Origin: an uncultured Bradyrhizobium sp.
GTDB taxonomy: Bacteria; Pseudomonadota; Alphaproteobacteria; Rhizobiales; Xanthobacteraceae
NCBI RefSeq assembly: GCF_947648125.1
Contig: NZ_CANSMR010000033.1
Location: forward strand, 1 to 64,000
Direction of reading: 5' to 3'
DNA length: 64,000 nt
Part shown: piece by piece, positions 1 through 64,000 of the stretch
How the letters are laid out: the number at the start of each line of letters is the position of its first letter
How positions within the stretch are numbered: position 1 is the stretch's first letter
Translations under genes and position numbers: made by a program
The notes under the pieces: model-generated
The model's database searches: none
What the model saw: the letters and a program-made list of their open reading frames with translations, nothing else
What the model was told of the DNA's origin: nothing

Positions 1-1045
1 CGATGATCGCCTGCTTGATCTCGCGATACACCATGCCCATGAAGTTCAGCGGCTGGTAGAGCTGGATCATCATCGAGTTGATCAGCACGAAATCGCCGAC
101 GGTGTGGGTGCCGTTGCGGATGCCGAACGCGCACATCAGCATGGTCGCGGTCAGCCCCGCGGTGAAGATGATCGCCTGCCCGGTGTTGAGCACGGCGAGC
201 GAGGTGTAGGTCTTCACGCTGGCCTGCTCGTAGCGCTCCATCGAGCGGTCGTAGCGCCGCGCCTCGCGCTCCTCGGCGCCGAAATATTTCACCGTCTCGT
301 AGTTGAGCAGCGAGTCGATCGCCTTGGTGTTCGCCTCGGTGTCGGAATCGTTCATCTTGCGGCGGATCTCGATCCGCCACTCGGTCGCGATGTAGGTGTA
401 GTACATGAACACGACGACCGTGATCAGCACCGCGAGCACGTAGCGCCAGTCGAACTGCCAGAGCAGCACTGCCGCCAGCAAGGTGACCTCGACGATGGTC
501 GGGATCAGCTGCAGGATCACCATCCGCACGATGGTCTCGATGCCGGAGCGGCCGCGCTCCAGCACGCGGGTCAAGCCACCGGTCTTGCGCTCGAGATGGA
601 AGCGCAGCGACAGCTCGTGCATGTGAACGAAGGTGATGTAGGCGAGCCGCCGCACCGCGTGCATCGCGACGCGGGCGAAGATGCCATCGCGCCACTGCGT
701 CAGCACCGCCATGATGATGCGCACCGCGCCGTAGCTGATCGTCATCAGCACCGGCGAGGCGATCAGCCAGACCATCCAGTTCGAGGAAGCGACCGGCGCC
801 GAGCCCGTGCCGTTCAGCGCGTCGATCGCCCATTTGAAGGTGAACGGCACCGACAGCGTCGCGAGCTTGGCGAACAGCAGCAGCACCACCGACCAGATGA
901 CGCGCATCTTCAAATCGGCGCGATCGCCGGGCCAGATGTACGGCCAGAGATGAACGAGGGTGCCGAGCAGCGTCCCCTTCTCGGCGGCCGGCGTCGTGGC
1001 CGTGGGCTGATCGGCCACGGTCACAGTCTGTTGCGGCGGCACCAT
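1..1045 (-). CDS. Atm1-type ABC exporter, membrane domain (partial, 3' end outside window)
   Basis: About 348 codons are visible; the nucleotide-binding domain lies beyond the left edge. The N-terminus is a soluble lead of about 45 residues, then membrane segments near residues 48-68, 90-115, 175-195 and 203-220. The stretch FHLERKTGGLTRVLERG (residues 149-165) and the later DSLLNYETVKYF are hallmarks of the Atm1/HMT1 half-transporter family, which exports glutathione-linked sulfur or metal compounds across the inner membrane. The chosen ATG is the first one in this frame after the upstream stop. It faces away from the LOG gene, so the 213 bp between them should hold two divergent promoters. 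The family call is firm; the substrate is not. Confidence 0.85.
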   Translation of the reverse strand, partial: MVPPQQTVTVADQPTATTPAAEKGTLLGTLVHLWPYIWPGDRADLKMRVIWSVVLLLFAKLATLSVPFTFKWAIDALNGTGSAPVASSNWMVWLIASPVLMTISYGAVRIIMAVLTQWRDGIFARVAMHAVRRLAYITFVHMHELSLRFHLERKTGGLTRVLERGRSGIETIVRMVILQLIPTIVEVTLLAAVLLWQFDWRYVLAVLITVVVFMYYTYIATEWRIEIRRKMNDSDTEANTKAIDSLLNYETVKYFGAEEREARRYDRSMERYEQASVKTYTSLAVLNTGQAIIFTAGLTATMLMCAFGIRNGTHTVGDFVLINSMMIQLYQPLNFMGMVYREIKQAII

Positions 1046-1258
1046 CAGGAGCCCGCTCTCGCCGTCATGGCGCGGCGGTCCGCTGCCACATCTTGTCCAC
1101 GATTTGCCATTGTGCCCGTCATATAGATCGTTTGAACGCGGCGTACAGGCTTATGACGAAAATTGTTCGCGATTCGCGGGAATTTGCGGGATATTTTGGC
1201 CCTCAATCCCCATATGCGAGTCTTGACCCTGTTTACGCTGCAGTGCCACAAGGATCGT

Positions 1259-1864
1259 ATGAACCAAATCAAGACTGTCTGTGTTTATTGCGGCTCCGGC
1301 CCCGGTAACAATCCCCGCTTCGTTGAAGCTGCCATCGCACTCGGCAAGGCCTTTGCCGACAACAACGTGCGCCTGGTCTACGGCGGCGGCTCGATCGGCC
1401 TGATGGGCGCGGTCGCGAAATCCACCCTCGATCATGGCGGCTCCGTCACCGGCATCATTCCGGAATTCCTGCGGGCGCGCGAGAATGCGCTGACCTCGGT
1501 TCAGGAAATGATCGTCACGCCCGACATGCATGAGCGCAAGCGGCTGATGTTCGAGCGCTCGGATGCGTTCGTCGCGCTGCCCGGCGGCATCGGCACGCTG
1601 GAGGAGCTGGTCGAGCAACTGACCTGGCAGCAGCTCGGCCGTCATCACAAGCCGATCCTGCTCGCCAATATTGATGGTTTCTGGGAACCCCTGCTCTCGC
1701 TGCTGAGCCACATGCGCACGACCGAGTTCATCCGCGCGACCCTTCCCATCAACGTGCTGATGGCCGACCGCGTCGACGACATCCTGCCGCGGCTGCGTTC
1801 GGCGGTGGCCGGCAAGCCGGCGGCCGCAAAGGAGCTCGCGCCCGAAGTGGCGCGGCGGCTGTAA
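1259..1864 (+). CDS. LOG family protein (cytokinin riboside 5'-monophosphate phosphoribohydrolase type)
   Basis: A 201-residue Rossmann-fold protein. Family motifs are GGGSIGLMG near residue 43, MHERKRLMF near residue 90 and PGGIGTLEE near residue 110; the last two carry the Arg and Glu needed by LOG enzymes, which release free base from nucleoside 5'-monophosphates. The start was set at MNQIKTVCVYCG because that is where the family begins; the frame stays open 96 bases further upstream, but that part is unlike the family. In soil bacteria the true substrate may be a general AMP-like nucleotide rather than a cytokinin. Single gene, convergent with the VOC gene 3 bp away. Confidence 0.88.
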   Translation: MNQIKTVCVYCGSGPGNNPRFVEAAIALGKAFADNNVRLVYGGGSIGLMGAVAKSTLDHGGSVTGIIPEFLRARENALTSVQEMIVTPDMHERKRLMFERSDAFVALPGGIGTLEELVEQLTWQQLGRHHKPILLANIDGFWEPLLSLLSHMRTTEFIRATLPINVLMADRVDDILPRLRSAVAGKPAAAKELAPEVARRL

Positions 1865-1867
1865 CCC

Positions 1868-2245
1868 CTACTCGCTCGGAAACGTCACGGCCTCGATGCG
1901 ATTGCCGTCGGGGTCGAGGATGAAGGCGGCGTAATAGCGCACGCGGTCGTGCGGGCGCAGGCCCGGGGGACCATCGGAGAGGCCGCCTGATGCCAGCGCG
2001 GCGGCGTGGAAGGCATCGACCTCGGCAGTGGTCTTCGCGCGCAGGCAGATATGGCTGCCGCTCTCATGCGCGACCTGCGCCATCGTGGCGCGCAGATTGA
2101 TCCAGAATTCAGGATAGGTCTTGCCGAAGCCGATCGTTGCCGGCCGCGTGACCAGACGGCTCAGGCCGAGCGCGGTCAGCGTCGGCTCATAGAACCGCGC
2201 CGCGCGGTCGAGATCGCGGACGCCGACAGAGACGTGGTCGATCAT
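1868..2245 (-). CDS. VOC family (glyoxalase/bleomycin resistance-like) protein
   Basis: A 125-residue single-module VOC protein. It opens with MIDHVSVGVRDLDRAARFYE and ends with the typical LDPDGNRIEAV strand, which supplies the metal-binding Glu of the fold. Families of this size form dimers and can be metal-dependent lyases, isomerases or binding proteins; nothing here fixes the reaction. It ends 3 bp from the convergent LOG gene and is preceded by an intergenic palindromic repeat. Confidence 0.8.
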   Translation of the reverse strand: MIDHVSVGVRDLDRAARFYEPTLTALGLSRLVTRPATIGFGKTYPEFWINLRATMAQVAHESGSHICLRAKTTAEVDAFHAAALASGGLSDGPPGLRPHDRVRYYAAFILDPDGNRIEAVTFPSE

Positions 2246-2257
2246 GGGCCCTCCTGC

Positions 2258-2345
2258 CCGTCATTGCGAGGAGCGAAGCGACAAAGCAATCCATGCATCC
2301 TTGCGCGCGGAAAGGTGGATTGCTTCGCTTCGCTCGCAATGACGG
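2258..2345. repeat. Intergenic palindromic repeat, family A
   Basis: Two arms in inverted orientation (CGTCATTGCGAGGAGCGAAG at 2259-2278 and the matching right arm ending CGCTCGCAATGACGG at 2345) can pair over about 30 bases with a short loop. I recognise this sequence as a common interspersed element of Bradyrhizobium-type genomes. It fills the gap between the VOC gene and cimA. Confidence 0.8.
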
Positions 2346-2365
2346 CACCTGTTTCCTTCGCAGCC

Positions 2366-3964
2366 TTAAGCCTGCGCGCCCGATTTCACCAGCTTGTAGA
2401 ACACCGAATCCATCAGCGCCTGGAACGAGGCGTCGATGATGTTGGGCGAGACGCCGACCGTGGTCCAGCTCTCGCCGGTCTCGTCCTCGCTTTCGATCAG
2501 CACGCGTGTGACCGCCTCGGTGCCGCCATTGAGGATACGCACACGGTAGTCGATCAGCTTCAGGCCATCGATGTATTTCTGGTACTTGCCGAGATCCTTG
2601 CGCAGCGCCACATCGAGCGCGTTGACCGGACCGTTGCCCTCGGCGGCCGAGATCAGCCGATCACCGTCGACGTCGACCTTCACCACCGCAAGCGCTACCG
2701 TGACGCGCTGGCCGTTGGCGTTGTAGCGCTGCTCGACATTGACGTCGAACTGCTCGACCTTGAAATATTCCGGCACCTTGCCGAGCGTTCGGCGCGCCAA
2801 GAGGTCGAACGAAGCATTCGCCGATTCATAGGCGAAGCCCGCGGCCTCGCGCTCCTTCAGCTCCTCGACCAGGCGCGTCAGCCGCGGATCACTCTTGTCA
2901 TAGACGATGCCGGCGCGGTCGAGCTCGGCCATCACGTTGGAGCGGCCGGCTTGATCCGAGACCAGCACCTTGCGGTGGTTGCCGACGGAATCCGGCAGCA
3001 CGTGCTCATAGGTCTGCGGATCCTTCATGACAGCGGAGGCATGGATGCCGGTCTTGGTGACGAAGGCGCTCTCGCCGACATAGGCCGCATGGCGGTTCGG
3101 CGCGCGGTTCAGCATGTCGTCGAGCGTACGCGACACCTTCATCAGCGTCGCCATCTTCTCCGTGGTGACGCCGATCTCGAACTTGTCGGAAAACTCCTGC
3201 TTCAGCTTCAACGTCGGGATCAGCGAACAGAGATTGGCGTTGCCGCAGCGCTCGCCGAGGCCGTTGAGCGTGCCCTGGATCTGCCGCGCCCCGGCGCGCA
3301 CCGCGGCGAGCGAATTGGCCACCGCCTGCTCGGTGTCGTTATGGGCATGAATGCCGACATGAGCGCCGGGCACCTGCTTGACGACATCGCCGACGATGGT
3401 CTCGATCTCATGCGGCATGGTGCCGCCATTGGTGTCGCACAGCACCACCCAGCGCGCGCCGGCCTCATAGGCGGCCTTCGCGCAGGCAAGCGCATAGTCG
3501 CGGTTCTCCTTGTAGCCGTCGAAGAAGTGCTCGCAGTCGACCATCACCTCGCGACCGAGCGCCTTGGCGGCGGCGACGCTGTCGCGGATCGAGGCGAGAT
3601 TCTCCTCGTTGGTGGTCTCGAGCGCGACCCGGACCTGATAGGCGGAGGATTTCGCGACGAAGCAGATCGCGTCCGCCTTGGCTTCGAGGATGCCGGCGAG
3701 CCCCGGATCGTTCGAGGCCGAACGGCCCGGCCGCCGCGTCATGCCGAACGCGGTGAATCGCGCGTGGTCGAACGCAGGCTTCCTGCTGAAGAACTCGGTA
3801 TCGGTCGGATTGGCGCCGGGATAGCCGCCCTCGACATAGTCGATGCCGAGCGCGTCGAGCATGCCGGCGATCACCTGCTTGTCCTGCAGCGTGAAATCGA
3901 CGCCATTGGTCTGCGCGCCGTCGCGCAGCGTGGTGTCGAACAGATAAAGGCGCTCGCGGCTCAT
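2366..3964 (-). CDS. cimA: (R)-citramalate synthase
   Basis: A 532-residue DRE-TIM enzyme that condenses pyruvate and acetyl-CoA to citramalate, the threonine-independent entry to isoleucine. Seen: FDTTLRDGAQ near the N-terminus (catalytic Arg-Asp and metal Asp), the HAHND metal motif near residue 215, GLGERCGNANL, and a C-terminal LeuA-type allosteric domain. The length fits the long CimA type (TIGR00977) rather than isopropylmalate synthase. ATG overlaps the stop of the upstream GNAT gene (ATGA at 3961-3964), so it is translationally coupled in a cysS-GNAT-cimA operon. Confidence 0.93.
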   Translation of the reverse strand: MSRERLYLFDTTLRDGAQTNGVDFTLQDKQVIAGMLDALGIDYVEGGYPGANPTDTEFFSRKPAFDHARFTAFGMTRRPGRSASNDPGLAGILEAKADAICFVAKSSAYQVRVALETTNEENLASIRDSVAAAKALGREVMVDCEHFFDGYKENRDYALACAKAAYEAGARWVVLCDTNGGTMPHEIETIVGDVVKQVPGAHVGIHAHNDTEQAVANSLAAVRAGARQIQGTLNGLGERCGNANLCSLIPTLKLKQEFSDKFEIGVTTEKMATLMKVSRTLDDMLNRAPNRHAAYVGESAFVTKTGIHASAVMKDPQTYEHVLPDSVGNHRKVLVSDQAGRSNVMAELDRAGIVYDKSDPRLTRLVEELKEREAAGFAYESANASFDLLARRTLGKVPEYFKVEQFDVNVEQRYNANGQRVTVALAVVKVDVDGDRLISAAEGNGPVNALDVALRKDLGKYQKYIDGLKLIDYRVRILNGGTEAVTRVLIESEDETGESWTTVGVSPNIIDASFQALMDSVFYKLVKSGAQA

Positions 3965-4467
3965 GCGTGGCCTCCAGGCGTGGCAACGCCGTCGAGCGTC
4001 TTCTGCATCGTGGTGTTGGCGAGCCACTCGTCGTTGATGGTGACCGTATTGCGCTGCTGCGCGACGTAGCCGCGCTTGCGGAAGAATTCGAGCGCTGTGT
4101 CGCTCGCATCAACCTTCAGGGCCTTGGTGCCGCGGGCGCTCGCGATCTTCTCCAGCGCATCGCACAGCGCGCTGCCTGCACCCTGCCCGACCGCACTCGG
4201 ATGCACATAGAGCATGTCGATGTGATCGGCCCCCTTCAGCGAGGCGAATCCAACAGGCGCGCCCTGCAATGTCGCGATCAGGGTCAGCTGCCCGGCGAGC
4301 TTGTTGCCGAAGGCCTCCTCGTCGTCGGCGGCCATCGCCCAGGCTTCCTGCTGCGCCTCGCTGTAATCGTCGCCGGTCAGGTCCATGATCGACGCCGCGA
4401 AGATCGCCGCCAGCAGCGGCGCGTCGTCAGGCAGATACGGACGCAACGCGGGTGCGGATCGGCTCAT
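3961..4467 (-). CDS. GNAT family N-acetyltransferase
   Basis: A 168-residue GNAT protein. The core strand [19 protein letters not shown] (near residues 87-105) is the acetyl-CoA pyrophosphate-binding motif A, and EFFRKRGYV near residue 130 is motif B. The acceptor substrate cannot be told from sequence. Start and stop overlap cysS and cimA by four bases each, so all three genes are probably one transcript; the link with cysteinyl-tRNA synthetase looks positional rather than functional. Confidence 0.87.
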
Positions 4468-5879
4468 CGCGCAACCTCCCAGGTCGTGATCGGCTTTCCT
4501 TCGGCATCCTTGCCGTCCTTGATCGCCACGCCCATCGCCGCGAGCTGATCGCGGATCCGGTCGGACTCCTTGAAGTCCTTCCGCGCACGCGCCGCGGTGC
4601 GCTCGGCGATCAGCACCTCGACCACGGCGGCATCGACGCCGCTGGCCTGCTCCTTGCGGCCCTTCCACGCCGCCGCGCTCTCAGAGAGGAAGCCGAGCAG
4701 CCGCAGCGAGCCGGCAAATTCCTTGCGGCTCGCTTCATTGCTGGCGGCAGCATTCCGCAGGCTGTGCAGCACGGCCATGGCCTGCGCCGTGTTGAGGTCG
4801 TCGTAGAGCGCCTCGACCATCGCCGGCGATGGCGCGCCGGGCTCGGCGTCGGCCGCGACCGCATACCAGTCGTCGAGCGTCCTTGCGGCTTCCTCCGCGC
4901 TCTTCAGGGTCCAGTCCAGCGGCGAACGGTAGTGCGTTCTCAGCATGCTGAGCCGCAGCACCTCGCCCGGCCAATCGGCCAGCAGATCGCGGATCGTGAA
5001 GAAGTTGCCGAGCGACTTCGACATCTTCTCGCTTTCGATCTGCAGGAAGCCGTTGTGCATCCAGACATTGGCCATGCGGTCGGTGTGGAACGCGCAGCAA
5101 GTCTGCGCGAGTTCGTTCTCATGGTGCGGGAACACCAGGTCGATGCCGCCGCCATGGATGTCGAACTTTTCGCCGAGATGCTTCCAGGCCATCGCCGAGC
5201 ACTCGATGTGCCAGCCGGGCCGCCCCTCCACCGCAATGCCTGCCGGCGACGGCCAGGACGGCTCGCCCGGCTTCGACGGCTTCCACAGCACGAAATCGGT
5301 GTTGTCGCGCTTGTAGGGCGCGACATCGACGCGCGCGCCCGCGATCATCTCGTCGAGCGAGCGCTTCGACAGCGCACCATAGCGCGGCAGCACCGAATTG
5401 GCCGCGTTCATCGCCTGCGGCGAGAACAGCACGTGATCCTCGGCGACATAGGCAAAGCCGCCGGCGACCAGCTTCTCGATGATCGCGCGCATCTCCGGGA
5501 TGTGCTCGGTGGCGCGCGGCTGCACCGTCGGCGGCAAGCAGCCGAGCGCGGTGACGTCGTCCTGATACTGCTGGTAGGTCTGCTCGGTGACCTTGCGGAT
5601 CGCCTCGTTCAGCGGGACGCCGGGATAATCCCGCGCGGCGCGCACGTTGATCTTGTCGTCGACGTCGGTGATGTTGCGGACATAGGTGACGTGACCTGTG
5701 CCATAGCGATGGCGCAGCGCGCGAAACAGCACGTCGAAGACAACAGCGGCGCGGCCGTTGCCGATATGGGCGAAGTCATAGACCGTCGGTCCGCAGGCAT
5801 ACATGCGGACGTTATCGGCATCGAGCGGCACGAAGGGCCGCTTCTCCCGGGTCAGCGTATCGTAGAGGCGCAAATCCAT
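4464..5879 (-). CDS. cysS: Cysteine--tRNA ligase
   Basis: A 471-residue class I aminoacyl-tRNA synthetase that charges tRNA-Cys. Seen: [15 protein letters not shown] near residue 30, which contains the HIGH-type signature and the first zinc cysteine; further zinc ligands GWHIECSAM and HHENE in the middle; and [10 protein letters not shown] near residue 270. Length is normal. It is the first gene of the cysS-GNAT-cimA operon; the stop overlaps the next ATG (4464-4467). Confidence 0.97.
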
Positions 5880-6175
5880 GGGTACCCATCCCTTGCGGCC
5901 GGGCGTCCAGTGATCTCAGAGTGATTGAGAAAAGACGGCCTCAGCCAGCGAATCGCTAGCTCATAATCTCGCGGCAAATGCTGCAGATGGCGAGGTGGCC
6001 GTTCATGGTTCCATCGTGTCTCACGGCCCCCTTATCCCGTCAAGGGGCTGTTTTCGGGCGTTTTGCAGCCCCGCGTCGCACCGAAGTCACGCCAACGCCC
6101 TCATGGTTAATCATTATTAAGGAATTGGGCGTACGGGAGGGCCTGCGGATTCCCCGCCATTTTAACTGGTGCACC

Positions 6176-6484
6176 ATGCGGCCCATTTCAGCATTGATTG
6201 CCTGCACGATCGTCCTTGTCTCCTCGGCCGCCCTGGCCGACAGCCGCGTTTTCATCGTCGCCAACCAGGCCGACGGCTACGGCATCGACCAGTGCCTTGC
6301 CCGTGGCGACCGCTGCGGCGCGTCCGCTGCCCGCGCCTACTGCCGGTCACGGGATTTTGCGCAGGCCACCAATTACCGCCGCGTCGATCCAGACGAGATC
6401 ACCGGCGCGGTTCCGCACGCCGCGAACGAGACATGCCGGGGCAATAGCTGCGGCGAATACGTCGCCATCACCTGCCAACGCTGA
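6176..6484 (+). CDS. Small secreted cysteine-containing protein
   Basis: A 102-residue protein with a clear signal peptide: MRPISALIACTIVLVSSAALA, cleavage expected after ALA near residue 21. The mature part has six cysteines (QCLARGDRCG, AYCRS, ETCRGNSCG, ITCQR), suggesting disulfides in the periplasm. I do not recognise a named domain. The frame is open further upstream, but only this ATG gives a signal peptide. The upstream 296-bp gap is richer in AT near 6107-6125, where a promoter is likely. Confidence 0.7.
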   Translation: MRPISALIACTIVLVSSAALADSRVFIVANQADGYGIDQCLARGDRCGASAARAYCRSRDFAQATNYRRVDPDEITGAVPHAANETCRGNSCGEYVAITCQR

Positions 6485-6627
6485 GCCAAGCGGCTGGATG
6501 AGCGGGGTTATTGCCACACCGGCGCCCCGGAAACGACGTGACGCTGCCCCGAGAAACGGCTATTGCAGCGGCCTTGCCCGCGCGCTTTGGCGTTGATCGC
6601 CGCGCGGCGTCGTTTTAATGGCCGGAT

Positions 6628-7764
6628 ATGCCCAATAGCTCCCGTTCTCGCTTCTCCCGCTGGTTCTTGACTTGCGCCGTGCTGGGTGGAATCGCCCTGC
6701 CCGCCGCGGATGCCCTCGCGCAGGTGCCCCCGGGCCCGCCCGGCCCGGCGCCCCAGGGCGCGCAGGCCAATCCGATGTGCGCCCGGCTCGAAGGCCAGCT
6801 GGCGGCAATCGATCGTGGCGGCGGCGATCCGGCCAAGGACGAGCAGATCCGCCGCTATCAGGACGCTGCAACCCGGCAGCAGGGCGAACTGGATCGCGTG
6901 ACCGCGCAGGCCCGGCGCATGGGCTGCGACAGCTCCGGGTTCTTGTCGCTCTTTAATAACAACTCGGCGCAGTGCGGACCGGTCAACAACCAGATCCAGC
7001 AGATGCGCGCCAATCTCGATCAAATGACCGCCAATCTCGAGCGGCTGCGCACCGGCGGGCTCGGTGGCGCCGATCGCGAGAACCAGCGCCGCTCGGTCTT
7101 GACCGCGCTGGCGCAGAACAATTGCGGCCCGCAATACGCGGCGGCCGCGCGTGGCCCCGGCAATTTCATCGAGAACCTGTTCGGCGGCGGCGGTGGCGGC
7201 AATCCCAATCCGCTGCCCCCGCCCGACGCGCAATATGGCGGGCAGTCCGGCACCTTCCGCACCGTCTGCGTCCGCACCTGCGACGGCGCCTATTTCCCGA
7301 TCTCGTTCGCGACCACGCAGGCGCGCTTCGCCGCCGACGAGCAAGTCTGCAAGGCGCAGTGCCCGGCCGCGGAAGCCAGCCTGTTCGCGTACCGCAATCC
7401 CGGCGAAGACATCAACCAGGCTGTCTCGATCAACGGCCAGTCCTACTCGTCGCTGCCGAACGCCTTCAAGTACCGCACCGAGTTCAATCCGTCGTGCTCC
7501 TGCAAGGCGGCCGGCCAGAGCTGGGCGGAGGCGCTGAAGGCGGTCGACGACCAGGCGTCCGCCGCGCAGCAGGGCGACATCATCGTCACCGAGGAGAGCG
7601 CGCGGAAGATGCAGCAGCGCGCGCAGACCAAGGCCGCCGCCGGCAAGAAGGGCGCGCCGGCCGCGGCGGCTCAGCAGCAGCCCGCCGCCGCTGACGCCAC
7701 CGCGCCCGCGAGCGACGGCCAGATCCGCACGGTCGGCCCGACCTTCATCCCGAAGAAGCAGTAA
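6628..7764 (+). CDS. DUF2865 domain-containing secreted protein
   Basis: A 378-residue exported protein. The signal peptide ends at ADALAQ near residue 32. A Gln/Arg-rich helical region (about residues 45-170) is followed by a glycine patch and then the conserved DUF2865 core with VCVRTCDGAYFPISF (near residue 210), KAQCPAAEASLF and SCSCKAAG. The tail is rich in Ala, Lys and Gln and of low complexity. The family is common in Rhizobiales and has no known reaction. The ATG at 6628 is the one giving the signal peptide. Confidence 0.85.
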   Translation: MPNSSRSRFSRWFLTCAVLGGIALPAADALAQVPPGPPGPAPQGAQANPMCARLEGQLAAIDRGGGDPAKDEQIRRYQDAATRQQGELDRVTAQARRMGCDSSGFLSLFNNNSAQCGPVNNQIQQMRANLDQMTANLERLRTGGLGGADRENQRRSVLTALAQNNCGPQYAAAARGPGNFIENLFGGGGGGNPNPLPPPDAQYGGQSGTFRTVCVRTCDGAYFPISFATTQARFAADEQVCKAQCPAAEASLFAYRNPGEDINQAVSINGQSYSSLPNAFKYRTEFNPSCSCKAAGQSWAEALKAVDDQASAAQQGDIIVTEESARKMQQRAQTKAAAGKKGAPAAAAQQQPAAADATAPASDGQIRTVGPTFIPKKQ

Positions 7765-7777
7765 GACTCATTACGTT

Positions 7778-7857
7778 TTTTGAGCACGATCTCCGCGCAA
7801 ACGCTTACGCGTTTGTCGCGTGGGAAAACCGGTCTCCACTTTTCCGGATCATGCTCT
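7778..7857. repeat. Intergenic repeat, family B
   Basis: A stretch running from GAGCACGATCTCCGCGCAAA to GGATCATGCTC, with an inner palindrome ACGCTTACGCGTTTG and inverted ends (GAGCACGAT / GGATCATGCTC). It is one of the commonest interspersed sequences in Bradyrhizobium-type genomes. It fills the space between the DUF2865 gene and nadE, both of which end here, so it may also help end transcription. Confidence 0.75.
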
Positions 7858-9607
7858 AGCCCTCAAACGCCTCCGCCGACGCGCGCGAGGTGCGCGTCAG
7901 CAGCGTCTCGTCGGGCGCCGGCAGCGCCTTGCCGAAATCGCGGAAGCGGTTGGTGATGGGATAGCGGCGGTCGCGGCCGAAATTTTTCCGCGTCACCTTC
8001 ACTCCCGGCGCCGCCTGCCGCCGCTTGTATTCGGCGATGTTGAGCAGGCGATCGACGCGGGTCACCACATCGCGGTCGAAGCCGGCCTCGATGATGGTCG
8101 CAAGCGGCTCCTCGCGCTCCACCAGCCGTTCGAGGATCGCATCCAACACCTCATAGGGCGGCAGCGAATCCTGGTCAGTCTGGTTCTCGCGCAACTCCGC
8201 GGTCGGCGGCCGGATGATGATGTTGACCGGGATCACCTCGCCCGACGGCCCAAGCGCGCCGTCCGGCTTCCAGGCATTGCGCAGGCTCGAGAGACGGAAC
8301 ACCTCGGTCTTGTAGATGTCCTTGATCGGATTGAAGCCGCCGTTCATGTCGCCATACAGCGTGGCGTAGCCGACCGACATTTCCGACTTGTTGCCGGTCG
8401 TCACCACCATGGCGCCGGTCTTGTTGGAGATCGCCATCAACAGCGTGCCGCGGGCGCGCGCCTGCAGATTCTCCTCGGTGATGTCGCGCTCCAGCCCTTT
8501 GAAGACCGGCGCCAGAATTGACTCGAAGCCGTTGACGGCGTCGGCAATCGGCAGGATCTCGTAGCGGATGCCGAGTGCGGCGGCGAGCTTGGCGGCATCG
8601 TCGAGCGACACCTGCGCGGTGTAGCGGAACGGCAGCATCACGCCGCGCACCTTGTCGGCGCCGAGCGCGTCGACCGCGATCGCGGCACACAGCGCCGAGT
8701 CGATGCCGCCGGAGACGCCGAGCAGCACGCCCGGAAATCCGTTCTTGCGAACATAGTCGCGCAGGCCGAGCACGCAGGCCGCGTAATCGGCCTTGTCGCC
8801 TTCGAGCTGCGCAGTGATCGGCCCGTTGCAGCGCCAGCCATCGGCAGTCTTGCGCCAGGTCAGCGTCGTGATGTTCTCCTCGAACGCCGGAAGCTGCGCC
8901 GCCACGGAGAGATCGGCATTCAGCGCAAACGAGGCGCCGTCGAAGATCAGCTCGTCCTGGCCGCCCATCTCATTGAGATAGACCAGCGGCAGCCCGCTCT
9001 CGGTGACGCGCGCCACCACGATCGACAGCCGGAGATCGGCCTTGTCGCGGGCATAGGGCGAGCCGTTCGGCACGATCAGGATCTCGGCGCCGGTCTCGGC
9101 CAGGCACTCGACGACATTCTCGTAATCCTCGGATTCCTCGAGCCAGATGTCCTCGCAGATCGGCACGCCGATGCGCACGCCGCGCACCGTCACCGGGCCC
9201 GATGCCGGGCCGCGCGCGAACAGCCGCTTCTCGTCGAACACGCCGTAATTCGGCAGATTGGCCTTGAAGCGCAGCGCGGCGATGCGGCCGCCGTCGAGCA
9301 GTGCGCAGGCATTGTAGAGCTTGCCGTCCTCGACCCAGGGCGTGCCGATCAGCATCGCCGGGCCGCCATCTTTGGTCTCGCGCGCCAGTTCCTCGATCGC
9401 GGCGCGGCAGGACGACTGGAACGCCGGCTTGAGCACCAGATCCTCCGGCGGATAGCCCGCAATAAACAGCTCCGACAGCACCACGAGGTCGGCGCCGTCG
9501 GCTTTCGCCTTCTCGCGCGCGGCACGCGCTTTCGCGGCGTTGCCGGTGACGTCACCGACCGTCGGATTGAGTTGCGCCAGGGTGATCTTGATCTGTTGTT
9601 CGCTCAT
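7856..9607 (-). CDS. nadE: Glutamine-dependent NAD+ synthase
   Basis: A 583-residue two-domain enzyme making NAD+ from deamido-NAD+, ATP and glutamine. The N-terminal half is a nitrilase-type glutaminase: SELFIAGYPPEDL carries the catalytic Glu and VPICEDIW (near residue 150) the catalytic Cys. The C-terminal half is the ATP-pyrophosphatase synthetase with GVSGGIDSAL near residue 300. The start MSEQQIKITLAQLNP matches the family; the frame extends 24 codons upstream without family similarity. Confidence 0.95.
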   Translation of the reverse strand: MSEQQIKITLAQLNPTVGDVTGNAAKARAAREKAKADGADLVVLSELFIAGYPPEDLVLKPAFQSSCRAAIEELARETKDGGPAMLIGTPWVEDGKLYNACALLDGGRIAALRFKANLPNYGVFDEKRLFARGPASGPVTVRGVRIGVPICEDIWLEESEDYENVVECLAETGAEILIVPNGSPYARDKADLRLSIVVARVTESGLPLVYLNEMGGQDELIFDGASFALNADLSVAAQLPAFEENITTLTWRKTADGWRCNGPITAQLEGDKADYAACVLGLRDYVRKNGFPGVLLGVSGGIDSALCAAIAVDALGADKVRGVMLPFRYTAQVSLDDAAKLAAALGIRYEILPIADAVNGFESILAPVFKGLERDITEENLQARARGTLLMAISNKTGAMVVTTGNKSEMSVGYATLYGDMNGGFNPIKDIYKTEVFRLSSLRNAWKPDGALGPSGEVIPVNIIIRPPTAELRENQTDQDSLPPYEVLDAILERLVEREEPLATIIEAGFDRDVVTRVDRLLNIAEYKRRQAAPGVKVTRKNFGRDRRYPITNRFRDFGKALPAPDETLLTRTSRASAEAFEG

Positions 9608-9697
9608 AGCTTTATGTTGTCCCGCACAACGGCAAACTGCAATGGTCGTCCGATCATGGTGCGATTGCAGAAATCGCACTGGGATCTTGGGCGCCGG

Positions 9698-10843
9698 TCA
9701 GGGGGCAAGCTCTGCCCTCACCTCGCCGAGCAGCGCCATGCCACCCAGCCGGCCCAATTCGTCCGAACATTTCGCGCTCTTGCCATAGCAGCCGAATGCA
9801 ACCGTGACCCGCTCGGAAAGTGGTCCGATGCTGGGCAAGCCCGTGTCGCCGAAGGTGGTCATGCAGGGCACGACGCGGCGTTCCTCGAATTTGAGGTCGC
9901 GAATGCGGTCAAGGATCTGGGTTTGCAGCCGATCAGCCACATCAACCGATCCGCCCGACCGGAACCAGTCCTTGATCTCAGCCTCGCTCTCGAGCGCACG
10001 ATCGACCGGATCGCCGCCGAGTTTCAGCCAGCTCTGGCCATCCGGATATGGGATCGGCGGCAGGATGTAGGGGTTGTCGCCCTTGGGCCCGAGACACCGC
10101 ATCGACGGCATGCCGGCAAGACGCTGCGCCTCCGCCGCACCGAGCCGGAACAGCGCCGCGGTGCGCGCATAGACCGTAAAGCCCAAGGAGCGACCGAGCA
10201 GCGATTGGGTGTGCCCGCCGGCCGCAACCAGCACGCGCTCGGCCGCGATGCCGCCCGATCGCGTCCGGATCGTCACACCGGAGCCGCTCTCCGAAATCCC
10301 GAGCGCTGGCTCGTCGATGATCCGGGCGCCTGCGCGCTCCGCCGCGATGGTCTGCGCCTGAACCAGGCGACGCGGTGAGATGTATCCGGCATTGCGCGGC
10401 TCGAAATAGCCCAGCATTCCCGCCGTCGATTTCAGGAACGGAAACCGCTCCGCGAGCGCCGCATCCTGATAGGCTTCACACGCGATCCCTTCGTCGGCGC
10501 AGACTTGGCCGACCGAGGCGACATCGGTGGTTTCGCGACCGCCGACGTGAAGCGCACCGGCTTCGCGGTAGAATTCGACACCGCTTTCCGCGGCAATCTC
10601 GCCGTAGCGCGCGATCGCTGCGCGGTTCATCTGCCGCCAGAACGGCTGCGGATCGTAGACCCGCGTGATGCGGCCCTCATCATAGTGGCTGCCGAACACG
10701 CCGCTGTGCTGCGAGAAATTGACCGGCTCATCGGGCCCGATCAGCGCAACCGCATGGCCCATCTTGCTCAGATGTCGCGCGGCCGCCGAGCCGATCAGTC
10801 CACGTCCGATCACCGCAAGCTTGATCGGTCTGTTGGCGCTCAC
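9698..10843 (-). CDS. FAD-dependent oxidoreductase (sarcosine/N-methyltryptophan oxidase-like, DAO fold)
   Basis: A 381-residue flavoprotein. The N-terminal dinucleotide-binding motif is VIGRGLIGSAAARHL, and VLVAAGGHTQSLLG near residue 215 is a second FAD contact typical of the DAO family. GCYGKSAKCSDELG near residue 350 sits where SolA/MSOX enzymes carry the C-terminal FAD loop with its covalent Cys. The amine substrate is unknown. The start is GTG, overlapping the stop of dgkA (GTGA at 10840-10843), so the two are co-translated although their functions look unrelated. Confidence 0.82.
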   Translation of the reverse strand: MSANRPIKLAVIGRGLIGSAAARHLSKMGHAVALIGPDEPVNFSQHSGVFGSHYDEGRITRVYDPQPFWRQMNRAAIARYGEIAAESGVEFYREAGALHVGGRETTDVASVGQVCADEGIACEAYQDAALAERFPFLKSTAGMLGYFEPRNAGYISPRRLVQAQTIAAERAGARIIDEPALGISESGSGVTIRTRSGGIAAERVLVAAGGHTQSLLGRSLGFTVYARTAALFRLGAAEAQRLAGMPSMRCLGPKGDNPYILPPIPYPDGQSWLKLGGDPVDRALESEAEIKDWFRSGGSVDVADRLQTQILDRIRDLKFEERRVVPCMTTFGDTGLPSIGPLSERVTVAFGCYGKSAKCSDELGRLGGMALLGEVRAELAP

Positions 10844-11199
10844 GACGAGAATGCGCCCAGGCGTTCGGCGAGAGCGAACAGCCAGAACAGCCCGGCCATC
10901 ACGAGCGCGACGCCGACGGCGGCGGAGCCCATATCCTTGACCCGCCCGATCTGCGGATCGTGATCCATGGTCAGGCGGTCGGCGAGCTTCTCGATCGCGG
11001 TGTTGAGCAGCTCGATCACGAGCACCAGCACCACGGTCGCGACCAGCTCGACCCGGCGCATCACGGTGGCGCCGACCAGCCAGGCCAACGGCACCGACAG
11101 CACCAATGCCACCACCTCTTCGCGAATCGCCTGCTCCGAGCGAATGGCAAATGCCAGCCCGTTGCGCGAGTTGATGGTGGCTCGCCAGAACCTCAGCAA
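10840..11199 (-). CDS. dgkA: Diacylglycerol kinase (DgkA type)
   Basis: A 119-residue integral membrane enzyme that phosphorylates diacylglycerol released during lipid turnover. Seen: an amphipathic N-terminus with GLAFAIRSEQAIREE, then three membrane segments and the family signature VIELLNTAIEKLADR, in which Glu and Asn sit at the active site. The start codon is TTG, supported by GAGGG a few bases upstream and by no better start. That initiation region is itself part of a tandem repeat (11197-11235). Confidence 0.9.
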   Translation of the reverse strand: MLRFWRATINSRNGLAFAIRSEQAIREEVVALVLSVPLAWLVGATVMRRVELVATVVLVLVIELLNTAIEKLADRLTMDHDPQIGRVKDMGSAAVGVALVMAGLFWLFALAERLGAFSS

Positions 11200-11235
11200 G
11201 TCACTGCCCTCAAGTCACCGCCCTCAAGTCACCTG
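11197..11235. repeat. 14-bp tandem repeat over the dgkA start
   Basis: Two near-perfect 14-base units (CAAGTCACTGCCCT, CAAGTCACCGCCCT) and a third partial unit follow each other. On the minus strand each reads GTGACTTGAGGGC, so the ribosome-binding GAGGG and a TTG are both reiterated just before dgkA. Confidence 0.7.
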
Positions 11236-11242
11236 CCCCAAA

Positions 11243-12631
11243 TCACAACCCAGCGGCGGCCGGCATCGGTTTGACCTTGCCTGCGCGCTCCTGCTTCAGC
11301 AGCTCGGCGATCAGGAAGGCCATGTCGATCGACTGTTCGGCGTTGAGGCGGGGATCGCAGACCGTGTGGTAGCGGTCGTTGAGATCCTCGTCGGTGATGG
11401 CGCGCGCGCCGCCGATGCACTCGGTGACGTCCTGCCCGGTCATCTCCAGATGCACGCCGCCGGCATGGGTGCCCTCGGCGGCATGGATCTGGAAGAACGC
11501 CTTCACCTCCGACAGCACGCGGTCGAACGGCCGCGTCTTGTAGCCGGAGGTCGAGGTGATGGTGTTGCCGTGCATCGGATCGCACGACCACACCACCTTG
11601 CGGCCTTCCCGCTGCACGGCGCGGATCAGACCCGGCAGATGATCACCGACCTTGTCGGCGCCGAAGCGGTTGATCAGCGTCAGGCGTCCTGGCTCGTTGT
11701 CGGGGCTCAGCACGTCGATCAGCTTCAACAGCTCGTCCGGCTTCAGCGACGGGCCGCATTTCAGGCCGATCGGGTTCTTGATGCCGCGGAAATATTCGAC
11801 ATGGCCGTGATCGAGCTGGCGGGTGCGATCACCGATCCAGATCATGTGGCCCGAGGTCGCGTACCAGTCGCCGGTGGTGGAATCGACCCGCGTCATCGCC
11901 TGCTCGTAGCCGAGCAGCAGCGCCTCGTGGCTGGTGTAGAAATCGGTGGCGCGCAGCTCCGGATGGCTCTCGAGGTCGAGGCCGCAGGCGCGCATGAAGT
12001 TCAGCGCGTCCGAGATGCGGTCGGCCAGCTCCTTGTAGCGGCGGGACTGCGGCGAATCCTTCAGGAAGCCGAGCATCCATTGATGCACGCTGCCGAGATT
12101 GGCGAAGCCGCCGGTCGCGAACGCGCGCAGCAGGTTGAGCGTCGCTGCGGATTGGCGATAGGCCATCAGCTGGCGCTGCGGATCGGGAATCCGCGCTTCC
12201 GGCGTGAAGGCGATGTCGTTGACGATGTCGCCGCGATAGCTCGGCAGCTCGACATCGCCCTGCTTCTCGGTCGGCGACGAGCGCGGCTTGGCGAATTGGC
12301 CTGCGATGCGGCCGACCTTCACCACCGGCAGCGCGCCGGCATAGGTCATGACCACCGCCATCTGCAGCAGGACGCGGAAGAAGTCGCGGATGTTGTTGGC
12401 GCCGTGCTCGGCAAAGCTCTCGGCGCAGTCGCCGCCCTGCAGCAGGAAGGCCTCGCCCACGCAGACCCGCGCCAGCGCCTTCTTCAGGCTGCGCGCCTCG
12501 CCCGCGAAAACCAGCGGCGGAAACGTCGCAAGCTGGGCCTCGACATCGGCCAATGCCTTGGCATCGGGATAATCGGGCACCTGCAGCACCTTCTTGGCGC
12601 GCCAGCTATCGGGTGTCCACCGCTCGGACAT
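11243..12631 (-). CDS. Class II 3-deoxy-7-phosphoheptulonate (DAHP) synthase
   Basis: A 462-residue plant/actinobacterial-type (class II) enzyme, first step of the shikimate pathway. Motifs seen: [12 protein letters not shown] near residue 70 (metal-binding Cys), [24 protein letters not shown] (metal His) and [15 protein letters not shown] (metal Glu). Length is normal for the class, which is unrelated in sequence to E. coli AroFGH. It stands alone, 44 bp from dgkA. Confidence 0.94.
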
Positions 12632-12777
12632 GAGGTCAACTCCTGAGCAAAAACCGCGACTTAATCGGCGGGAAAGGTGGGCTTATACACAGCCGCCCGC
12701 TCTCCCGCTAGAAGGATTCCTGCAATCCCGTCAAACTCTTGCAGGAAAATACGAATTCGCATTTGCTGGACCATACC

Positions 12778-13704
12778 ATGAATGCCAGGGAAATTGCCGC
12801 AGCCGCCGCCGCGCTGGACGACGTTTTTAGCGACGACATCGTCGTGCCGGCCGCGGACGGCTACCCGCTCGCCGCGACGCTGTTCCTGCCGCGCGGCAGG
12901 AAGCGCCATGCCGTCCTGATCAACTCGGCGACCGCCGTGCCCCGCAAGGTCTATCGCGGCTTTGCCGGCTACCTCGCCCGCCGCGGCGCGGCGGTGCTGA
13001 CCTACGACTACCGCGGCACCGGCGACTCGAGGCCGATGGCGGCGACCGGCCTCAACAAGCCGAAGTCGCTGGCCGGCTTCAACGCCACGATGGCGGACTG
13101 GGCCGCGCTCGACACCACCGCGGCGGTGAGCTGGATGCGCTATCGCTACCGCGACCTGCCCTTCGCCTATGTCGGCCACTCCTTCGGCGGCCAGGCGCTT
13201 GGGCTCCTTGCCAACAACGCTGAAATTCCGCGCGCGCTGCTGGTCGCCTCGCAGGCCGCCACCTGGAAGCTGATGGCCTCGCCCGAGCGCTACCGCGTCG
13301 TTGCCTTCATGAACGGCATCGGCCTGCCGCTGGCGCGCACGCTCGGCTACGTGCCCGCCTGGGCCGGTCTCGGCATGGACCTGCCGCGGGGCGTGTTCGA
13401 GCAATGGCGCGGCTGGGTGATGCGCGAGCGTTATCTGCTCGACGATGCCACGCTCGTAGCGCGCGAAAATTTTCCGAAGTTCAAGGGCCAGCTCCGCGCG
13501 CTTGCCATCACCGACGACACCTGGGCGACGCGGCCGGCGGTCGAATTGCTGTGCTCCGCGTTCACGTCGATCACGCCGGAGATCATCTCGATCCGCCCCG
13601 CGGATGCCGGCGCAAAAGCGATCGGCCATTTCGGCTTCTTCCGCAGCGAACACCGCGACGCCCTGTGGCGCGGCGCCGCAGAGTGGCTCGAGGCGGAGGG
13701 ATGA
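12778..13704 (+). CDS. Alpha/beta hydrolase (serine hydrolase)
   Basis: A 308-residue alpha/beta hydrolase without signal peptide. The nucleophile elbow is GHSFGGQALG near residue 142; YDYRGTGDSR near residue 80 marks the oxyanion-loop side; the C-terminal IGHFGFFR supplies the likely catalytic His. It resembles the COG4757 group of predicted hydrolases, whose substrates are unknown. The ATG chosen begins directly with the conserved lead; 13 more codons are open upstream. Confidence 0.82.
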   Translation: MNAREIAAAAAALDDVFSDDIVVPAADGYPLAATLFLPRGRKRHAVLINSATAVPRKVYRGFAGYLARRGAAVLTYDYRGTGDSRPMAATGLNKPKSLAGFNATMADWAALDTTAAVSWMRYRYRDLPFAYVGHSFGGQALGLLANNAEIPRALLVASQAATWKLMASPERYRVVAFMNGIGLPLARTLGYVPAWAGLGMDLPRGVFEQWRGWVMRERYLLDDATLVARENFPKFKGQLRALAITDDTWATRPAVELLCSAFTSITPEIISIRPADAGAKAIGHFGFFRSEHRDALWRGAAEWLEAEG

Positions 13705-13721
13705 GCCCGAACTCTCACCAC

Positions 13722-13843
13722 CGTCGTCCCTGCGAAAGCAGGGACCCATAACCACCGAATTCACTTGTGAACGCGATCGCGGCCCCAGCGTCGTGCGCCA
13801 ATTGAGATTTGGGGTAATGGGTCCTGGCCTTCGCCAGGACGAC
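13722..13843. repeat. Intergenic palindromic repeat, family C
   Basis: Left arm CGTCGTCCCTGCGAAAGCAG and right arm CTTCGCCAGGACGACG are inverted imperfect copies, each also a small hairpin (CCCTGCGAAAGCAGGG; TCCTGGCCTTCGCCAGGA), around about 70 bases of unrelated sequence. This is a known type of interspersed element in Bradyrhizobium-type genomes. Confidence 0.75.
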
Positions 13844-13873
13844 GATGAGGATGGTTCTCGCGCGATACGACCC

Positions 13874-13923
13874 ACCGCTATTTTAGCGGTCAAAATGATG
13901 GGTATCGCTTCGCTCCACCCATC
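13874..13923. repeat. Two short hairpins between convergent genes
   Basis: ACCGCTATTTTAGCGGT (13874-13890) is a perfect short hairpin. GATGGGT...ACCCATC (13897-13923) is a second one, around the GCTTCGCT core seen in many Bradyrhizobium intergenic repeats. They lie just beyond the 3' end of the cupin gene, which is read from the other strand, and could end its transcript. Confidence 0.5.
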
Positions 13924-13933
13924 CTACCCAATC

Positions 13934-14287
13934 TCACACCACCTTCCGCGGCGCCGCCGTCGCCGCATCACCCGTGTTTGGCGTGCCCGTCGGCTCGACC
14001 AGCAACAGATGCACCTCTTCCCGCGCGACGGGCCGGTGCTCGACGCCCTTCGGCACGACGTACATCTGGCCGGGGTGCAGCGTGATGGTGCGATCGCGCA
14101 GCTCGATGTCGAGCACGCCCTTCAGCACGAGGAGGAAGTCGTCGGTGTTGTCGTGCTTGTGCCAGACGAACTCGCCCTGCACCTTCACCACCATGACATC
14201 GCAGGCATTGAATTGCGCCACCGGGCGCGGCGACCAGTGATCGCTGAATGTCGAGAGTTTCTCGGAAAGATCGATCGCGTCGCGCAT
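13934..14287 (-). CDS. Cupin domain protein
   Basis: A 117-residue single cupin. Motif 1 is FVWHKHDNTDDFLLVLKG, with His-x-His and a Glu replaced by Asp near residue 45; motif 2 is VPKGVEHRPV near residue 80. The residues kept could bind a metal. Small cupins of this kind may be isomerases, dioxygenases or sugar-binding proteins. GGAGG sits 5 bases before the ATG. Confidence 0.8.
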   Translation of the reverse strand: MRDAIDLSEKLSTFSDHWSPRPVAQFNACDVMVVKVQGEFVWHKHDNTDDFLLVLKGVLDIELRDRTITLHPGQMYVVPKGVEHRPVAREEVHLLLVEPTGTPNTGDAATAAPRKVV

Positions 14288-14343
14288 GGTGCCTCCGGTC
14301 CGGGCCAGCTTGCCGGACTCGTTAGCTCAGCCGCGCGACGCAC

Positions 14344-14553
14344 TCAATGCACGCCCCTCAATCGCTCCGGATATGTTGTCGGCCCGTTGTGCCCGTTGAT
14401 ATCGCAATGCGTTTCGCCGTTGGCGGCCTTGCGCGCCAGCAGCTCGCGTTCGGCCTTGTACCAGAGCTGATCCATCTGGCCCGGCGGTTCGCCGGCGTCC
14501 TTCCACAATTCGTAGGCGCGGGTCCGAATCTCCTGCTCGGTTGGGCCTGTCAT
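14344..14553 (-). CDS. DUF2934 domain-containing small protein
   Basis: A 69-residue soluble protein with the DUF2934 pattern: IRTRAYELWKDAGEPPGQMD followed by WYKAERELL. The domain is frequent in Rhizobiales and of unknown role. The ATG at 14553 was chosen over the earlier in-frame one because GGGAG lies at proper distance and the family begins here. Confidence 0.75.
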   Translation of the reverse strand: MTGPTEQEIRTRAYELWKDAGEPPGQMDQLWYKAERELLARKAANGETHCDINGHNGPTTYPERLRGVH

Positions 14554-15020
14554 GGGCGGCTCCCTCAATTTGAGACATCAAACTGTTTGGAGTGGAACTG
14601 CCAGCATAGCGCAAGGTTCCGACGCACGCGAGATTGCCCCGCTGCCCGTCGCGCGCCATCTGTGCACAAGCGCCGTAGCGCGAGCCATTCGCCGGAAACC
14701 GGATCTGATTTGAGCGCGCGCAAAGGGCGGCATATTCACGTCAACAAAGGTGCCCTAGTTCCCCGCACCAGGAGCGGCCGCCGGCAGCGCGCCGGTCTTG
14801 TGGAAGCAAGCTACCCCTTCTGAGGTATGAAACCTTTGCGCGCCTCCGCAGACTCAAAGTTATCAGGATTTTGCAACGACCTTCCTGGGGCTAGAGACAG
14901 CGCCGCTCGCATGTATTTTAAGCGGGCGGCGTTGGGCTGTCAGGCAGGGCTCGTTTACCGTTCCAGCGCAAGTCTGCGGTGAAGAAATCAAGCGCAAGGC
15001 CGATCGTCGTCATCACATGT
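14554..15020. other. Gene-free stretch
   Basis: 467 bases between the DUF2934 gene and the 3' end of the permease gene, both read on the minus strand. Frames here are short and have no family resemblance. I see no tRNA, no strong terminator and none of the repeat families found elsewhere. It should contain the DUF2934 promoter. Confidence 0.5.
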
Positions 15021-16475
15021 CTAGCGCGGCGGCGCACCGTGGAGCAGGACCGAGTGGCGGCGGCCATAGACGAAGTAGAGTGCGAGGCCGATCACCAGCC
15101 ACACGATCAGGCGCAGCCAGGTCTCCCAGGGCAGGAACACCATCAGCAGGATCGAAAAAGCCATGCCGAGCACCGGAACGACAGGCACGCCGGGCGTGCG
15201 GAACGGGCGCGCGATCTCGGCATCGCTCTTGCGCAGGTAGATCACCGCGCCGCAGACCAGCACGAAGGCGAACAGCGTGCCGATAGAGACCATCTCGCCG
15301 AGGATATCGATCGGGGTGAGCGCCGCGACAACAGCCACCACGATCCCGATCAGCAGCTGGCTCTTCCAGGGCGTGCCGAGCGAGGGATGCACGTCGGAGA
15401 ACAGTCTGGGCAGCAGGCCGTCCTTGGCGATCTGGAAGAAGATGCGGCTCTGGCCATACAGCAGCACCAGGATCACCGTGGTGAGGCCGGAGAGCGCGCC
15501 GATCTTGATCAGCACCGAGAACCAGGTCTGCCCGATGACATCGACGCCCTTGGCGATCGGATCGGCGACGCCGAGCTCCGTGTAGGGCACGAGGCCGGTG
15601 AGCACGCCGGCGACCGCGACATAGAGGATGGTGCAGATCAGCAGCGAGCCGAGGATGCCGATCGGCATGTCGGTCTGCGGGTGCTTGGCTTCCTGCGCCG
15701 CGGTCGACACCGCGTCGAAACCGATGAAGGCGAAGAACACCACCGAGGCGCCGCGCATCACGCCGGTCCAGCCGAACTGACCGAACGTGCCGGTGTTGTC
15801 GGGGATGAAGGGATGCCAGTTCGCTGGTGTAACGTATCCAACGCCGAACAGGATGAAGGCGAGCACGACGGCGAGCTTGATGCCGACCATGATGTTGTTG
15901 AGCCGGGCCGACTCCTTGGTGCCGCCGATCAGCATGGCGGTGAGCGCCAGCACGATGAACGCCGCCGGCAGGTTGACGATGCCTTCCACGGTCGAGCCGT
16001 CAGCCAGCTTGGCCTCGGTCCAGGGGGCCGCGGCATATTGCGGCGGGATGTTGATGCCGAAATTGTGCAGCAGCGAGACGATGTAGCCGGACCAGCCGAC
16101 CGCGACGGTGGAGGCGCCCATCGCGTATTCGAGGATGAGGTCCCAGCCGATGACCCAGGCGAAGAGCTCGCCGAGGGTCGCGTACGTATAGGTGTAGGTG
16201 CTGCCGGAGACCGGCAGCAGCGCCGCGAGCTCGGCGTAGCACAGGCCGACGAAGGCACAGGCGATGCCGCCGACGACGAAGGAGAGCATAATCGCCGGGC
16301 CGGCATAGTGCGCCGCTGCGGTGCCGGTGAGCACGAAGATGCCCGCACCGATGATGCAGCCGATCCCGAGTGCGGTGATGCTGAGCGCCCCGAGTGTCTT
16401 GCCGAGCGTGTGCTCCCCTGCTTCGGCGATGATGCTGGCGACCGACTTGCGCGTCATCAAACCCAGATCTGTCAT
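15021..16475 (-). CDS. APC superfamily amino acid permease (cationic amino acid transporter-like)
   Basis: A 484-residue permease with about 12 hydrophobic segments. The first segment contains GIGCIIGAGIFVLTG, the substrate-binding break of APC transporters, followed by CYAELAALLPVSGSTYTYTY. Late GFDAVSTAAQEAKHPQTDMP is typical of the CAT/YfnA group. It probably imports an amino acid with protons. GGAG lies 8 bases before the ATG at 16475; nine more open codons upstream were dropped. Confidence 0.9.
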   Translation of the reverse strand: MTDLGLMTRKSVASIIAEAGEHTLGKTLGALSITALGIGCIIGAGIFVLTGTAAAHYAGPAIMLSFVVGGIACAFVGLCYAELAALLPVSGSTYTYTYATLGELFAWVIGWDLILEYAMGASTVAVGWSGYIVSLLHNFGINIPPQYAAAPWTEAKLADGSTVEGIVNLPAAFIVLALTAMLIGGTKESARLNNIMVGIKLAVVLAFILFGVGYVTPANWHPFIPDNTGTFGQFGWTGVMRGASVVFFAFIGFDAVSTAAQEAKHPQTDMPIGILGSLLICTILYVAVAGVLTGLVPYTELGVADPIAKGVDVIGQTWFSVLIKIGALSGLTTVILVLLYGQSRIFFQIAKDGLLPRLFSDVHPSLGTPWKSQLLIGIVVAVVAALTPIDILGEMVSIGTLFAFVLVCGAVIYLRKSDAEIARPFRTPGVPVVPVLGMAFSILLMVFLPWETWLRLIVWLVIGLALYFVYGRRHSVLLHGAPPR

Positions 16476-16702
16476 GGCGACATCTCCATCTGGTAAGGCC
16501 AATGCGGCCTCTCAATCAGAGATAGAACATTTGGCCGCAGTATCCGAGCGATTGTCCTGACGTTCAGGCAAGGCAAACGGCTTTTGGCGCGCGAGCCGCC
16601 AATCAACGATCTCAGGGAGCTCTGTCTATATACGCGCGACTATGACGACTGGTTCCCGGTGCCGGAACGTGACCAGAGTCCTATTGTTCGCGGCTCGCCC
16701 TC

Positions 16703-16792
16703 CGTCATGGCCGGGCTTGTCCCGGCCATCCGCGTCTTTCTTGCGTGATTGATGCAAAGACGTGGATGCCCGGCACAAGGCCGGGCATGACG
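16703..16792. repeat. Intergenic palindromic repeat, family E
   Basis: CGTCATGGCCGGGCTTGTCC at 16703 and its inverted partner ending GGCCGGGCATGACG at 16792 enclose inverted GCGTCTTT / AAAGACGT. Each arm also folds by itself. It lies in the 398-bp gap between the permease and gor genes; I see nothing else in that gap. Confidence 0.75.
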
Positions 16793-16873
16793 AGGGCTAT
16801 CGCCCCACTCAGCCCCGAGTGTGTCCGGATGTTTCGCCGCGACGCGCCGCATCATCGGCGCGCCGCCTGCGCC

Positions 16874-18259
16874 CTACTCCGCCGCCTGGCGCACGTGTTG
16901 CGCGGTTGGCGTCCGCATCGTCACCAGCTCTTCGGAGGCGGTCGGATGCAGCGCGATGGTGGCGTCGAAATCCGCCTTGGTCGCCTTCATCTTCACCGCG
17001 ATCGCAACCGCCTGGGTGATCTCGGCGGCGGCATCGCCGACGATGTGGCAGCCGAGCACGCGGTCGCTCGCGCCGTCGACCACGAGCTTCATCAGCACGC
17101 GGGTGTCGCGGCCGGACATCGTCGCCTTGATCGGGCGGAAATCGGTCTTGTAGATGTCGACGTGGCTATATTGTGCCCGCGCCTCTTCTTCCGTGAGGCC
17201 GACGGTGCCGACCTCCGGCTGCGAGAACACCGCGGTCGGAATCGTCGCGTGGTCGACCTGCACGGGGCGCTTGCCGAACACGGTGTCGGCGAAGGCATGG
17301 CCCTCGCGGATCGCGACCGGCGTCAGATTGGTGCGGTGGGTGACGTCGCCGACCGCGTAGATGTTGTCGACCGACGTCTTCGACCAGCCGTCGACCTGGA
17401 TGCCGCCATTGGCGGGATTGATGGCGACGCCGGCAGCCTCCAGCCCGAGACCCCTGACATTGGGATGCCGGCCGATCGCGAACATCACCTGGTCTGAAGC
17501 GATGCTCGAGCCGCTGGAGAGATGGGTCGTGTAATCCTTGCCGTGCTTGTCGACCTTCGCCACCGTGCAGCCGGTGATGATGGTGATGCCGCGCTTCTCC
17601 ATCTCGGTGCGGACATGCTTGCGCACGTCCTCGTCGAAGCCGCGTAGGATGTTGTCGCCGCGGTAGACGACGGTGACGTCGGAGCCGAAGCCGGCGAAGA
17701 TGCCGGCGAATTCCAGCGCGATGTAGCCGCCGCCCTGGATCACGGTCCGCTTCGGCAGCTCCTTCAGATGAAACGCCTCGTTGGAGGAGATCACGTGTTC
17801 GATGCCGGGAACCGCCGGCCCGTGATTGGGCGCGCCGCCAGTCGCGATCAGGATGTATTTCGCCGTCACCTTCTCGCCGGTGGCGAGGCGGACGGTGTGG
17901 GCATCCTCCAGCACCGCGCGGGTCTTGACGATCCTGGCGCCCGACTTCTCGACATTGCTGGTGTAGGCGCCCTCGAGCCGGGCGATCTCCTTGTCCTTGT
18001 TGGCGACGAGCGTCGCCCAGTCGAACGAGACCTGGCCGATGCTCCAGCCGAAGCCGGCCGCGTCCTCGATCTCCTGGTGGACGTGGCTGCCGATCACGAA
18101 CAGCTTCTTCGGCACGCAGCCGCGGATCACGCAGGTGCCGCCCATCCGGTACTCTTCGGCGACCATGACCTTCGCGCCATAATTGGCGGCGATGCGGGCG
18201 GCACGAACGCCGCCCGAACCACCACCGATGACAAACAGGTCGACGTCGAACTCGGCCAT
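16874..18259 (-). CDS. gor: Glutathione-disulfide reductase
   Basis: A 461-residue FAD/NADPH enzyme that reduces glutathione disulfide in the cytoplasm. FAD motif VIGGGSGGVRAARIA, redox-active pair GGTCVIRGCVPKK near residue 42, NADPH-domain GGGYIALEFAGIFAGFG, FAD motif IYAVGDV, and the C-terminal HPTASEELVTMR with the catalytic His-Glu of the partner subunit are all present. Start MAEFDVDLF fits the family; 16 upstream codons are open but unlike it. Confidence 0.95.
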   Translation of the reverse strand: MAEFDVDLFVIGGGSGGVRAARIAANYGAKVMVAEEYRMGGTCVIRGCVPKKLFVIGSHVHQEIEDAAGFGWSIGQVSFDWATLVANKDKEIARLEGAYTSNVEKSGARIVKTRAVLEDAHTVRLATGEKVTAKYILIATGGAPNHGPAVPGIEHVISSNEAFHLKELPKRTVIQGGGYIALEFAGIFAGFGSDVTVVYRGDNILRGFDEDVRKHVRTEMEKRGITIITGCTVAKVDKHGKDYTTHLSSGSSIASDQVMFAIGRHPNVRGLGLEAAGVAINPANGGIQVDGWSKTSVDNIYAVGDVTHRTNLTPVAIREGHAFADTVFGKRPVQVDHATIPTAVFSQPEVGTVGLTEEEARAQYSHVDIYKTDFRPIKATMSGRDTRVLMKLVVDGASDRVLGCHIVGDAAAEITQAVAIAVKMKATKADFDATIALHPTASEELVTMRTPTAQHVRQAAE

Positions 18260-18277
18260 GGGTACCTCTCTCTTCGC

Positions 18278-18301
18278 CCTCGCCCCGCAAGCGGGGCGAG
18301 G
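18278..18301 (-). terminator. GC-rich hairpin between the DUF2059 gene and gor
   Basis: CCTCGCCCCGC-AA-GCGGGGCGAGG is a perfect 11-bp stem. It stands between the DUF2059 stop and the gor start. There is no T-run, so if it acts it may be a rho-dependent or RNA-stability element rather than a classical terminator. Confidence 0.4.
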
Positions 18302-18336
18302 TATCACGGACGCTCCGAGAGCGCTCGAAGGCGCTC

Positions 18337-18870
18337 TTAGATATCCTTACCGCGCTTCTTCATCTCGGTCTTGAACTGGCCGTTGACGATCACGCCGAAC
18401 TGCTGCGCCCACTGCTGCATATATTGCAGCGATCCGTTGATTGCCGTGGGCTCCGCGATCAAAAGCTTCTGACCGAGCGGGGTCTTGTAGAACGTCACGA
18501 GGTCCTTCAGCTCCTGCTCGCTGAACTCGGCGGCGTAGATCTGCGCCATTCCGTCGCCGATCTCCTTCTCGCTGCCCGCGAACTGCTTGGCGACGACCAA
18601 CGCCACCTCGTCGAGATCCTTCTGGTAGTTCAGGTACTGCTGCAACAGACCGGTCTTGGTCTTCTCGATGATTCCCGGAACGGCGCCGGCATACATCACC
18701 GCCACGTTCTTCATCGTCAGGATTTCCTTGGCGTACCCAATCGCCGCGGGGGTCGACTGCTTGACCTTGGGCATGGGGGGCAGCTGCTGCTGCGCCATGG
18801 CCGGTGCAGCCGCGAGCGCCAGTCCAGCCGCCAGGGCCGCTGCCGACAAAAGTCCCGAAAAACGCTTCAT
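18337..18870 (-). CDS. DUF2059 domain-containing secreted protein
   Basis: A 177-residue periplasmic protein. A signal peptide ends at APAMAQ near residue 26. The DUF2059 core is in the C-terminal half: EFSEQELKDLVTFYKTPLGQK near residues 113-133. The fold is helical with no known enzymatic activity. It lies upstream of gor on the same strand with 77 bp and a strong hairpin between. Confidence 0.88.
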   Translation of the reverse strand: MKRFSGLLSAAALAAGLALAAAPAMAQQQLPPMPKVKQSTPAAIGYAKEILTMKNVAVMYAGAVPGIIEKTKTGLLQQYLNYQKDLDEVALVVAKQFAGSEKEIGDGMAQIYAAEFSEQELKDLVTFYKTPLGQKLLIAEPTAINGSLQYMQQWAQQFGVIVNGQFKTEMKKRGKDI

Positions 18871-18893
18871 TCCAAGTCTCCTTGCTTGCGGCG

Positions 18894-19592
18894 TTAGCGC
18901 CGTTCAACAACCCGAATTCCCTGTGCGCCGGCCAGGACGGCGACGCTGCCGAGCCCGATGAACAGGCCATGTTCAACCACGCCCGGGATCACGCTGAGCA
19001 AACCGGCAAGACGCGGCGGGTCGCCGATCCGGCCGAGATGCGCATCGACGATCCAGTGGCCGCCATCGGTGACAAAAACGTGACCGTCCTTGCCCTTACG
19101 GACGATCATCTGGCCGGACACGCCGGCCTCGGCGAACGCCCGCGCCATCGCGGCCTGGGTCGCGGCGAGCCCGAACGGGATCACCTCGACCGGCAGCGGA
19201 AAGCAGCCGAGCACGTCGACCCATTTGCTGTCGTCGGCGATCACGATCATGCGATCACTGGCGGCCGCCACGATCTTCTCGCGCAGCAGCGCGCCGCCGC
19301 CACCCTTGATCAGATTGAGCGCGTGGTCGATCTCGTCGGCGCCGTCGATGGTGAGGTCGAGATGATCGACCTCATCCAGCGTGGTCAGCGGGACGCCGCA
19401 GCGGATCGCGTCCGCCCGGGTCGCCTCCGAGGTCGGCACGCCGATCACCTTCATGCCTGATCGGACCTTCTCGCCGAGCAGTTCGACGAAATGCTTGGCG
19501 GTCGACCCGGTGCCGAGCCCGAGCTTCATGCCGTCGCGCACCTCTTCGAGCGCGCGCGCCGCCGCCTGGCGTTTCAGTGCGTCCATGTCCAC
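18894..19592 (-). CDS. rpiA: Ribose-5-phosphate isomerase A
   Basis: A 232-residue enzyme interconverting ribose-5-phosphate and ribulose-5-phosphate. Motifs [11 protein letters not shown] (phosphate loop), TIDGADEID and [12 protein letters not shown] (catalytic Asp and Lys) are intact. Start is either GTG at 19592 or ATG two codons later. It ends 23 bp before the DUF2059 gene on the same strand and may be co-transcribed with it. Confidence 0.95.
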
Positions 19593-19699
19593 GGCCGATA
19601 GCCCCTCGGTTGTCCGTTACGGGCGCGCCATCGGGCCGCCCGGCGGGCGCATATCTAGCCTCGATTCACGGGCAGGAATAGCGCCATCCGGGCCCGTCT

Positions 19700-20533
19700 T
19701 TAGGCCGAAACGGCGTCCATCGCGGCCAAAATCGCCGCAAAACGGTCCTCGACCTCGGCTCGCATCCCCGGGTGGGTGAAAACATAGAGCTGGTCGTCGT
19801 GAATCGCGCTCACTACGCGGGCCGCGACCGCAGTCGGATCGAGACCGGCTTCCAGGCGGCGCGCGATCTCGGCAACGAGCGCGGCTGCCGGGCTGTCAGG
19901 GGCCAACTGGCGCGGCGGGCCGTACTGCGCCGGACGATTGCGCCCGCTCTCGCCGATCCGGGTCCGCACATAGCTCGGACAGAGCACGCTGACGCCGATC
20001 CCGAGCGGCGCCAGCTGCGCCGAAAGCCCTTCGGACAGGCTGACGACGGCGAATTTGGTCGCCGAATACGGGCTGACGCCGAGCCCGGCGTTCATCCCGG
20101 CCATCGACGCCGTGTTGACGATATGGCCGCCCTCGCCGTGCGCGCGGATATGCGGCAGGAAGCTCCTGACGCCGTGCAGGACGCCCATCAGGTTGACGTC
20201 GATCACCCAGCGCCAGTCGTCGACCGAGATCTGGTCGATGCCGCCGCCGGCCGCGACGCCGGCATTGTTGCAGACGACATGGACGTTGCCGAAGGCGCGG
20301 AACGATGCCTCTGCCGCGCGGTCGACGCTCGAGGGATCGGCGACGTCGCAGACGACGCCATGGACATCCGCGCCGCCGCCCCGCAGCGCATCGACGGCCT
20401 TGTCGAGCGCGCCGGTTTCGACGTCGGCGAGCATCACCTTCATGCCCTCGCGCGCGAACGCGGTTGCCATGGCCAGTCCGATTCCGCTGGCCGCACCGGT
20501 GACAAAAGCGGCTTTTCCGGCAAGTTCCCGCAC
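19700..20533 (-). CDS. SDR family oxidoreductase
   Basis: A 277-residue classical short-chain dehydrogenase. TGAASGIG at the N-terminus, CNNAGVAAGG near residue 87, and the catalytic Ser with YSATK near residue 155 are complete, so it should be an active NAD(P)H enzyme. The substrate is unknown. GTG at 20533 was chosen because GGAGG lies 7 bases upstream and SDRs begin about five residues before the first strand. Confidence 0.87.
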   Translation of the reverse strand: MRELAGKAAFVTGAASGIGLAMATAFAREGMKVMLADVETGALDKAVDALRGGGADVHGVVCDVADPSSVDRAAEASFRAFGNVHVVCNNAGVAAGGGIDQISVDDWRWVIDVNLMGVLHGVRSFLPHIRAHGEGGHIVNTASMAGMNAGLGVSPYSATKFAVVSLSEGLSAQLAPLGIGVSVLCPSYVRTRIGESGRNRPAQYGPPRQLAPDSPAAALVAEIARRLEAGLDPTAVAARVVSAIHDDQLYVFTHPGMRAEVEDRFAAILAAMDAVSA

Positions 20534-20609
20534 CTGAGCCTCCCCAACTTCATGACGCGCCCACATCTACTCTTGCATCGCGGCGCGCGGCTCGATAGCC
20601 AAAAGCGTG

Positions 20610-21290
20610 ATGTCCGCCTCCTCTCCCCCCATCATCGTGTTCGATCTCGACGGCACGCTGGTCGACACCGCGCCTGACCTGATCAGCGCGCTGAACCATG
20701 TGCTCGACCGCGAAGGCCTGCGGCCGGTGCCGCTGTCGGCGGCCCGCAACATGATCGGCGCCGGCGCGCGCAAGCTGCTCGAGCGCGGGCTCGAGGTGGA
20801 CGGACGCGTAGTCAGCCTCGCGGACCTCGATCGTCTGACCAAGGCTTTCATCGACTATTACGCCGAGCATATCGCCGACGGCTCGCGCCCATTCGACGGA
20901 CTCGAAGCCGCGCTCGATCGGCTGGAGGCCAAGGGCCATCGCTTCGCGGTCTGCACCAACAAGCTGGAATGGCTGTCCAAGCTGCTGCTCGACCGGCTCG
21001 GCCTGACGCCGCGCTTTGCCGCGATCTGCGGCCAGGACACGTTCGGCGTCGCCAAGCCCGATCCGGCATTCCTGCGCGAGACGGTCGCCCGCGCCGGCGG
21101 AAAGCTGCCCGGCGCCATCATGGTCGGCGATGCCGGTCCCGATGTCGGGGTCGCCCGGCGCGCCAGCGTCCCGGTGATCGGCGTCGATTTCGGCTACACC
21201 GACGTGCCGATGACCGAGCTGAAGCCGGACCGGCTGATCAGCCATATGCGCGATCTGCCGGACGCCGTCGCCAGCCTCGGCGCCGCATAA
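20610..21290 (+). CDS. HAD hydrolase, phosphoglycolate phosphatase-like
   Basis: A 226-residue haloacid-dehalogenase-family phosphatase. Motif I FDLDGTLVDTAPD, motif II VCTNK, motif III lysine in GVAKPDPAF and motif IV VGDAGPDVGVAR are in order, with a helical cap between I and II. The cap and length fit Gph, which removes 2-phosphoglycolate. One in-frame GTG lies immediately before the ATG. Confidence 0.85.
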   Translation: MSASSPPIIVFDLDGTLVDTAPDLISALNHVLDREGLRPVPLSAARNMIGAGARKLLERGLEVDGRVVSLADLDRLTKAFIDYYAEHIADGSRPFDGLEAALDRLEAKGHRFAVCTNKLEWLSKLLLDRLGLTPRFAAICGQDTFGVAKPDPAFLRETVARAGGKLPGAIMVGDAGPDVGVARRASVPVIGVDFGYTDVPMTELKPDRLISHMRDLPDAVASLGAA

Positions 21291-21345
21291 GCTTTCCGCA
21301 ATACATTGATATTGCTTGGCAATAATTTGCTATGCGAATTTTCCA

Positions 21346-21361
21346 TTAACCATCCTTTAAC
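21346..21361 (+). promoter_or_regulatory. CtrA-type box TTAA-N7-TTAAC
   Basis: TTAACCATCCTTTAAC matches the CtrA recognition pattern TTAA-N7-TTAAC exactly. It lies 90 bases before the ATG of the lipoprotein gene at 21451 in an AT-rich stretch, a position suited to transcriptional control. Confidence 0.6.
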
Positions 21362-21450
21362 GAACAGACCTCCCCCTGTTGCACCTCTGTTCCGACGCTC
21401 CTATGGTCGGGTCGGGGATTGTGGCTGATTGCCGCAGTAGAGTGTGGATC

Positions 21451-21936
21451 ATGCGTCGTATCATCGTGATTGCGGCCGCCGGGCTGAGCCTGGCCGGCTG
21501 CTCTTCGTTCTCATTGGATTCGTTCAAGTCGGCACCGCCGCCGATGCAGGTACAGCTGGATTCGGCACCGCAAGGCGCCGACGCCGTGACCTCGATCGGG
21601 CCGGGTTGCAAGACGCCCTGCGCGGTGTCGATCCCGGCGCCCGAGGCCAACTTCACCGTCACCTTCAACATGCCGAAGTTCCAGCCGGCGACGGTTCCGG
21701 TGACGGTGACCCGCACGCCGGGCGACATCACCAGCCCGGCCACCACCACGCTCGATCCGAGCCCGGTGTTCGCCGAGCTGCAACCCGCCGGCCCGCCGCC
21801 GCGCGGGCACAAGGCGATGCGGCCGAAAAAGAAGAAGCCGAAGCCGGCTGCCGCTGCGGCTCCTGCCGCCGCACCGGACGCCGCGTTCCCTGCTCCGAGC
21901 GCGGCACCGCCGCCGGCAGCCGCGCCCACACGCTGA
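21451..21936 (+). CDS. Putative lipoprotein with Pro/Ala/Lys-rich tail
   Basis: A 161-residue protein. MRRIIVIAAAGLSLAGCSSF is a lipoprotein signal with lipobox LAGC (Cys17). Residues 30-105 form a beta-rich domain reminiscent of PEGA-type surface domains. Residues 110-161 are low-complexity, with a KKKKPKP basic patch and Ala/Pro repeats that could reach into peptidoglycan. Function unknown. A perfect CtrA-type box upstream suggests cell-cycle control of an envelope component; a hairpin terminator follows at 21980. Confidence 0.7.
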   Translation: MRRIIVIAAAGLSLAGCSSFSLDSFKSAPPPMQVQLDSAPQGADAVTSIGPGCKTPCAVSIPAPEANFTVTFNMPKFQPATVPVTVTRTPGDITSPATTTLDPSPVFAELQPAGPPPRGHKAMRPKKKKPKPAAAAAPAAAPDAAFPAPSAAPPPAAAPTR

Positions 21937-21979
21937 CGCGCAACGCTGCGCGCGTCTGATCGAGATTGCACTGCACAAG

Positions 21980-22006
21980 AACCCGGCCCAAAGCCGGGTT
22001 TTTGTA
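21980..22006 (+). terminator. Rho-independent terminator after the lipoprotein gene
   Basis: AACCCGGC-CCAAA-GCCGGGTTTTTG: a 7-bp GC stem with a run of T directly after it, 44 bases beyond the stop. Confidence 0.8.
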
Positions 22007-22217
22007 TGTTGTGGAGACACATCGGCGATTGCGATCATGCATCGCGCGATCTGTCTCACCTATCGCTTTGCAATTGGCGTTGCAGGTTGCGGATCATCCA
22101 TTGGAACGCATTGTGACGGCGTGCCAACATGCATAGATTGCGTGTGCAGGGCTCGTCACGGCCCCTGCGCTCTGGGAACGCCTTGGTTCGAAGGCTTGGC
22201 TTGAAGGCTTGGGTTGA

Positions 22218-23252
22218 ATGAACGGATCCACGCAGGCGCATTCCGACACGCTGTTTCGTCCGATGACCGATCCGTTCGGCCGGACGATCCGTTACCTGCG
22301 CGTCTCCGTCACCGACCGCTGCGACCTGCGCTGCTTCTACTGCATGTCGGAAGACATGACCTTCCTGCCGAAGGCCGATCTGCTGACGCTGGAAGAGCTC
22401 GACCGTCTGTGCTCGGCCTTCGTCGCCAAGGGCGTGCGCAAGATCCGCCTCACTGGCGGTGAGCCGCTGGTCCGCCGCAATGTGATGGGCCTGGTGCGCT
22501 CGCTGTCGCGCCATCTTTCGACCGGCGCGCTCGACGAATTGACGCTGACCACCAACGGTTCTCAGCTCGCACGCTTCGCGCAGGAGCTGGCCGATTGCGG
22601 CGTGCGCCGCGTCAACGTCTCGCTCGACACGCTCGACCCCGTAAAATTCCGGGCCATCACCCGCTGGGGCGACATCGACAAGGTGCTGTCGGGCATCGAA
22701 GCGGCGCGATCGGCGGGGCTCGCGGTCAAGATCAACGCGGTCGCGCTGAAGAACGTGAACGAGGACGAGATTCCCGCGCTGATGGAATGGGCGCATGGCA
22801 AGGGCATGGGCCTGACCTTGATCGAGGTGATGCCGATGGGCGACATCGGCGAAGGCCGCATCGATCAGTACGTTCCGCTGTCGCTGCTGCGCGCGCGGCT
22901 CGAGAAGCACTACACGCTGACCGATCTCGCCGACGACACCGGCGGCCCTGCCCGCTATGTCCGGGTCGCCGAGACCGGCGGCAAGCTCGGCTTCATCACG
23001 CCGATGACCCACAATTTCTGCGAATCCTGCAACCGGGTGCGGATCACCTGCACCGGCACGCTGCACACCTGCCTCGGCCATGAGGACGCCTCCGACCTGC
23101 GCCGGCCGCTGCGCGCTTCCGACGACAACGATCTGCTGTCGGCGGCCATCGACCGGGCCATCGGGCTGAAGCCGAAGGGGCACGATTTCATCATCGACCG
23201 CCGCCACAACCGCCCGAGCGTCAGCCGCCACATGAGCGTCACCGGCGGCTAA
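22218..23252 (+). CDS. moaA: GTP 3',8-cyclase (molybdenum cofactor biosynthesis)
   Basis: A 344-residue radical SAM enzyme converting GTP to 3',8-cyclo-GTP. The first [4Fe-4S] site is [12 protein letters not shown] near residue 35, the second is [11 protein letters not shown] with the later C in HTCLG near residues 265-285, and the essential C-terminal Gly-Gly is present (ends SVTGG). TGGEPLVRR is the SAM-contact motif. Start ATG at 22218; a second Met 15 residues in is possible. Confidence 0.96.
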
Positions 23253-23600
23253 CGTTAAAGCCCGCTGCCGACGCCTGCGCCGTCCCCCGATTACCAAGGC
23301 GGGACAACGATTTGCCGCGCCGTCAATTTGCCCATTTTCCGATTGACGGCGTTCGACGGCGCTGATTTGGTGCCCCGGCTTTCACGCTCGCCCGGCCGGA
23401 TAGGCCGCTGCCCCCTGTCGGCACCTGCCGACGATCCGGCAGCCAAGAGCAACGAATAACGGCGGAAGCGGATTCGGGGGAGGACGATCGCTTGCAACTG
23501 CTCCTGAAGGTGAGCCGTGGCTCCGTGCGCATGCGTGCGGCGGCCAGATGATGCTTGAGAAAATATTCGGCGCGCGGATCGCGCGGCCGCGGAGATCGTG
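23253..23600. other. Gene-free stretch before the TRAP transporter genes
   Basis: 348 bases between moaA and the TRAP small permease. No convincing frame. A GC-rich inverted stretch (GCGCGCGGATCGCGCGG near 23571) lies just before the ribosome-binding GGAG. It must hold the TRAP promoter; no TRAP binding-protein gene is present here, unlike most TRAP loci. Confidence 0.5.
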
Positions 23601-24140
23601 ATGCGCCCAATGTTGGCACTCAGTCAGGCCATCGACCGACTGAACGAGAAGATCGGATACGTCTGCAATCTCCTCGTCCTGCTCGCCTGCCTGGTCAGCG
23701 CCGGCAACGCAATGATCCGCTACGCGTTCAGCTACTCCTCGAACGGCTGGCTCGAGGCGCAGTGGTACATGTTCGCGATCCTCGTGATGTTCGGCGCCTC
23801 CTACACCTTCAAGCGCAACGAGCATGTCCGCGTCGAGATCCTCTATCTGATGCTGTCCGAGCGCGGCCAGCTCTGGCTCGACATGATCGGCACATTGTTC
23901 TTCCTGATCCCGGCCTGCCTGCTGCTGGCCTATCTGTCCTGGCCGTTCTTCCACCAGGCCTATGCGGTCGGCGAGATGAGCGGCAATGCCGGCGGCCTGC
24001 TGCGCTGGCCGATCAAGTTCGTTATCCCGTCCGGCTTCGTGATGCTCGCGTTGCAAGGCGTCTCCGAGGTGATCAAGCGGATCGCCGCGCTGCAAGGCTA
24101 TGTGACGATCGACGCGAAGTACGAGAGGCCGACGCAATGA
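23601..24140 (+). CDS. TRAP transporter small permease (DctQ type)
   Basis: A 179-residue protein with four hydrophobic segments (about residues 20-40, 55-72, 95-118 and 138-158), the layout of DctQ subunits, including the conserved EAQWYMFAILVMFG region. It forms the membrane complex with the large permease encoded next; the stop overlaps that ATG (ATGA at 24137-24140). Start is the ATG after GGAGATCGTG. The binding protein is absent locally; the two TakP-like genes at 37.4-39.9 kb are the likely partners. Confidence 0.88.
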   Translation: MRPMLALSQAIDRLNEKIGYVCNLLVLLACLVSAGNAMIRYAFSYSSNGWLEAQWYMFAILVMFGASYTFKRNEHVRVEILYLMLSERGQLWLDMIGTLFFLIPACLLLAYLSWPFFHQAYAVGEMSGNAGGLLRWPIKFVIPSGFVMLALQGVSEVIKRIAALQGYVTIDAKYERPTQ

Positions 24141-25741
24141 CGATTACGCTGGAGATGATGCCGCCACTGATGTTCGGCGGCCTGATCATTGCAATGCTGA
24201 TCGGCTACCCGGTGGCGTTTACGCTCGCCGCGGTCGGCCTGTCGTTCGGGTTTCTCTCGATCTATCTCGGCTTCTTCGACCTCAACTTCCTGCAGGCGAT
24301 CCCGGGCCGTATCTTCGGCAGCGTGCTCTCCAACGAGCTGTTGCTCGCGATCCCGTTCTTCACCTTCATGGGCGCGATATTGGAGAGATGCGGGCTCGCC
24401 GAGGACATGCTGGATTCGATGGGCCAGCTGTTCGGCCCGATCCGCGGCGGCCTCGGCTATTCCGTGATCATCGTCGGCTTCATCCTCGGCGCCATCACCG
24501 GCACGGTGGCGGCGCAGGTGATCGCGATGGCGCTGATCTCGATGCCGGTGATGATCCGCTACGGCTACAACATCCGCTACATCACGGGCGTGCTCGCCGC
24601 CTCCGGCACCATCACGCAACTTGTCCCTCCCTCTCTCGTCCTGATCGTGCTCGCCGACCAGCTCGGCAAATCGGTCGGCGACATGTATCTCGGCGCCTGG
24701 GGCCCGTCGGTGTTCCAGATCCTGCTGTTCGCCGGCTACACCTTCCTGCTCGGCATCTTCAAGCCGAGCCATGTGCCCGCGGTGCCGATCGAGGCGCGCA
24801 CGCTGACCGGCTGGGCGCTGTGGAAGAAGTGCCTGCTCGGCATCATCCCGTCCGCGGTGCTGATCTTCGTCGTGCTCGGCACCATGATGATGGGCCTTGC
24901 AACCCCGACGGAAGCCGGCGCCATGGGCGCGGTCGGCGCCATCGTGCTCGCCGCGATCCACCACAAGGATTTCAGCGCGACCGGCCGCAAGATGCTCATC
25001 ATCGGCGTGATCGCCGGCGGCATCGGCACCATCATCGCGATGCTCTACAGCGAGAACCTGATCTTCAGGCTCGCCTTCGCGGTCACCTACCTCGCGGTGG
25101 TCTGGATCTGCCTCGAGGCCGTCAAGATCCCGGACCTGCGCGACCTGATCAAGCAGGGCTACGAGACCACCATGCGCATCACCTGCATGGTCACCTTCAT
25201 CCTGATCGGTTCGACCTGCTTCTCGGTGGTGTTCCTCGGCGTGTCCGGCGGCACCTGGCTGGAGCACCATCTGACCTCGCTGCCCGGCGGCGTCTGGGGC
25301 TTCCTGATCTTCATCAACATCTTCATCTTCTTCCTGGCGTTCTTCCTCGATTTCTTCGAGATCGCCTTCATCATCCTGCCGATGATCGCGCCGATCGCGC
25401 AGAAGGTACTGGCGCCGGTGGTCGGGCCGGACGCGGCGCTGATCTGGTTCGGCGTGATGCTGTGCGTCAACATGCAGACTTCGTTCCTGCATCCGCCGTT
25501 CGGCTTTGCGCTGTTCTATCTGCGCGGCGTGGCGCCGAAGGAAGTGAAGAGCTCCGACATCTATTGGGGCGCAATGCCCTGGATCGGGCTGCAGGCGATC
25601 ATGGTGGCGCTGGTGATCGCGTTCCCGGTCGTTGTCACCGGACTGCTCGACAAGCCGCTCGATGTCGACCTCAACAAGGTCAAGATCGAGGTGCCGCAGA
25701 TCGAACTGCCGCCGCTCGATTTCGGGCAACCGAAGCAGTAG
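24137..25741 (+). CDS. TRAP transporter large permease (DctM type)
   Basis: A 534-residue permease with about 12-14 membrane segments, the ion-coupled translocating subunit. Features: IPFFTFMGAILERCGLAEDM and ATPTEAGAMGAVGAI, both DctM signatures. It is longer than the usual 425-residue DctM because of an insert of about 100 residues after the TEAGAMG motif, as in the subgroup linked with TakP-like (2-oxoacid) binding proteins. Translationally coupled to dctQ. Confidence 0.9.
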   Translation: MTITLEMMPPLMFGGLIIAMLIGYPVAFTLAAVGLSFGFLSIYLGFFDLNFLQAIPGRIFGSVLSNELLLAIPFFTFMGAILERCGLAEDMLDSMGQLFGPIRGGLGYSVIIVGFILGAITGTVAAQVIAMALISMPVMIRYGYNIRYITGVLAASGTITQLVPPSLVLIVLADQLGKSVGDMYLGAWGPSVFQILLFAGYTFLLGIFKPSHVPAVPIEARTLTGWALWKKCLLGIIPSAVLIFVVLGTMMMGLATPTEAGAMGAVGAIVLAAIHHKDFSATGRKMLIIGVIAGGIGTIIAMLYSENLIFRLAFAVTYLAVVWICLEAVKIPDLRDLIKQGYETTMRITCMVTFILIGSTCFSVVFLGVSGGTWLEHHLTSLPGGVWGFLIFINIFIFFLAFFLDFFEIAFIILPMIAPIAQKVLAPVVGPDAALIWFGVMLCVNMQTSFLHPPFGFALFYLRGVAPKEVKSSDIYWGAMPWIGLQAIMVALVIAFPVVVTGLLDKPLDVDLNKVKIEVPQIELPPLDFGQPKQ

Positions 25742-25864
25742 CCGGCGTCAGCTTCTTCGGCGTGCCTTGCGGAAGCGGGGCACGCTGGAACCGTTGACGG
25801 CGGCGGCGAGTCCTGTGAAGACGCGGGGGACACGGACCGTCCTCCAACTCACAGAACGCCGCCC

Positions 25865-27169
25865 ATGCCCCAACCGCATCCCGCCCGCTCGTTCGTTCGC
25901 CCGCTCGTCGCATCCCTCGGCCTGGCATCTCTCAGCCTGGCGTTTGCCGCTGCCGTCGCGCATGCGGCGCCGGCGGCCGACATTCGCGCACTGGCGCAAC
26001 AGGAGCAGCAGCCGCTGCTCGACACCTTGCGCGACCTCGTGCAGATCGAATCCGGCAGCAAGGACATCGAAGGCCTCAACCAGATCGCCGCGCGCATCGC
26101 CGGCCAGCTCAAGCAGCTCGGCGGCACGGTGGATATCCTGCAAACCACCGACATCTACCGGCTGGACGACACGCCGGAGAAGATCGGCCCGGCCGTGCAG
26201 GCCGTCTTCAAAGGCACGGGCAGCGCGAAGATCATGCTGATCGCGCACATGGACACGGTCTATCTGAAGGGCATGCTGAAGGATCAGCCCTTCCGTGTCG
26301 ATGGCGACAAGGCTTACGGTCTCGGCATCGCCGACGACAAGCAGGGCATCGCCACCATCATCCACAGCGTGGCGCTGCTGCAGAAGCTGAACTTCAAGGA
26401 TTACGGCACGCTCACAGTGCTCATCAATGGCGACGAGGAGATCTCTTCGCCCGGCTGGCGCAGCACCATCACCCGCGTCGCCGCGGAGCAGGATGCCGTG
26501 TTCTCGTTCGAAGGCAGCGACGCCAGCGGCACGCTCCGCCTCGCCACCAGCGGCATCGGCTCGGCCTATCTCACGGTGCATGGCAAGTCGTCCCATGCGG
26601 GCGCCAGACCTGAAGGCGGCGTGAATGCGCTCTATGAGCTGTCACACCAGGTGCTGCAGATGAAGGACCTGTCGAAACCCGAGCAGGGCCTGAAGCTGAA
26701 CTGGACGGTTTCCAAGTCCGGCACCAACCGCAACGTGATCCCCGCCGAAGCCACCGCCCAGGCCGATGCGCGTGCGCTCAAGGTGTCCGACTTCGACGAG
26801 CTCGAGACGGCCCTGCAGGACAAGATCAAGAACCGCCTGCTGTCCGACTCCAAGGTAGACGTGAAGTTCGAGATTCGCCGCCCGCCGCTCGAAGCCAACG
26901 ACGCCTCGCGCCGCGTGGCCGGCCACGGCAAGACGATCTATCAGGAACTCGGCATGCCGCTGAACGTGGCCGAGCGGGCCACGGGCGGCGGCACCGACGC
27001 TGCGTTTGCCGCCCTCAAGACCAAGGGAGCCGTGGTTGAAGGCATGGGCCTCTCTGGTTTCGGCGCGCACTCCAACGATGCCGAGTATGTGCAGATCAAC
27101 AGCATCGTGCCGCGCCTGTATTTGACCACGCGCATGATCATGGACCTGTCCGACGGCAAGGTGAAGTAA
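25865..27169 (+). CDS. Secreted M20 family metallopeptidase, glutamate carboxypeptidase-like
   Basis: A 434-residue exported peptidase. Signal peptide ends at AVAHAAPA near residue 36. Zinc-site motifs are complete: AHMDTV (His and catalytic Asp), GLGIADDKQG (bridging Asp), INGDEEISS (catalytic Glu and zinc Glu), FEGSDAS and the final HSNDAEY His. A lid/dimerisation domain lies at about residues 230-345. It resembles carboxypeptidase G2 (CpG2), which removes C-terminal glutamate from folates and peptides. Stands alone at the left edge of an accessory block. Confidence 0.88.
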   Translation: MPQPHPARSFVRPLVASLGLASLSLAFAAAVAHAAPAADIRALAQQEQQPLLDTLRDLVQIESGSKDIEGLNQIAARIAGQLKQLGGTVDILQTTDIYRLDDTPEKIGPAVQAVFKGTGSAKIMLIAHMDTVYLKGMLKDQPFRVDGDKAYGLGIADDKQGIATIIHSVALLQKLNFKDYGTLTVLINGDEEISSPGWRSTITRVAAEQDAVFSFEGSDASGTLRLATSGIGSAYLTVHGKSSHAGARPEGGVNALYELSHQVLQMKDLSKPEQGLKLNWTVSKSGTNRNVIPAEATAQADARALKVSDFDELETALQDKIKNRLLSDSKVDVKFEIRRPPLEANDASRRVAGHGKTIYQELGMPLNVAERATGGGTDAAFAALKTKGAVVEGMGLSGFGAHSNDAEYVQINSIVPRLYLTTRMIMDLSDGKVK

Positions 27170-27212
27170 GCCGGCCGACACGCGGCACGACGGGTGCCGC
27201 AGGCGGAGCCGC

Positions 27213-28547
27213 TCAGGCGGTCGCCGGCTCTGTCCTGGCGAGGCGGAAGCTCAGCGTGAACTGGGCTCCGCCTGACGGCAGGTTCTCGACCTTGATCGTC
27301 GCGTCGTGATCGTCGACGACGCTGCGGACGATCGAGAGCCCGAGCCCCGCCCCGTCCGTGCGCTGGCGCTGGCGGTCGCCGCGCCAGAAGCGCTGGAACA
27401 CCAGGCCCTGCTCGGCGGGCGCAATCCCGGGCCCGCAGTCGCGCACCTGCACCGAGCCGTCCTCATGCACTTCGACATCGACCGAGGTCGCGTCGGCGGT
27501 GTACTTGATGGCGTTCTCCGCCAGATTGAAGATCGCGCGCTGCAGCATCTCGGCATTGCCCTTGACCTGGACCGGACTGTCGGTGCCGCGCAACGCGATG
27601 TCCTTCTGCTGCGCCAGCGCGTAGGGCGCGATCGAGCCGACCACCTCGGCGCATACGGCGCGCAGATCCGCGGTCTCGCCGGGGTCCAGCACCAGCGTAT
27701 CGAGCTCGGCGATCTCGAGCAGCTGGCTGACGATACGGCTCATGCTCTCGATGTCGGCATGCAGCTCCTTGGTCCCCTTAGCTACATCCAGCGTCTCGAT
27801 CCGGGTCCGCAGAATTGCGAGCGGGGTCCGAAGCTGATGGGCGGCATCGGCCGTGAACTGGCGCTGCACGTGAAACCCGTCCTCCAGACGATCGAACGCC
27901 TGGTTGACCGCGGTCACCAGCGGCAGGATCTCGCTCGGAATCCCGTCCGTCGGGAGCCGGATGTCGGTCCTGGCCGGTCCGATGGCCCTGGCTTCCTCCG
28001 AAGCCCGCAACAGCGGAATCACGGCGCGGCGGAAGATCAGGATGTCGGTCGCAAGCAGTATCAAGAGGATCGGGATGGTGATCCAGCCCACCCGCCGGAA
28101 GAAGTTGGAGACGATGTCGTCGATGATGACGTCGCGATGCGAAAGGTCCTCGGCGACCTGAATGCGCAGCGTCTGGTCGCCAAGCAGCTTGGTGACGCTG
28201 GCGCCGGAAATCCGGTTGGCGGGGGCCGGCAGTCGCGGCGGCTCGCGATGTGACGAAAACAGCAGGTGGTCGTCCGCATCGTAGATGTCGTAGCGGTAGC
28301 GGCCATAAGCGTCGGAATAAAGCCCCCTCAGGCTGTCCGGCAGGTTGAGCTGTACCTTGCCGGCGGAATCGACCACGAGGTTCTGGCCGAGATCGGCAGC
28401 CTGATCGCGCATCGCCTCGCTGTGCAGATGATTGATCTCCGAATTCAGCAACCAGAGCAGCAGCAGCGGCAGGAAGATCGCAGCGACCGCGACCGCCACG
28501 ATGTGCAGGAACACGATCCGCGAGGTCAGCGACGTGAAGCGGAACAC
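27213..28547 (-). CDS. Sensor histidine kinase of a two-component system
   Basis: A 444-residue membrane kinase. Two membrane segments (about residues 10-33 and 155-175) frame a periplasmic sensor of about 120 residues. A HAMP-like linker precedes the H-box DAAHQLRTPLA (His near residue 238), then N-box NLAENAIKY, RDCGPGIAP and GAGLGLSIV. The layout fits the TctE/QseC group. It starts 3 bp after its response regulator and both face away from the RND efflux operon, which they may control. Confidence 0.9.
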   Translation of the reverse strand: MFRFTSLTSRIVFLHIVAVAVAAIFLPLLLLWLLNSEINHLHSEAMRDQAADLGQNLVVDSAGKVQLNLPDSLRGLYSDAYGRYRYDIYDADDHLLFSSHREPPRLPAPANRISGASVTKLLGDQTLRIQVAEDLSHRDVIIDDIVSNFFRRVGWITIPILLILLATDILIFRRAVIPLLRASEEARAIGPARTDIRLPTDGIPSEILPLVTAVNQAFDRLEDGFHVQRQFTADAAHQLRTPLAILRTRIETLDVAKGTKELHADIESMSRIVSQLLEIAELDTLVLDPGETADLRAVCAEVVGSIAPYALAQQKDIALRGTDSPVQVKGNAEMLQRAIFNLAENAIKYTADATSVDVEVHEDGSVQVRDCGPGIAPAEQGLVFQRFWRGDRQRQRTDGAGLGLSIVRSVVDDHDATIKVENLPSGGAQFTLSFRLARTEPATA

Positions 28548-28549
28548 CC

Positions 28550-29224
28550 CTATTTCTCCTCCGCCATCAGATAGCCGACGCCACGAATGGTATGGATGAT
28601 GACCTTGGCACGGTGCTCGGTGAGCAGTTTGCGCAGGCGCGACACGTAGACCTCGACAGCATTCGAGGCGACCTCGCCCGACAATCCGAAGATGTGGTCC
28701 TCGACGTTCTTCTTCGGCACCACCCGCCCCTGCCGCCGCAGCAGGATCTCCAGCACCGAGGTCTCGCGCGCCGAGAAAACCTGCGGCGTGCCGTCGACGA
28801 ACACCTGCTTGCTCTCGGTGTCGTAGACGAGATTGGCGAGCTTCAGCGAGGAGCCGAGCAACTGACCGGGCCGGCGCAGGATGGCCTCGAGACGTGCCAC
28901 CAGCTCTTCCAGCGCAAACGGCTTCGCCAGATAATCGTCCGCACCGCTGCGCAGGCCGTTGACCCGATCCTGAAGGCCGTTGCGCGCGGTCAGCACCAGG
29001 ACCGGCAGCGGGTCGTTCCTGCGGCGAAGCTCCGCCAGCACCGACAGGCCATCGCCGTCGGGCAGACCGAGATCGAGGATCATGGCAGCATAGCTGACGC
29101 TACGCAGCGCATCGCGCGCCTCGGCAACGCTGTTGACGATGTCGGACTCATACCCGGCCGCCATCAGCCCGCTGGCGAGCAGTCTCGAGAGCTCGACGTT
29201 ATCCTCGACGATCAGAAGGCGCAT
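28550..29224 (-). CDS. OmpR-family response regulator
   Basis: A 224-residue regulator. The receiver domain has the acidic pair after MRLLIVEDN, phospho-acceptor Asp in ILDLGLPDGDG near residue 51, switch Thr in LTAR and Lys in AKPF. The C-terminal winged helix carries EVYVSRLRKLL and IHTIRGVGYLM. Start MRLL is the family start; 34 upstream open codons were dropped. Co-transcribed with the kinase and divergent from the efflux genes. Confidence 0.92.
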   Translation of the reverse strand: MRLLIVEDNVELSRLLASGLMAAGYESDIVNSVAEARDALRSVSYAAMILDLGLPDGDGLSVLAELRRRNDPLPVLVLTARNGLQDRVNGLRSGADDYLAKPFALEELVARLEAILRRPGQLLGSSLKLANLVYDTESKQVFVDGTPQVFSARETSVLEILLRRQGRVVPKKNVEDHIFGLSGEVASNAVEVYVSRLRKLLTEHRAKVIIHTIRGVGYLMAEEK

Positions 29225-29620
29225 CGCAGCAGTCCTGTCTTCATTCGAACCGTCTTCAGTTTGCACACCCTGTCGCAATAGGCCAGCAACGCCACAAACC
29301 GCGCATTCAGATCGTGCGTTGGGCAAGCCCGCTGCGCAAACGACACGGATTTAAGCACAACGCTTGGATTACCGTTAAAAGCGCTATATTTTGGCTATGC
29401 GTAGCCGCTCCGATTCTCACGCAAAAAATAGGTAAACGCGCACCCGCCGCGATCAAGACCCGGGGTCCGACGGGCCGTTGAAAAGGGCAAATGTAAGGCT
29501 GGCGTCAGCTAGCCCTGATAACAGTCTACGCGTTCCTGCCGAGAGTTCGACGACGGCCCACCATGCGGCAAGACCTCGACTCTCGCGCGAGGATTTCATC
29601 CAATATTGGCCAGGCGGGCG
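29225..29620. other. Divergent promoter region between regulator and efflux genes
   Basis: 396 bases with no credible gene. It must carry the promoters of the two-component genes (minus) and the RND efflux genes (plus). The AT-rich part is 29350-29420. A perfect inverted repeat GGCTA-TGCG-TAGCC lies at 29393-29406. Confidence 0.6.
29393..29406. promoter_or_regulatory. Perfect inverted repeat, possible response-regulator operator
   Basis: GGCTATGCGTAGCC is a perfect 5-bp-arm inverted repeat in the middle of the AT-rich part of the divergent promoter region. OmpR-type regulators usually bind direct repeats, so the assignment is weak. Confidence 0.3.
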
Positions 29621-30820
29621 ATGTCATTCCGAATGAAATATATGAGCTTTGCGGCGCTGCCGGTGCTGGCCGCGCTGGCCGCCGGCGCATGGTTCGTGAC
29701 GCGCACCGACGGCGTCGTGAGCGCCAGGGCTGCGCAGGAGACGGCACCGCAGGATGTCAACGTCGAGCAGCAATACGTCGCACTGAGCGACAAGCAGGCC
29801 GCCTCCCTGAAGATCATGGCCGCGGAGCAGCATTCGTTCCGGACCCTGAAGAACGCGGTCGGCTCGATCGACTTCAACCAGAACATGCTGGTGCAGGCAT
29901 TTACCCCAAATCCCGGCAGGATCGTCGACACGCCGCTCAACGTCGGTGACGAGGTTGCCAAGGGCGATACGCTGTTCACGATCGACAGCCCCGATCTGCT
30001 GCAGGCCGAGTCGTCGCTGCTCGCCGCGGCCGGCGTGCTCGAACTGCAGACCAGGACGCTGGCGCGGGTCAGGCAACTGCTCAAGACCGGCGGCGGCGCG
30101 CAAAAGGACGTCGACCAGGCAACGTCGGATCAGCAGACCGCCGAGGGCAACTACAAGGCCGGGCGCAACGCAGTGCGCATCTTCGGCAAGACCGACGCCG
30201 AGATCGACCGCATCGTCGCCGACCGCAAGGTCGATTCCATTCTGGTGGTCCCGAGCCCGATCTCGGGCCGGATCATTGCGCGCAATGCCGCACCGGGTCT
30301 CTTTGTGCAGCCCGGCAATGCACCGGCGCCCTATTCGCTGGCCGACATCTCCACGATGTGGATGGTCGCCAATGTGATCGAGACCGATGCGCCTTCCTAC
30401 CGGATCGGACAATCGGTCGAGGTACGGGTGCCCGCTTATCCGAACGAGGTGTTTCGCGGCCGCGTAACGACGCTTGGCCTCAACATCGATCCGAACTCGC
30501 ACCGTCAGCTGGTGCGTTCGGTGATCGACGATCCCCAGCACAAGCTGCGCGCCGGCATGCTGGCGAGCTTCACCATCGAAACCGAGCCGCCGAAACAATC
30601 GGTCAGCGTTCCGCTGGACGCCATCGTGCGCGAGGGCGACGGCACGATGACGGTGTGGGTCACGACCGACGGCCGCAAGTTCGACCGCCGCACGGTGACA
30701 ATCGGAATGGAGCAGGACGGCTGGCGGCAGATCCTCAACGGCCTCGCAGCCGGCGAGAAGGTCGCCTCCACCGGCGCGATCTTCCTCAGCAACAAGTTCG
30801 CCAACGCGGCCACCGGCTAG
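29621..30820 (+). CDS. RND efflux periplasmic adaptor subunit (CzcB/CusB-like)
   Basis: A 399-residue HlyD-type adaptor. An N-terminal membrane anchor (MKYMSFAALPVLAALAAGAWF) is followed by a biotinyl-lipoyl half (GRIVDTPLNVGDEVAKGDTLF), an alpha-hairpin (about residues 130-185), the returning lipoyl half (SPISGRIIARNAAPGLFVQPG) and beta-barrel/membrane-proximal domains. It links the inner-membrane pump to the outer-membrane channel. Start could be ATG 29621 or 29633; an earlier TTG seems unlikely. Confidence 0.9.
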   Translation: MSFRMKYMSFAALPVLAALAAGAWFVTRTDGVVSARAAQETAPQDVNVEQQYVALSDKQAASLKIMAAEQHSFRTLKNAVGSIDFNQNMLVQAFTPNPGRIVDTPLNVGDEVAKGDTLFTIDSPDLLQAESSLLAAAGVLELQTRTLARVRQLLKTGGGAQKDVDQATSDQQTAEGNYKAGRNAVRIFGKTDAEIDRIVADRKVDSILVVPSPISGRIIARNAAPGLFVQPGNAPAPYSLADISTMWMVANVIETDAPSYRIGQSVEVRVPAYPNEVFRGRVTTLGLNIDPNSHRQLVRSVIDDPQHKLRAGMLASFTIETEPPKQSVSVPLDAIVREGDGTMTVWVTTDGRKFDRRTVTIGMEQDGWRQILNGLAAGEKVASTGAIFLSNKFANAATG

Positions 30821-30865
30821 CCCGTGCCAACCGCGCCTTCGTCCGCTCAAGAGTAGTGCAGCGCC

Positions 30866-33800
30866 TTGATCAAGAGCCTCCTTCAATTCGGTCTGACCCG
30901 AAGCGCAGTCATCGTGCTCGGCCTCGCCGTGTTCTGCGCCGCCGGATTCGCCGCGTTCACCAAGCTGAACATCGAGGCCTATCCGAACCCGGCGCCCGTC
31001 ATCCTCGAGATCACGGCACAAGCCGCCGGCCTCTCCGCCGAGGAGATGGAGAAGTACTACACGATCCCGATGGAGGTCGGGCTGTACTCGACGCCGGGCG
31101 TGGTCAACATCCGTTCGACCTCGTTCTACGGCCTGTCGTTCGTGCGGGTCACCTTCAAATACGGCGTCGACTATTATTTCGCGCTGTCGCAGGCCACCAA
31201 CAACCTGACGCAGAACGTCCAGCTTCCCGGCAATCAGATCCCGCAAATCCAGCAGTCCAGCCTGGTCGGCGAGATCTACCGTTACCAGCTCGTCGGTCCG
31301 CCCAATTTCGGCCTGACCAATCTCAGGACATTGCAGGATTACGTCGTCGCTCGCCGGCTGATGACGATACCGGGCGTCGTGCAGATCAACTCCTGGGGCG
31401 GCACCACCAAGCAGTTCAACGTCGACGCCGATCTTGCAAAGCTCGAGGCCTACAACATCACCGTGCCGCAGCTGATCAGCGCGCTCGGCAACTCCAACGT
31501 CAATGTCGGCGGCCGCGAGATCGCGATCGGCCAGCAATCCGTCAATATCCGCGGCATCGGTCTGATCAACTCCGGCGGCGAATATGACGTCACCAAAGGC
31601 TACAAGGTTCAAGACATCGAGAATGTCGTCCTGACCCAGTCGAACGGGCTGCCGATCCAGATCAAGGACGTCGCGAAGGTTTCGGTCGGCTATGTGCCGC
31701 GGCTCGGCATCGCCGGAAAGGACAAGAGCGACGACGTCGCCGCGGCGATCGTCGTGATGGGACGCACCCAGCACACCAACGACATCGTGCCGAAGGTCGA
31801 GGAGGAAGTCGCCAAGATCAACAGCGACGGTACTCTGCCGCCCGGCGTCAAGGTGGTCCCCTACTACGACCGCACCTCGCTGGTCAGCGTTACGACCCAC
31901 ACCGTGCTGCACAACCTGATGTTCGGCTGCCTGCTGGTGTTCGTGATCCAGTGGGTTTTCCTGGGCGATCTGCGCAGCGCGCTGATCGTCAGCGCCAACA
32001 TCCCGTTCGCGCTGTTTTTCGCGATCATCATCCTGGTGCTGCAGGGCGAGGACGCCAATCTGCTGTCGCTCGGCGCCGTCGACTTCGGAATCATCGTCGA
32101 TTCCGCCGTCATCATGATGGAGAACATCTTCCGCAATTTCCAGTCCAGCCCCGAGAACCGGCTGCGGGTGCTGCAACAACTCGCCGAGGGCTACTGGGGA
32201 GACGATCCCACGGCGCGAAATGGCCAGCCCGCGCCGGGCTGGACCGAGCGGCTGCGCATGATCTTCGTCAGCGCATTGCAGGTCGACAAGGCGGTGTTCT
32301 TCACCGCGGCCATCACCGTCACCGCGTTCGTGCCGCTGTTCACCATGCAGGGCGTCGAAGGCCAGATCTTCGGACCGATGGCGCGAACCTACGGCTACGC
32401 GCTCGCCGGTGCGCTGCTGGCGACATTCACGGTGACGCCGGTGCTGGCATCGCTGCTGCTGCCGAAGCATATCGAGGAAACCGAAACCATCATCGTGCGC
32501 TCGCTGCGCAAGGCCTACACACCCGTGCTGCGCTGGTCGCTGACGCATCTGAGGGTCGCGGTCGCAGCCGGCATCATCTTCCTCGGACTGAGCGGCCTTG
32601 CTGCGAGCCGGCTCGGCAGCGAATTCCTGCCCGCGCTCGAGGAAGGCAATTTCTGGATCCGCGCCTCGATGCCGCCGACCATGTCGCTCGACGCGGGCAC
32701 CGAGCCGACCCGCAAGATGCGCGAGATCCTGTTGCGTCACCCTGAAATCATCACGGTGGTGTCGCAGCACGGCCGTCCCGACAATGGCAGCGACGCCTCT
32801 CCATTCTCGAACGTCGAGCTGTTCGCACCGATCAAGCCGTTCGACCAGTGGCCGCCCGGCCTGACCAAGGAGAAGCTCACCGAGGAATTGCAGAAGGAGT
32901 TCGACGAGGAACTGCCCGGCGTCACCTTCAACTTCTCGCAATACATCCAGGACAACGTCGAGGAGGCGCTGTCGGGCGTCAAGGGCGCGAACTCGGTCAA
33001 GATCATCGGTCCAAACCTCGCCGTGCTCGAACAGCTCGCGACCAAGGTCGCGCAGGAGATGGCCAAGATCCGCGGCGTCGCCGATCTCGGCATCTTCCAC
33101 CTGGTCGGGCAGCCCAACCTCAATATCAAGGTGAACCGCGAGAAGACTGCGCGCTACGGTCTCAATACCGGCGACGTGACGACCGTCGTCCAGGCCGCGC
33201 TCGGCGGCACCAGCGCGACGACGGTGCTGGAGGGTGACCGGCAGTTCGGCGTGGTGGTGCGGCTCGATCCGAAGTTCCGCCAGAGTATCGACAAGGTGCG
33301 CGAGATCAAGGTGGCCTACCAGACGCCGTCCGGCACCAACGCCTACATCCCCTTGAGCGAGCTTGCCGACATCTCGCTCGATACCGGCGCGTCGTTCATC
33401 TACCGCGAGCGCAGCCAGCGCTATATCCCGATCAAGTTCAGCGTGCGCGGCCGCGATCTCGGCAGCACGGTGGCGGAGGCGCAGACGCGCGTCGCCGAGG
33501 CCGTGCAGCTTCCGACCGGTTACCGGATGATCTGGTCCGGCGAATTCGACAATCTCGAAGCCGCCAAGGCGCGCCTGATGATCGTGGTGCCGGTGACGCT
33601 GCTGCTGATCTTCGTGCTGCTCTACAGCCTGTTCAATTCGCTGCGCGACAGCCTGCTGGCGCTCGCCGGCATACCATTCGCCATCGGCGGCGGGTTGATC
33701 GCGCTGTATCTCTCCGCTCTCGACTTCAGCATTTCGGCGGCGATCGGCTTCATTTCGCTGTTCGGCGTGGCCGTCATGGACGGCATTCTCAACATCACCT

Positions 33801-34111
33801 ATTTCCGCGAGCTGCGAGCCACAGGAATGAGCGTCAGCGAGGCGGTCTTCCAGGGGTCGGAACAGCGCATGCGTCCGATGTTGATGACTGCCCTCTCCGC
33901 CGGCGTAGGCCTGTTCCCGGCGGCGCTCTCCCATGGTATCGGTAGCCAGGTGCAGCGGCCGCTTGCCACCGTCGTCGTCGGCGGCATGTTCATAGGGCCG
34001 TTGCTGCTGCTCGTGGTGGCACCCGCTTTGCGCAAGATATTCCTGTCGCGGGCGAGCGAAGTGCCCAGCGAAGACAGCGCGGCCGCAGCGCCGCCCGAAG
34101 CGGCGCGTTAA
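30866..34111 (+). CDS. RND efflux pump of the heavy-metal (HME, CzcA/CusA) type
   Basis: A 1081-residue inner-membrane pump with 12 membrane segments and two large periplasmic loops. In the fourth segment AVDFGIIVDSAVIMMEN gives Asp406, Asp412 and Glu419, the D-x5-D-x6-E triad required for proton-driven transport by CzcA; this is the signature of the metal-exporting HME branch rather than the drug-exporting HAE1 branch. The exported ion is not deducible. The start is TTG (no nearby ATG) with only a weak ribosome site. Order adaptor-pump-channel suggests one operon. Confidence 0.92.
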   Translation: MIKSLLQFGLTRSAVIVLGLAVFCAAGFAAFTKLNIEAYPNPAPVILEITAQAAGLSAEEMEKYYTIPMEVGLYSTPGVVNIRSTSFYGLSFVRVTFKYGVDYYFALSQATNNLTQNVQLPGNQIPQIQQSSLVGEIYRYQLVGPPNFGLTNLRTLQDYVVARRLMTIPGVVQINSWGGTTKQFNVDADLAKLEAYNITVPQLISALGNSNVNVGGREIAIGQQSVNIRGIGLINSGGEYDVTKGYKVQDIENVVLTQSNGLPIQIKDVAKVSVGYVPRLGIAGKDKSDDVAAAIVVMGRTQHTNDIVPKVEEEVAKINSDGTLPPGVKVVPYYDRTSLVSVTTHTVLHNLMFGCLLVFVIQWVFLGDLRSALIVSANIPFALFFAIIILVLQGEDANLLSLGAVDFGIIVDSAVIMMENIFRNFQSSPENRLRVLQQLAEGYWGDDPTARNGQPAPGWTERLRMIFVSALQVDKAVFFTAAITVTAFVPLFTMQGVEGQIFGPMARTYGYALAGALLATFTVTPVLASLLLPKHIEETETIIVRSLRKAYTPVLRWSLTHLRVAVAAGIIFLGLSGLAASRLGSEFLPALEEGNFWIRASMPPTMSLDAGTEPTRKMREILLRHPEIITVVSQHGRPDNGSDASPFSNVELFAPIKPFDQWPPGLTKEKLTEELQKEFDEELPGVTFNFSQYIQDNVEEALSGVKGANSVKIIGPNLAVLEQLATKVAQEMAKIRGVADLGIFHLVGQPNLNIKVNREKTARYGLNTGDVTTVVQAALGGTSATTVLEGDRQFGVVVRLDPKFRQSIDKVREIKVAYQTPSGTNAYIPLSELADISLDTGASFIYRERSQRYIPIKFSVRGRDLGSTVAEAQTRVAEAVQLPTGYRMIWSGEFDNLEAAKARLMIVVPVTLLLIFVLLYSLFNSLRDSLLALAGIPFAIGGGLIALYLSALDFSISAAIGFISLFGVAVMDGILNITYFRELRATGMSVSEAVFQGSEQRMRPMLMTALSAGVGLFPAALSHGIGSQVQRPLATVVVGGMFIGPLLLLVVAPALRKIFLSRASEVPSEDSAAAAPPEAAR

Positions 34112-34123
34112 GGGGGGCGGCCG

Positions 34124-35719
34124 ATGTCCGAGACCGTCGCAAGAATTGTTGCCGCACTCGCAGTGTGCGGAAGGCGCGCCCTGCGTCCGACGCTTGGCGC
34201 CGGGACCGCCGGGCTGTTGCTGGCAAGCTGCGCCGTTGGCCCGAACTTCGTTCCGCCAGCCGCTCCGGATGTCGATCGCTACACACCCGAGAAGCTAGCT
34301 TCCCCCAGCTCGAGTGCCGGGGGGCCCAGCGTGCCCAAGCAGCATTTCGTCAGCGGAGAGGACGTGTCGCTGCGGTGGTGGACGGCATTTCGGTCGAAGC
34401 CGCTCGACGAATTGATCAAGATGTCGGTCGAGCACAACCCGTCATTGCAGGCAGCCGAAGCATCGATCAGGATTGCGCAATACAATGCGCTGGCCCAGCG
34501 CGGGCTGTTCTTCCCGCAGCTCGGCGCAAACTACACGCCGTCCCAGCAGCAGATATCCGGCGCATCGGGTTCGGGCCCGGGTGGCCAGTCCCCCTCGGTA
34601 TTTTCGCTTCATACCGCGCAACTGAACGTCAGCTTCGTGCCGGACATCTGGGGCCAGAACATTCGCGCGGTCGAGAGCCTCGACGCGATCTCCGAGCAGC
34701 AACTGTTCCAGCTGGAAGCGGCCTACCTCACTCTGACGGCCAACGTCGTCACGGCGGCGATCCAGGAAGCATCGCTTCGCGGCCAGATTGCCGCGATCCA
34801 GCGCGTCGTGAAGATCGAACGCGGTATTCTTGAGATCGTGAAGAACCAGTTCAACGCGGGCGGCGCCGCCCAGGTCGACGTGCTGGCGCAGGAGGCCGCG
34901 CTGGCCCAGTCCGAGCAACTGCTGCCGCCGCTCGAAAAGCAGCTCGCGGTTCAGCGCGACCTGCTGACGTCGCTGGCCGGGCAATTCTCTGCCGACGAAA
35001 TCCTGCAGAAGTTCACGCTCGACCGCCTGGCGCTTCCCGCACACCTGCCGGTGAGCCTGCCGAGCAAGATGATCGCCCAGCGTCCGGATGTCAGGGCCGC
35101 GGAGGCGTTATTGCACTCGGCGAATGCCCAGGTCGGCGTGTCGATCGCGGCACGGCTGCCCAACATCACGATCACCGGAAATGCGGGCGCCGCGGGCTTC
35201 AGCCTGGCCGAGCTGTTCACGCCGGGAACCAGCTTCTACGTCATCGCCGCGAGCGCGACCCAGCCGCTGTTCGATGGCCTGACGCTCTACCACAAGCAGA
35301 AGGCCGCGGAGGCCGCGGTGGACCAGGCGGATGCGCTCTATCGCCAGGCTGTCGTCACGGCGATGCAGAACGTCGCCGACGCCTTGCGAAGCCTGCAGGC
35401 CGACGCGCGCGCCTTGCAGGCTGCGGTCAAGGCGGAGCTCGCCGCCAAAGCCAGCCTCGACATCATTCAGAAGCAGCTTGCGCTCGGGCAGGTCAATCAG
35501 GTGGTCGTGCTCAATGCCCAGCAAGTCTATCTGACGGCGGCAGTGGTCCGCGTGCAGGCCCAGGCGACGCGCCTCTCGGACAGCGCCGCGCTTTTCATGG
35601 CGCTTGGTGGCGGTTGGCCGACGAACTGCGCATCCGACGACTGGCGCAAATGTGCCCTGGAGGATTTGCCCGCCGCCGCCCCGCAGCAGGTCAGCGAAAA
35701 CGGGCCTCCCGCCCGCTGA
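34124..35719 (+). CDS. Outer-membrane efflux lipoprotein (NodT/OprM family)
   Basis: A 531-residue TolC-like channel. The N-terminus LLLASCAVGPNFVPP contains the lipobox (LASC) and the NodT-family GPNF/P motif, though the signal is preceded by an unusually long lead of about 25 residues. Two repeats of helical hairpins follow (around residues 110-300 and 320-500). It lies 12 bp after the pump gene and completes the tripartite exporter. Confidence 0.9.
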   Translation: MSETVARIVAALAVCGRRALRPTLGAGTAGLLLASCAVGPNFVPPAAPDVDRYTPEKLASPSSSAGGPSVPKQHFVSGEDVSLRWWTAFRSKPLDELIKMSVEHNPSLQAAEASIRIAQYNALAQRGLFFPQLGANYTPSQQQISGASGSGPGGQSPSVFSLHTAQLNVSFVPDIWGQNIRAVESLDAISEQQLFQLEAAYLTLTANVVTAAIQEASLRGQIAAIQRVVKIERGILEIVKNQFNAGGAAQVDVLAQEAALAQSEQLLPPLEKQLAVQRDLLTSLAGQFSADEILQKFTLDRLALPAHLPVSLPSKMIAQRPDVRAAEALLHSANAQVGVSIAARLPNITITGNAGAAGFSLAELFTPGTSFYVIAASATQPLFDGLTLYHKQKAAEAAVDQADALYRQAVVTAMQNVADALRSLQADARALQAAVKAELAAKASLDIIQKQLALGQVNQVVVLNAQQVYLTAAVVRVQAQATRLSDSAALFMALGGGWPTNCASDDWRKCALEDLPAAAPQQVSENGPPAR

Positions 35720-35757
35720 CAAGCGCCATACGAGGCTACTAACTGGAGGAACCGACG

Positions 35758-35958
35758 ATGAAGAACATGCTCACCTTGGTGGCAATTCTCCTTGCGATCT
35801 CTGCGGGATCCGCGGCCGCACAAAGCGCGGTCGGCGGTCCGAAAAAGCCAAGCAATGTCGGCGGCCCCACCGAGCAGAAGAACCCGGTGGTTCGCACGAC
35901 GCAAGGGGGCGCATCAACGCCTCCAGCATCGCCGCCGAAGCAGTCGCCAAGAAAATAG
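35758..35958 (+). CDS. Small secreted Gly/Pro-rich protein
   Basis: A 66-residue protein with a clean signal peptide ending ISAGSAAAQ near residue 22 and an excellent ribosome site (GGAGGAACCGACG-ATG). The mature 44 residues contain the internal repeat VGGPKKPSN / VGGPTEQKN and a basic Pro-rich end. No named family. It follows the efflux channel gene by 38 bp and could belong to that operon. Confidence 0.7.
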   Translation: MKNMLTLVAILLAISAGSAAAQSAVGGPKKPSNVGGPTEQKNPVVRTTQGGASTPPASPPKQSPRK

Positions 35959-36021
35959 CGGCACGCTCGCGCGATCGAATTGGCTTCCGGGATTCACGCT
36001 GATCGGCTCGATGAGACCCAT

Positions 36022-36354
36022 ATGAAAAATACAACGCTTCTGCTTCTCATCGCTGCGGCCGGTGCCGTCATCGTGTCGGAAGCCTGCGCGGCGCCTGTTC
36101 AGGTCACGCGGCTGTCGCCGCAACATCCCGCAAGCGTCGTTCGGGTCCGGCTCGCTTGTGACCAGTACTGCCATTGCTGGCAGACGCGCTATCAGCAGCG
36201 AAGCTATCGGCGGAAGGTCGAAGATCAAGAGCGTCAGGATCCGAATTATTGCCCCGGCGGGGGGCACTATAACGGCCATTACCGCACCGGACCGGCCACC
36301 GGGCTAGGCTTCGAAAGCCGTGTTCCCGTGCGGTCACACCCATTTCCATTTTGA
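36022..36354 (+). CDS. Small secreted Cys/His-containing protein
   Basis: A 110-residue protein with signal peptide ending at SEACAAP near residue 20. The mature part has CDQYCHCW near residue 47, then a run rich in Arg and Gln, a later single Cys and His-rich GGGHYNGHY. The Cys/His pattern could bind a metal, which would suit the efflux neighbour, but this is inference. The frame is open 14 codons upstream; the ATG chosen gives the signal peptide. Confidence 0.6.
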   Translation: MKNTTLLLLIAAAGAVIVSEACAAPVQVTRLSPQHPASVVRVRLACDQYCHCWQTRYQQRSYRRKVEDQERQDPNYCPGGGHYNGHYRTGPATGLGFESRVPVRSHPFPF

Positions 36355-36423
36355 TCAGGGGTGTCGTGCAATGGCAGCCATTCGGTACCGTGTCGGACCA
36401 GTCCCTTGCGAAGGAAAGACGCC

Positions 36424-36729
36424 ATGAAATGCGGCGCTTTCGGTGTTGTGCCGTTGATGGCCGCCGCATGCCTAGGCGTCCTGCCGAACGCGGCCCAAGC
36501 GTCCTCCACCAACCCGGACGATTGCACCGCCAGAGTTCTGCATTCCGAAGAGCTGCCTTACGCGCCGATCGGATACTGGCTTGTACAGGTGACCCTGGAG
36601 GTCACCCCATCGAACGGACCACAATTCGTAAGAAGACTGCTGAGGGAGATCCCACGGGGGAAGTCGCCCCCGCGACGGGGCGAGAGCTACCGGCTGAGAT
36701 GCAGCTCGGCAAACGAGTTCGCTTACTGA
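36424..36729 (+). CDS. Small secreted protein of unknown function
   Basis: A 101-residue protein starting MKCGAFGVVPLMAAACLG, a signal peptide or lipoprotein-like signal with cleavage probably after NAAQA near residue 26. The mature part has two cysteines (DDCTARV and RLRCSS), likely disulfide-bonded. Family not recognised. A run of A and G (GCGAAGGAAAGACGCC-ATG) serves as ribosome site. Confidence 0.6.
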   Translation: MKCGAFGVVPLMAAACLGVLPNAAQASSTNPDDCTARVLHSEELPYAPIGYWLVQVTLEVTPSNGPQFVRRLLREIPRGKSPPRRGESYRLRCSSANEFAY

Positions 36730-36853
36730 CCCTTTGCTCGGTCTCGAATAGTGGCCCAACTACCCGAGCTCCCTGCGAGCCCCCTCCCTGTAAGTCCGGT
36801 GTAAGCGCGTCGTTATAGCCTCCCGCTGTGGAGCTGAGATGCGGAGGGCGGGG

Positions 36854-36973
36854 ATGCGCAACTGGCTTGTCGGGTACGTTACGGCCTTCGGCTTTCCAAT
36901 CCAGAGATGGGTGCCGCCAACCCTCGCGCTGCTCTTGGCCTGGGCCCTATTTGCACGGTGGCTGTCCCGGTGA
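36854..36973 (+). CDS. Possible 39-residue single-span membrane protein
   Basis: A short frame with GGAGG 6 bases before its ATG. It has a hydrophobic segment PPTLALLLAWALFARWL near the C-terminus, flanked by Arg. It could be a small inner-membrane protein; equally, it may be chance. An earlier in-frame ATG at 36839 exists. Confidence 0.35.
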   Translation: MRNWLVGYVTAFGFPIQRWVPPTLALLLAWALFARWLSR

Positions 36974-37030
36974 GCCGCTTCGTCCTGGCGACTGGCGCCC
37001 ACCGGCCACGGTCGACGATCCCGGACCAAC

Positions 37031-37303
37031 CTACCAGATGACGGCCGCGCATATCAGCGCCAAAGGCACCGCGGCGCCCCCGATGATGACCCACCTGCGC
37101 ATGTCCGCAGGATCTCTGGAATAGGTGAATATCTGGAAGGCCACGAAAAGGCAGACCGCGGCGCCCAGAATGATGCGAAACAAATCCGATGGCGTGTCGT
37201 AGGCCGACCAGATGGTTTCGTTTTGCGGGCTTGCGACGCGAGCAGTTATGACCACCACAAGGGTCAGAAACAACGTCCGCAGGATAAGACCGAGGAAACG
37301 CAT
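37031..37303 (-). CDS. Small integral membrane protein
   Basis: A 90-residue protein with three hydrophobic segments: about residues 2-20 (MRFLGLILRTLFLTLVVVIT), 38-57 (RIILGAAVCLFVAFQIFTY) and 68-90 (at the C-terminus). The short loop between the second and third is charged (SRDPADMRR). No named family. The longer reading upstream adds a polar lead and was not chosen. Confidence 0.65.
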   Translation of the reverse strand: MRFLGLILRTLFLTLVVVITARVASPQNETIWSAYDTPSDLFRIILGAAVCLFVAFQIFTYSRDPADMRRWVIIGGAAVPLALICAAVIW

Positions 37304-37390
37304 GTGGCGCCCTGATTCACGCTCGTGTGTAACACTAGCACGAATCGTGCCGAAAAGCATTCATTTGGCTGGCCCCTCGCCAGCTCCAGA

Positions 37391-37421
37391 CAAAAATCCC
37401 GGAGCTTTGCCCCGGGATTCC
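37391..37421 (-). terminator. Terminator of the first TRAP binding-protein gene
   Basis: Read on the minus strand: AATCCCGG-GGCAAAGCT-CCGGGATTTTTG, an 8-bp stem followed by five T, starting 25 bases after the stop codon. Confidence 0.8.
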
Positions 37422-37445
37422 TGCTTGCTCCGAAGGTGAGCGGCG

Positions 37446-38534
<1,089 letters not shown>

Positions 38535-38694
38535 TTGAATCCCATCCCTGTATGATTGTGTTTGTCCGAGCGTCGACTGCTTGCGATCGTCGCGCTGCGT
38601 TTCTTTGCCGTCATGACCGGTGACCGATCACGCGCCGCCTTCATGCCGAGGCTTCGGACGCGAGCATGGAACATCCCCTCGGCGAATGCCAGAC

Positions 38695-38728
38695 GCAAAA
38701 AACCCGGCCTCCTTGCGGAGGCCGGGCT
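38695..38728 (-). terminator. Terminator of the second TRAP binding-protein gene
   Basis: Read on the minus strand: AGCCCGGCCTCC-GCAA-GGAGGCCGGG followed by a run of six T. A very strong stem about 50 bases after the stop; it separates the two paralogous genes into different transcripts. Confidence 0.85.
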
Positions 38729-38781
38729 ACTTAAGTCGAAGCCTTGCGCGCGTTCTCTTCTCGCGAACGCTCGAAGCGCTG

Positions 38782-40035
<1,254 letters not shown>

Positions 40036-40076
40036 TTAAACGAAAGTCTGATGAGGCGGGAAACTTGCTGGAAAAT

Positions 40077-40196
40077 GCGGGCTCAGGCTGCTGCGACGAC
40101 GGCTTGCAGCGGCTCACGGACCTTGTTGCCGTCACGCGGTAAATCGCCGCGTGCGGGCCACCCGGCTGGCGTTCAACCACCGGGCTCCCGTGGCAA
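40077..40196 (-). pseudogene. Displaced partial copy of the mrp/apbC 3' end
   Basis: About 120 bases match the last part of the mrp gene at 40630-40750 in the same orientation. On the minus strand it reads PVVERQPGGPHAAIYR (mrp: PVVESEPDGPHAAIYR), then after a one-base deletion GNKVREPLQAVVAAA-stop (mrp: GSKVREQLQGVIAAA-stop). The similarity starts about at 40077 and stops at 40196, exactly where the neighbouring small gene ends. It lacks a start and is frameshifted, so it is a remnant. Confidence 0.85.
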
Positions 40197-40433
40197 TCAG
40201 CGCCGCGTCGCCTCTCGCGCCTTCTTGGCTTTATCGGCCAAATGCCGCCCACGCCGGATCCAGCTTTGCGCGGTCGTCTTGCTGACGCCAAACGTCTTGG
40301 CGATCGCTATGGCGGCCTCGCCGATCGAGTCGGATTTCTTCGCAAGGTTGAACGCCGCCCGGGAGGCCTCTTCGCGCTTCTCCCGCGTCAGGTGCTTGCG
40401 GCGCTGTTTGTTTGCTTCGCGTGATGCTGCCAT
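40197..40433 (-). CDS. Small helix-turn-helix-like protein
   Basis: A 78-residue very basic protein. The N-terminal 30 residues are charged; the rest reads AIAIAKTFGVSKTTAQSWIRRG, which looks like a helix-turn-helix with recognition helix TTAQSWIRR, followed by a Lys/Arg-rich end. Such proteins may bind DNA, but no family is certain. It sits between the displaced mrp tail and the real mrp gene, a place suggestive of acquired DNA. The frame is open further upstream; this ATG is the first that leaves a compact domain. Confidence 0.55.
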   Translation of the reverse strand: MAASREANKQRRKHLTREKREEASRAAFNLAKKSDSIGEAAIAIAKTFGVSKTTAQSWIRRGRHLADKAKKAREATRR

Positions 40434-40634
40434 GTCGCTGGTCGCCTCACGGCCCCTCCCCGTATGTCGGCTGCCCGTGCCCGCCTTCAATTGACGGAAC
40501 GGTGGTACGATTCGGCCAGTGCTGCACCAACATACAGGCCGGAAGCGATTCAGCAATCGTCCGAGGGCGACAGGCCTGTGAAGAAAGGCCGCCGGGACGC
40601 CGGCGCTTCAAGGCCCGTCGGCCATGGCGCGGGC

Positions 40635-41765
40635 TCAGGCGGCGGCGATGACGCCTTGCAGCTGCTCGCGGACCTTGCTGCCGATCGCGCGGTAGATCGC
40701 CGCATGTGGGCCGTCCGGTTCGCTCTCGACCACCGGGTTGCCGGAATCGGAGGCAGTGCGGATGGCGATGTGCAAGGGGATCTCGCCGAGGAACGGCACC
40801 CCGAGCTTCTCGGCCTCGTGGCGGGCGCCGCCATGGCCGAAGATGTCCGAGCGCGTGCCGCAATGCGGGCACTGGAAATAGCTCATGTTCTCGACAATGC
40901 CGAGCACCGGCACATTGACCTTCTTGAACATCGCCAGTCCCCGCCGCGCGTCGATCAGCGAGAGGTCCTGCGGCGTCGAGATGATGACGGCGCCCTTGAG
41001 CGGGACGTTCTGCGCCAGCGTGAGCTGGGCGTCGCCGGTGCCAGGCGGCATGTCGACGACCAGCACATCGAGCGTGCCCCAGGCGACGTCGCGCAGCATC
41101 TGGGTGATCGCCGACATCACCATCGGCCCGCGCCAGATCATCGCGGTGTCCTCCTCGACCAGGAAGCCGATCGACATGATCGACAGGCCGAAGCGCTGCA
41201 GCGGGATCATCTTCTTGTCGTCGTTGAGCTGCGGTTTCTCGCGGATGCCGGTCAGCCGCGGCACCGACGGGCCGTAGATGTCGGCATCGAGCAGCCCGAC
41301 GCGCAGGCCGATGTCGCGCAGACCGAGCGCAAGGTTGAGCGCGGTGGTCGACTTGCCGACCCCGCCCTTGCCGGAGGCAACCGCAATGACGGCGGAGATG
41401 CCGGGGATCTCGGCCTGGCGCGCCATCGGCGATTGCGCACCAGGCGGGTGCGGATGACGGTGCGCGGACGCGGGCTGGACGCCGCCGGCCGGTCGCGGCG
41501 CAGGCGCCGCACCACCCGCCTTGCGCTCCGCGGTCAGCGCGATCATCGCGACGCTGACGCCGGGAATGGCGCGCACGGCGTTCTCGGCCTGCGCACGCAC
41601 GCTCTCCCAGGCGCGAGCTTCCGCGGCATCGACATTGATCGAGAAGAACACCTTGCCGTCGGTGACCGTGATCGCCGACAGCACGTTGGCGTTGGTCAAG
41701 GCTGTGCCGCGCGGCGACATCACCTTGGCAAGACAATCGAGAACCTGTTGCTGCGTCACGCTCAC
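40635..41765 (-). CDS. Mrp/ApbC/NBP35-family iron-sulfur cluster carrier ATPase
   Basis: A 376-residue P-loop protein that carries [4Fe-4S] clusters to target enzymes. An N-terminal MIP18/DUF59 domain (residues 1-80) is followed by a low-complexity His/Pro linker (about 85-120) and the ATPase: ASGKGGVGKSTT at residues 130-141, DADIYGPS, DMPPGTGDAQL, and the cluster-binding CPHC near residue 300. The start is GTG at 41765, with GGGAG 7 bases upstream; a second GTG lies two codons later. Its 3' end is partly duplicated at 40077-40196. Confidence 0.92.
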   Translation of the reverse strand: MSVTQQQVLDCLAKVMSPRGTALTNANVLSAITVTDGKVFFSINVDAAEARAWESVRAQAENAVRAIPGVSVAMIALTAERKAGGAAPAPRPAGGVQPASAHRHPHPPGAQSPMARQAEIPGISAVIAVASGKGGVGKSTTALNLALGLRDIGLRVGLLDADIYGPSVPRLTGIREKPQLNDDKKMIPLQRFGLSIMSIGFLVEEDTAMIWRGPMVMSAITQMLRDVAWGTLDVLVVDMPPGTGDAQLTLAQNVPLKGAVIISTPQDLSLIDARRGLAMFKKVNVPVLGIVENMSYFQCPHCGTRSDIFGHGGARHEAEKLGVPFLGEIPLHIAIRTASDSGNPVVESEPDGPHAAIYRAIGSKVREQLQGVIAAA

Positions 41766-41821
41766 CGCGCATCTCCCGGAAAACTCAAGAGAGCACCCAT
41801 AGAGCGTTGCAGCGCAAAAGG

Positions 41822-42259
41822 CTACCTCGCTCCGACGTCGTCCCGCCGCTCGGCCGGCGCTGCGGCGCCGCCCTCCTTGGCGGCCTCGTAGTTCAGCTCG
41901 ATCATGACCCCGTTGGGGTCGTTCACGAAGATCTGCCACAGGTCGCCGCCGGGAACCTGGCGCGAGTCGAATTCCATGCCTTTGGACTGCAGCCGCTTCC
42001 GCATCCCGTCAAAGCCCTGACTGGCAAAGGCGACGTGATGGACGACGCCCGAGTCAGGCTTTTGCGCCTCGTCGGTCGCGGAAATATCGACCAGATGCAC
42101 GACCGCCTTGCCCTCGCTGTACATCCACGCACCGGGGAACGCGAAGTTCGGCCGCGCCCCCTTTTCCAGGCCCAGAATGTCCTCATAGAACCGCACCGTG
42201 GCGGTGAGATTCCGGGTCCGGATATTGAAATGATCGAGCACACCGACGCTCATGCCCAT
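41822..42259 (-). CDS. VOC family protein (glyoxalase-like)
   Basis: A 145-residue VOC module: VGVLDHFNIRTRNLTATVRF at the start, GVVHHVAFAS in the middle (metal-site His), and WQIFVNDPNGVMIELNYE with the closing Glu near residue 122. The metal ligands His-His-Glu expected of a VOC dioxygenase or lyase seem present. Specific substrate unknown. Two closely spaced ATG codons are possible; GGGAG precedes the first. Confidence 0.82.
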   Translation of the reverse strand: MGMSVGVLDHFNIRTRNLTATVRFYEDILGLEKGARPNFAFPGAWMYSEGKAVVHLVDISATDEAQKPDSGVVHHVAFASQGFDGMRKRLQSKGMEFDSRQVPGGDLWQIFVNDPNGVMIELNYEAAKEGGAAAPAERRDDVGAR

Positions 42260-42462
42260 GCGATACACTCCCTTTTTTGTGAGGTTCTTTGGTGGGGCGA
42301 TCCTAGCACAAAACCGGGGTCTGCCATCCAACGAAGCCGTTGCCCTCCGCTGCGCAGGGGGTATGGTGCGGCTCCCTTCCATGGACGGAATGCCCTGCCC
42401 GCCGCGACGTTTTCCGGCGGTCTCACGGGGCGATCACCACGGCAAATCACAAGGTAACAGAC

Positions 42463-43335
42463 ATGGCTAAAGTCGCTTTCCTCGGTCTCGGCGTAATGGG
42501 TTTCCCGATGGCGGGACACCTCGTGAAAAAGGGCGGCCATGAGGTCACCGTTTACAACCGGACCGCGGCGAAGGCGAAGGAATGGGCCGACAAGTTCGGC
42601 GGCAAGACGGCGCCGACCCCGAAGGCCGCCGCCGAAGGCCAGGATTTCGTGATGTGCTGCGTCGGCAACGACAACGACCTGCGCGCGGTCACGATCGGCC
42701 CCGACGGCGCCTTTGCCGGCATGAAGAAGGGCGCAACCTTCGTCGATCACACCACCGCCTCCGCCGAGGTCGCCCGCGAGCTCGATGCCGCCGCCACCAA
42801 GGCCGGCTTCAAGTTCGTCGACGCGCCGGTGTCGGGCGGCCAGGCCGGCGCCGAGAACGGTGTGCTGACGGTGATGTGCGGCGGCAGCGCAGACGCCTAC
42901 GCCGGCGCCGAGCCTGTTATCACCGGCGCCTATGCGCGGATGTGCAAATTGCTCGGACCGGCAGGCGCCGGCCAGCTGACCAAGATGGTCAACCAGATCT
43001 GTATCGCCGGCCTCGTGCAGGGCCTGTCCGAGGGCATCCACTTCGCCAAGAAGAGTGGCCTCGACGTCGCCGCCGTGATCGAAACCATCTCCAAGGGCGC
43101 AGCGCAGTCCTGGCAGATGGAGAACCGCTACAAGACCATGAACGAGGGCAACTACGATTTCGGCTTCGCGGTCGAGTGGATGCGCAAGGACCTCTCGATC
43201 GCGCTGGCGGAAGCCCGCCGCAACGGCGCGACGCTGCCGGCGACCGCGCTGGTCGACCAGTTCTATGCCGAGGTCGAGAAGATGGGCGGCAAGCGCTGGG
43301 ATACGTCGAGCCTGCTGGCGCGGCTGCAGCGGTAG
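42463..43335 (+). CDS. NAD(P)-dependent beta-hydroxyacid dehydrogenase (HIBADH/GarR family)
   Basis: A 290-residue enzyme. Rossmann motif FLGLGVMGFPMAGHL at the N-terminus, substrate loop DAPVSGGQAGAENG near residue 120, and the catalytic lysine in GAGQLTKMVNQ near residue 170 are intact. The family oxidises 3-hydroxyisobutyrate, tartronate semialdehyde and similar acids; which one is not clear. Upstream open codons were removed because the Rossmann strand starts at residue 3. Confidence 0.9.
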   Translation: MAKVAFLGLGVMGFPMAGHLVKKGGHEVTVYNRTAAKAKEWADKFGGKTAPTPKAAAEGQDFVMCCVGNDNDLRAVTIGPDGAFAGMKKGATFVDHTTASAEVARELDAAATKAGFKFVDAPVSGGQAGAENGVLTVMCGGSADAYAGAEPVITGAYARMCKLLGPAGAGQLTKMVNQICIAGLVQGLSEGIHFAKKSGLDVAAVIETISKGAAQSWQMENRYKTMNEGNYDFGFAVEWMRKDLSIALAEARRNGATLPATALVDQFYAEVEKMGGKRWDTSSLLARLQR

Positions 43336-43663
43336 TTCATCGACCTCCCCGCTTGCGGGGCAGAGCTATCGCAGATGGCACTCGCTGCTTCTGTGACAGC
43401 CTGCCTCCGCCTTGGCATGGGCGCACTGAAAAATATCGAAAACAACCCCATGCAAAGTAGCCAGCGGCGCCGGCGTTCGACATGACGACTTGACACGTCG
43501 GGCAACTCAGCGGCACAATTCCATTATTCCGAAATCGCGCCAGGAATTGCGGTGACAGTGCACTTACTTAATCGAGGTTGACTGTGCTTCGGCTGGCAGA
43601 AATGAGAGTCCGTTAAGTGCACCGTAGTTCCCCAGCGGTAAGCCGGAGGGGGCCTTCTGACAG
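43336..43663. other. Gene-free stretch
   Basis: 328 bases between the dehydrogenase and the WG-repeat gene. A short hairpin CTCCCCGCTTGCGGGGCAG near 43347, similar to the stem before gor, follows the dehydrogenase and may end its transcript. Nothing else is recognisable; the promoter of the WG-repeat gene should be here. Confidence 0.5.
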
Positions 43664-45259
43664 GTGAGAGCAGGACTCGCATCAGTTGGGATACTTCTTG
43701 GGCTCGCGCTTCTCGCGGCGCGAGCCACCGCCGCTGAGCCGAACACCTGGCGCTGTGACGGCAAATTCGGCCTTTGCCGCTACCTGAACTGGAAGACGAA
43801 CCAGGAAATCATACCGCCTCGCTTCGAGCGCGGCATGCCGTTCAGCGAAGGCTTGGCGGCGGTCAGTGTTGGCGGACGGTTTGGATATGTCGACGAGCGC
43901 GGTGAGATCGTCATCGAACCGAAGTTCGATCTCGCCGGCGAATTCTTGCATGGCTTGGCCGAGGTCCTCGTTGGGGACAAGGCCGGGATCATCGACCGCA
44001 AAGGCGCGTTCGTCATCCCACCGATGTTTCGCCGCGCCATTCCTTTGACGGGTGACGTCGTCGTTGCGATCGAAGACAGCAAACGCTCGGGCTATCTGGA
44101 CTTTGGAAGAATTCCGTACGATCTGACGAACGCCGGCCTCTACCATATCTCCGGCTATTGGGTGCGGAAGCCTGAACCGAGATGGATCAGCCTGTTCGAT
44201 AAAGCAGGCCGCGGCCTGATCTGGGCCACCGAGCGCGACAGCAGGCTTTACGGACTGCTGGCAAGCAACGGCGAATGGGTCGTTGAGCCGCAGTACGAGT
44301 CTGTTGGACAGCTCTACGACGAACGCGCGCTGGTCGGGAAGCGTGTCGACAAAGTGAAGCTGTCCGGCTGGGTTGATTCCACGGGCCAGATCGTGGTTCC
44401 GCTGCAGCCACTGGATGTATCAAACGGCCAAGGGCAGGATTACCGCGCCAGCAACGACAACGGCAGGGTTCTCGACACTTGTCCGAACGGCGTGCGGGCA
44501 ATCTTGATCGACCGCAAGGTTCAAATCGTCGACGCCGGCGGACAGCCGACCACTCCCTACCTGTTCGACCCCACCGGACGGCCGACCTGCATCGACCCCT
44601 TTCCTGTCAGCCTCGACGGAATCTGGAGCTTTATCGGTGTCGACGGCCACCTGCTGTTCGATCCGCCCGCATTCAAGGACCAGCTTGGCTTCAAGGACGG
44701 ATATGCCGCCGTGTCGGACGGTCAGAAATGGGGCGTCATCGACACTTCGGGCCGCTTCGTTCTGCCGATGACCTTGGAAAGATATATCGGACGCCGCGAC
44801 GGACTTTTTCAGGTCGTCATCGCCGGCCGCGAGGTCTGGCTGACGGCAACGGGTGAAGAGCGCCCGGAGCCGCCGGTCGCCCACGCGGCGCGGAACGGGC
44901 TCGAATGTGGGCACGGGCTCGAGTTGGTCGAACGCGATGGCCTGTGGGGCATTGCCGATAACGACGGGACGCCCACGATCCCTCCTCGCTACCGCGCGCT
45001 CGATTGCTTTCGGGACGGTGTTGCCTGGGCGGCGATCGACTCCAGACATCAATGGTGCGCGCTTGGTCCCGACGGCCTGTTGCGGGATAGGCCTGCCTGC
45101 AAGACACAGCACTATCCGATCACATGGACCCACTCCGTGCCCGAACGGTTCGACCAGGACCTATTTGAGGACAGCGTGCTATGGTCGCGCGCCTATCTCG
45201 AATACCGCGCGGGCCGCCGAGCCAGTGCCCCGCGATGGGTCTCGGACGGGATGCGCTGA
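43664..45259 (+). CDS. Secreted WG-repeat protein
   Basis: A 531-residue exported protein. Signal peptide ends near ARATAA (residue 24). At least six WG-type repeats are visible, each about 40-50 residues ending in a short beta-turn: FGYVDERGEIVIEPKF, AGIIDRKGAFVIPPMF, GLLASNGEWVVEPQYE, SGWVDSTGQIVVPLQP, WGVIDTSGRFVLPM and WGIADNDGTPTIPPRY. The repeats probably build a propeller-like binding surface. The start is GTG. Function unknown; it lies directly before the CtrA-boxed kinase gene. Confidence 0.82.
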   Translation: MRAGLASVGILLGLALLAARATAAEPNTWRCDGKFGLCRYLNWKTNQEIIPPRFERGMPFSEGLAAVSVGGRFGYVDERGEIVIEPKFDLAGEFLHGLAEVLVGDKAGIIDRKGAFVIPPMFRRAIPLTGDVVVAIEDSKRSGYLDFGRIPYDLTNAGLYHISGYWVRKPEPRWISLFDKAGRGLIWATERDSRLYGLLASNGEWVVEPQYESVGQLYDERALVGKRVDKVKLSGWVDSTGQIVVPLQPLDVSNGQGQDYRASNDNGRVLDTCPNGVRAILIDRKVQIVDAGGQPTTPYLFDPTGRPTCIDPFPVSLDGIWSFIGVDGHLLFDPPAFKDQLGFKDGYAAVSDGQKWGVIDTSGRFVLPMTLERYIGRRDGLFQVVIAGREVWLTATGEERPEPPVAHAARNGLECGHGLELVERDGLWGIADNDGTPTIPPRYRALDCFRDGVAWAAIDSRHQWCALGPDGLLRDRPACKTQHYPITWTHSVPERFDQDLFEDSVLWSRAYLEYRAGRRASAPRWVSDGMR

Positions 45260-45269
45260 AAGAGTTAAT

Positions 45270-45285
45270 TTAACTTCCGGTTAAC
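45270..45285 (+). promoter_or_regulatory. CtrA-type box TTAA-N7-TTAAC with further TTAA half sites
   Basis: TTAACTTCCGGTTAAC fits TTAA-N7-TTAAC exactly, 100 bases before the kinase ATG. It overlaps an inverted repeat AGTTAA-T-TTAACT (45263-45275), and a looser TTAA-N8-TTAA pair lies at 45302-45317. The density of TTAA in so short a stretch is striking in GC-rich DNA. Confidence 0.65.
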
Positions 45286-45349
45286 GCTTTTCTTTAGCTC
45301 TTTAAGGTAACGCTTAATGAATTGGCGTCACAGATAGACAATGCAAAAA

Positions 45350-45368
45350 GCCCGCGCGGTTCGCGGGC
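45350..45368. terminator. Hairpin between the WG-repeat gene and the kinase start
   Basis: GCCCGCG-CGGTT-CGCGGGC preceded by five A and followed by a T-rich but broken run. It could end transcription from either side. Because the CtrA box lies upstream of it, transcripts starting there would carry this hairpin in the leader 17 bases before the ATG. Confidence 0.45.
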
Positions 45369-45384
45369 AGGATTTGTGTTGTTG

Positions 45385-46989
45385 ATGAGTAATCCCGCAG
45401 AAAAGCCTGAAGTTGTACAGCTTCCGGCAGGACCTCAGGTGACGGTGCCGGTCAACAGCCGGCGCGTCGCAGCACAGCGGGTGCGCGAGGCGCGGGATCG
45501 GTTAACGTCAACCAGTGGAACCCGCCCGGCGTTCGACGCCGAACTGCTTCGGCAATATGCCCAGACCCGGATATCGGCATCCTACGTCGTGATGCTGCTC
45601 GTGGTGGCAACTGGCATCCTGTTTGGCCTCTGGATCAAGCCGATCGTGGCCGCCGCCTGGACGGTCGGCATCCTCGGCGTCCATCTTGCGATTATCCGCA
45701 GCTGCGCCCGCTTCCTCGCCGAGCCGACCTCCGTCGCGGTGACCCGCAAATGGCGGACGCGCTTCGTGCTGCTCGACCTGCTGTACGGCCTGTGCTGGAC
45801 CGCGATCCTGATCCACCCTGCCGGGCGCGATCTCTCCTCCAACACGCTGATGATGTTCCTGATGCTGCTGGTGATCGCGGTCTCCAGCATGCTGGCGGCG
45901 AGCCTGCCGATCGCAGCACTCGCGGCGACCGCACCGGTGACGGTCGGGATCGCGCTCGACCTCGTGCTCAACGGTGCGTTCGACAATTACGTGCTGGCGC
46001 TGCTCGCGCTTGCCGCCGAGGGCTATTTCGCGCTGCTGGCGCATCGGCTGCATTCGACCACGCTGGCGACGCTGGAAGCCCGTGCCGAAAAGGACGCGCT
46101 GATCGGCGAACTGGAACAGGCGAAGGCGATCTCAGACGAGGCGCGGCACCGCGCCGAATCCGCCAACGTCGCCAAGTCGCGCTTCCTGGCTCAGATGAGC
46201 CACGAACTGCGCACGCCGCTCAATGCCATCCTCGGCTTCTCCGAGGTGATGAAGAGCGAGATCTTTGGTGCGCACGCGGTGCCGGTCTACAAGGAATATT
46301 CCGCCGACATCCATAATTCCGGCGTGCACCTGCTCAACCTCATCAACGAGATCCTCGATCTGTCGCGCATCGAGGCCGGCCGCTACGAGCTGAACGAAGA
46401 GGCCGTGGCGCTGGTGCATGTCGTCGCCGACTGCCACCATTTGCTGAAGCTGCGCGCCTCCAGCCGCGGCATCACCATCCACGAGGTGTTCGAGCATGGC
46501 ATGCCCCGGATCTGGGGCGACGAACGCGCCATCCGCCAGGTCGTGCTCAACCTGCTCTCCAACTCGATCAAGTTCACCCCGCAGGGCGGCGAGATCTGGC
46601 TGAAGGTCGGCTGGACCGCGTCGGGCGGGCAGTATCTGAGCGTCAAGGACACCGGGAGCGGCATCGCCGAGGACGAGATCCCGGTCGTGCTGGCCTCGTT
46701 CGGCCAGGGCTCCAACTCGATCAAGTCGGCGGAACAAGGTGCGGGCCTTGGACTGCCGATCGCGAAGAGCCTGATCGACATGCATGGCGGCACCTTCACG
46801 CTGAAATCGAAGCTGCGCATCGGCACCGAGGTGATCGTGACCTTGCCGCCGGAGCGGGTGATGAGCGCACTGGCGCCGATGACGGAAGAAGCGCCGCCGA
46901 TGCAGCCGGAGCCCGTCGAGCCCGCGATGGGCGCCGACCGGAAACGCGTGCGCCGCAAGTCGATCATGAGTGCCGGCACCGGATTGTAG
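45385..46989 (+). CDS. PleC/DivJ/PdhS-like sensor histidine kinase
   Basis: A 534-residue kinase. The N-terminal half has about six hydrophobic segments (residues 55-215), then a short coiled helix (EKDALIGELEQAKAISDEAR) and the catalytic core: H-box MSHELRTPLNAILGFSEVMK (His near residue 272), NLLSNSIKFTP, DTGSGIAEDE and GAGLGLPIAKSL. The sequence around the His is that of kinases acting on DivK/PleD in alphaproteobacterial cell-cycle control. There is no response regulator nearby, as usual for this group. ATG 45385 was preferred over 45322, which lies upstream of the hairpin. Confidence 0.85.
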   Translation: MSNPAEKPEVVQLPAGPQVTVPVNSRRVAAQRVREARDRLTSTSGTRPAFDAELLRQYAQTRISASYVVMLLVVATGILFGLWIKPIVAAAWTVGILGVHLAIIRSCARFLAEPTSVAVTRKWRTRFVLLDLLYGLCWTAILIHPAGRDLSSNTLMMFLMLLVIAVSSMLAASLPIAALAATAPVTVGIALDLVLNGAFDNYVLALLALAAEGYFALLAHRLHSTTLATLEARAEKDALIGELEQAKAISDEARHRAESANVAKSRFLAQMSHELRTPLNAILGFSEVMKSEIFGAHAVPVYKEYSADIHNSGVHLLNLINEILDLSRIEAGRYELNEEAVALVHVVADCHHLLKLRASSRGITIHEVFEHGMPRIWGDERAIRQVVLNLLSNSIKFTPQGGEIWLKVGWTASGGQYLSVKDTGSGIAEDEIPVVLASFGQGSNSIKSAEQGAGLGLPIAKSLIDMHGGTFTLKSKLRIGTEVIVTLPPERVMSALAPMTEEAPPMQPEPVEPAMGADRKRVRRKSIMSAGTGL

Positions 46990-47076
46990 AGCATGTCGCG
47001 GAAGATCGTGACGCGGTTTTCGTTGCCAATAGACGCAAGGCGTTCGCGCCAACACCATGCTCGCGACAAAAAGCCG
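46988..47076. repeat. Degenerate intergenic repeat related to family B
   Basis: GAGCATG...CCATGCTC inverted ends with an inner GCGGAAGATCGTGACGCGGT resemble family B (7778-7857), although diverged. It starts at the kinase stop codon. Confidence 0.45.
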
Positions 47077-47143
47077 GGGCGTGATGGCGCATCCCGATTC
47101 GACCGACTTGCACTGGCGGGTGAAACGGTCCAACAGTTGAAGA

Positions 47144-47347
47144 ATGAGCTCAGAGACGCCGTGTATCGCAGTCTGCATGATGGACCCCAGGACGAAGCTC
47201 TGCTTCGGCTGCGGTCGCACGCTTCCGGAGATCGCGCGCTGGCACAAGATGGACCGCGCCGAGCGGCTGTCGGTCATGGCGACATTGCCGGCGCGGATGA
47301 CCGAAGCTGGGCTCGAACGCATGGAGCCGCGTCCGAAGCGCGCGTAA
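47144..47347 (+). CDS. DUF1289 domain-containing small protein
   Basis: A 67-residue protein with the full DUF1289 pattern: TPCIAVCMMDPRTKLCFGCGRTLPEI, with four cysteines (C-x3-C-x7-C-x2-C) near residues 7-23, then WHKMDRAERLSVM. The four cysteines could hold iron-sulfur or zinc. Function unknown. It lies 25 bp before the aspartic protease gene and is probably co-transcribed with it. Confidence 0.88.
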   Translation: MSSETPCIAVCMMDPRTKLCFGCGRTLPEIARWHKMDRAERLSVMATLPARMTEAGLERMEPRPKRA

Positions 47348-47372
47348 CCACCGCCGCGACCGGAGCCGCACC

Positions 47373-47957
47373 GTGACCCGCATCCTCCTTGTCATCGTGC
47401 TCTTGATGGCAACCGCCGGCGCCGTTGTCACGTACGGCGATCCCGATCAGATCGCGCGCGCCAGGCAGAATCTGACCCAGATCTTCGGCCGCAGCATCGC
47501 CGCGCCGGCCGCCGCCCCTGCCCCCGCGGTGCAGATTGCGCGCAGCCAGGGCGGCGAGTTCGCGTTCCGCGCCAAGATCAACGGCGTCAGCGCACCGATG
47601 GTGATCGACACCGGCGCGACCTCGGTCGTGCTGACCTGGGAAACCGCCAAGGCGATCGGGCTGCCGACCGACATGCTCGAATACAATGTCGACCTGGAGA
47701 CCGCCGGCGGTCACACCAAGGCGGCGCGGCTGACGCTCGATCGTCTCGCGGTCGGCAAGCTGGTCGAGAAATCGGTGCCTGCGCTGGTGGTGCAACGCGG
47801 GCAGATGAAAACCAACCTGCTCGGCATGAGCTTCCTCGATCGGCTCGAAAGCTGGGGGGTCCGTTCCGACACGCTGAGCCTCACCGGATACCCGGACGTC
47901 ACCGGCAGCATCAACACCTCGGCCCGTCACCGGCGCCCGCGCGCGGTTGTCGACTAG
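47373..47957 (+). CDS. Retropepsin-like aspartic protease (clan AA, TIGR02281-type)
   Basis: A 194-residue membrane-anchored protease. One N-terminal hydrophobic segment (residues 2-20) and an Ala/Pro linker (about 40-55) precede the retropepsin domain, with catalytic Asp79 in VIDTGATSVVL and the flap region ETAGGHTKAARLTL. The mature domain of about 110 residues must dimerise to be active. The start is GTG, with GGAG 8 bases upstream. Confidence 0.87.
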   Translation: MTRILLVIVLLMATAGAVVTYGDPDQIARARQNLTQIFGRSIAAPAAAPAPAVQIARSQGGEFAFRAKINGVSAPMVIDTGATSVVLTWETAKAIGLPTDMLEYNVDLETAGGHTKAARLTLDRLAVGKLVEKSVPALVVQRGQMKTNLLGMSFLDRLESWGVRSDTLSLTGYPDVTGSINTSARHRRPRAVVD

Positions 47958-48083
47958 CGGTGTGCATCTCAGGCAAAGCCTAAGTCAGTTGGCTTAGCCC
48001 GTCATCGACAGCTCTTGATCTAAATCGGATATGTCAGAAGGTCCGGTGAAAATTAGTGCTGTGCGCCAACGGGCCCGAAAGCC

Positions 48084-49181
48084 TCATTTTGCAGATGCCG
48101 CTCGTGACGTATCCTCTCCGAGTTGTTGACCCTGGGCCAGCCTCCGCTCCAACATGCCCATTACGGTGCTTACTTCGTCGAAGGCTCTGGAGTGGGAGTC
48201 GTCTCCCCCCAGATGAGTAAGGTCGAACACCAGAATTTTCTGCTGAGCAATCGCGCTCTTGTACGGTTCTTCTTCCGGATTGATGTCGCCGACGCGGTTT
48301 GCCCCTCCCGCAATTGTTTTTGAGATTTTGAGAGCGACATCATCTTGAGACAGAAGCAATCCGATGCGAGGGCGCCGGGACCCCATCTCTCCGACCTGGC
48401 TGATGAACTGGTCAAACGCGACGTCGGGCGCGACAAGTGCCACGTTCTTCAGCTTCGAAATCGTGTTACCGCGGGATGCTTTCATATGGAGCGCATCAAG
48501 GGTTACAAGGCAACCCATGGAATGGCAGACAAGTGTGATCTCCTTGATGCTAGGATTCGAGTTCACAACGTCCAGGAATTGGGCCAGGGGCGCGGCTGAC
48601 TGCGCCGCAACCTTGCGGTCGTACTCATACGACCCCAGATTTGCGGCTCCCTGTGACGGCCACGAAAAGAGGACCGGAACAACGGGAAGTCTGCCGTCTT
48701 GCACGAATTGGGCGTACCGATACACCGCATCGTCGAAGCGGTTGTTGAATCCATGAACGAAGACCATCGCCTTGCTGCGATGTTTTGCTTTTGCCACGAT
48801 GGTGACAGCATTTCCAAATCCGGCGCGATCCAGATACTCCGTCGACGTCGTTACAAAGTCTTTACGTGGGTCGCCCGGGAGAGTCACCGGCCACTGTATT
48901 TCGCCGACCGCTCGTGAATCATCCGGCGGAATAGAGACCGTGACCTGACCGAAAGCCATCTCGTTGGACGGATCCCGGCCGAACATCTCGCCGGCATCAC
49001 TGCTGGACCGAGCGCGCGTCGTTCCGATAAGAATAGGGACTTGCGAGGCGGCATCAACCGTCTCATTGCTCGGCACAAGCACGCCTTGCAAGGGACGGAT
49101 CGTGCATGAACAGCACGCAATGGCCGCCAACACGGCAATTGTAAGCCGCAAAGAAGCGACAGCACGGCCCCGTGGATGCAT
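48084..49181 (-). CDS. Putative lipoprotein alpha/beta hydrolase (DUF900 family)
   Basis: A 365-residue exported hydrolase. The signal LTIAVLAAIACCSC has a possible lipobox Cys near residue 26. The DUF900 core contains VFVHGFNNRFDDAVYR, LFSWPSQG and the nucleophile VCHSMGCL near residue 211, then late Asp (DLTHLGG) and His. The nucleophile elbow reads Cys-His-Ser-Met-Gly instead of Gly-x-Ser-x-Gly, common enough in DUF900. AGGAGAG lies before the ATG at 49181. Confidence 0.82.
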   Translation of the reverse strand: MHPRGRAVASLRLTIAVLAAIACCSCTIRPLQGVLVPSNETVDAASQVPILIGTTRARSSSDAGEMFGRDPSNEMAFGQVTVSIPPDDSRAVGEIQWPVTLPGDPRKDFVTTSTEYLDRAGFGNAVTIVAKAKHRSKAMVFVHGFNNRFDDAVYRYAQFVQDGRLPVVPVLFSWPSQGAANLGSYEYDRKVAAQSAAPLAQFLDVVNSNPSIKEITLVCHSMGCLVTLDALHMKASRGNTISKLKNVALVAPDVAFDQFISQVGEMGSRRPRIGLLLSQDDVALKISKTIAGGANRVGDINPEEEPYKSAIAQQKILVFDLTHLGGDDSHSRAFDEVSTVMGMLERRLAQGQQLGEDTSRAASAK

Positions 49182-49402
49182 CCGGCTCTCCTCTTGCCAC
49201 ACAGCGAGGACTCGAAGCAGCCAGCATTCTCATAGCGTCTGCCTGACCTTGACCTTCGGCCCCCGCCGGCGGGTGCATCCAGCACCTGAGTGAGTTCCGC
49301 ACAATTCGGATTGATTCAGATCAATGATCCGGTCCGGTTGCCGAGTCCACCGGGAGCCAGACAGCCGCTCCCACAAACCTGAGTGGCCTTACCGGTCCGC
49401 CA

Positions 49403-49693
49403 TTACCGGTCGTCGTCGTGGATCGATGACGGATGCCGGCATAACGGCGTGACCTGGATCTCCATGAACGGAAACAGCGGCAGGCTGGACAAGATGTCGT
49501 GCAATTCCTGCGCGCCCGCCACATCGAAGATGCTGACATTGGCGTAGCGGCCGGCCACCCGCCACAGATGGCGCCAGGCGCCGGTGCGCTGCAGCTCCAT
49601 GGCGCGGGCACGCTCGGCCTGCTTCAGCGCATCGACCTTCTCGGCCGGGAGATCGTGCGGGATCCGCACGTCCATTTCGACGTGAAACAGCAT
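49403..49693 (-). CDS. catC: Muconolactone delta-isomerase
   Basis: A 96-residue protein, exactly the usual CatC length. It begins MLFHVEMDVRIPHDLPAEK, and WRVAGRYANVSIFDV and LPLFPFMEIQVTPLCRHPSS complete the family pattern. It converts muconolactone to beta-ketoadipate enol-lactone in catechol ortho-cleavage, as a cytoplasmic decamer. It follows the HpaB-family monooxygenase gene on the same strand with 102 bp and a hairpin between. Confidence 0.95.
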   Translation of the reverse strand: MLFHVEMDVRIPHDLPAEKVDALKQAERARAMELQRTGAWRHLWRVAGRYANVSIFDVAGAQELHDILSSLPLFPFMEIQVTPLCRHPSSIHDDDR

Positions 49694-49734
49694 GTTGGTC
49701 AACTCTCTTTGCAAGCGATGAAGCGGTAACGCGT

Positions 49735-49762
49735 GGAGCCGCCGCGCGATCGCGGCGGCTCC
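49735..49762 (-). terminator. GC hairpin between the monooxygenase gene and catC
   Basis: GGAGCCGCCGC-GCGATC-GCGGCGGCTCC forms an 11-bp stem. Without a T-run it is more likely to partially attenuate or to protect the upstream message than to stop transcription fully. Confidence 0.4.
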
Positions 49763-49795
49763 ATTGCTCTGTCTATCAGATCGTCAGCCTTGTCG

Positions 49796-51373
49796 TCAGC
49801 CTTGCACCAGGCCGCGGCTGACGAGGTTGATGTCATCGGGATTGACGAGATCCTTCGCCGTCCAACCCGAAACGTCATAGTCGCTCATGCAATTGCGCAC
49901 GAAATCCTGCATGGCGCCGAGGTCGCCGGTCGCGCTCGCGGCCATCAGCGTCTCGACGCGAAGGTTCTCGTAATTGCCCGCATAGTTGCGCTCGTAGAGC
50001 TCGTGCCGGCCGCCGAACTCGGAGCCGACCGCGTCCCAGAGCAGCTTGAGCAGCTTGATCCGGTCGATCGCGGCATAGCCGTTGGAGCCGCGCACGAAGC
50101 GGTCGAGATAAGGTCTGATCGCCTCGCTCTCCAGATCGGCCGAGCTTGACGGCAGATAGATCAAGCCGCTCGCGACGTGACGCTCGATCAATTCCTTGAT
50201 CCGCGGATAGGCCATCGGCGCGAAGACGCGATAGGCCAGCCCATAATTCAGGTTGGGCAGATTGTAGCCCTCGGTTCCCTGCCAGGCGATCGGCGATTTC
50301 ACCATCGCATCCGAAATGCCGTGGAACAGATTGCGCCAGGCGATCACCTCGCCCACCGCCGTCTGCACGCCGCGGAAATCCTTCGATCCGGTCGCCTCCA
50401 CCGCCATCGAGAACAGGCCGGCAATGAAGTCGAGCTTGACGGCAAGCCGCGTCACGCCGTGCAGCGTGAAGCGCGGGATGAAGCCCGACGCCGGGAAGAA
50501 CTGGTTGATCTTGTCGACGTCGCCATAGATGAAGACGTTCTCCCAGGGCACCAGCACCTTGTCGAAAACGAGGATCGAGTCGTTCTCGTCGAAGCGGCTG
50601 GACAGCGGATAGTCGAACGGCGAGCCGGTCGCAGCCGCGGTGAATTCGTAGGACGAGCGGGCGATCAGCTTGACGCCCTTGGCGTCCATCGGCGCCGTGA
50701 AGATCAGCGCGAACGACTTGTCCTTGATCGGGATGCCGTAGTGGGCGATGAAATTGTAGTGCGTCAGCGCCGAGCCGGTCGCAACCACCTTCGCGCCCGA
50801 GACGATCAGGCCGGCGTCGGTCTCCTTCTCGACATGCATGAAGACGTCGCGCACGTCCTCGATCGCCCGGTCGCGATCGATCGGCGGGTTGACGATGGCG
50901 TGATTCCAGAAGTCGAGCCGCTCCTGGGTCCGGGCATACCATTTCTTCGCGTTGCCGGCGTATTCGCCATAGAAGCCCGAGTTCGCGCCCAAGGTCCCAA
51001 GGAACGCCGCCTTGTAGTCCGGAGAGCGGCCCATCCAGCCGAACGCAACCTTCTGCAAGTCGGCGATCGCATCGCGGCCCTTGATCAGGTCGTCGGCCGT
51101 GCGCGAGCCAAGGAAGAACGGATGGGTCAACTGTCCGGAGCCGGTGTCGGTCAGGACGCCGATCTGATCCTTCTTCTCGTGGAAGCGGTCGTACCAGCGC
51201 GCCACCATCCGCGCCGAATTGCGGAAGGCGGGATGTGCGGTGACGTTCTTGACGCGCTCGCCGTAGATGTAGATTTCCCGGCCATCCTGGATGCTGTCCA
51301 GGAATTCCGCGCCGGTATAGACGCTGGTGGTTGGCGCTGGCGCGTCGGCCCGCAGGGCAGCTGCTGTAGTCAT
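49796..51373 (-). CDS. HpaB-family FADH2-dependent phenol/4-hydroxyphenylacetate-type monooxygenase, large component
   Basis: A 525-residue flavin monooxygenase oxygenase component, using FADH2 from a separate reductase (the gene at 52288). Typical segments include [14 protein letters not shown] near residue 38, [25 protein letters not shown] near residue 200, [15 protein letters not shown] and [10 protein letters not shown] near residue 480. The group hydroxylates phenols ortho or para to the OH. With ring-cleavage genes next door, the product should be a catechol or hydroxyquinol. GGAGGAG lies before the ATG; the 276-bp divergent region to the plus-strand genes holds both promoters. Confidence 0.88.
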
Positions 51374-51649
51374 GGGTTTCTCCTCCGCTTGTGTCGTTGG
51401 ACCGACGGGCGTTGCCACACCGGCCCCGACCATCCCGTCACGCTCTTGGTCGGCGTGACATCGGCGGAAAAGCTACGCGCTCAGCCTGAGCGGGCGAAAG
51501 GTATCACACCATACCGCGCGAACCGTCGCAGCTCGGGCTATGACTCAGGTGGCACGGACCGGACGGCAATGATCGTCCGGCCGACGCAGCGCCGCAGCTG
51601 ATGCAGCAATTTGCACGGCACGGCAAGGGAGCGAGAACCGGAGCGAGCC

Positions 51650-52291
51650 ATGGGCAAAGGTTTGGCCAAGGATCTGGGCAAGGATTTTGACAGCGCTGCT
51701 GTCGCTTTCCATCGCGATGGGGAATTGGCCCTCACGGCCAGCGTCGTGACCATCGGCGCGTTCGACGGCGTTCATCGCGGCCATCAGGAACTACTCCGGC
51801 AGACCATTGCGGCAGCGCGACGCCGCGGCATTCCGGCCGTGGTCTATACCTTCGATCCGCCGCCGAAGGTGTATTTCGGCCAGGCCGAGGCGCTGATCTC
51901 GCTCCGCGAGAAGCTCGAGCGCATCGCAACATTTGCACCTGACCATGTCATCGTCGCCGACTTCAACCCTATCTACGTCCGGCGCACCGCGGCCGATTTC
52001 CTCGCCGAGTTGCAGCTTCTGCAACCGCGTGAAGTGATCGTCGGCAAGGATTTCCGCTTCGGGTCCTGCAAGGGCGGTACCGCGCAGCTGCTGCGGCAGT
52101 ACTTCAACACGCGCATCCTGCCGCCGGTGCGCTGCGGCAATGGCGAGATCGTCTCCAGCAGCCGGATCCGCTCGCTGCGGCGATCCGGCCTTGCTGCCGC
52201 CGCGGCTGCGCTGGAAAACTGGCGGGACATCGTGACCACATCACCTGCCAATCGATCCGGCCAGGCCCAACTCGAGGTCATCAGCCAATGA
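51650..52291 (+). CDS. Stand-alone FAD synthetase domain (RibF N-terminal domain only)
   Basis: A 213-residue protein with the FMN adenylyltransferase fold: VTIGAFDGVHRGHQELL (nucleotide-binding GxFDGxHxGH) near residue 36 and VSSSRIRSLRRSGL near residue 180. Normal bacterial RibF is about 310 residues and has a riboflavin kinase domain after this point; here that domain is missing and the gene ends in an overlap with the flavin reductase ATG (ATGA at 52288-52291). The product probably turns FMN into FAD for the neighbouring monooxygenase. Confidence 0.85.
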   Translation: MGKGLAKDLGKDFDSAAVAFHRDGELALTASVVTIGAFDGVHRGHQELLRQTIAAARRRGIPAVVYTFDPPPKVYFGQAEALISLREKLERIATFAPDHVIVADFNPIYVRRTAADFLAELQLLQPREVIVGKDFRFGSCKGGTAQLLRQYFNTRILPPVRCGNGEIVSSSRIRSLRRSGLAAAAAALENWRDIVTTSPANRSGQAQLEVISQ

Positions 52292-52812
52292 CCGCCATCG
52301 ATCCGCGCGAGCTGCGCAACGCCTGTGGCCAATTCGGTACCGGCGTCACCATCATCACCACGCATTGCGAGGGACGCGATCACGGCATGACGGCCAATGC
52401 CTTCATGTCGGTCTCGCTCGATCCGCCGCTGGTCGCGATCTCGATCGCGAGAAGCGCGAAGATGCTCTGCAACATCCAGAGCACCGGCCGCTTCGCGGTC
52501 AGCGTGCTCGCCGAAGGCATGGAGGATCTCGCCTGGCATTTCGCAGGCAAGCCCAGGCTCGACCTTTGCGACGTCTTCGAACGCCGCAACGAGCTACCCG
52601 TCATCGCCAACGCGGCGGCGTATTTCGTGACCGATCTTGCGGACGAGATCGTCGCGGGCGACCACACCATCTTTCTCGGTCATGTCCGCGAGATGGCACT
52701 GGAGCCCGGCAAAAAGCCGCTGCTGTTCTGCCGCGGCCGCTTCGGCGGCCTTGCCGACCCGCACCCCGCGCCCGCGACGCTGGAGAATGCTGCCTACGAA
52801 TTTATCTGGTGA
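52288..52812 (+). CDS. Flavin reductase (HpaC-like), small component of the monooxygenase
   Basis: A 174-residue NAD(P)H:flavin reductase. Signature GQFGTGVTIITT at the N-terminus, MTANAFMSVSLDPPLVAISI near residue 35, and GRFGGLADPHP near the end are those of the HpaC/PheA2 group. It gives FADH2 to the HpaB-like oxygenase. Translationally coupled to the FAD-synthetase gene. Confidence 0.92.
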   Translation: MTAIDPRELRNACGQFGTGVTIITTHCEGRDHGMTANAFMSVSLDPPLVAISIARSAKMLCNIQSTGRFAVSVLAEGMEDLAWHFAGKPRLDLCDVFERRNELPVIANAAAYFVTDLADEIVAGDHTIFLGHVREMALEPGKKPLLFCRGRFGGLADPHPAPATLENAAYEFIW

Positions 52813-52884
52813 GACCGCCAGAAGATATTCCCGAACACGGGGATGCAAGTTTGATCCAAACTGCAAGAAAAGGAGGAAACGACC

Positions 52885-53754
52885 ATGCTGAACGTCAACA
52901 AGGACACCATCACCGACCACGTGATCGCCGCGCTCTCGAACGACATTCCGGATCGCAACCGTCAGATCATGACGAGCCTGATCCGCCACATGCATGCGTT
53001 CTGTAAGGAGGTCGACCTGACCTTCGCCGAGTGGTTCGCGGCGTGCGAGTTCCTGCGGCGCGCCGGCGACATCTCGGACGAGAAGCGCAACGAGTTCATC
53101 CTGATCGCTGACATTCTCGGCGTCGAGGTCTTGGTCGATATGCTCGACCACCGCGTCACCGATGGCGAGAGCGAGTCCACCGTGCTCGGGCCGTTCTACC
53201 GGGAAAACCCGCCGGTGCTGCCCAAGGGCGCCTCCATCATCAAGAAGACGTTCGACAACGCGCAGACCGTCAAGGTCAGCGGGCGCATCAGCGACACCGC
53301 GGGGCGGCCGATCGAGGGCGTCACCATCGACGTCTGGGAAGACGCGCCGAACGGGCTCTATGACCTGCAAGACCCCGAGCAGCCGGCCTATAATCTGCGC
53401 GGCCGCTTCACCACCGACGCCAACGGCGAATACGCCTTCGTAGCGCTCCGCCCCGAGCCTTACCCGATCCCCTATGACGGTGCCGGCGGCGAGCTCCTGA
53501 AATACATGGGCCACCATCCCTGGCGTCCGGGCCACATCCACTTCATGCTGTCGAAGGACGGCTATCAATCGCTGATCTCGCAGATCTACGATTCCGAGAC
53601 CAAGTATCTCGACAACGACTCGGTATTCGCCGTGAAACAGAGCCTGATCGGCAAGTTCGCCAAGGCACCGGCCGGCGCCGACACCGATCTCGTTCTCGAT
53701 TTCGACTTCAAGCTCAAGAAGGCGGCAGTCGAGCGCCTTGTCGCGGCTGAGTAA
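52885..53754 (+). CDS. Intradiol ring-cleavage dioxygenase (catechol or hydroxyquinol 1,2-dioxygenase)
   Basis: A 289-residue non-heme iron(III) enzyme. An N-terminal helical dimer domain (HMHAFCKEVDLTFAEW) precedes the catalytic sandwich, with iron Tyr in NGLYDLQ near residue 157 and YPIPYDG near 193, and the two iron His in WRPGHIHFML near 215. ESTVLGPFYREN and the HHPWRPGHIHF block resemble hydroxyquinol dioxygenases more than classical CatA, but catB and catC beside it point to catechol. A strong ribosome site (AAGGAGG) precedes the ATG. Confidence 0.88.
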   Translation: MLNVNKDTITDHVIAALSNDIPDRNRQIMTSLIRHMHAFCKEVDLTFAEWFAACEFLRRAGDISDEKRNEFILIADILGVEVLVDMLDHRVTDGESESTVLGPFYRENPPVLPKGASIIKKTFDNAQTVKVSGRISDTAGRPIEGVTIDVWEDAPNGLYDLQDPEQPAYNLRGRFTTDANGEYAFVALRPEPYPIPYDGAGGELLKYMGHHPWRPGHIHFMLSKDGYQSLISQIYDSETKYLDNDSVFAVKQSLIGKFAKAPAGADTDLVLDFDFKLKKAAVERLVAAE

Positions 53755-53765
53755 TCCACACCACG

Positions 53766-53794
53766 CCCTGCCAGGCCGGGAAAGCCTGGCAGGG
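53766..53794 (+). terminator. Hairpin between the dioxygenase gene and catB
   Basis: CCCTGCCAGGC-CGGGAAA-GCCTGGCAGGG is a perfect 11-bp stem followed by TTCACTTTG. It may reduce read-through into catB or stabilise the upstream message. Confidence 0.5.
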
Positions 53795-53822
53795 TTCACT
53801 TTGAACTGACCCGCGAGGACAT

Positions 53823-55001
53823 ATGAGTCGTGCCGTGATCGAAATCGCCGAGCCCGTGGAGCCAGTGCGGAGCCTCGCAAGGGACACCGCGATCCGCAGT
53901 ATCCGCGCCACCATCGTCGAAACGCCGACCCGCCGGCGGCACAAGCTTTCCAACACGGAAGTCACGCATCAGGGCTACGTTCTGGTGCGTGTGCTGCTTG
54001 ACAACGGCGTGACTGGTATCGGCGAAGCCTCGACGCTCGGCGGGCCGCGCTGGGCCGAGGAGAGCGTGGAATCGATCAAGGCCGCGGTTACGAATTACCT
54101 GGCGCCGGCGCTGCTCGGCCAGCCTGCCCTCGCCTTCGAAGCCAATGCCTTGCGCATGAGCAAGGCCGCGACCCGCAATTTCGCGGCCAAGGGCGCGATT
54201 GAGTCCGCCCTGCTCGACGCCGCCGGCAAGACGCTCGGCCTCCCCGCCAGCGCGCTGCTCGGTGGTGCGGTTCGCGAGCGCATGGAAGTGATCTGGGCTC
54301 TGGCCTCAGGCGACAGCGGCCAGGAGCTGGAGGAAGCGAAGGAGAAGCTGCGGCGCCGCGAACACCGCCACTTCAAGATCAAGTTCGGCTTCAACCGCCC
54401 GCAGGCGGATGTGAAGCGGTTGCAGACGCTGCGCGCCGGCCTTGGTGACGAGGTGCGCCTGATCGTCGATGTCAACCAGGGCTGGACCGAAGCCGAATGC
54501 ATCCGCTTCATGCCCGCGCTGGAAGAACTGGACGTCGCGCTGGTCGAGCAGCCGGTGTCCGCGCTGCAGCTGGAAACCATGGCGCGTGTCGCGGCGCGCA
54601 CCTCCATCCCGTTGCTTGTCGACGAAGCGGCCTTCACCAAGGAGGAAATCGCCCGCGTCGCCACGATGGGTTGCGGCAGCGTGTATTCGCTAAAGCTCGT
54701 GAAGAGCGGCGGCCTGTTCGAGATGAAGCGCGCCGCGGCGGTCGCCGGCGCGCACGGCCTCGAGCTCTACGGCGGCTGCCTGCTGGAGAGCAGCATCGGC
54801 GCAGCCGCGCATCTCGCCGCATTCGCCACCCTGCCCAGGCTCGAATGGGGCAGCGAGCATTTCGGCCCGCGGATCCTGGTGGAGGATCTCGTCGTCGACC
54901 CGATCAGATTCGACGCGTTTGAGATCTGTGTGCCTGATGGCCCGGGCCTCGGCGTCGAAGTCGACGAGGACAAGATCCGCGCCTTCGCCCGAAAGGACTA
55001 G
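53823..55001 (+). CDS. catB: Muconate cycloisomerase
   Basis: A 392-residue enolase-superfamily enzyme. Active-site set is complete: HFKIKFGF (general base pair Lys-x-Lys) near residue 180, VDVNQGW, VEQPVS and VDEAAF (metal Asp/Glu/Asp), and SLKLVKSGG (second Lys) near residue 290. It lactonises cis,cis-muconate to muconolactone, the substrate of catC. The N-terminal 20 residues before the IRSIRATIVETPTRR start may be extra; a GTG further in is possible. Confidence 0.92.
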   Translation: MSRAVIEIAEPVEPVRSLARDTAIRSIRATIVETPTRRRHKLSNTEVTHQGYVLVRVLLDNGVTGIGEASTLGGPRWAEESVESIKAAVTNYLAPALLGQPALAFEANALRMSKAATRNFAAKGAIESALLDAAGKTLGLPASALLGGAVRERMEVIWALASGDSGQELEEAKEKLRRREHRHFKIKFGFNRPQADVKRLQTLRAGLGDEVRLIVDVNQGWTEAECIRFMPALEELDVALVEQPVSALQLETMARVAARTSIPLLVDEAAFTKEEIARVATMGCGSVYSLKLVKSGGLFEMKRAAAVAGAHGLELYGGCLLESSIGAAAHLAAFATLPRLEWGSEHFGPRILVEDLVVDPIRFDAFEICVPDGPGLGVEVDEDKIRAFARKD

Positions 55002-55187
55002 CCAGATGGCGTCGTTCCCGCGGACAATTGACAATGCAGGGATGCCCGCTCAGTCTTCGCACTGGAACCACCGTCTCGATCATGCGCCGATGACCACGCG
55101 ATATCAAACCAGGCAGGCCTTTCCCGCAGCTTCCGCGGAAGCGCGCGGACAAACGTCCGGCTGACCGTGACCGATCGCGACGACGTC

Positions 55188-56084
55188 ATGGATCTGAGGC
55201 GGCTGGTCTACTTCGTCGCCGTCGCCGAGGAATTGCACTTCGGCCGTGCCGCATCGCGGCTCGCGATCGCCCAGCCGCCGCTCAGCCGGCAGATTGCGCA
55301 GCTGGAGAGCGATCTCGGCGTCGTGCTCATCGACCGGAGCCGAAGCCAGATCCGGCTGACCCAGGCCGGCAGCGTTCTGCTGGAACGTGCACGCGATGTG
55401 CTGGAGCGGCTCGATCGGACGCACCGCGAGATCAAGCGGATCGGCGAAGGCTTTTCAGGTCACCTGCGCGTCGCCTTCGTCGGATCGGCGACCTATGGCG
55501 TGCTGCCCAACGTGATCAAGGCGTTTCGTTCGGCCTATCCTGACGTCGAGCTCGCGCTGTCGGCGATGAACAACGCCGAGCAGAAGCGCGCGGTGATCCA
55601 GCGCGAGATAGATATCGCCGTCGCCCGCCCTTCGCTCGACGACGAGGAATTGAAGTCGGAGCCGCTGCTGCAGGAGCCGTTGATCCTCGCGCTGTCCGAC
55701 ACCTCGCCGCTGCTCGAGCAGCAGGTCACGCTTCTGTCGGCGCTCAAGGCCGAGACATTCATCCTCTATCCGCGCAAGCCGCGCCCGAGCTTCGCCGACC
55801 ACATCCTCAACATCTGCCTCGAAGAGGGCTTCATTCCGAAATCGCAGGTGCTGGCCCAGGATTATCAGACCGCGATCAGCCTGGTGTCGGTTGGCGTCGG
55901 CATCGCGCTGGTGCCGCAATCCGTCTCGCAGGCGGACCGGCCCGGCGTCGCCTATCGCGCCTATGAGGGACACAATCCCGGCACCGCGCTGTCGCTGAAC
56001 TACCGGCGCGACAACCGGATGCCGCACCTCTTCAACTTCCTGAAGATCGCACAGGACGTCACGCGGCGTCAGCGCAAGCAGTAA
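55188..56084 (+). CDS. LysR-family transcriptional regulator (CatR/BenM-like)
   Basis: A 298-residue regulator. The N-terminal helix-turn-helix begins MDLRRLVYFVAVAEELHFGRAA and contains IAQPPLSRQIAQLE; the co-inducer domain starts near residue 90 (LRVAFVGSATYG). The shape matches CatR/CatM/BenM, which sense muconate or benzoate. Start ATG 55188 is the usual LysR start; a GTG seven codons earlier is less likely. It follows catB on the same strand by 186 bp, and is the natural controller of the two divergent cat/hpaB transcripts. Confidence 0.9.
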   Translation: MDLRRLVYFVAVAEELHFGRAASRLAIAQPPLSRQIAQLESDLGVVLIDRSRSQIRLTQAGSVLLERARDVLERLDRTHREIKRIGEGFSGHLRVAFVGSATYGVLPNVIKAFRSAYPDVELALSAMNNAEQKRAVIQREIDIAVARPSLDDEELKSEPLLQEPLILALSDTSPLLEQQVTLLSALKAETFILYPRKPRPSFADHILNICLEEGFIPKSQVLAQDYQTAISLVSVGVGIALVPQSVSQADRPGVAYRAYEGHNPGTALSLNYRRDNRMPHLFNFLKIAQDVTRRQRKQ

Positions 56085-56091
56085 CTCGCCG

Positions 56092-57087
56092 TCAGGCCGC
56101 GACCGACGCAAGCGGACGATCGTCAACACGTGCGATCGCGTCGCGAAGCACGTCGATCCCGGCGCCCGGCCGTACGCCGTTCTCCGCAAGGTGCCTGCGA
56201 AACGCACGCGCACCGGGGACGCCGTGGAAGGCGCCGACGAAATGACGCGTGATCGAATGCAGCCGCGTGCCTTCAGCCAGTTGCCGCTCGATATAGGGCA
56301 GCATCGCCGCGAACACGTCCTTCATCGTGGCGTGCGGCGGCGTTTCTCCGAACAACTCGGAGTCGACGGTGAGCAAGCGCCACGGCTCCTGATAGGCCGC
56401 CCGCCCCAGCATCACGCCATCGACATGTGCCAGATGCTGCTTCGCTTCGGCGATACTCGTGATGCCGCCGTTGATGATGATGGGCACATCCGGCAGCGCC
56501 GCCTTGAGGCGATAGACGCGATCGTAGTCGAGCGGCGGGATGTCGCGGTTCTCCTTCGGCGACAATCCGTTGAGCCAGGCCTTGCGCGCATGCACGACGA
56601 GCGCATCCGCGCCCGCGGCAATCACGCCGCGCGCCAGCGTATCGAGCGCGACTTCCGGATCCTGGTCGTCGATGCCGATCCGGCACTTCACCGTGACAGG
56701 AACTCTCACCGCGCGCTTCATCGCCGCAACGCCCTCGGCGACTAGCGCGGGCTCCGCCATCAGACAGGCGCCGAAACGGCCATCCTTCACCCGATCCGAC
56801 GGACAGCCGACGTTGAGATTGATCTCGTCATAGCCGAAATCCTCGCCGATCCGCGCGGCGGTCGCGAGATCGCGCGGATCGGAACCGCCGAGCTGCAGCG
56901 CCACCGGATGCTCGCTGGCATCGAAGCCGAGCAGCCGCGCCCGGTCGCCGTGGATCACCGCACCCGTGGTCAGCATCTCCGTATAGAGCCGCGCCCGCCG
57001 CGACATCAGCCGATGGAAGACCCGGCACTGCCGGTCGGTCCATTCCATCATGGGGGCTACGGAAAATAGATAGTCCTGATATTTCAA
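56092..57087 (-). CDS. dusA: tRNA-dihydrouridine(20/20a) synthase
   Basis: A 331-residue FMN enzyme reducing uridine in the tRNA D-loop. FSVAPMMEWTDRQCR at the N-terminus, LNVGCPSDRVKDGRFGACLM with the catalytic Cys near residue 96, and HARKAWLNGLSPKENR, typical of the DusA subgroup, are present. The start is TTG: an in-frame stop lies four codons upstream, and the next ATG would remove the first core strand. It converges with the LysR gene, 7 bp away. Confidence 0.94.
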   Translation of the reverse strand: MKYQDYLFSVAPMMEWTDRQCRVFHRLMSRRARLYTEMLTTGAVIHGDRARLLGFDASEHPVALQLGGSDPRDLATAARIGEDFGYDEINLNVGCPSDRVKDGRFGACLMAEPALVAEGVAAMKRAVRVPVTVKCRIGIDDQDPEVALDTLARGVIAAGADALVVHARKAWLNGLSPKENRDIPPLDYDRVYRLKAALPDVPIIINGGITSIAEAKQHLAHVDGVMLGRAAYQEPWRLLTVDSELFGETPPHATMKDVFAAMLPYIERQLAEGTRLHSITRHFVGAFHGVPGARAFRRHLAENGVRPGAGIDVLRDAIARVDDRPLASVAA

Positions 57088-57689
57088 TGATTTACCTTAG
57101 CATTCAACAGGGAAGCCTCATGAACGTGCGCACTTCAAACTGGCCGAATTTGCGCACGCTTGTACCCGTTTTGACCGGTGAGTGCACACCTGACGCAAAA
57201 CAAATCGGCGCGTTGCCCGAATGTCCGGATCAGCTCTCCCGGAAGCCTATTGCGCTTTGCACTCGGCCTGCTCGGCGCGGTCGAGATCCGGTCCGCGCCG
57301 GGCGGCCCCGGGCTGCGCGCGGGCAAAGCACACCGCTCGCCCACTTCCCTTCGAACACCACCTTGTGGACAGCACCGTCGCGTCAGCACGGAAGATGCAT
57401 GAGAGGAAACGCGCGGCCTCGGTTGCCAAGGCTCGTTCCATGTCGCAGCAGAGGCTGCATATTTATTTTAAGTATAAAGTATCAATGTCGGCCAAGGGAT
57501 CGCCAAGGCGCTCGTTGGAAAACCGAGGAGAGCGCCCTTCGGCGCGCCACACGCCGCAAATTCTTTACATCGGCAAGCAGCTTCGCGCGCCTTGAACGAG
57601 CCTTGTATTTACTTTTGGCACGAACTATCTTCAAGACAACATCGAGGTCGCCGCGTTCAGCCGGACCCGGATGCCGCAGGAGATTTGAT
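57088..57689. other. Long gene-free stretch before the MarR gene
   Basis: 602 bases between dusA and the MarR gene. A frame is open through it but has no start context and no family resemblance. An AT-rich island at 57458-57486 with a possible operator is the only distinct signal. Confidence 0.55.
57466..57482. promoter_or_regulatory. Candidate MarR operator upstream of the MarR gene
   Basis: TTTTAAGTATAAAGTAT in an AT-rich island. Its complement ATACTTTATACTTAAAATA matches 15 of 19 bases of the motif at 63895-63913. The sharing of this motif at the two ends of the cluster is the main evidence. Confidence 0.4.
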
Positions 57690-58196
57690 TTGGCAGTCGC
57701 GAAGGAGTCCCCACCTGTTTCGCCCAAGAGCGGGGTCGATCAGGAGGCCGAGTACCGGGCTCAGACACGGCTTTGGCTTCGGCTGCTTGCCTGCACAACC
57801 CTGATCGAGGGTGAGCTGCGGCGCCGGTTCCGCGAGGAATTCGATTTCACGATGCCGCGCTTCGACGTCCTGGCCCAGCTTGACCGCGAGCCGAGCGGAC
57901 TGGTGCTGGGAGAGCTGCCGAAGCGCCTGATGGTCTCCGCCGGAAACCTCACACCCATCGTCGATCGCCTGGTCGAGGACGGCTACATCACCCGCACACC
58001 CTCTAACCTCGATCGGCGCGTGCAGATCGTTTGCATGACCGTCGAGGGCCGCAAGGCATTCAGGCGCATGGCCAAGAGCCATGGCTCATGGCTGGCCGAG
58101 CTGCTGGCGGGATTCCCGGCCGGCCGGCTCGATGGATTGACCAGCGAGCTCGACGAGCTCAAGGGCGCCGTCAGGGACGCGATGCGGAAGCCATAG
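57690..58196 (+). CDS. MarR-family transcriptional regulator
   Basis: A 168-residue dimeric winged-helix regulator. FTMPRFDVLAQLDREPSGL, LPKRLMVSAGNLTPIVDRLVEDGYI (recognition helix) and the wing NLDRRVQIVCMT are in the expected order, with dimer helices at both ends. The start is TTG, with AGGAG 7 bases upstream; no ATG fits. The gene ends 84 bp from the 3' end of the convergent catabolic operon, and it probably senses a CoA-thioester or acid from that pathway. Confidence 0.87.
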   Translation: MAVAKESPPVSPKSGVDQEAEYRAQTRLWLRLLACTTLIEGELRRRFREEFDFTMPRFDVLAQLDREPSGLVLGELPKRLMVSAGNLTPIVDRLVEDGYITRTPSNLDRRVQIVCMTVEGRKAFRRMAKSHGSWLAELLAGFPAGRLDGLTSELDELKGAVRDAMRKP

Positions 58197-58280
58197 CTGA
58201 CGTCGGCATCAGGGCGCCCTGCTCAATCCTCTTGCCGATGTTCAGCTGCGCATCGCGCTCCGATGCAATCCCGCCGCCCA

Positions 58281-59438
58281 TCAAGGCAGCAACTTGTACT
58301 TCCCGTCCTCGATCTGAACCAGGATCCGCGCGCGGGCATCGACGCCGTGCCGATCCGCCGGCGTGTAGGAGTAGACGCCCTGCGTCCCGGCCAGCTCCTT
58401 GGTGGTGAACAGCGCCTCGCGAAGCGCGTTGCGGAATTCCGGCGAGCCCGGCTTGGCACCGGTCGCCAGCGCGCGCTTGGCCGCATCGACGAACACCAGC
58501 CAGCCATCGAAGGAATAGGATGAAAACGAGTCGGTCGGCGCCTCGCCATTCGCCTTCTCGAAGGCCGCGCGGAACGCCAGGGCAACCTTCTGGATCGGAT
58601 TGCTGGCTGGAAGCTGCTCGGCCGCGGTCACCGGTCCGGTTGGGCAGATAATTCCGTTGGCGGCCTTGCCGGCGAGCCGCAGGAAATCGGCGCTGATGAG
58701 CCCGTGGTTGCCGTAGAGCGGTCCCTTGTATCCACGCTCGGACAAGGCGATCACCGGCAGCGCACCCGGCGTTCCCGTGCCGCCGAGCATGATGGCGTCG
58801 GGACGGACCGCCAATGCGCGCAGCACCTGGGCGGTCACCGACGAATCCGATCGAGCGTATCGCTCGTTGGCGATGACCTTGATGTCGGCCGCCTTGGCGC
58901 TTTGCGACAGCGAGTCGTACATGAGGTCGCCGAAGGCATCCGAGAAGCCGATGAACGCGACGGTCTTCAACCCTCGCGCCTTCATGTGGTCGACGATGCC
59001 CTGAACCAGAAGCGGCGTCGGTTGCGGCGTCTGCACGACCCAGGGCCCGCCATCGCCGGGCGGCACCGCCGCGATCGGCGACACCGCGATCATTGGAATC
59101 TTCATCTCGATCGCGGCCGTCGCCATCGCCAGCGTCTGCGGCGCACCGGACGTGCCGATGAGGATGTCGACCTTCTCCTGCTCGACGAGCTTGCGCGCGT
59201 TGCGTGCCGACGCCGTGGGATCGGAGCCGTCGTCGAGTTGGATGACGCGGAGCTTCTCACCGCCGACTTCGCCGACATAGGCCTCGCCCGCCGCTAATCC
59301 CTTCGCGTTCGGAATTCCGATCGACGACACCGGCCCGCTGAGGCCGGTGACGAATCCGACGAGGATCTCCGCTTGCCCGACCTGCGGAACGGCAACAAGC
59401 AGCGCGGCGGAAGCCAGCAGGGTCTTCATCGAGATCAT
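58281..59438 (-). CDS. ABC transporter substrate-binding protein (Leu/Ile/Val-type, periplasmic)
   Basis: A 385-residue type I binding protein. Signal peptide ends at VGQAE near residue 23. ILVGFVTGLSGPVSSIG, DILIGTSGAPQTLAMA and GFSDAFGDLMYD are typical of LivJ-like receptors, many of which in Bradyrhizobium bind aromatic acids. No membrane or ATPase subunits are in this window, so it must use a permease coded elsewhere or beyond the right edge. Last gene of the minus-strand cluster. A second in-frame Met lies three residues in. Confidence 0.88.
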   Translation of the reverse strand: MISMKTLLASAALLVAVPQVGQAEILVGFVTGLSGPVSSIGIPNAKGLAAGEAYVGEVGGEKLRVIQLDDGSDPTASARNARKLVEQEKVDILIGTSGAPQTLAMATAAIEMKIPMIAVSPIAAVPPGDGGPWVVQTPQPTPLLVQGIVDHMKARGLKTVAFIGFSDAFGDLMYDSLSQSAKAADIKVIANERYARSDSSVTAQVLRALAVRPDAIMLGGTGTPGALPVIALSERGYKGPLYGNHGLISADFLRLAGKAANGIICPTGPVTAAEQLPASNPIQKVALAFRAAFEKANGEAPTDSFSSYSFDGWLVFVDAAKRALATGAKPGSPEFRNALREALFTTKELAGTQGVYSYTPADRHGVDARARILVQIEDGKYKLLP

Positions 59439-59495
59439 GGCACCTGTCTTTCTTGATTTGCGTTTCTTCTGCCGGGCAAGCGCCATCCGCTCGCT

Positions 59496-60278
59496 TCAGT
59501 TCGCCGAAACCAACGCGATCACGCGCAGCGGACTGCCGGAACCGTTCTGGATCTTCAGGGGCGAAGCCACAATGACGGCACCGGTGGCGGGAAGCTGATC
59601 GAGGTTGCAAAGACACTGAAGGCCATAGCGGCCGGCGCCGTGCAGGAAGTGATGCGCCGGATAAGGCGGCTCGAAATGGCCGGCCTGCCCCGCGTCGGTG
59701 CCGATCGTCTCGGTGCCGAAGCCGATGATGCCGCGCTCCTCCACCAGCCATTTCATGACCGCCGGATTCGGGCCCGGGGTGTGTGCGCCGTCATCCCTGA
59801 GGTTGGCGTAGTCGCGCCAGCCCTTCTTCGACCAGTCGGTCCGTAGCAGAACCCAGTTGCGCTCGGGGATCCGCCCGTACTTCGCCTCCCAGGCCTCGAC
59901 GAGCGGAACGGTCAGCAGGAAATCCGGATCCTGCGCTGCCCCGGCCGAGCAGTCGATGACACACGCCGGAGCGATCATGTCCTTGGCAGGCATCGTATCG
60001 ACGGCATTGTTCGGCAGATCCTTGCCGGTGAACCAGTGAATCGGCGCGTCGAAATGCGTGCCGGTGTGCTCGCCGAAGGTCACGTTGTTCCAGTACCAGG
60101 CCGGACCGCGACCGTCATAGCGCGAAATCTCCTGGATCCGGACGGGAGCTGCCTGGCCAAACTCCGGCGGCAGCACGATGACCGGAAAGTCCGGACTGAG
60201 CGTGAAGGTCAGATCGACGACGCGCACCGCGCCGGACGAGACCGCACCTGCGAGCTCCAGGAGATTCTTGCTTTGCAT
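59496..60278 (-). CDS. Cyclase-family metal-dependent hydrolase (kynurenine formamidase-like)
   Basis: A 260-residue member of the 'cyclase' (PF04199) family. The metal motif HTGTHFDAPIHW near residue 70 is complete, and TPGPNPAVMKWLVEERGI-type and GFGTETIGTDAG segments follow. The family contains kynurenine formamidase and isatin hydrolase and acts on amide or lactam bonds. It begins 35 bp after the SDR-fusion gene and is followed by the binding protein. GGGAGGA lies before the ATG. Confidence 0.88.
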   Translation of the reverse strand: MQSKNLLELAGAVSSGAVRVVDLTFTLSPDFPVIVLPPEFGQAAPVRIQEISRYDGRGPAWYWNNVTFGEHTGTHFDAPIHWFTGKDLPNNAVDTMPAKDMIAPACVIDCSAGAAQDPDFLLTVPLVEAWEAKYGRIPERNWVLLRTDWSKKGWRDYANLRDDGAHTPGPNPAVMKWLVEERGIIGFGTETIGTDAGQAGHFEPPYPAHHFLHGAGRYGLQCLCNLDQLPATGAVIVASPLKIQNGSGSPLRVIALVSAN

Positions 60279-60312
60279 CGTCACGTCCTCCCGCTTGGTT
60301 GAAACCCTGATC

Positions 60313-61554
60313 CTATTTGTCGAGCTCGCGCTCGAGCGCTTTCGGATTGGCGGCAAGACGCTGCCTGATTTCCTCGGCGACGTCCCCGACATACATCTCC
60401 TCGAGCCCGCCTCTGAGCCCGGACACGATCGCCTGCGCCACGGCGCGCGGCGCAACCTTGGGCGGCGGCACGGTCTGGAACCACTCGGTGTCGACCGGCC
60501 CCGTGAACAGGTTCAGCACCTTGACGCCGCCGGGCCTGAGTTCGGCGCGAAGACAATGCGACAGCGACAGGCAAGCGGCTTGCGATGCCGAGTAGGCGCC
60601 GAAAGCGGGCCAATTCGCCAGCGCATGGACCGACAGGATATTGACCCAGGCGGCACTGTTGTTGACGCCATCCGCACCCCGCATCCGCATCGCCGGACCG
60701 AAGGCCTGCGCGAGGTTGATGAAGCCGAGATAGGCCTGGTCGATCTCGTCCCGCGCGATGCTCGTGCCCCTGCGGTCGAGCAGGCCACCAGGCCGCACAT
60801 ATTCCGTCGTGTTGACGAGGATATCGACCTTGCCGCCGATGTCGGCCGCAAGATCAGTCGCCGACTTTTCGTCGGACGCGTCGAGCGTAACGACTTCGAT
60901 CCCTTGCTGTCCGCGCAACAGCTGTTCACCGGCAAACGGCCGCCACGGTTCGGCAACGCCGACGAACACCGTCTTTGCGCCCGCGGCCTTCAGCGCTGCA
61001 ACGGCCTCCTGGCCGATCAAGGTGCGGCCGTTGGTCACGAGCACCCGCCGGAATTTCGGATCAGCCGTCATTTCCCGCCACTGCCTGTCGTCTGCCATGT
61101 TGGGAGTCTCCTCCTCGGGTCGGGCAAAGGCCACCGCCTGACCGCTCTTGTCGAGCTGAAACGACATGAGGACGGGCGCGCCCTCGACGCAGTCGGCATG
61201 CAGATGCGCCACCATCGTCGGACCGCAATCCATTTTGACGAGACCGATGCGCCAGGGTGCCCGCTCGCGGAAATAGACGTCGCTCGGCACCCGCGCCGTC
61301 GTTTCGGCCAGCAGTGCGCCGCGGCGCGGCGCATCGACGAACACGAGATCGGCCGACAGGCAGGCGGGGCACGCCTCGCGCGCCGGATAGGCGAAGGCGC
61401 CGCAGGCCTCGCAGCGCTGCAGCATGAAGCGTCCTTCGGCGGCGGCGCGCGTGAACCCGTGCGATGTCCTGCTGCGCGGCCGCGGCGGTGACGCCGGAAG
61501 CCGCGTCCGCAGCAGCGGGTTCTTGCGCTGGGGAGGCTCAATCGGATCGATCAT
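60313..61554 (-). CDS. DUF35 (zinc-ribbon/OB-fold) - SDR fusion protein
   Basis: A 413-residue fusion. Residues about 35-145 are a DUF35 module with zinc ribbon Cys48-x2-Cys51-x10-Cys62-x2-Cys65 and an OB fold (WRIGLVKMDCGPTMVAHL). Residues about 165-405 are SDR-like, but the nucleotide loop reads VTNGRTLIGQE, NNAG is replaced by VNTTE, and the catalytic Tyr321 is followed by SASQ, so the essential Lys is Gln325; Ser308 remains. The SDR half is therefore probably inactive or structural. Its ATG overlaps the thiolase stop (61551-61554), implying a complex with that protein. Confidence 0.85.
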   Translation of the reverse strand: MIDPIEPPQRKNPLLRTRLPASPPRPRSRTSHGFTRAAAEGRFMLQRCEACGAFAYPAREACPACLSADLVFVDAPRRGALLAETTARVPSDVYFRERAPWRIGLVKMDCGPTMVAHLHADCVEGAPVLMSFQLDKSGQAVAFARPEEETPNMADDRQWREMTADPKFRRVLVTNGRTLIGQEAVAALKAAGAKTVFVGVAEPWRPFAGEQLLRGQQGIEVVTLDASDEKSATDLAADIGGKVDILVNTTEYVRPGGLLDRRGTSIARDEIDQAYLGFINLAQAFGPAMRMRGADGVNNSAAWVNILSVHALANWPAFGAYSASQAACLSLSHCLRAELRPGGVKVLNLFTGPVDTEWFQTVPPPKVAPRAVAQAIVSGLRGGLEEMYVGDVAEEIRQRLAANPKALERELDK

Positions 61555-62729
61555 CGCGCGGGCCCTGCAAAGATCACGGCACCGGAGGCCAGGCCGCGGT
61601 CATAGTTGATCATGCCGAAGCCCGACGCCAAGCCGAGCTTGGCATCCTTCACCTGCGTGGGACCGGCTTCGCCCAGGACCTGCCGCAATCCCTCGACGAG
61701 CCCGAGATAGGCGCCGGCGGCGCCGGCCTGCCCTGCCGAGAGCTGGCCACCCGAGGTGTTGTGCGGGAAGTCGCCGTCAACCGTCAGGTCGTGCTGACGA
61801 ACGAAGGCTGCGCCCTCGCCCTTGTTGCAGAAGCCGAGATCCTCGAACTGCATCATCGTGATGACCGGATAATCATCGTAGGTCTGGACGATATCGAGAT
61901 CGTCAGGCTTCACGCCGGCCATCGCGTAGAGTTCACCGACATCCATCGCCCAGCCGCCGCGCAGCTGCATCGGATCGTCGGCGAAGGCGTTGTGCCGCTC
62001 GATTGTCGACAGCAATCGCGCGGCCGGCAAGCCGAGCGATGCCGCGGTCTCGTCCCGCATCACAAGGAAGGCCTCGGCACCGGCGCACGGCATGACGCAA
62101 TCGAACAGGTGAATGGGGTCGGAAATGGGACGGGCCGCCAGATACTGCTCGATCGTCAGCGGCGTCTTCATCAGCGCATGCGGGTTGCGCAGCGCGTTGG
62201 CACGCTGGGCGACCGCGATCCTGCCGACGTCCTCGCGCGTGACGCCATGAGTCCGCATATAGTTGCGCGCGATCAGTGCGAAGCTCGCATTGGCGCCGCC
62301 TGCGCCATAAGGATAGACCGCGTCCTGGTTGAAACGCGAGAAATTCTCGAGCGTGAGGCGGAAGGAATCGACGTGGTTGGTATCGCCGGCCACGCAAGCC
62401 ACGATATCGGCATCGTGTGCCTGCACCGCGCGCGCCGCCTTGCGCAATGCCGCGATAGCGCTCGCGCCGCCGAGCGGGATCGTGTCCAGCCATCTGACGC
62501 ACAGCCCGAAATGCTGCGTCAGTCCGATCCCGCTGTCAGTCCCCATGGTGAAGCTGGAGACGCACAGACCGTCGATGTCGGAAGCCTTGATGCCGGCCCG
62601 CGCGACCAGCGCGCTCAGCGCGCGGCCAATCCACCATTGCGCGCTCTCGATGGAATAGCGCGCATAGGGGATCGTGACGGGAGCCGCCATCACGATGCCG
62701 TCATACGGTGTGCGCAGCGAATTCTTCAC
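61551..62729 (-). CDS. Thiolase-superfamily protein (lipid-transfer/SCP2-type, altered active site)
   Basis: A 392-residue thiolase fold without the canonical catalytic set: the N-terminal nucleophile region reads PLGGASAIAAL (residues 85-95, no Cys), and the C-terminal loop NTSGGQLSAGQAGAAGAY has Gln where GHP normally puts His. TYDDYPVITMM and DLGFCNKGEGAAF near residues 280-300 are typical of thiolase-like aldolases. Such proteins pair with DUF35 partners; here the DUF35 gene overlaps. The start is GTG at 62729; the frame is open 63 codons upstream without family similarity. Confidence 0.8.
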   Translation of the reverse strand: MKNSLRTPYDGIVMAAPVTIPYARYSIESAQWWIGRALSALVARAGIKASDIDGLCVSSFTMGTDSGIGLTQHFGLCVRWLDTIPLGGASAIAALRKAARAVQAHDADIVACVAGDTNHVDSFRLTLENFSRFNQDAVYPYGAGGANASFALIARNYMRTHGVTREDVGRIAVAQRANALRNPHALMKTPLTIEQYLAARPISDPIHLFDCVMPCAGAEAFLVMRDETAASLGLPAARLLSTIERHNAFADDPMQLRGGWAMDVGELYAMAGVKPDDLDIVQTYDDYPVITMMQFEDLGFCNKGEGAAFVRQHDLTVDGDFPHNTSGGQLSAGQAGAAGAYLGLVEGLRQVLGEAGPTQVKDAKLGLASGFGMINYDRGLASGAVIFAGPAR

Positions 62730-62865
62730 CAGCCGCCTGCCCTGCCTGCCCGCCTCAAATTGTTTCCAGCTACACATCGATACTGCCACGACTCGTATTC
62801 GAACAGAGGCACCTTCTCGGATCTCGTCACGTCTGGCTCTCCAGAGCTGGTCGGCTGTTCGGGCG

Positions 62866-63648
62866 CTAGCGCTTGTTGCGCGCGAGCATCGCCCGGAAAT
62901 CGTCACGTGCCTGGGCACTGGCTCGCTTGAAGCTCGGCCCGCGGCTCGGCTCGGTGCCGTTGAGCTGCCTCAGCTGCACCCACATCTCTGCGCTCTTCAA
63001 CGCCACCGCGGCGCAGTTCACGACCGGCGCGTGCCCGACCTTCAGGCCGTGCTCCCGTCCGATCAAGAGGCCCGGTAGCACGCCGGCGGGGATCACCACG
63101 TCGGCTCCGCGCTGCACCAGCGGCAGGGCGCAGGCCAGGAAATCCTCGATCATCCGCGCGTGCGCCGCCCGATCGCCGGCGAACGCACCCGCGAAATCCT
63201 CCGGCTTGCAGCCGAGGCCGGTCACGTGGACGACGCGATCACCGAGGCCGTAACGTTCGGCCTGCTCGTAGTGCCAGACCTCGAAGACCGGATCGAGCGT
63301 GACGAGGCCTAGGCGCCGGCCGAGTTGCGAGGCCGCAAGCAGCGTCGCCTCGCCGGTCCCGATCACGGGAATGTCGAGCGTCGAGCGGAGTTCGTAAAGA
63401 CCGGGATCCTGGAAGTGGCCCATCACGAAGGCGTCGAACCCGCTCTGTTCGGCCGCGATGCCGTTGTCGATCGCCTGAACCGCGCAGCGCAATTCGGCAA
63501 GCCGGCCGAACTCCCGGTCCGGCGGCGAAATGCCCTCGACGTGAACCGTCGTGCCGGGCGCAGCGATCGTGTTGAGGTACTCCGACAGCCGCGCCATGTA
63601 AGGCGCGTTCACGCTCGCATCGACGAAACTCTGCCAGAAGATGCGCAT
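62866..63648 (-). CDS. Asp/Glu/hydantoin racemase-superfamily protein lacking both catalytic cysteines
   Basis: A 260-residue two-domain protein. GHFQDPGLYELRSTLDIPVIGTGEA near residues 77-101 is the first-half active-site segment of hydantoin racemases, where Cys is normal but His78 is found. The second-half site reads GADVVIPAGVLPGLL with Ala188 in place of Cys. A two-cysteine racemase mechanism is thus not possible. It is the first gene of the minus-strand cluster; 136 bp separate it from the thiolase-like gene. AGGAG lies 8 bases before the ATG. Confidence 0.8.
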   Translation of the reverse strand: MRIFWQSFVDASVNAPYMARLSEYLNTIAAPGTTVHVEGISPPDREFGRLAELRCAVQAIDNGIAAEQSGFDAFVMGHFQDPGLYELRSTLDIPVIGTGEATLLAASQLGRRLGLVTLDPVFEVWHYEQAERYGLGDRVVHVTGLGCKPEDFAGAFAGDRAAHARMIEDFLACALPLVQRGADVVIPAGVLPGLLIGREHGLKVGHAPVVNCAAVALKSAEMWVQLRQLNGTEPSRGPSFKRASAQARDDFRAMLARNKR

Positions 63649-63722
63649 CGCCCTTCTCCTCAAACGGTGACGGGAGCATCGGCCGTCGGCCTGCCGACGG
63701 AGATATTTCAACCATAAACTAA

Positions 63723-63734
63723 TTGACCCGTCAA
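63723..63734. promoter_or_regulatory. Perfect inverted repeat TTGAC-CC-GTCAA upstream of the racemase-like gene
   Basis: TTGACCCGTCAA lies 75 bases before the first gene of the minus-strand operon, in a short AT-rich stretch. It could be an operator or include a -35 element (TTGACG on the minus strand). Confidence 0.4.
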
Positions 63735-63894
63735 ATGCGCAGCATGGAGCCCGCCAAGGGGGCCTTGCCTTCGCGACAGGAAGGCCCGTTTTTCGGGACG
63801 AAGAGGTGAAGGAAATGGCGCACTCTGACCGAATTGTATGCAGCAACATTTTTTTCTGACAGCCCCGTGACACGTGTTGACGGCGCCACGGAGA

Positions 63895-63913
63895 ATACTT
63901 TAGGCTTTAAGTA
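63895..63913. promoter_or_regulatory. Candidate MarR operator near the right edge
   Basis: ATACTTTAGGCTTTAAGTA: TACTT and AAGTA form inverted ends of an 18-base imperfect palindrome (14 of 18 positions symmetric). It shares 15 of 19 bases with the motif before the MarR gene. It sits 16 bases before the start of the divergent gene at the edge. Confidence 0.45.
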
Positions 63914-63928
63914 ATCGACCATCGGCCA

Positions 63929-64000
63929 ATGCCGATGGCCATGACGATGATGTTGCAGGGCACCGATTTTGAGAAACTCAATCGCGTGGACTATCGTCGG
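63929..64000 (+). CDS. Start of an unidentified gene (partial)
   Basis: An open frame running off the right edge: a Met-rich start (MPMAMTMMLQGTDFEKLNR, 24 codons visible) with several possible ATG codons at 63929, 63935, 63941, 63944 and 63950-region positions. The later part looks like soluble enzyme sequence, but no family can be named. It is divergent from the racemase-like operon and directly follows the candidate MarR operator. Confidence 0.45.
   Translation, partial: MPMAMTMMLQGTDFEKLNRVDYRR

Follow-up and report, generated by a model that had tools for sequence, protein, structure and literature searches.

Which reaction is carried out by a protein pair whose two members each lack catalytic residues of the family they resemble? 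The window analysed here, 64,000 nucleotides of an uncultured Bradyrhizobium sp. (assembly GCF_947648125.1, contig NZ_CANSMR010000033.1, positions 1 to 64,000), contains such a pair near its 3' end: a thiolase-like gene and, overlapping it, a gene for a DUF35 domain fused to an SDR fold.

Domains and residues of the gene pair

Coordinates are those of the window.

61551..62729 (-): IadG-like thiolase-superfamily protein, 392 aa, GTG start, PF22691 Thiolase_C_1
62466..62468 (-): Gly88, at the position of the thiolase nucleophilic Cys; Gly in 58/58 (alignments)
61869..61880 (-): YDDY motif, residues 284-287; Tyr284 is the putative base and Asp286 stands at the Sal Cys304 position
61725..61751 (-): GGQLSAGQA, residues 327-335; Gln329 and Gln334 correspond to Sal Gln347 and Gln352 (PMC12329534), and there is no GHP His
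61551..61554 (-): four-base ATGA overlap of the IadG and IadH genes
60313..61554 (-): IadH-like fusion of DUF35 (zinc ribbon and OB fold) with a pseudo-SDR, 413 aa
61156..61446 (-): DUF35 part, residues 37-133; Pfam zf-ChsH2 and OB_ChsH2_C
61360..61413 (-): zinc-ribbon Cys48, Cys51, Cys62 and Cys65; all four Cys in 128/128 distinct fusions
60319..61050 (-): SDR-fold part, residues 169-412; adh_short / PRK08264-like
61012..61035 (-): degenerate glycine motif TNGRTLIG, residues 174-181; intact motif in 1/128 fusions
60580..60582 (-): Gln325, at the position of the catalytic Lys; Q 71, E 25, K 17, other 15 (n=128)

The fusion comprises the Pfam domains zf-ChsH2 (residues 37-70), OB_ChsH2_C (73-133) and adh_short (171-362). 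Its DUF35 part has the CxxC-x10-CxxC zinc ribbon and OB fold of that family, and the remainder has a Rossmann-type SDR fold according to both Pfam and Foldseek, the top Foldseek match being 5u4s (TM 0.92-0.93, normalised by target). An AlphaFold2 model of the fusion has a pLDDT of 91.8 and a pTM of 0.90, the latter suggesting that the predicted arrangement of the two parts is fixed. Active classical SDRs carry TGxxxGxG, NNAG and a Ser-Tyr-Lys triad; the window protein has TNGRTLIG, NTTE (residues 248-251) and Ser308, Tyr321 and Gln325. The first-pass annotation of this DNA had described these changes and the four retained zinc cysteines correctly, as it had the partner's missing nucleophilic Cys (Gly88) and GHP His (GQA) and the four-base gene overlap. 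It called the SDR site dead, which holds for the glycine motif, NNAG and Lys but not for Ser308 and Tyr321, which remain in the window protein.

The thiolase-like protein resembles DUF35-dependent aldolases

With Gly88 and GQA, IadG lacks both residues that define a thiolase. The YDDY motif was found in 142/142 distinct IadG-like sequences, counted after leaving out thiolase matches that end before profile position 350; three paralogues from the same genome, among 145 IadG profile matches, have YDSF/YDAF instead. The solved structure closest to IadG is Sal, by sequence in two comparisons and by predicted fold as ranked with VIA-align. Ltp2 is fourth or third by sequence and second by fold, where its score lies within 1 of those of several thiolases, a near-tie. 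IadG thus has the fold nearest to Sal/Ltp2, the catalytic Tyr (YDxY/F) and the Gly for Cys that characterize DUF35-dependent aldolases, and it departs from them at the other catalytic position, which is Cys304 in Sal and Tyr344 in Ltp2; IadG has Asp286 and Gln334 there. In the reading proposed below IadG would work like the Sal and Ltp2 aldolases, and we class it as neither.

Comparison with known systems

The bile-acid side-chain aldolase Sal-Shy of Comamonas testosteroni (9MYR; PMC12329534, PMC11321319) shares with IadG the thiolase fold, Gly in place of the nucleophilic Cys, the Tyr in YDxY and both Gln residues (Sal 347 and 352). Shy, like IadH, is a DUF35 partner encoded downstream and fused to a second enzyme domain. 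The systems differ in that Sal needs Cys304, where IadG has Asp286, and in that Shy has an active MaoC hydratase and a Cys3His zinc site, whereas in IadH the second domain is a pseudo-SDR and the zinc ligands are Cys4.

The cholesterol side-chain aldolase Ltp2-ChsH2 (6OK1) also has a DUF35 partner and performs a retro-aldol cleavage beside the C17 hydroxyl. Its substrate is a tertiary alcohol and its product a ketone. Ltp2 has YDHF and a second Tyr344, the latter missing in IadG. ChsH2 carries an inert MaoC domain (PMC11321319), which shows that a DUF35 partner may bear a domain without activity; in IadH the corresponding domain is an SDR.

Complexes of a thiolase-fold protein with DUF35 also include the benzoylsuccinyl-CoA thiolase BbsAB (7PXP) and the acyltransferase PhlABC (5M3K); IadG-IadH would be a further one. 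BbsB has Cys and GHP where IadG has Gly and GQA, and these residues rule out a BbsAB-type thiolase. The BbsAB pathway also includes an inactive SDR subunit, BbsC, as a separate protein; BbsC was absent among the 60 of 336 profile matches listed, which carries no weight. A pair resembling VceA/VceB of lignin breakdown (vanilloyl acetate) was considered and dropped: neither thiolase nor DUF35 is mentioned in the two VceA/VceB papers, where the conversion of VAA is assigned to VceA, and VceB is named a vanilloyl-CoA/syringoyl-CoA thioesterase.

The first-pass annotation had likened the pair to both Ltp2-ChsH2 and BbsAB/BbsC. The former comparison is apt, as is one with the newer relative Sal-Shy; the latter gives way, on residues, to a Sal-type aldolase as the better match. 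The architecture had been called new. Fusions of DUF35 with another enzyme domain are already known from Shy and ChsH2, and the novelty narrows to the pseudo-SDR version, which was not found described in the literature searched. The earlier interpretation, a complex that cleaves C-C bonds, was right in kind and is partly supported; it omitted membership in a known gene set, iadG/iadH.

Distribution of the gene pair

Within the family, 69 of 391 genomes, in 12 of 47 genera, match the fusion at E<=1e-30, one of them (G135) over the SDR part only. Across the class, 45 of 385 genomes match the fusion profile at E<=1e-40, weaker matches being mostly to the SDR part only; across the phylum, 22 of 398 match the fusion of locus L057 at E<=1e-30, many of them SDR-only. 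A GTDB scan with the partner alignment yielded at least 591 relatives among 596 pattern matches listed. The best 80 come from Bradyrhizobium, Mesorhizobium, Rhizobium, Aromatoleum, Achromobacter, Paracoccus and others, with near relatives over-represented because the best 80 of 591 were kept. Six of these loci are cut by a contig end; a full-length fusion lies 3' of the thiolase-like gene in 72 of the other 74, and in two (L129 and L145) the thiolase-like gene is followed by DUF35 alone.

The first-pass annotation had raised the question whether a thiolase-like gene always adjoins such DUF35+SDR proteins; it almost always does. Among 128 distinct fusions (profile start <=40, end >=400; L026, with its N-terminus cut, is included), the thiolase-like gene lies -60 to +200 nt upstream in 125, and the remaining three have it at 202 nt, have it at 7.5 kb or meet a contig end. 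The number of distinct fusions also rules out a sequencing error as the source of the fusion. The exact four-base overlap recurs in 47 of 62 loci with both genes visible, from 64 loci examined in which four genes were entered twice and starts were chosen by script.

The SDR part is degenerate and conserved

The residue alignment used 58 of 64 loci, leaving out four repeats, one cut gene and one SDR-only case. L057 is the sole fusion of the 128 with an intact glycine motif, and it also has NNAG and Ser-Tyr-Lys; five others retain Ser-Tyr-Lys alone. The 15 less common residues at position 325 are His (7), Met (3), Asn (2), Ala (2) and Cys (1), and Tyr and Lys are both missing in 32/128. Inspection of 14 fusions, repeats included, found an intact SDR site in L057 alone. 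Homologues with an intact site and no thiolase neighbour had been named beforehand as evidence against the pseudo-SDR interpretation; L057 supplies the intact site (1/128) but does have a thiolase neighbour. The IadH of R. pomeroyi DSS-3 has Pro, Thr and Ala in place of Ser, Tyr and Lys.

Over 31 close sequences (pairs with dS 0.1-1.5), median dN/dS is nearly equal in the SDR part (0.124) and the DUF35 part (0.125) and lower in the thiolase-like partner (0.096). At 0.124, the SDR part is not decaying freely; being constrained like the DUF35 part, it therefore does something. One candidate role is catalysis with the cofactor bound by atypical residues, those of the conserved motifs T[ND]GR and NT.[ED]. 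The low dN/dS and the active-looking L057 agree with this, as do motifs that are non-random: Asn/Asp at 175 in 125/128, Ser308 in 123/128 and Asn248 in 128/128. We consider such activity very unlikely, since both Tyr and Lys are gone in a quarter-sized share of the fusions (the 32 above) and two DUF35-only cases stand separately within the fusion group of the thiolase tree. Redox chemistry is possible in some fusions, because 17/128 keep the Lys and the L057 site is intact. For IadH itself, we infer that the SDR domain is a conserved non-catalytic scaffold, a pseudoenzyme.

In an unrooted SDR tree, all 51 sampled pseudo-SDRs fall on one side of a branch with support 100/100, and the intact L057 stands beside a stand-alone SDR (L062) with support 99/87. 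The origin may have been one fusion with later loss or two fusions; similar linker text, an impression by eye, favours one. The DUF35-only cases L129 and L145 are separate from each other in the thiolase tree and nested inside the fusion group, which would most simply reflect two separate losses of the SDR domain. L145, an uncultured alphaproteobacterial MAG, carries iadA, B, F, G, I and J, and its IadH is a DUF35-only protein of 142 aa that ends, by eye, within the linker. Its Rieske subunits IadD and IadE are only 40 and 36% identical to those of the window contig, so its substrate may differ.

Assignment of the pair to an auxin degradation locus

The genes flanking the pair in the window are as follows.

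57732..58196 (+): MarR-family regulator; relative in 34/89 loci
58281..59486 (-): ABC transporter solute-binding protein, Peripla_BP_6; 41% to the Achromobacter iad-locus solute-binding protein
59496..60281 (-): isatin hydrolase homologue (IadI); 5nna/5nnb isatin hydrolase A, E 2e-120
62866..63648 (-): Asp/Glu/hydantoin racemase-family protein, PF01177; relatives in 63/89 loci

In its alignment, read by eye (numbering of PMC6117287), the IadI homologue conserves every metal ligand and pocket residue of LaIHA: His69, His73, Asp75, His79, Gln219, Asp193, His207, Trp59, Trp61, Trp80 and Tyr204. Neighbours were counted in the 89 loci that had roughly 5 kb of flank to either side, using author-chosen identity cut-offs; near-copies were kept, so the counts are not independent. 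A relative of the isatin hydrolase occurs in 87 of these loci and lies directly downstream in 82; L212 and L120 have no hydrolase nearby. As an isatin hydrolase is encoded next, the preceding enzyme should deliver isatin. A link of the pair with aromatic genes at 50-55 kb was considered and dropped for want of support.

In Achromobacter (L142) the gene order is DUF6537 protein (iadB-type), Fer2 reductase, Rieske alpha, Rieske beta, AMP ligase, thiolase-like, DUF35-SDR, cyclase, SDR and solute-binding protein. The run from reductase to SDR is matched in R. pomeroyi DSS-3, and the order ligase, thiolase, IadH, cyclase and dehydrogenase after the Rieske genes is common to R. pomeroyi, Roseibium and Achromobacter. 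The order in Achromobacter and R. pomeroyi is the iadC-K2 order published in the preprint PMC12633357, and R. pomeroyi has been shown, along with other strains, to degrade indole-3-acetic acid (IAA) (PMC9613470). The window contig encodes proteins identical to those of R. pomeroyi at 77 (D), 68 (E), 65 (F), 60 (G), 44 (H), 63 (I) and 65% (J), and the domains of IadG and IadH are shared. By gene order, homology and the adjoining isatin hydrolase, we assign the pair, as IadG-IadH, to the locus with which bacteria degrade IAA (auxin); its equation with iadG/iadH of Variovorax paradoxus CL14 is drawn from gene order and from R. pomeroyi.

On the window contig the iad genes form two blocks, G/H/I at 59.5-62.7 kb and D/E/F/J at 79.8-83.4 kb, the latter 17-21 kb from the pair. 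At 75.0-79.8 kb the contig also carries two IadA/B-like genes of the ferredoxin-oxidoreductase type, together with two MarR genes; iadC is not seen because the contig ends inside iadD. IadJ, the pathway's own SDR, has TGGNSGIG and YSATK intact. Of 198 family genomes, taken as one draw for both counts, 26 have IadG and 17 have IadD, although in one of the 17 (G052) the identity of IadD is only 40%; the other 16 with IadD all have IadG, and 10 of the 26 IadG genomes lack IadD at E<=1e-100.

The distance of about 17 kb between iadGHI and iadDEFJ and these ten genomes raise the alternative that the pair is an aldolase-type C-C lyase whose natural substrate here is another 3-substituted oxindole or an aryl beta-hydroxyacyl-CoA. 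The two loci without a hydrolase nearby point the same way, as do 38 of the 89 loci (many near-copies) in which isatin hydrolase is the only one found nearby of seven iad genes sought. We give this alternative little chance: iadDEFJ and iadAB-like genes are present on the same contig, the genome holds a single strong IadH match (the next at E 3.7e-10), the isatin hydrolase adjoins in the 82 loci above, and IAA breakdown in Bradyrhizobium runs through isatin (PMC9613470, PMC6117287).

A proposed retro-aldol route to isatin

According to the available text of PMC12633357, deleting iadCDE, F, G, H, I or J in Variovorax significantly lowers anthranilate, and without iadI metabolomics detected accumulation of C8H7NO2 (dioxindole), not isatin. 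The preprint names IadG a ketothiolase and IadH an alcohol dehydrogenase, and it interprets the IadFGH step as one that removes the acetyl group reductively; our reading of the same genes is an aldolase with a DUF35-pseudo-SDR partner. The published account, in which the two proteins jointly remove the acetyl side chain reductively to give dioxindole, has the annotation and the accumulating C8H7NO2 on its side, and also the confidently predicted SDR fold and the purifying selection on it. We nevertheless regard it as unlikely. IadG has neither the nucleophilic Cys nor the GHP His, the dinucleotide glycine motif is missing in 127/128 IadH proteins, the IadH of the IAA degrader R. pomeroyi lacks Ser, Tyr and Lys, and the iad-like operon of L145 has no SDR domain. 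The next enzyme is an isatin hydrolase. By our own reasoning the substrate has no beta-keto group, so there would be no thiolysis.

From domains, residues, conservation, gene context, orthology with the operon of an IAA degrader and predicted fold, C-C cleavage appears to be the best reading of the pair. We propose that IadG-IadH is probably the redox-neutral retro-aldolase of the iad pathway, converting dioxindole-3-acetyl-CoA to isatin and acetyl-CoA, with the SDR part as a non-catalytic scaffold. The complex, its substrate, the cleavage chemistry and the role of the pseudo-SDR are all deduced. IadDE and IadJ would convert IAA to dioxindole-3-acetic acid (DOAA), and IadF would join this acid to CoA; the resulting thioester is a beta-hydroxyacyl-CoA whose C3 bears a tertiary alcohol. 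The DUF35 part of IadH would hold IadG as Shy holds Sal. Tyr284 of IadG would deprotonate the C3-OH of DOAA-CoA, and the C-C bond would break to give isatin and the acetyl-CoA enolate. Asp286, in place of Sal Cys304, would protonate the enolate; we know of no tested precedent for Asp as an enolate proton donor. IadI would then open isatin to isatinate, leading to anthranilate, and NAD(P)H would not be required for the cleavage.

Several points stand against this retro-aldol route. Ser, Ala or His at Cys304 of Sal abolish activity (PMC12329534), so Asp286 would have to work differently. Dioxindole is the compound reported, which would require a later reduction of isatin by other enzymes. The need for iadH also counts against it, as PMC11321319 states that neither Ltp2 activity nor hydratase activity depends on DUF35.

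Implications for auxin breakdown

In the literature searched, of which coverage was partial, no work linking DUF35 or an aldolase to auxin degradation was found, and the term retro-aldol turned up in one metabolic-engineering review only. Within that coverage, three points are new here: which domains make up IadH, the resemblance of the IadG site to that of an aldolase, and the proposed redox-neutral way to isatin. A fuller hypothesis, to which we give an even chance, is that IadG-IadH is the missing C-C cutter of bacterial auxin catabolism: redox-neutral, with a Tyr-Asp (YDDY) pair, releasing isatin directly with dioxindole as a side product. In it, the former dehydrogenase on the DUF35 adaptor would persist as a pseudoenzyme, either shaping the active site or docking isatin hydrolase, and L057-type relatives would be still-active aldolase-dehydrogenases. 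Because two natural lineages lack the SDR domain, the role of such a conserved pseudoenzyme would be open to test.

The growth of roots is influenced by the bacteria on them that break down auxin, and the transfer of iad genes into root commensals is already under way (PMC12633357); that preprint assigns the side-chain removal step from annotation. If the proposed reading is true, two gene functions, those of IadG and IadH, would be corrected, and an unneeded reduction and re-oxidation would drop out of the auxin pathway. DUF35-dependent aldolases would then extend from steroids to an aromatic hormone, with a new catalytic pair.

Regulators and neighbouring genes

Two MarR genes in tandem adjoin iadAB-like genes (for degradation of indole-3-acetic acid, or auxin) on the window's own contig (locus L189, 14777-15756). 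With a further MarR gene in the window at 57732, the total is three MarR regulators close to one pathway. Separately, an aromatic-degradation cluster occupies window positions 49796-55001 and is accompanied by a LysR-like gene.

Aromatic-degradation cluster and accompanying gene
Within 49796-55001, (-): HpaB-type monooxygenase
Within 49796-55001, (+): flavin reductase, intradiol dioxygenase and muconate-cycloisomerase-like gene
55167: LysR-like gene

Records bearing the fusion

The DUF35-SDR fusion was present in 34 plasmid records (Sulfitobacter, Roseibium/Labrenzia, R. pomeroyi and others), of which 33 were predicted to be non-mobilizable and one conjugative. On Agrobacterium pusense pR76 (L213, 9001-10254), the annotated SDR gene start is approximately 125 codons too late, so that the annotated gene lacks the DUF35 part; this may hide the DUF35-SDR architecture in databases. 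In the record titled Frankia sp. RB7 (L081), the thiolase-like gene shares 93% identity with its Bradyrhizobium counterpart, so the record is probably mislabelled.

Variants of the fusion and of the thiolase/DUF35 pair

Among 128 distinct fusions, an intact SDR site was seen in one only (L057, region 1416-5082). Next to this fusion lie a thiolase-like gene with the YDDY motif and a gene for a class III CoA-transferase, and a search of its 7-kb contig revealed no isatin hydrolase. One Sulfitobacter (L129, 4930-10559) and one Phyllobacterium (L151, 8890-15478) each carry two thiolase/DUF35 pairs, and the DUF35 protein of the second pair in this Sulfitobacter is without SDR. A diverged pair, with a fusion identity of 39%, was observed on a Novosphingobium humi plasmid (L212, 7724-10134). 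Isatin hydrolase was not found in the vicinity of this pair, and the adjoining genes encode a DUF885 protein and a TonB receptor; the pair possibly acts on a different substrate.
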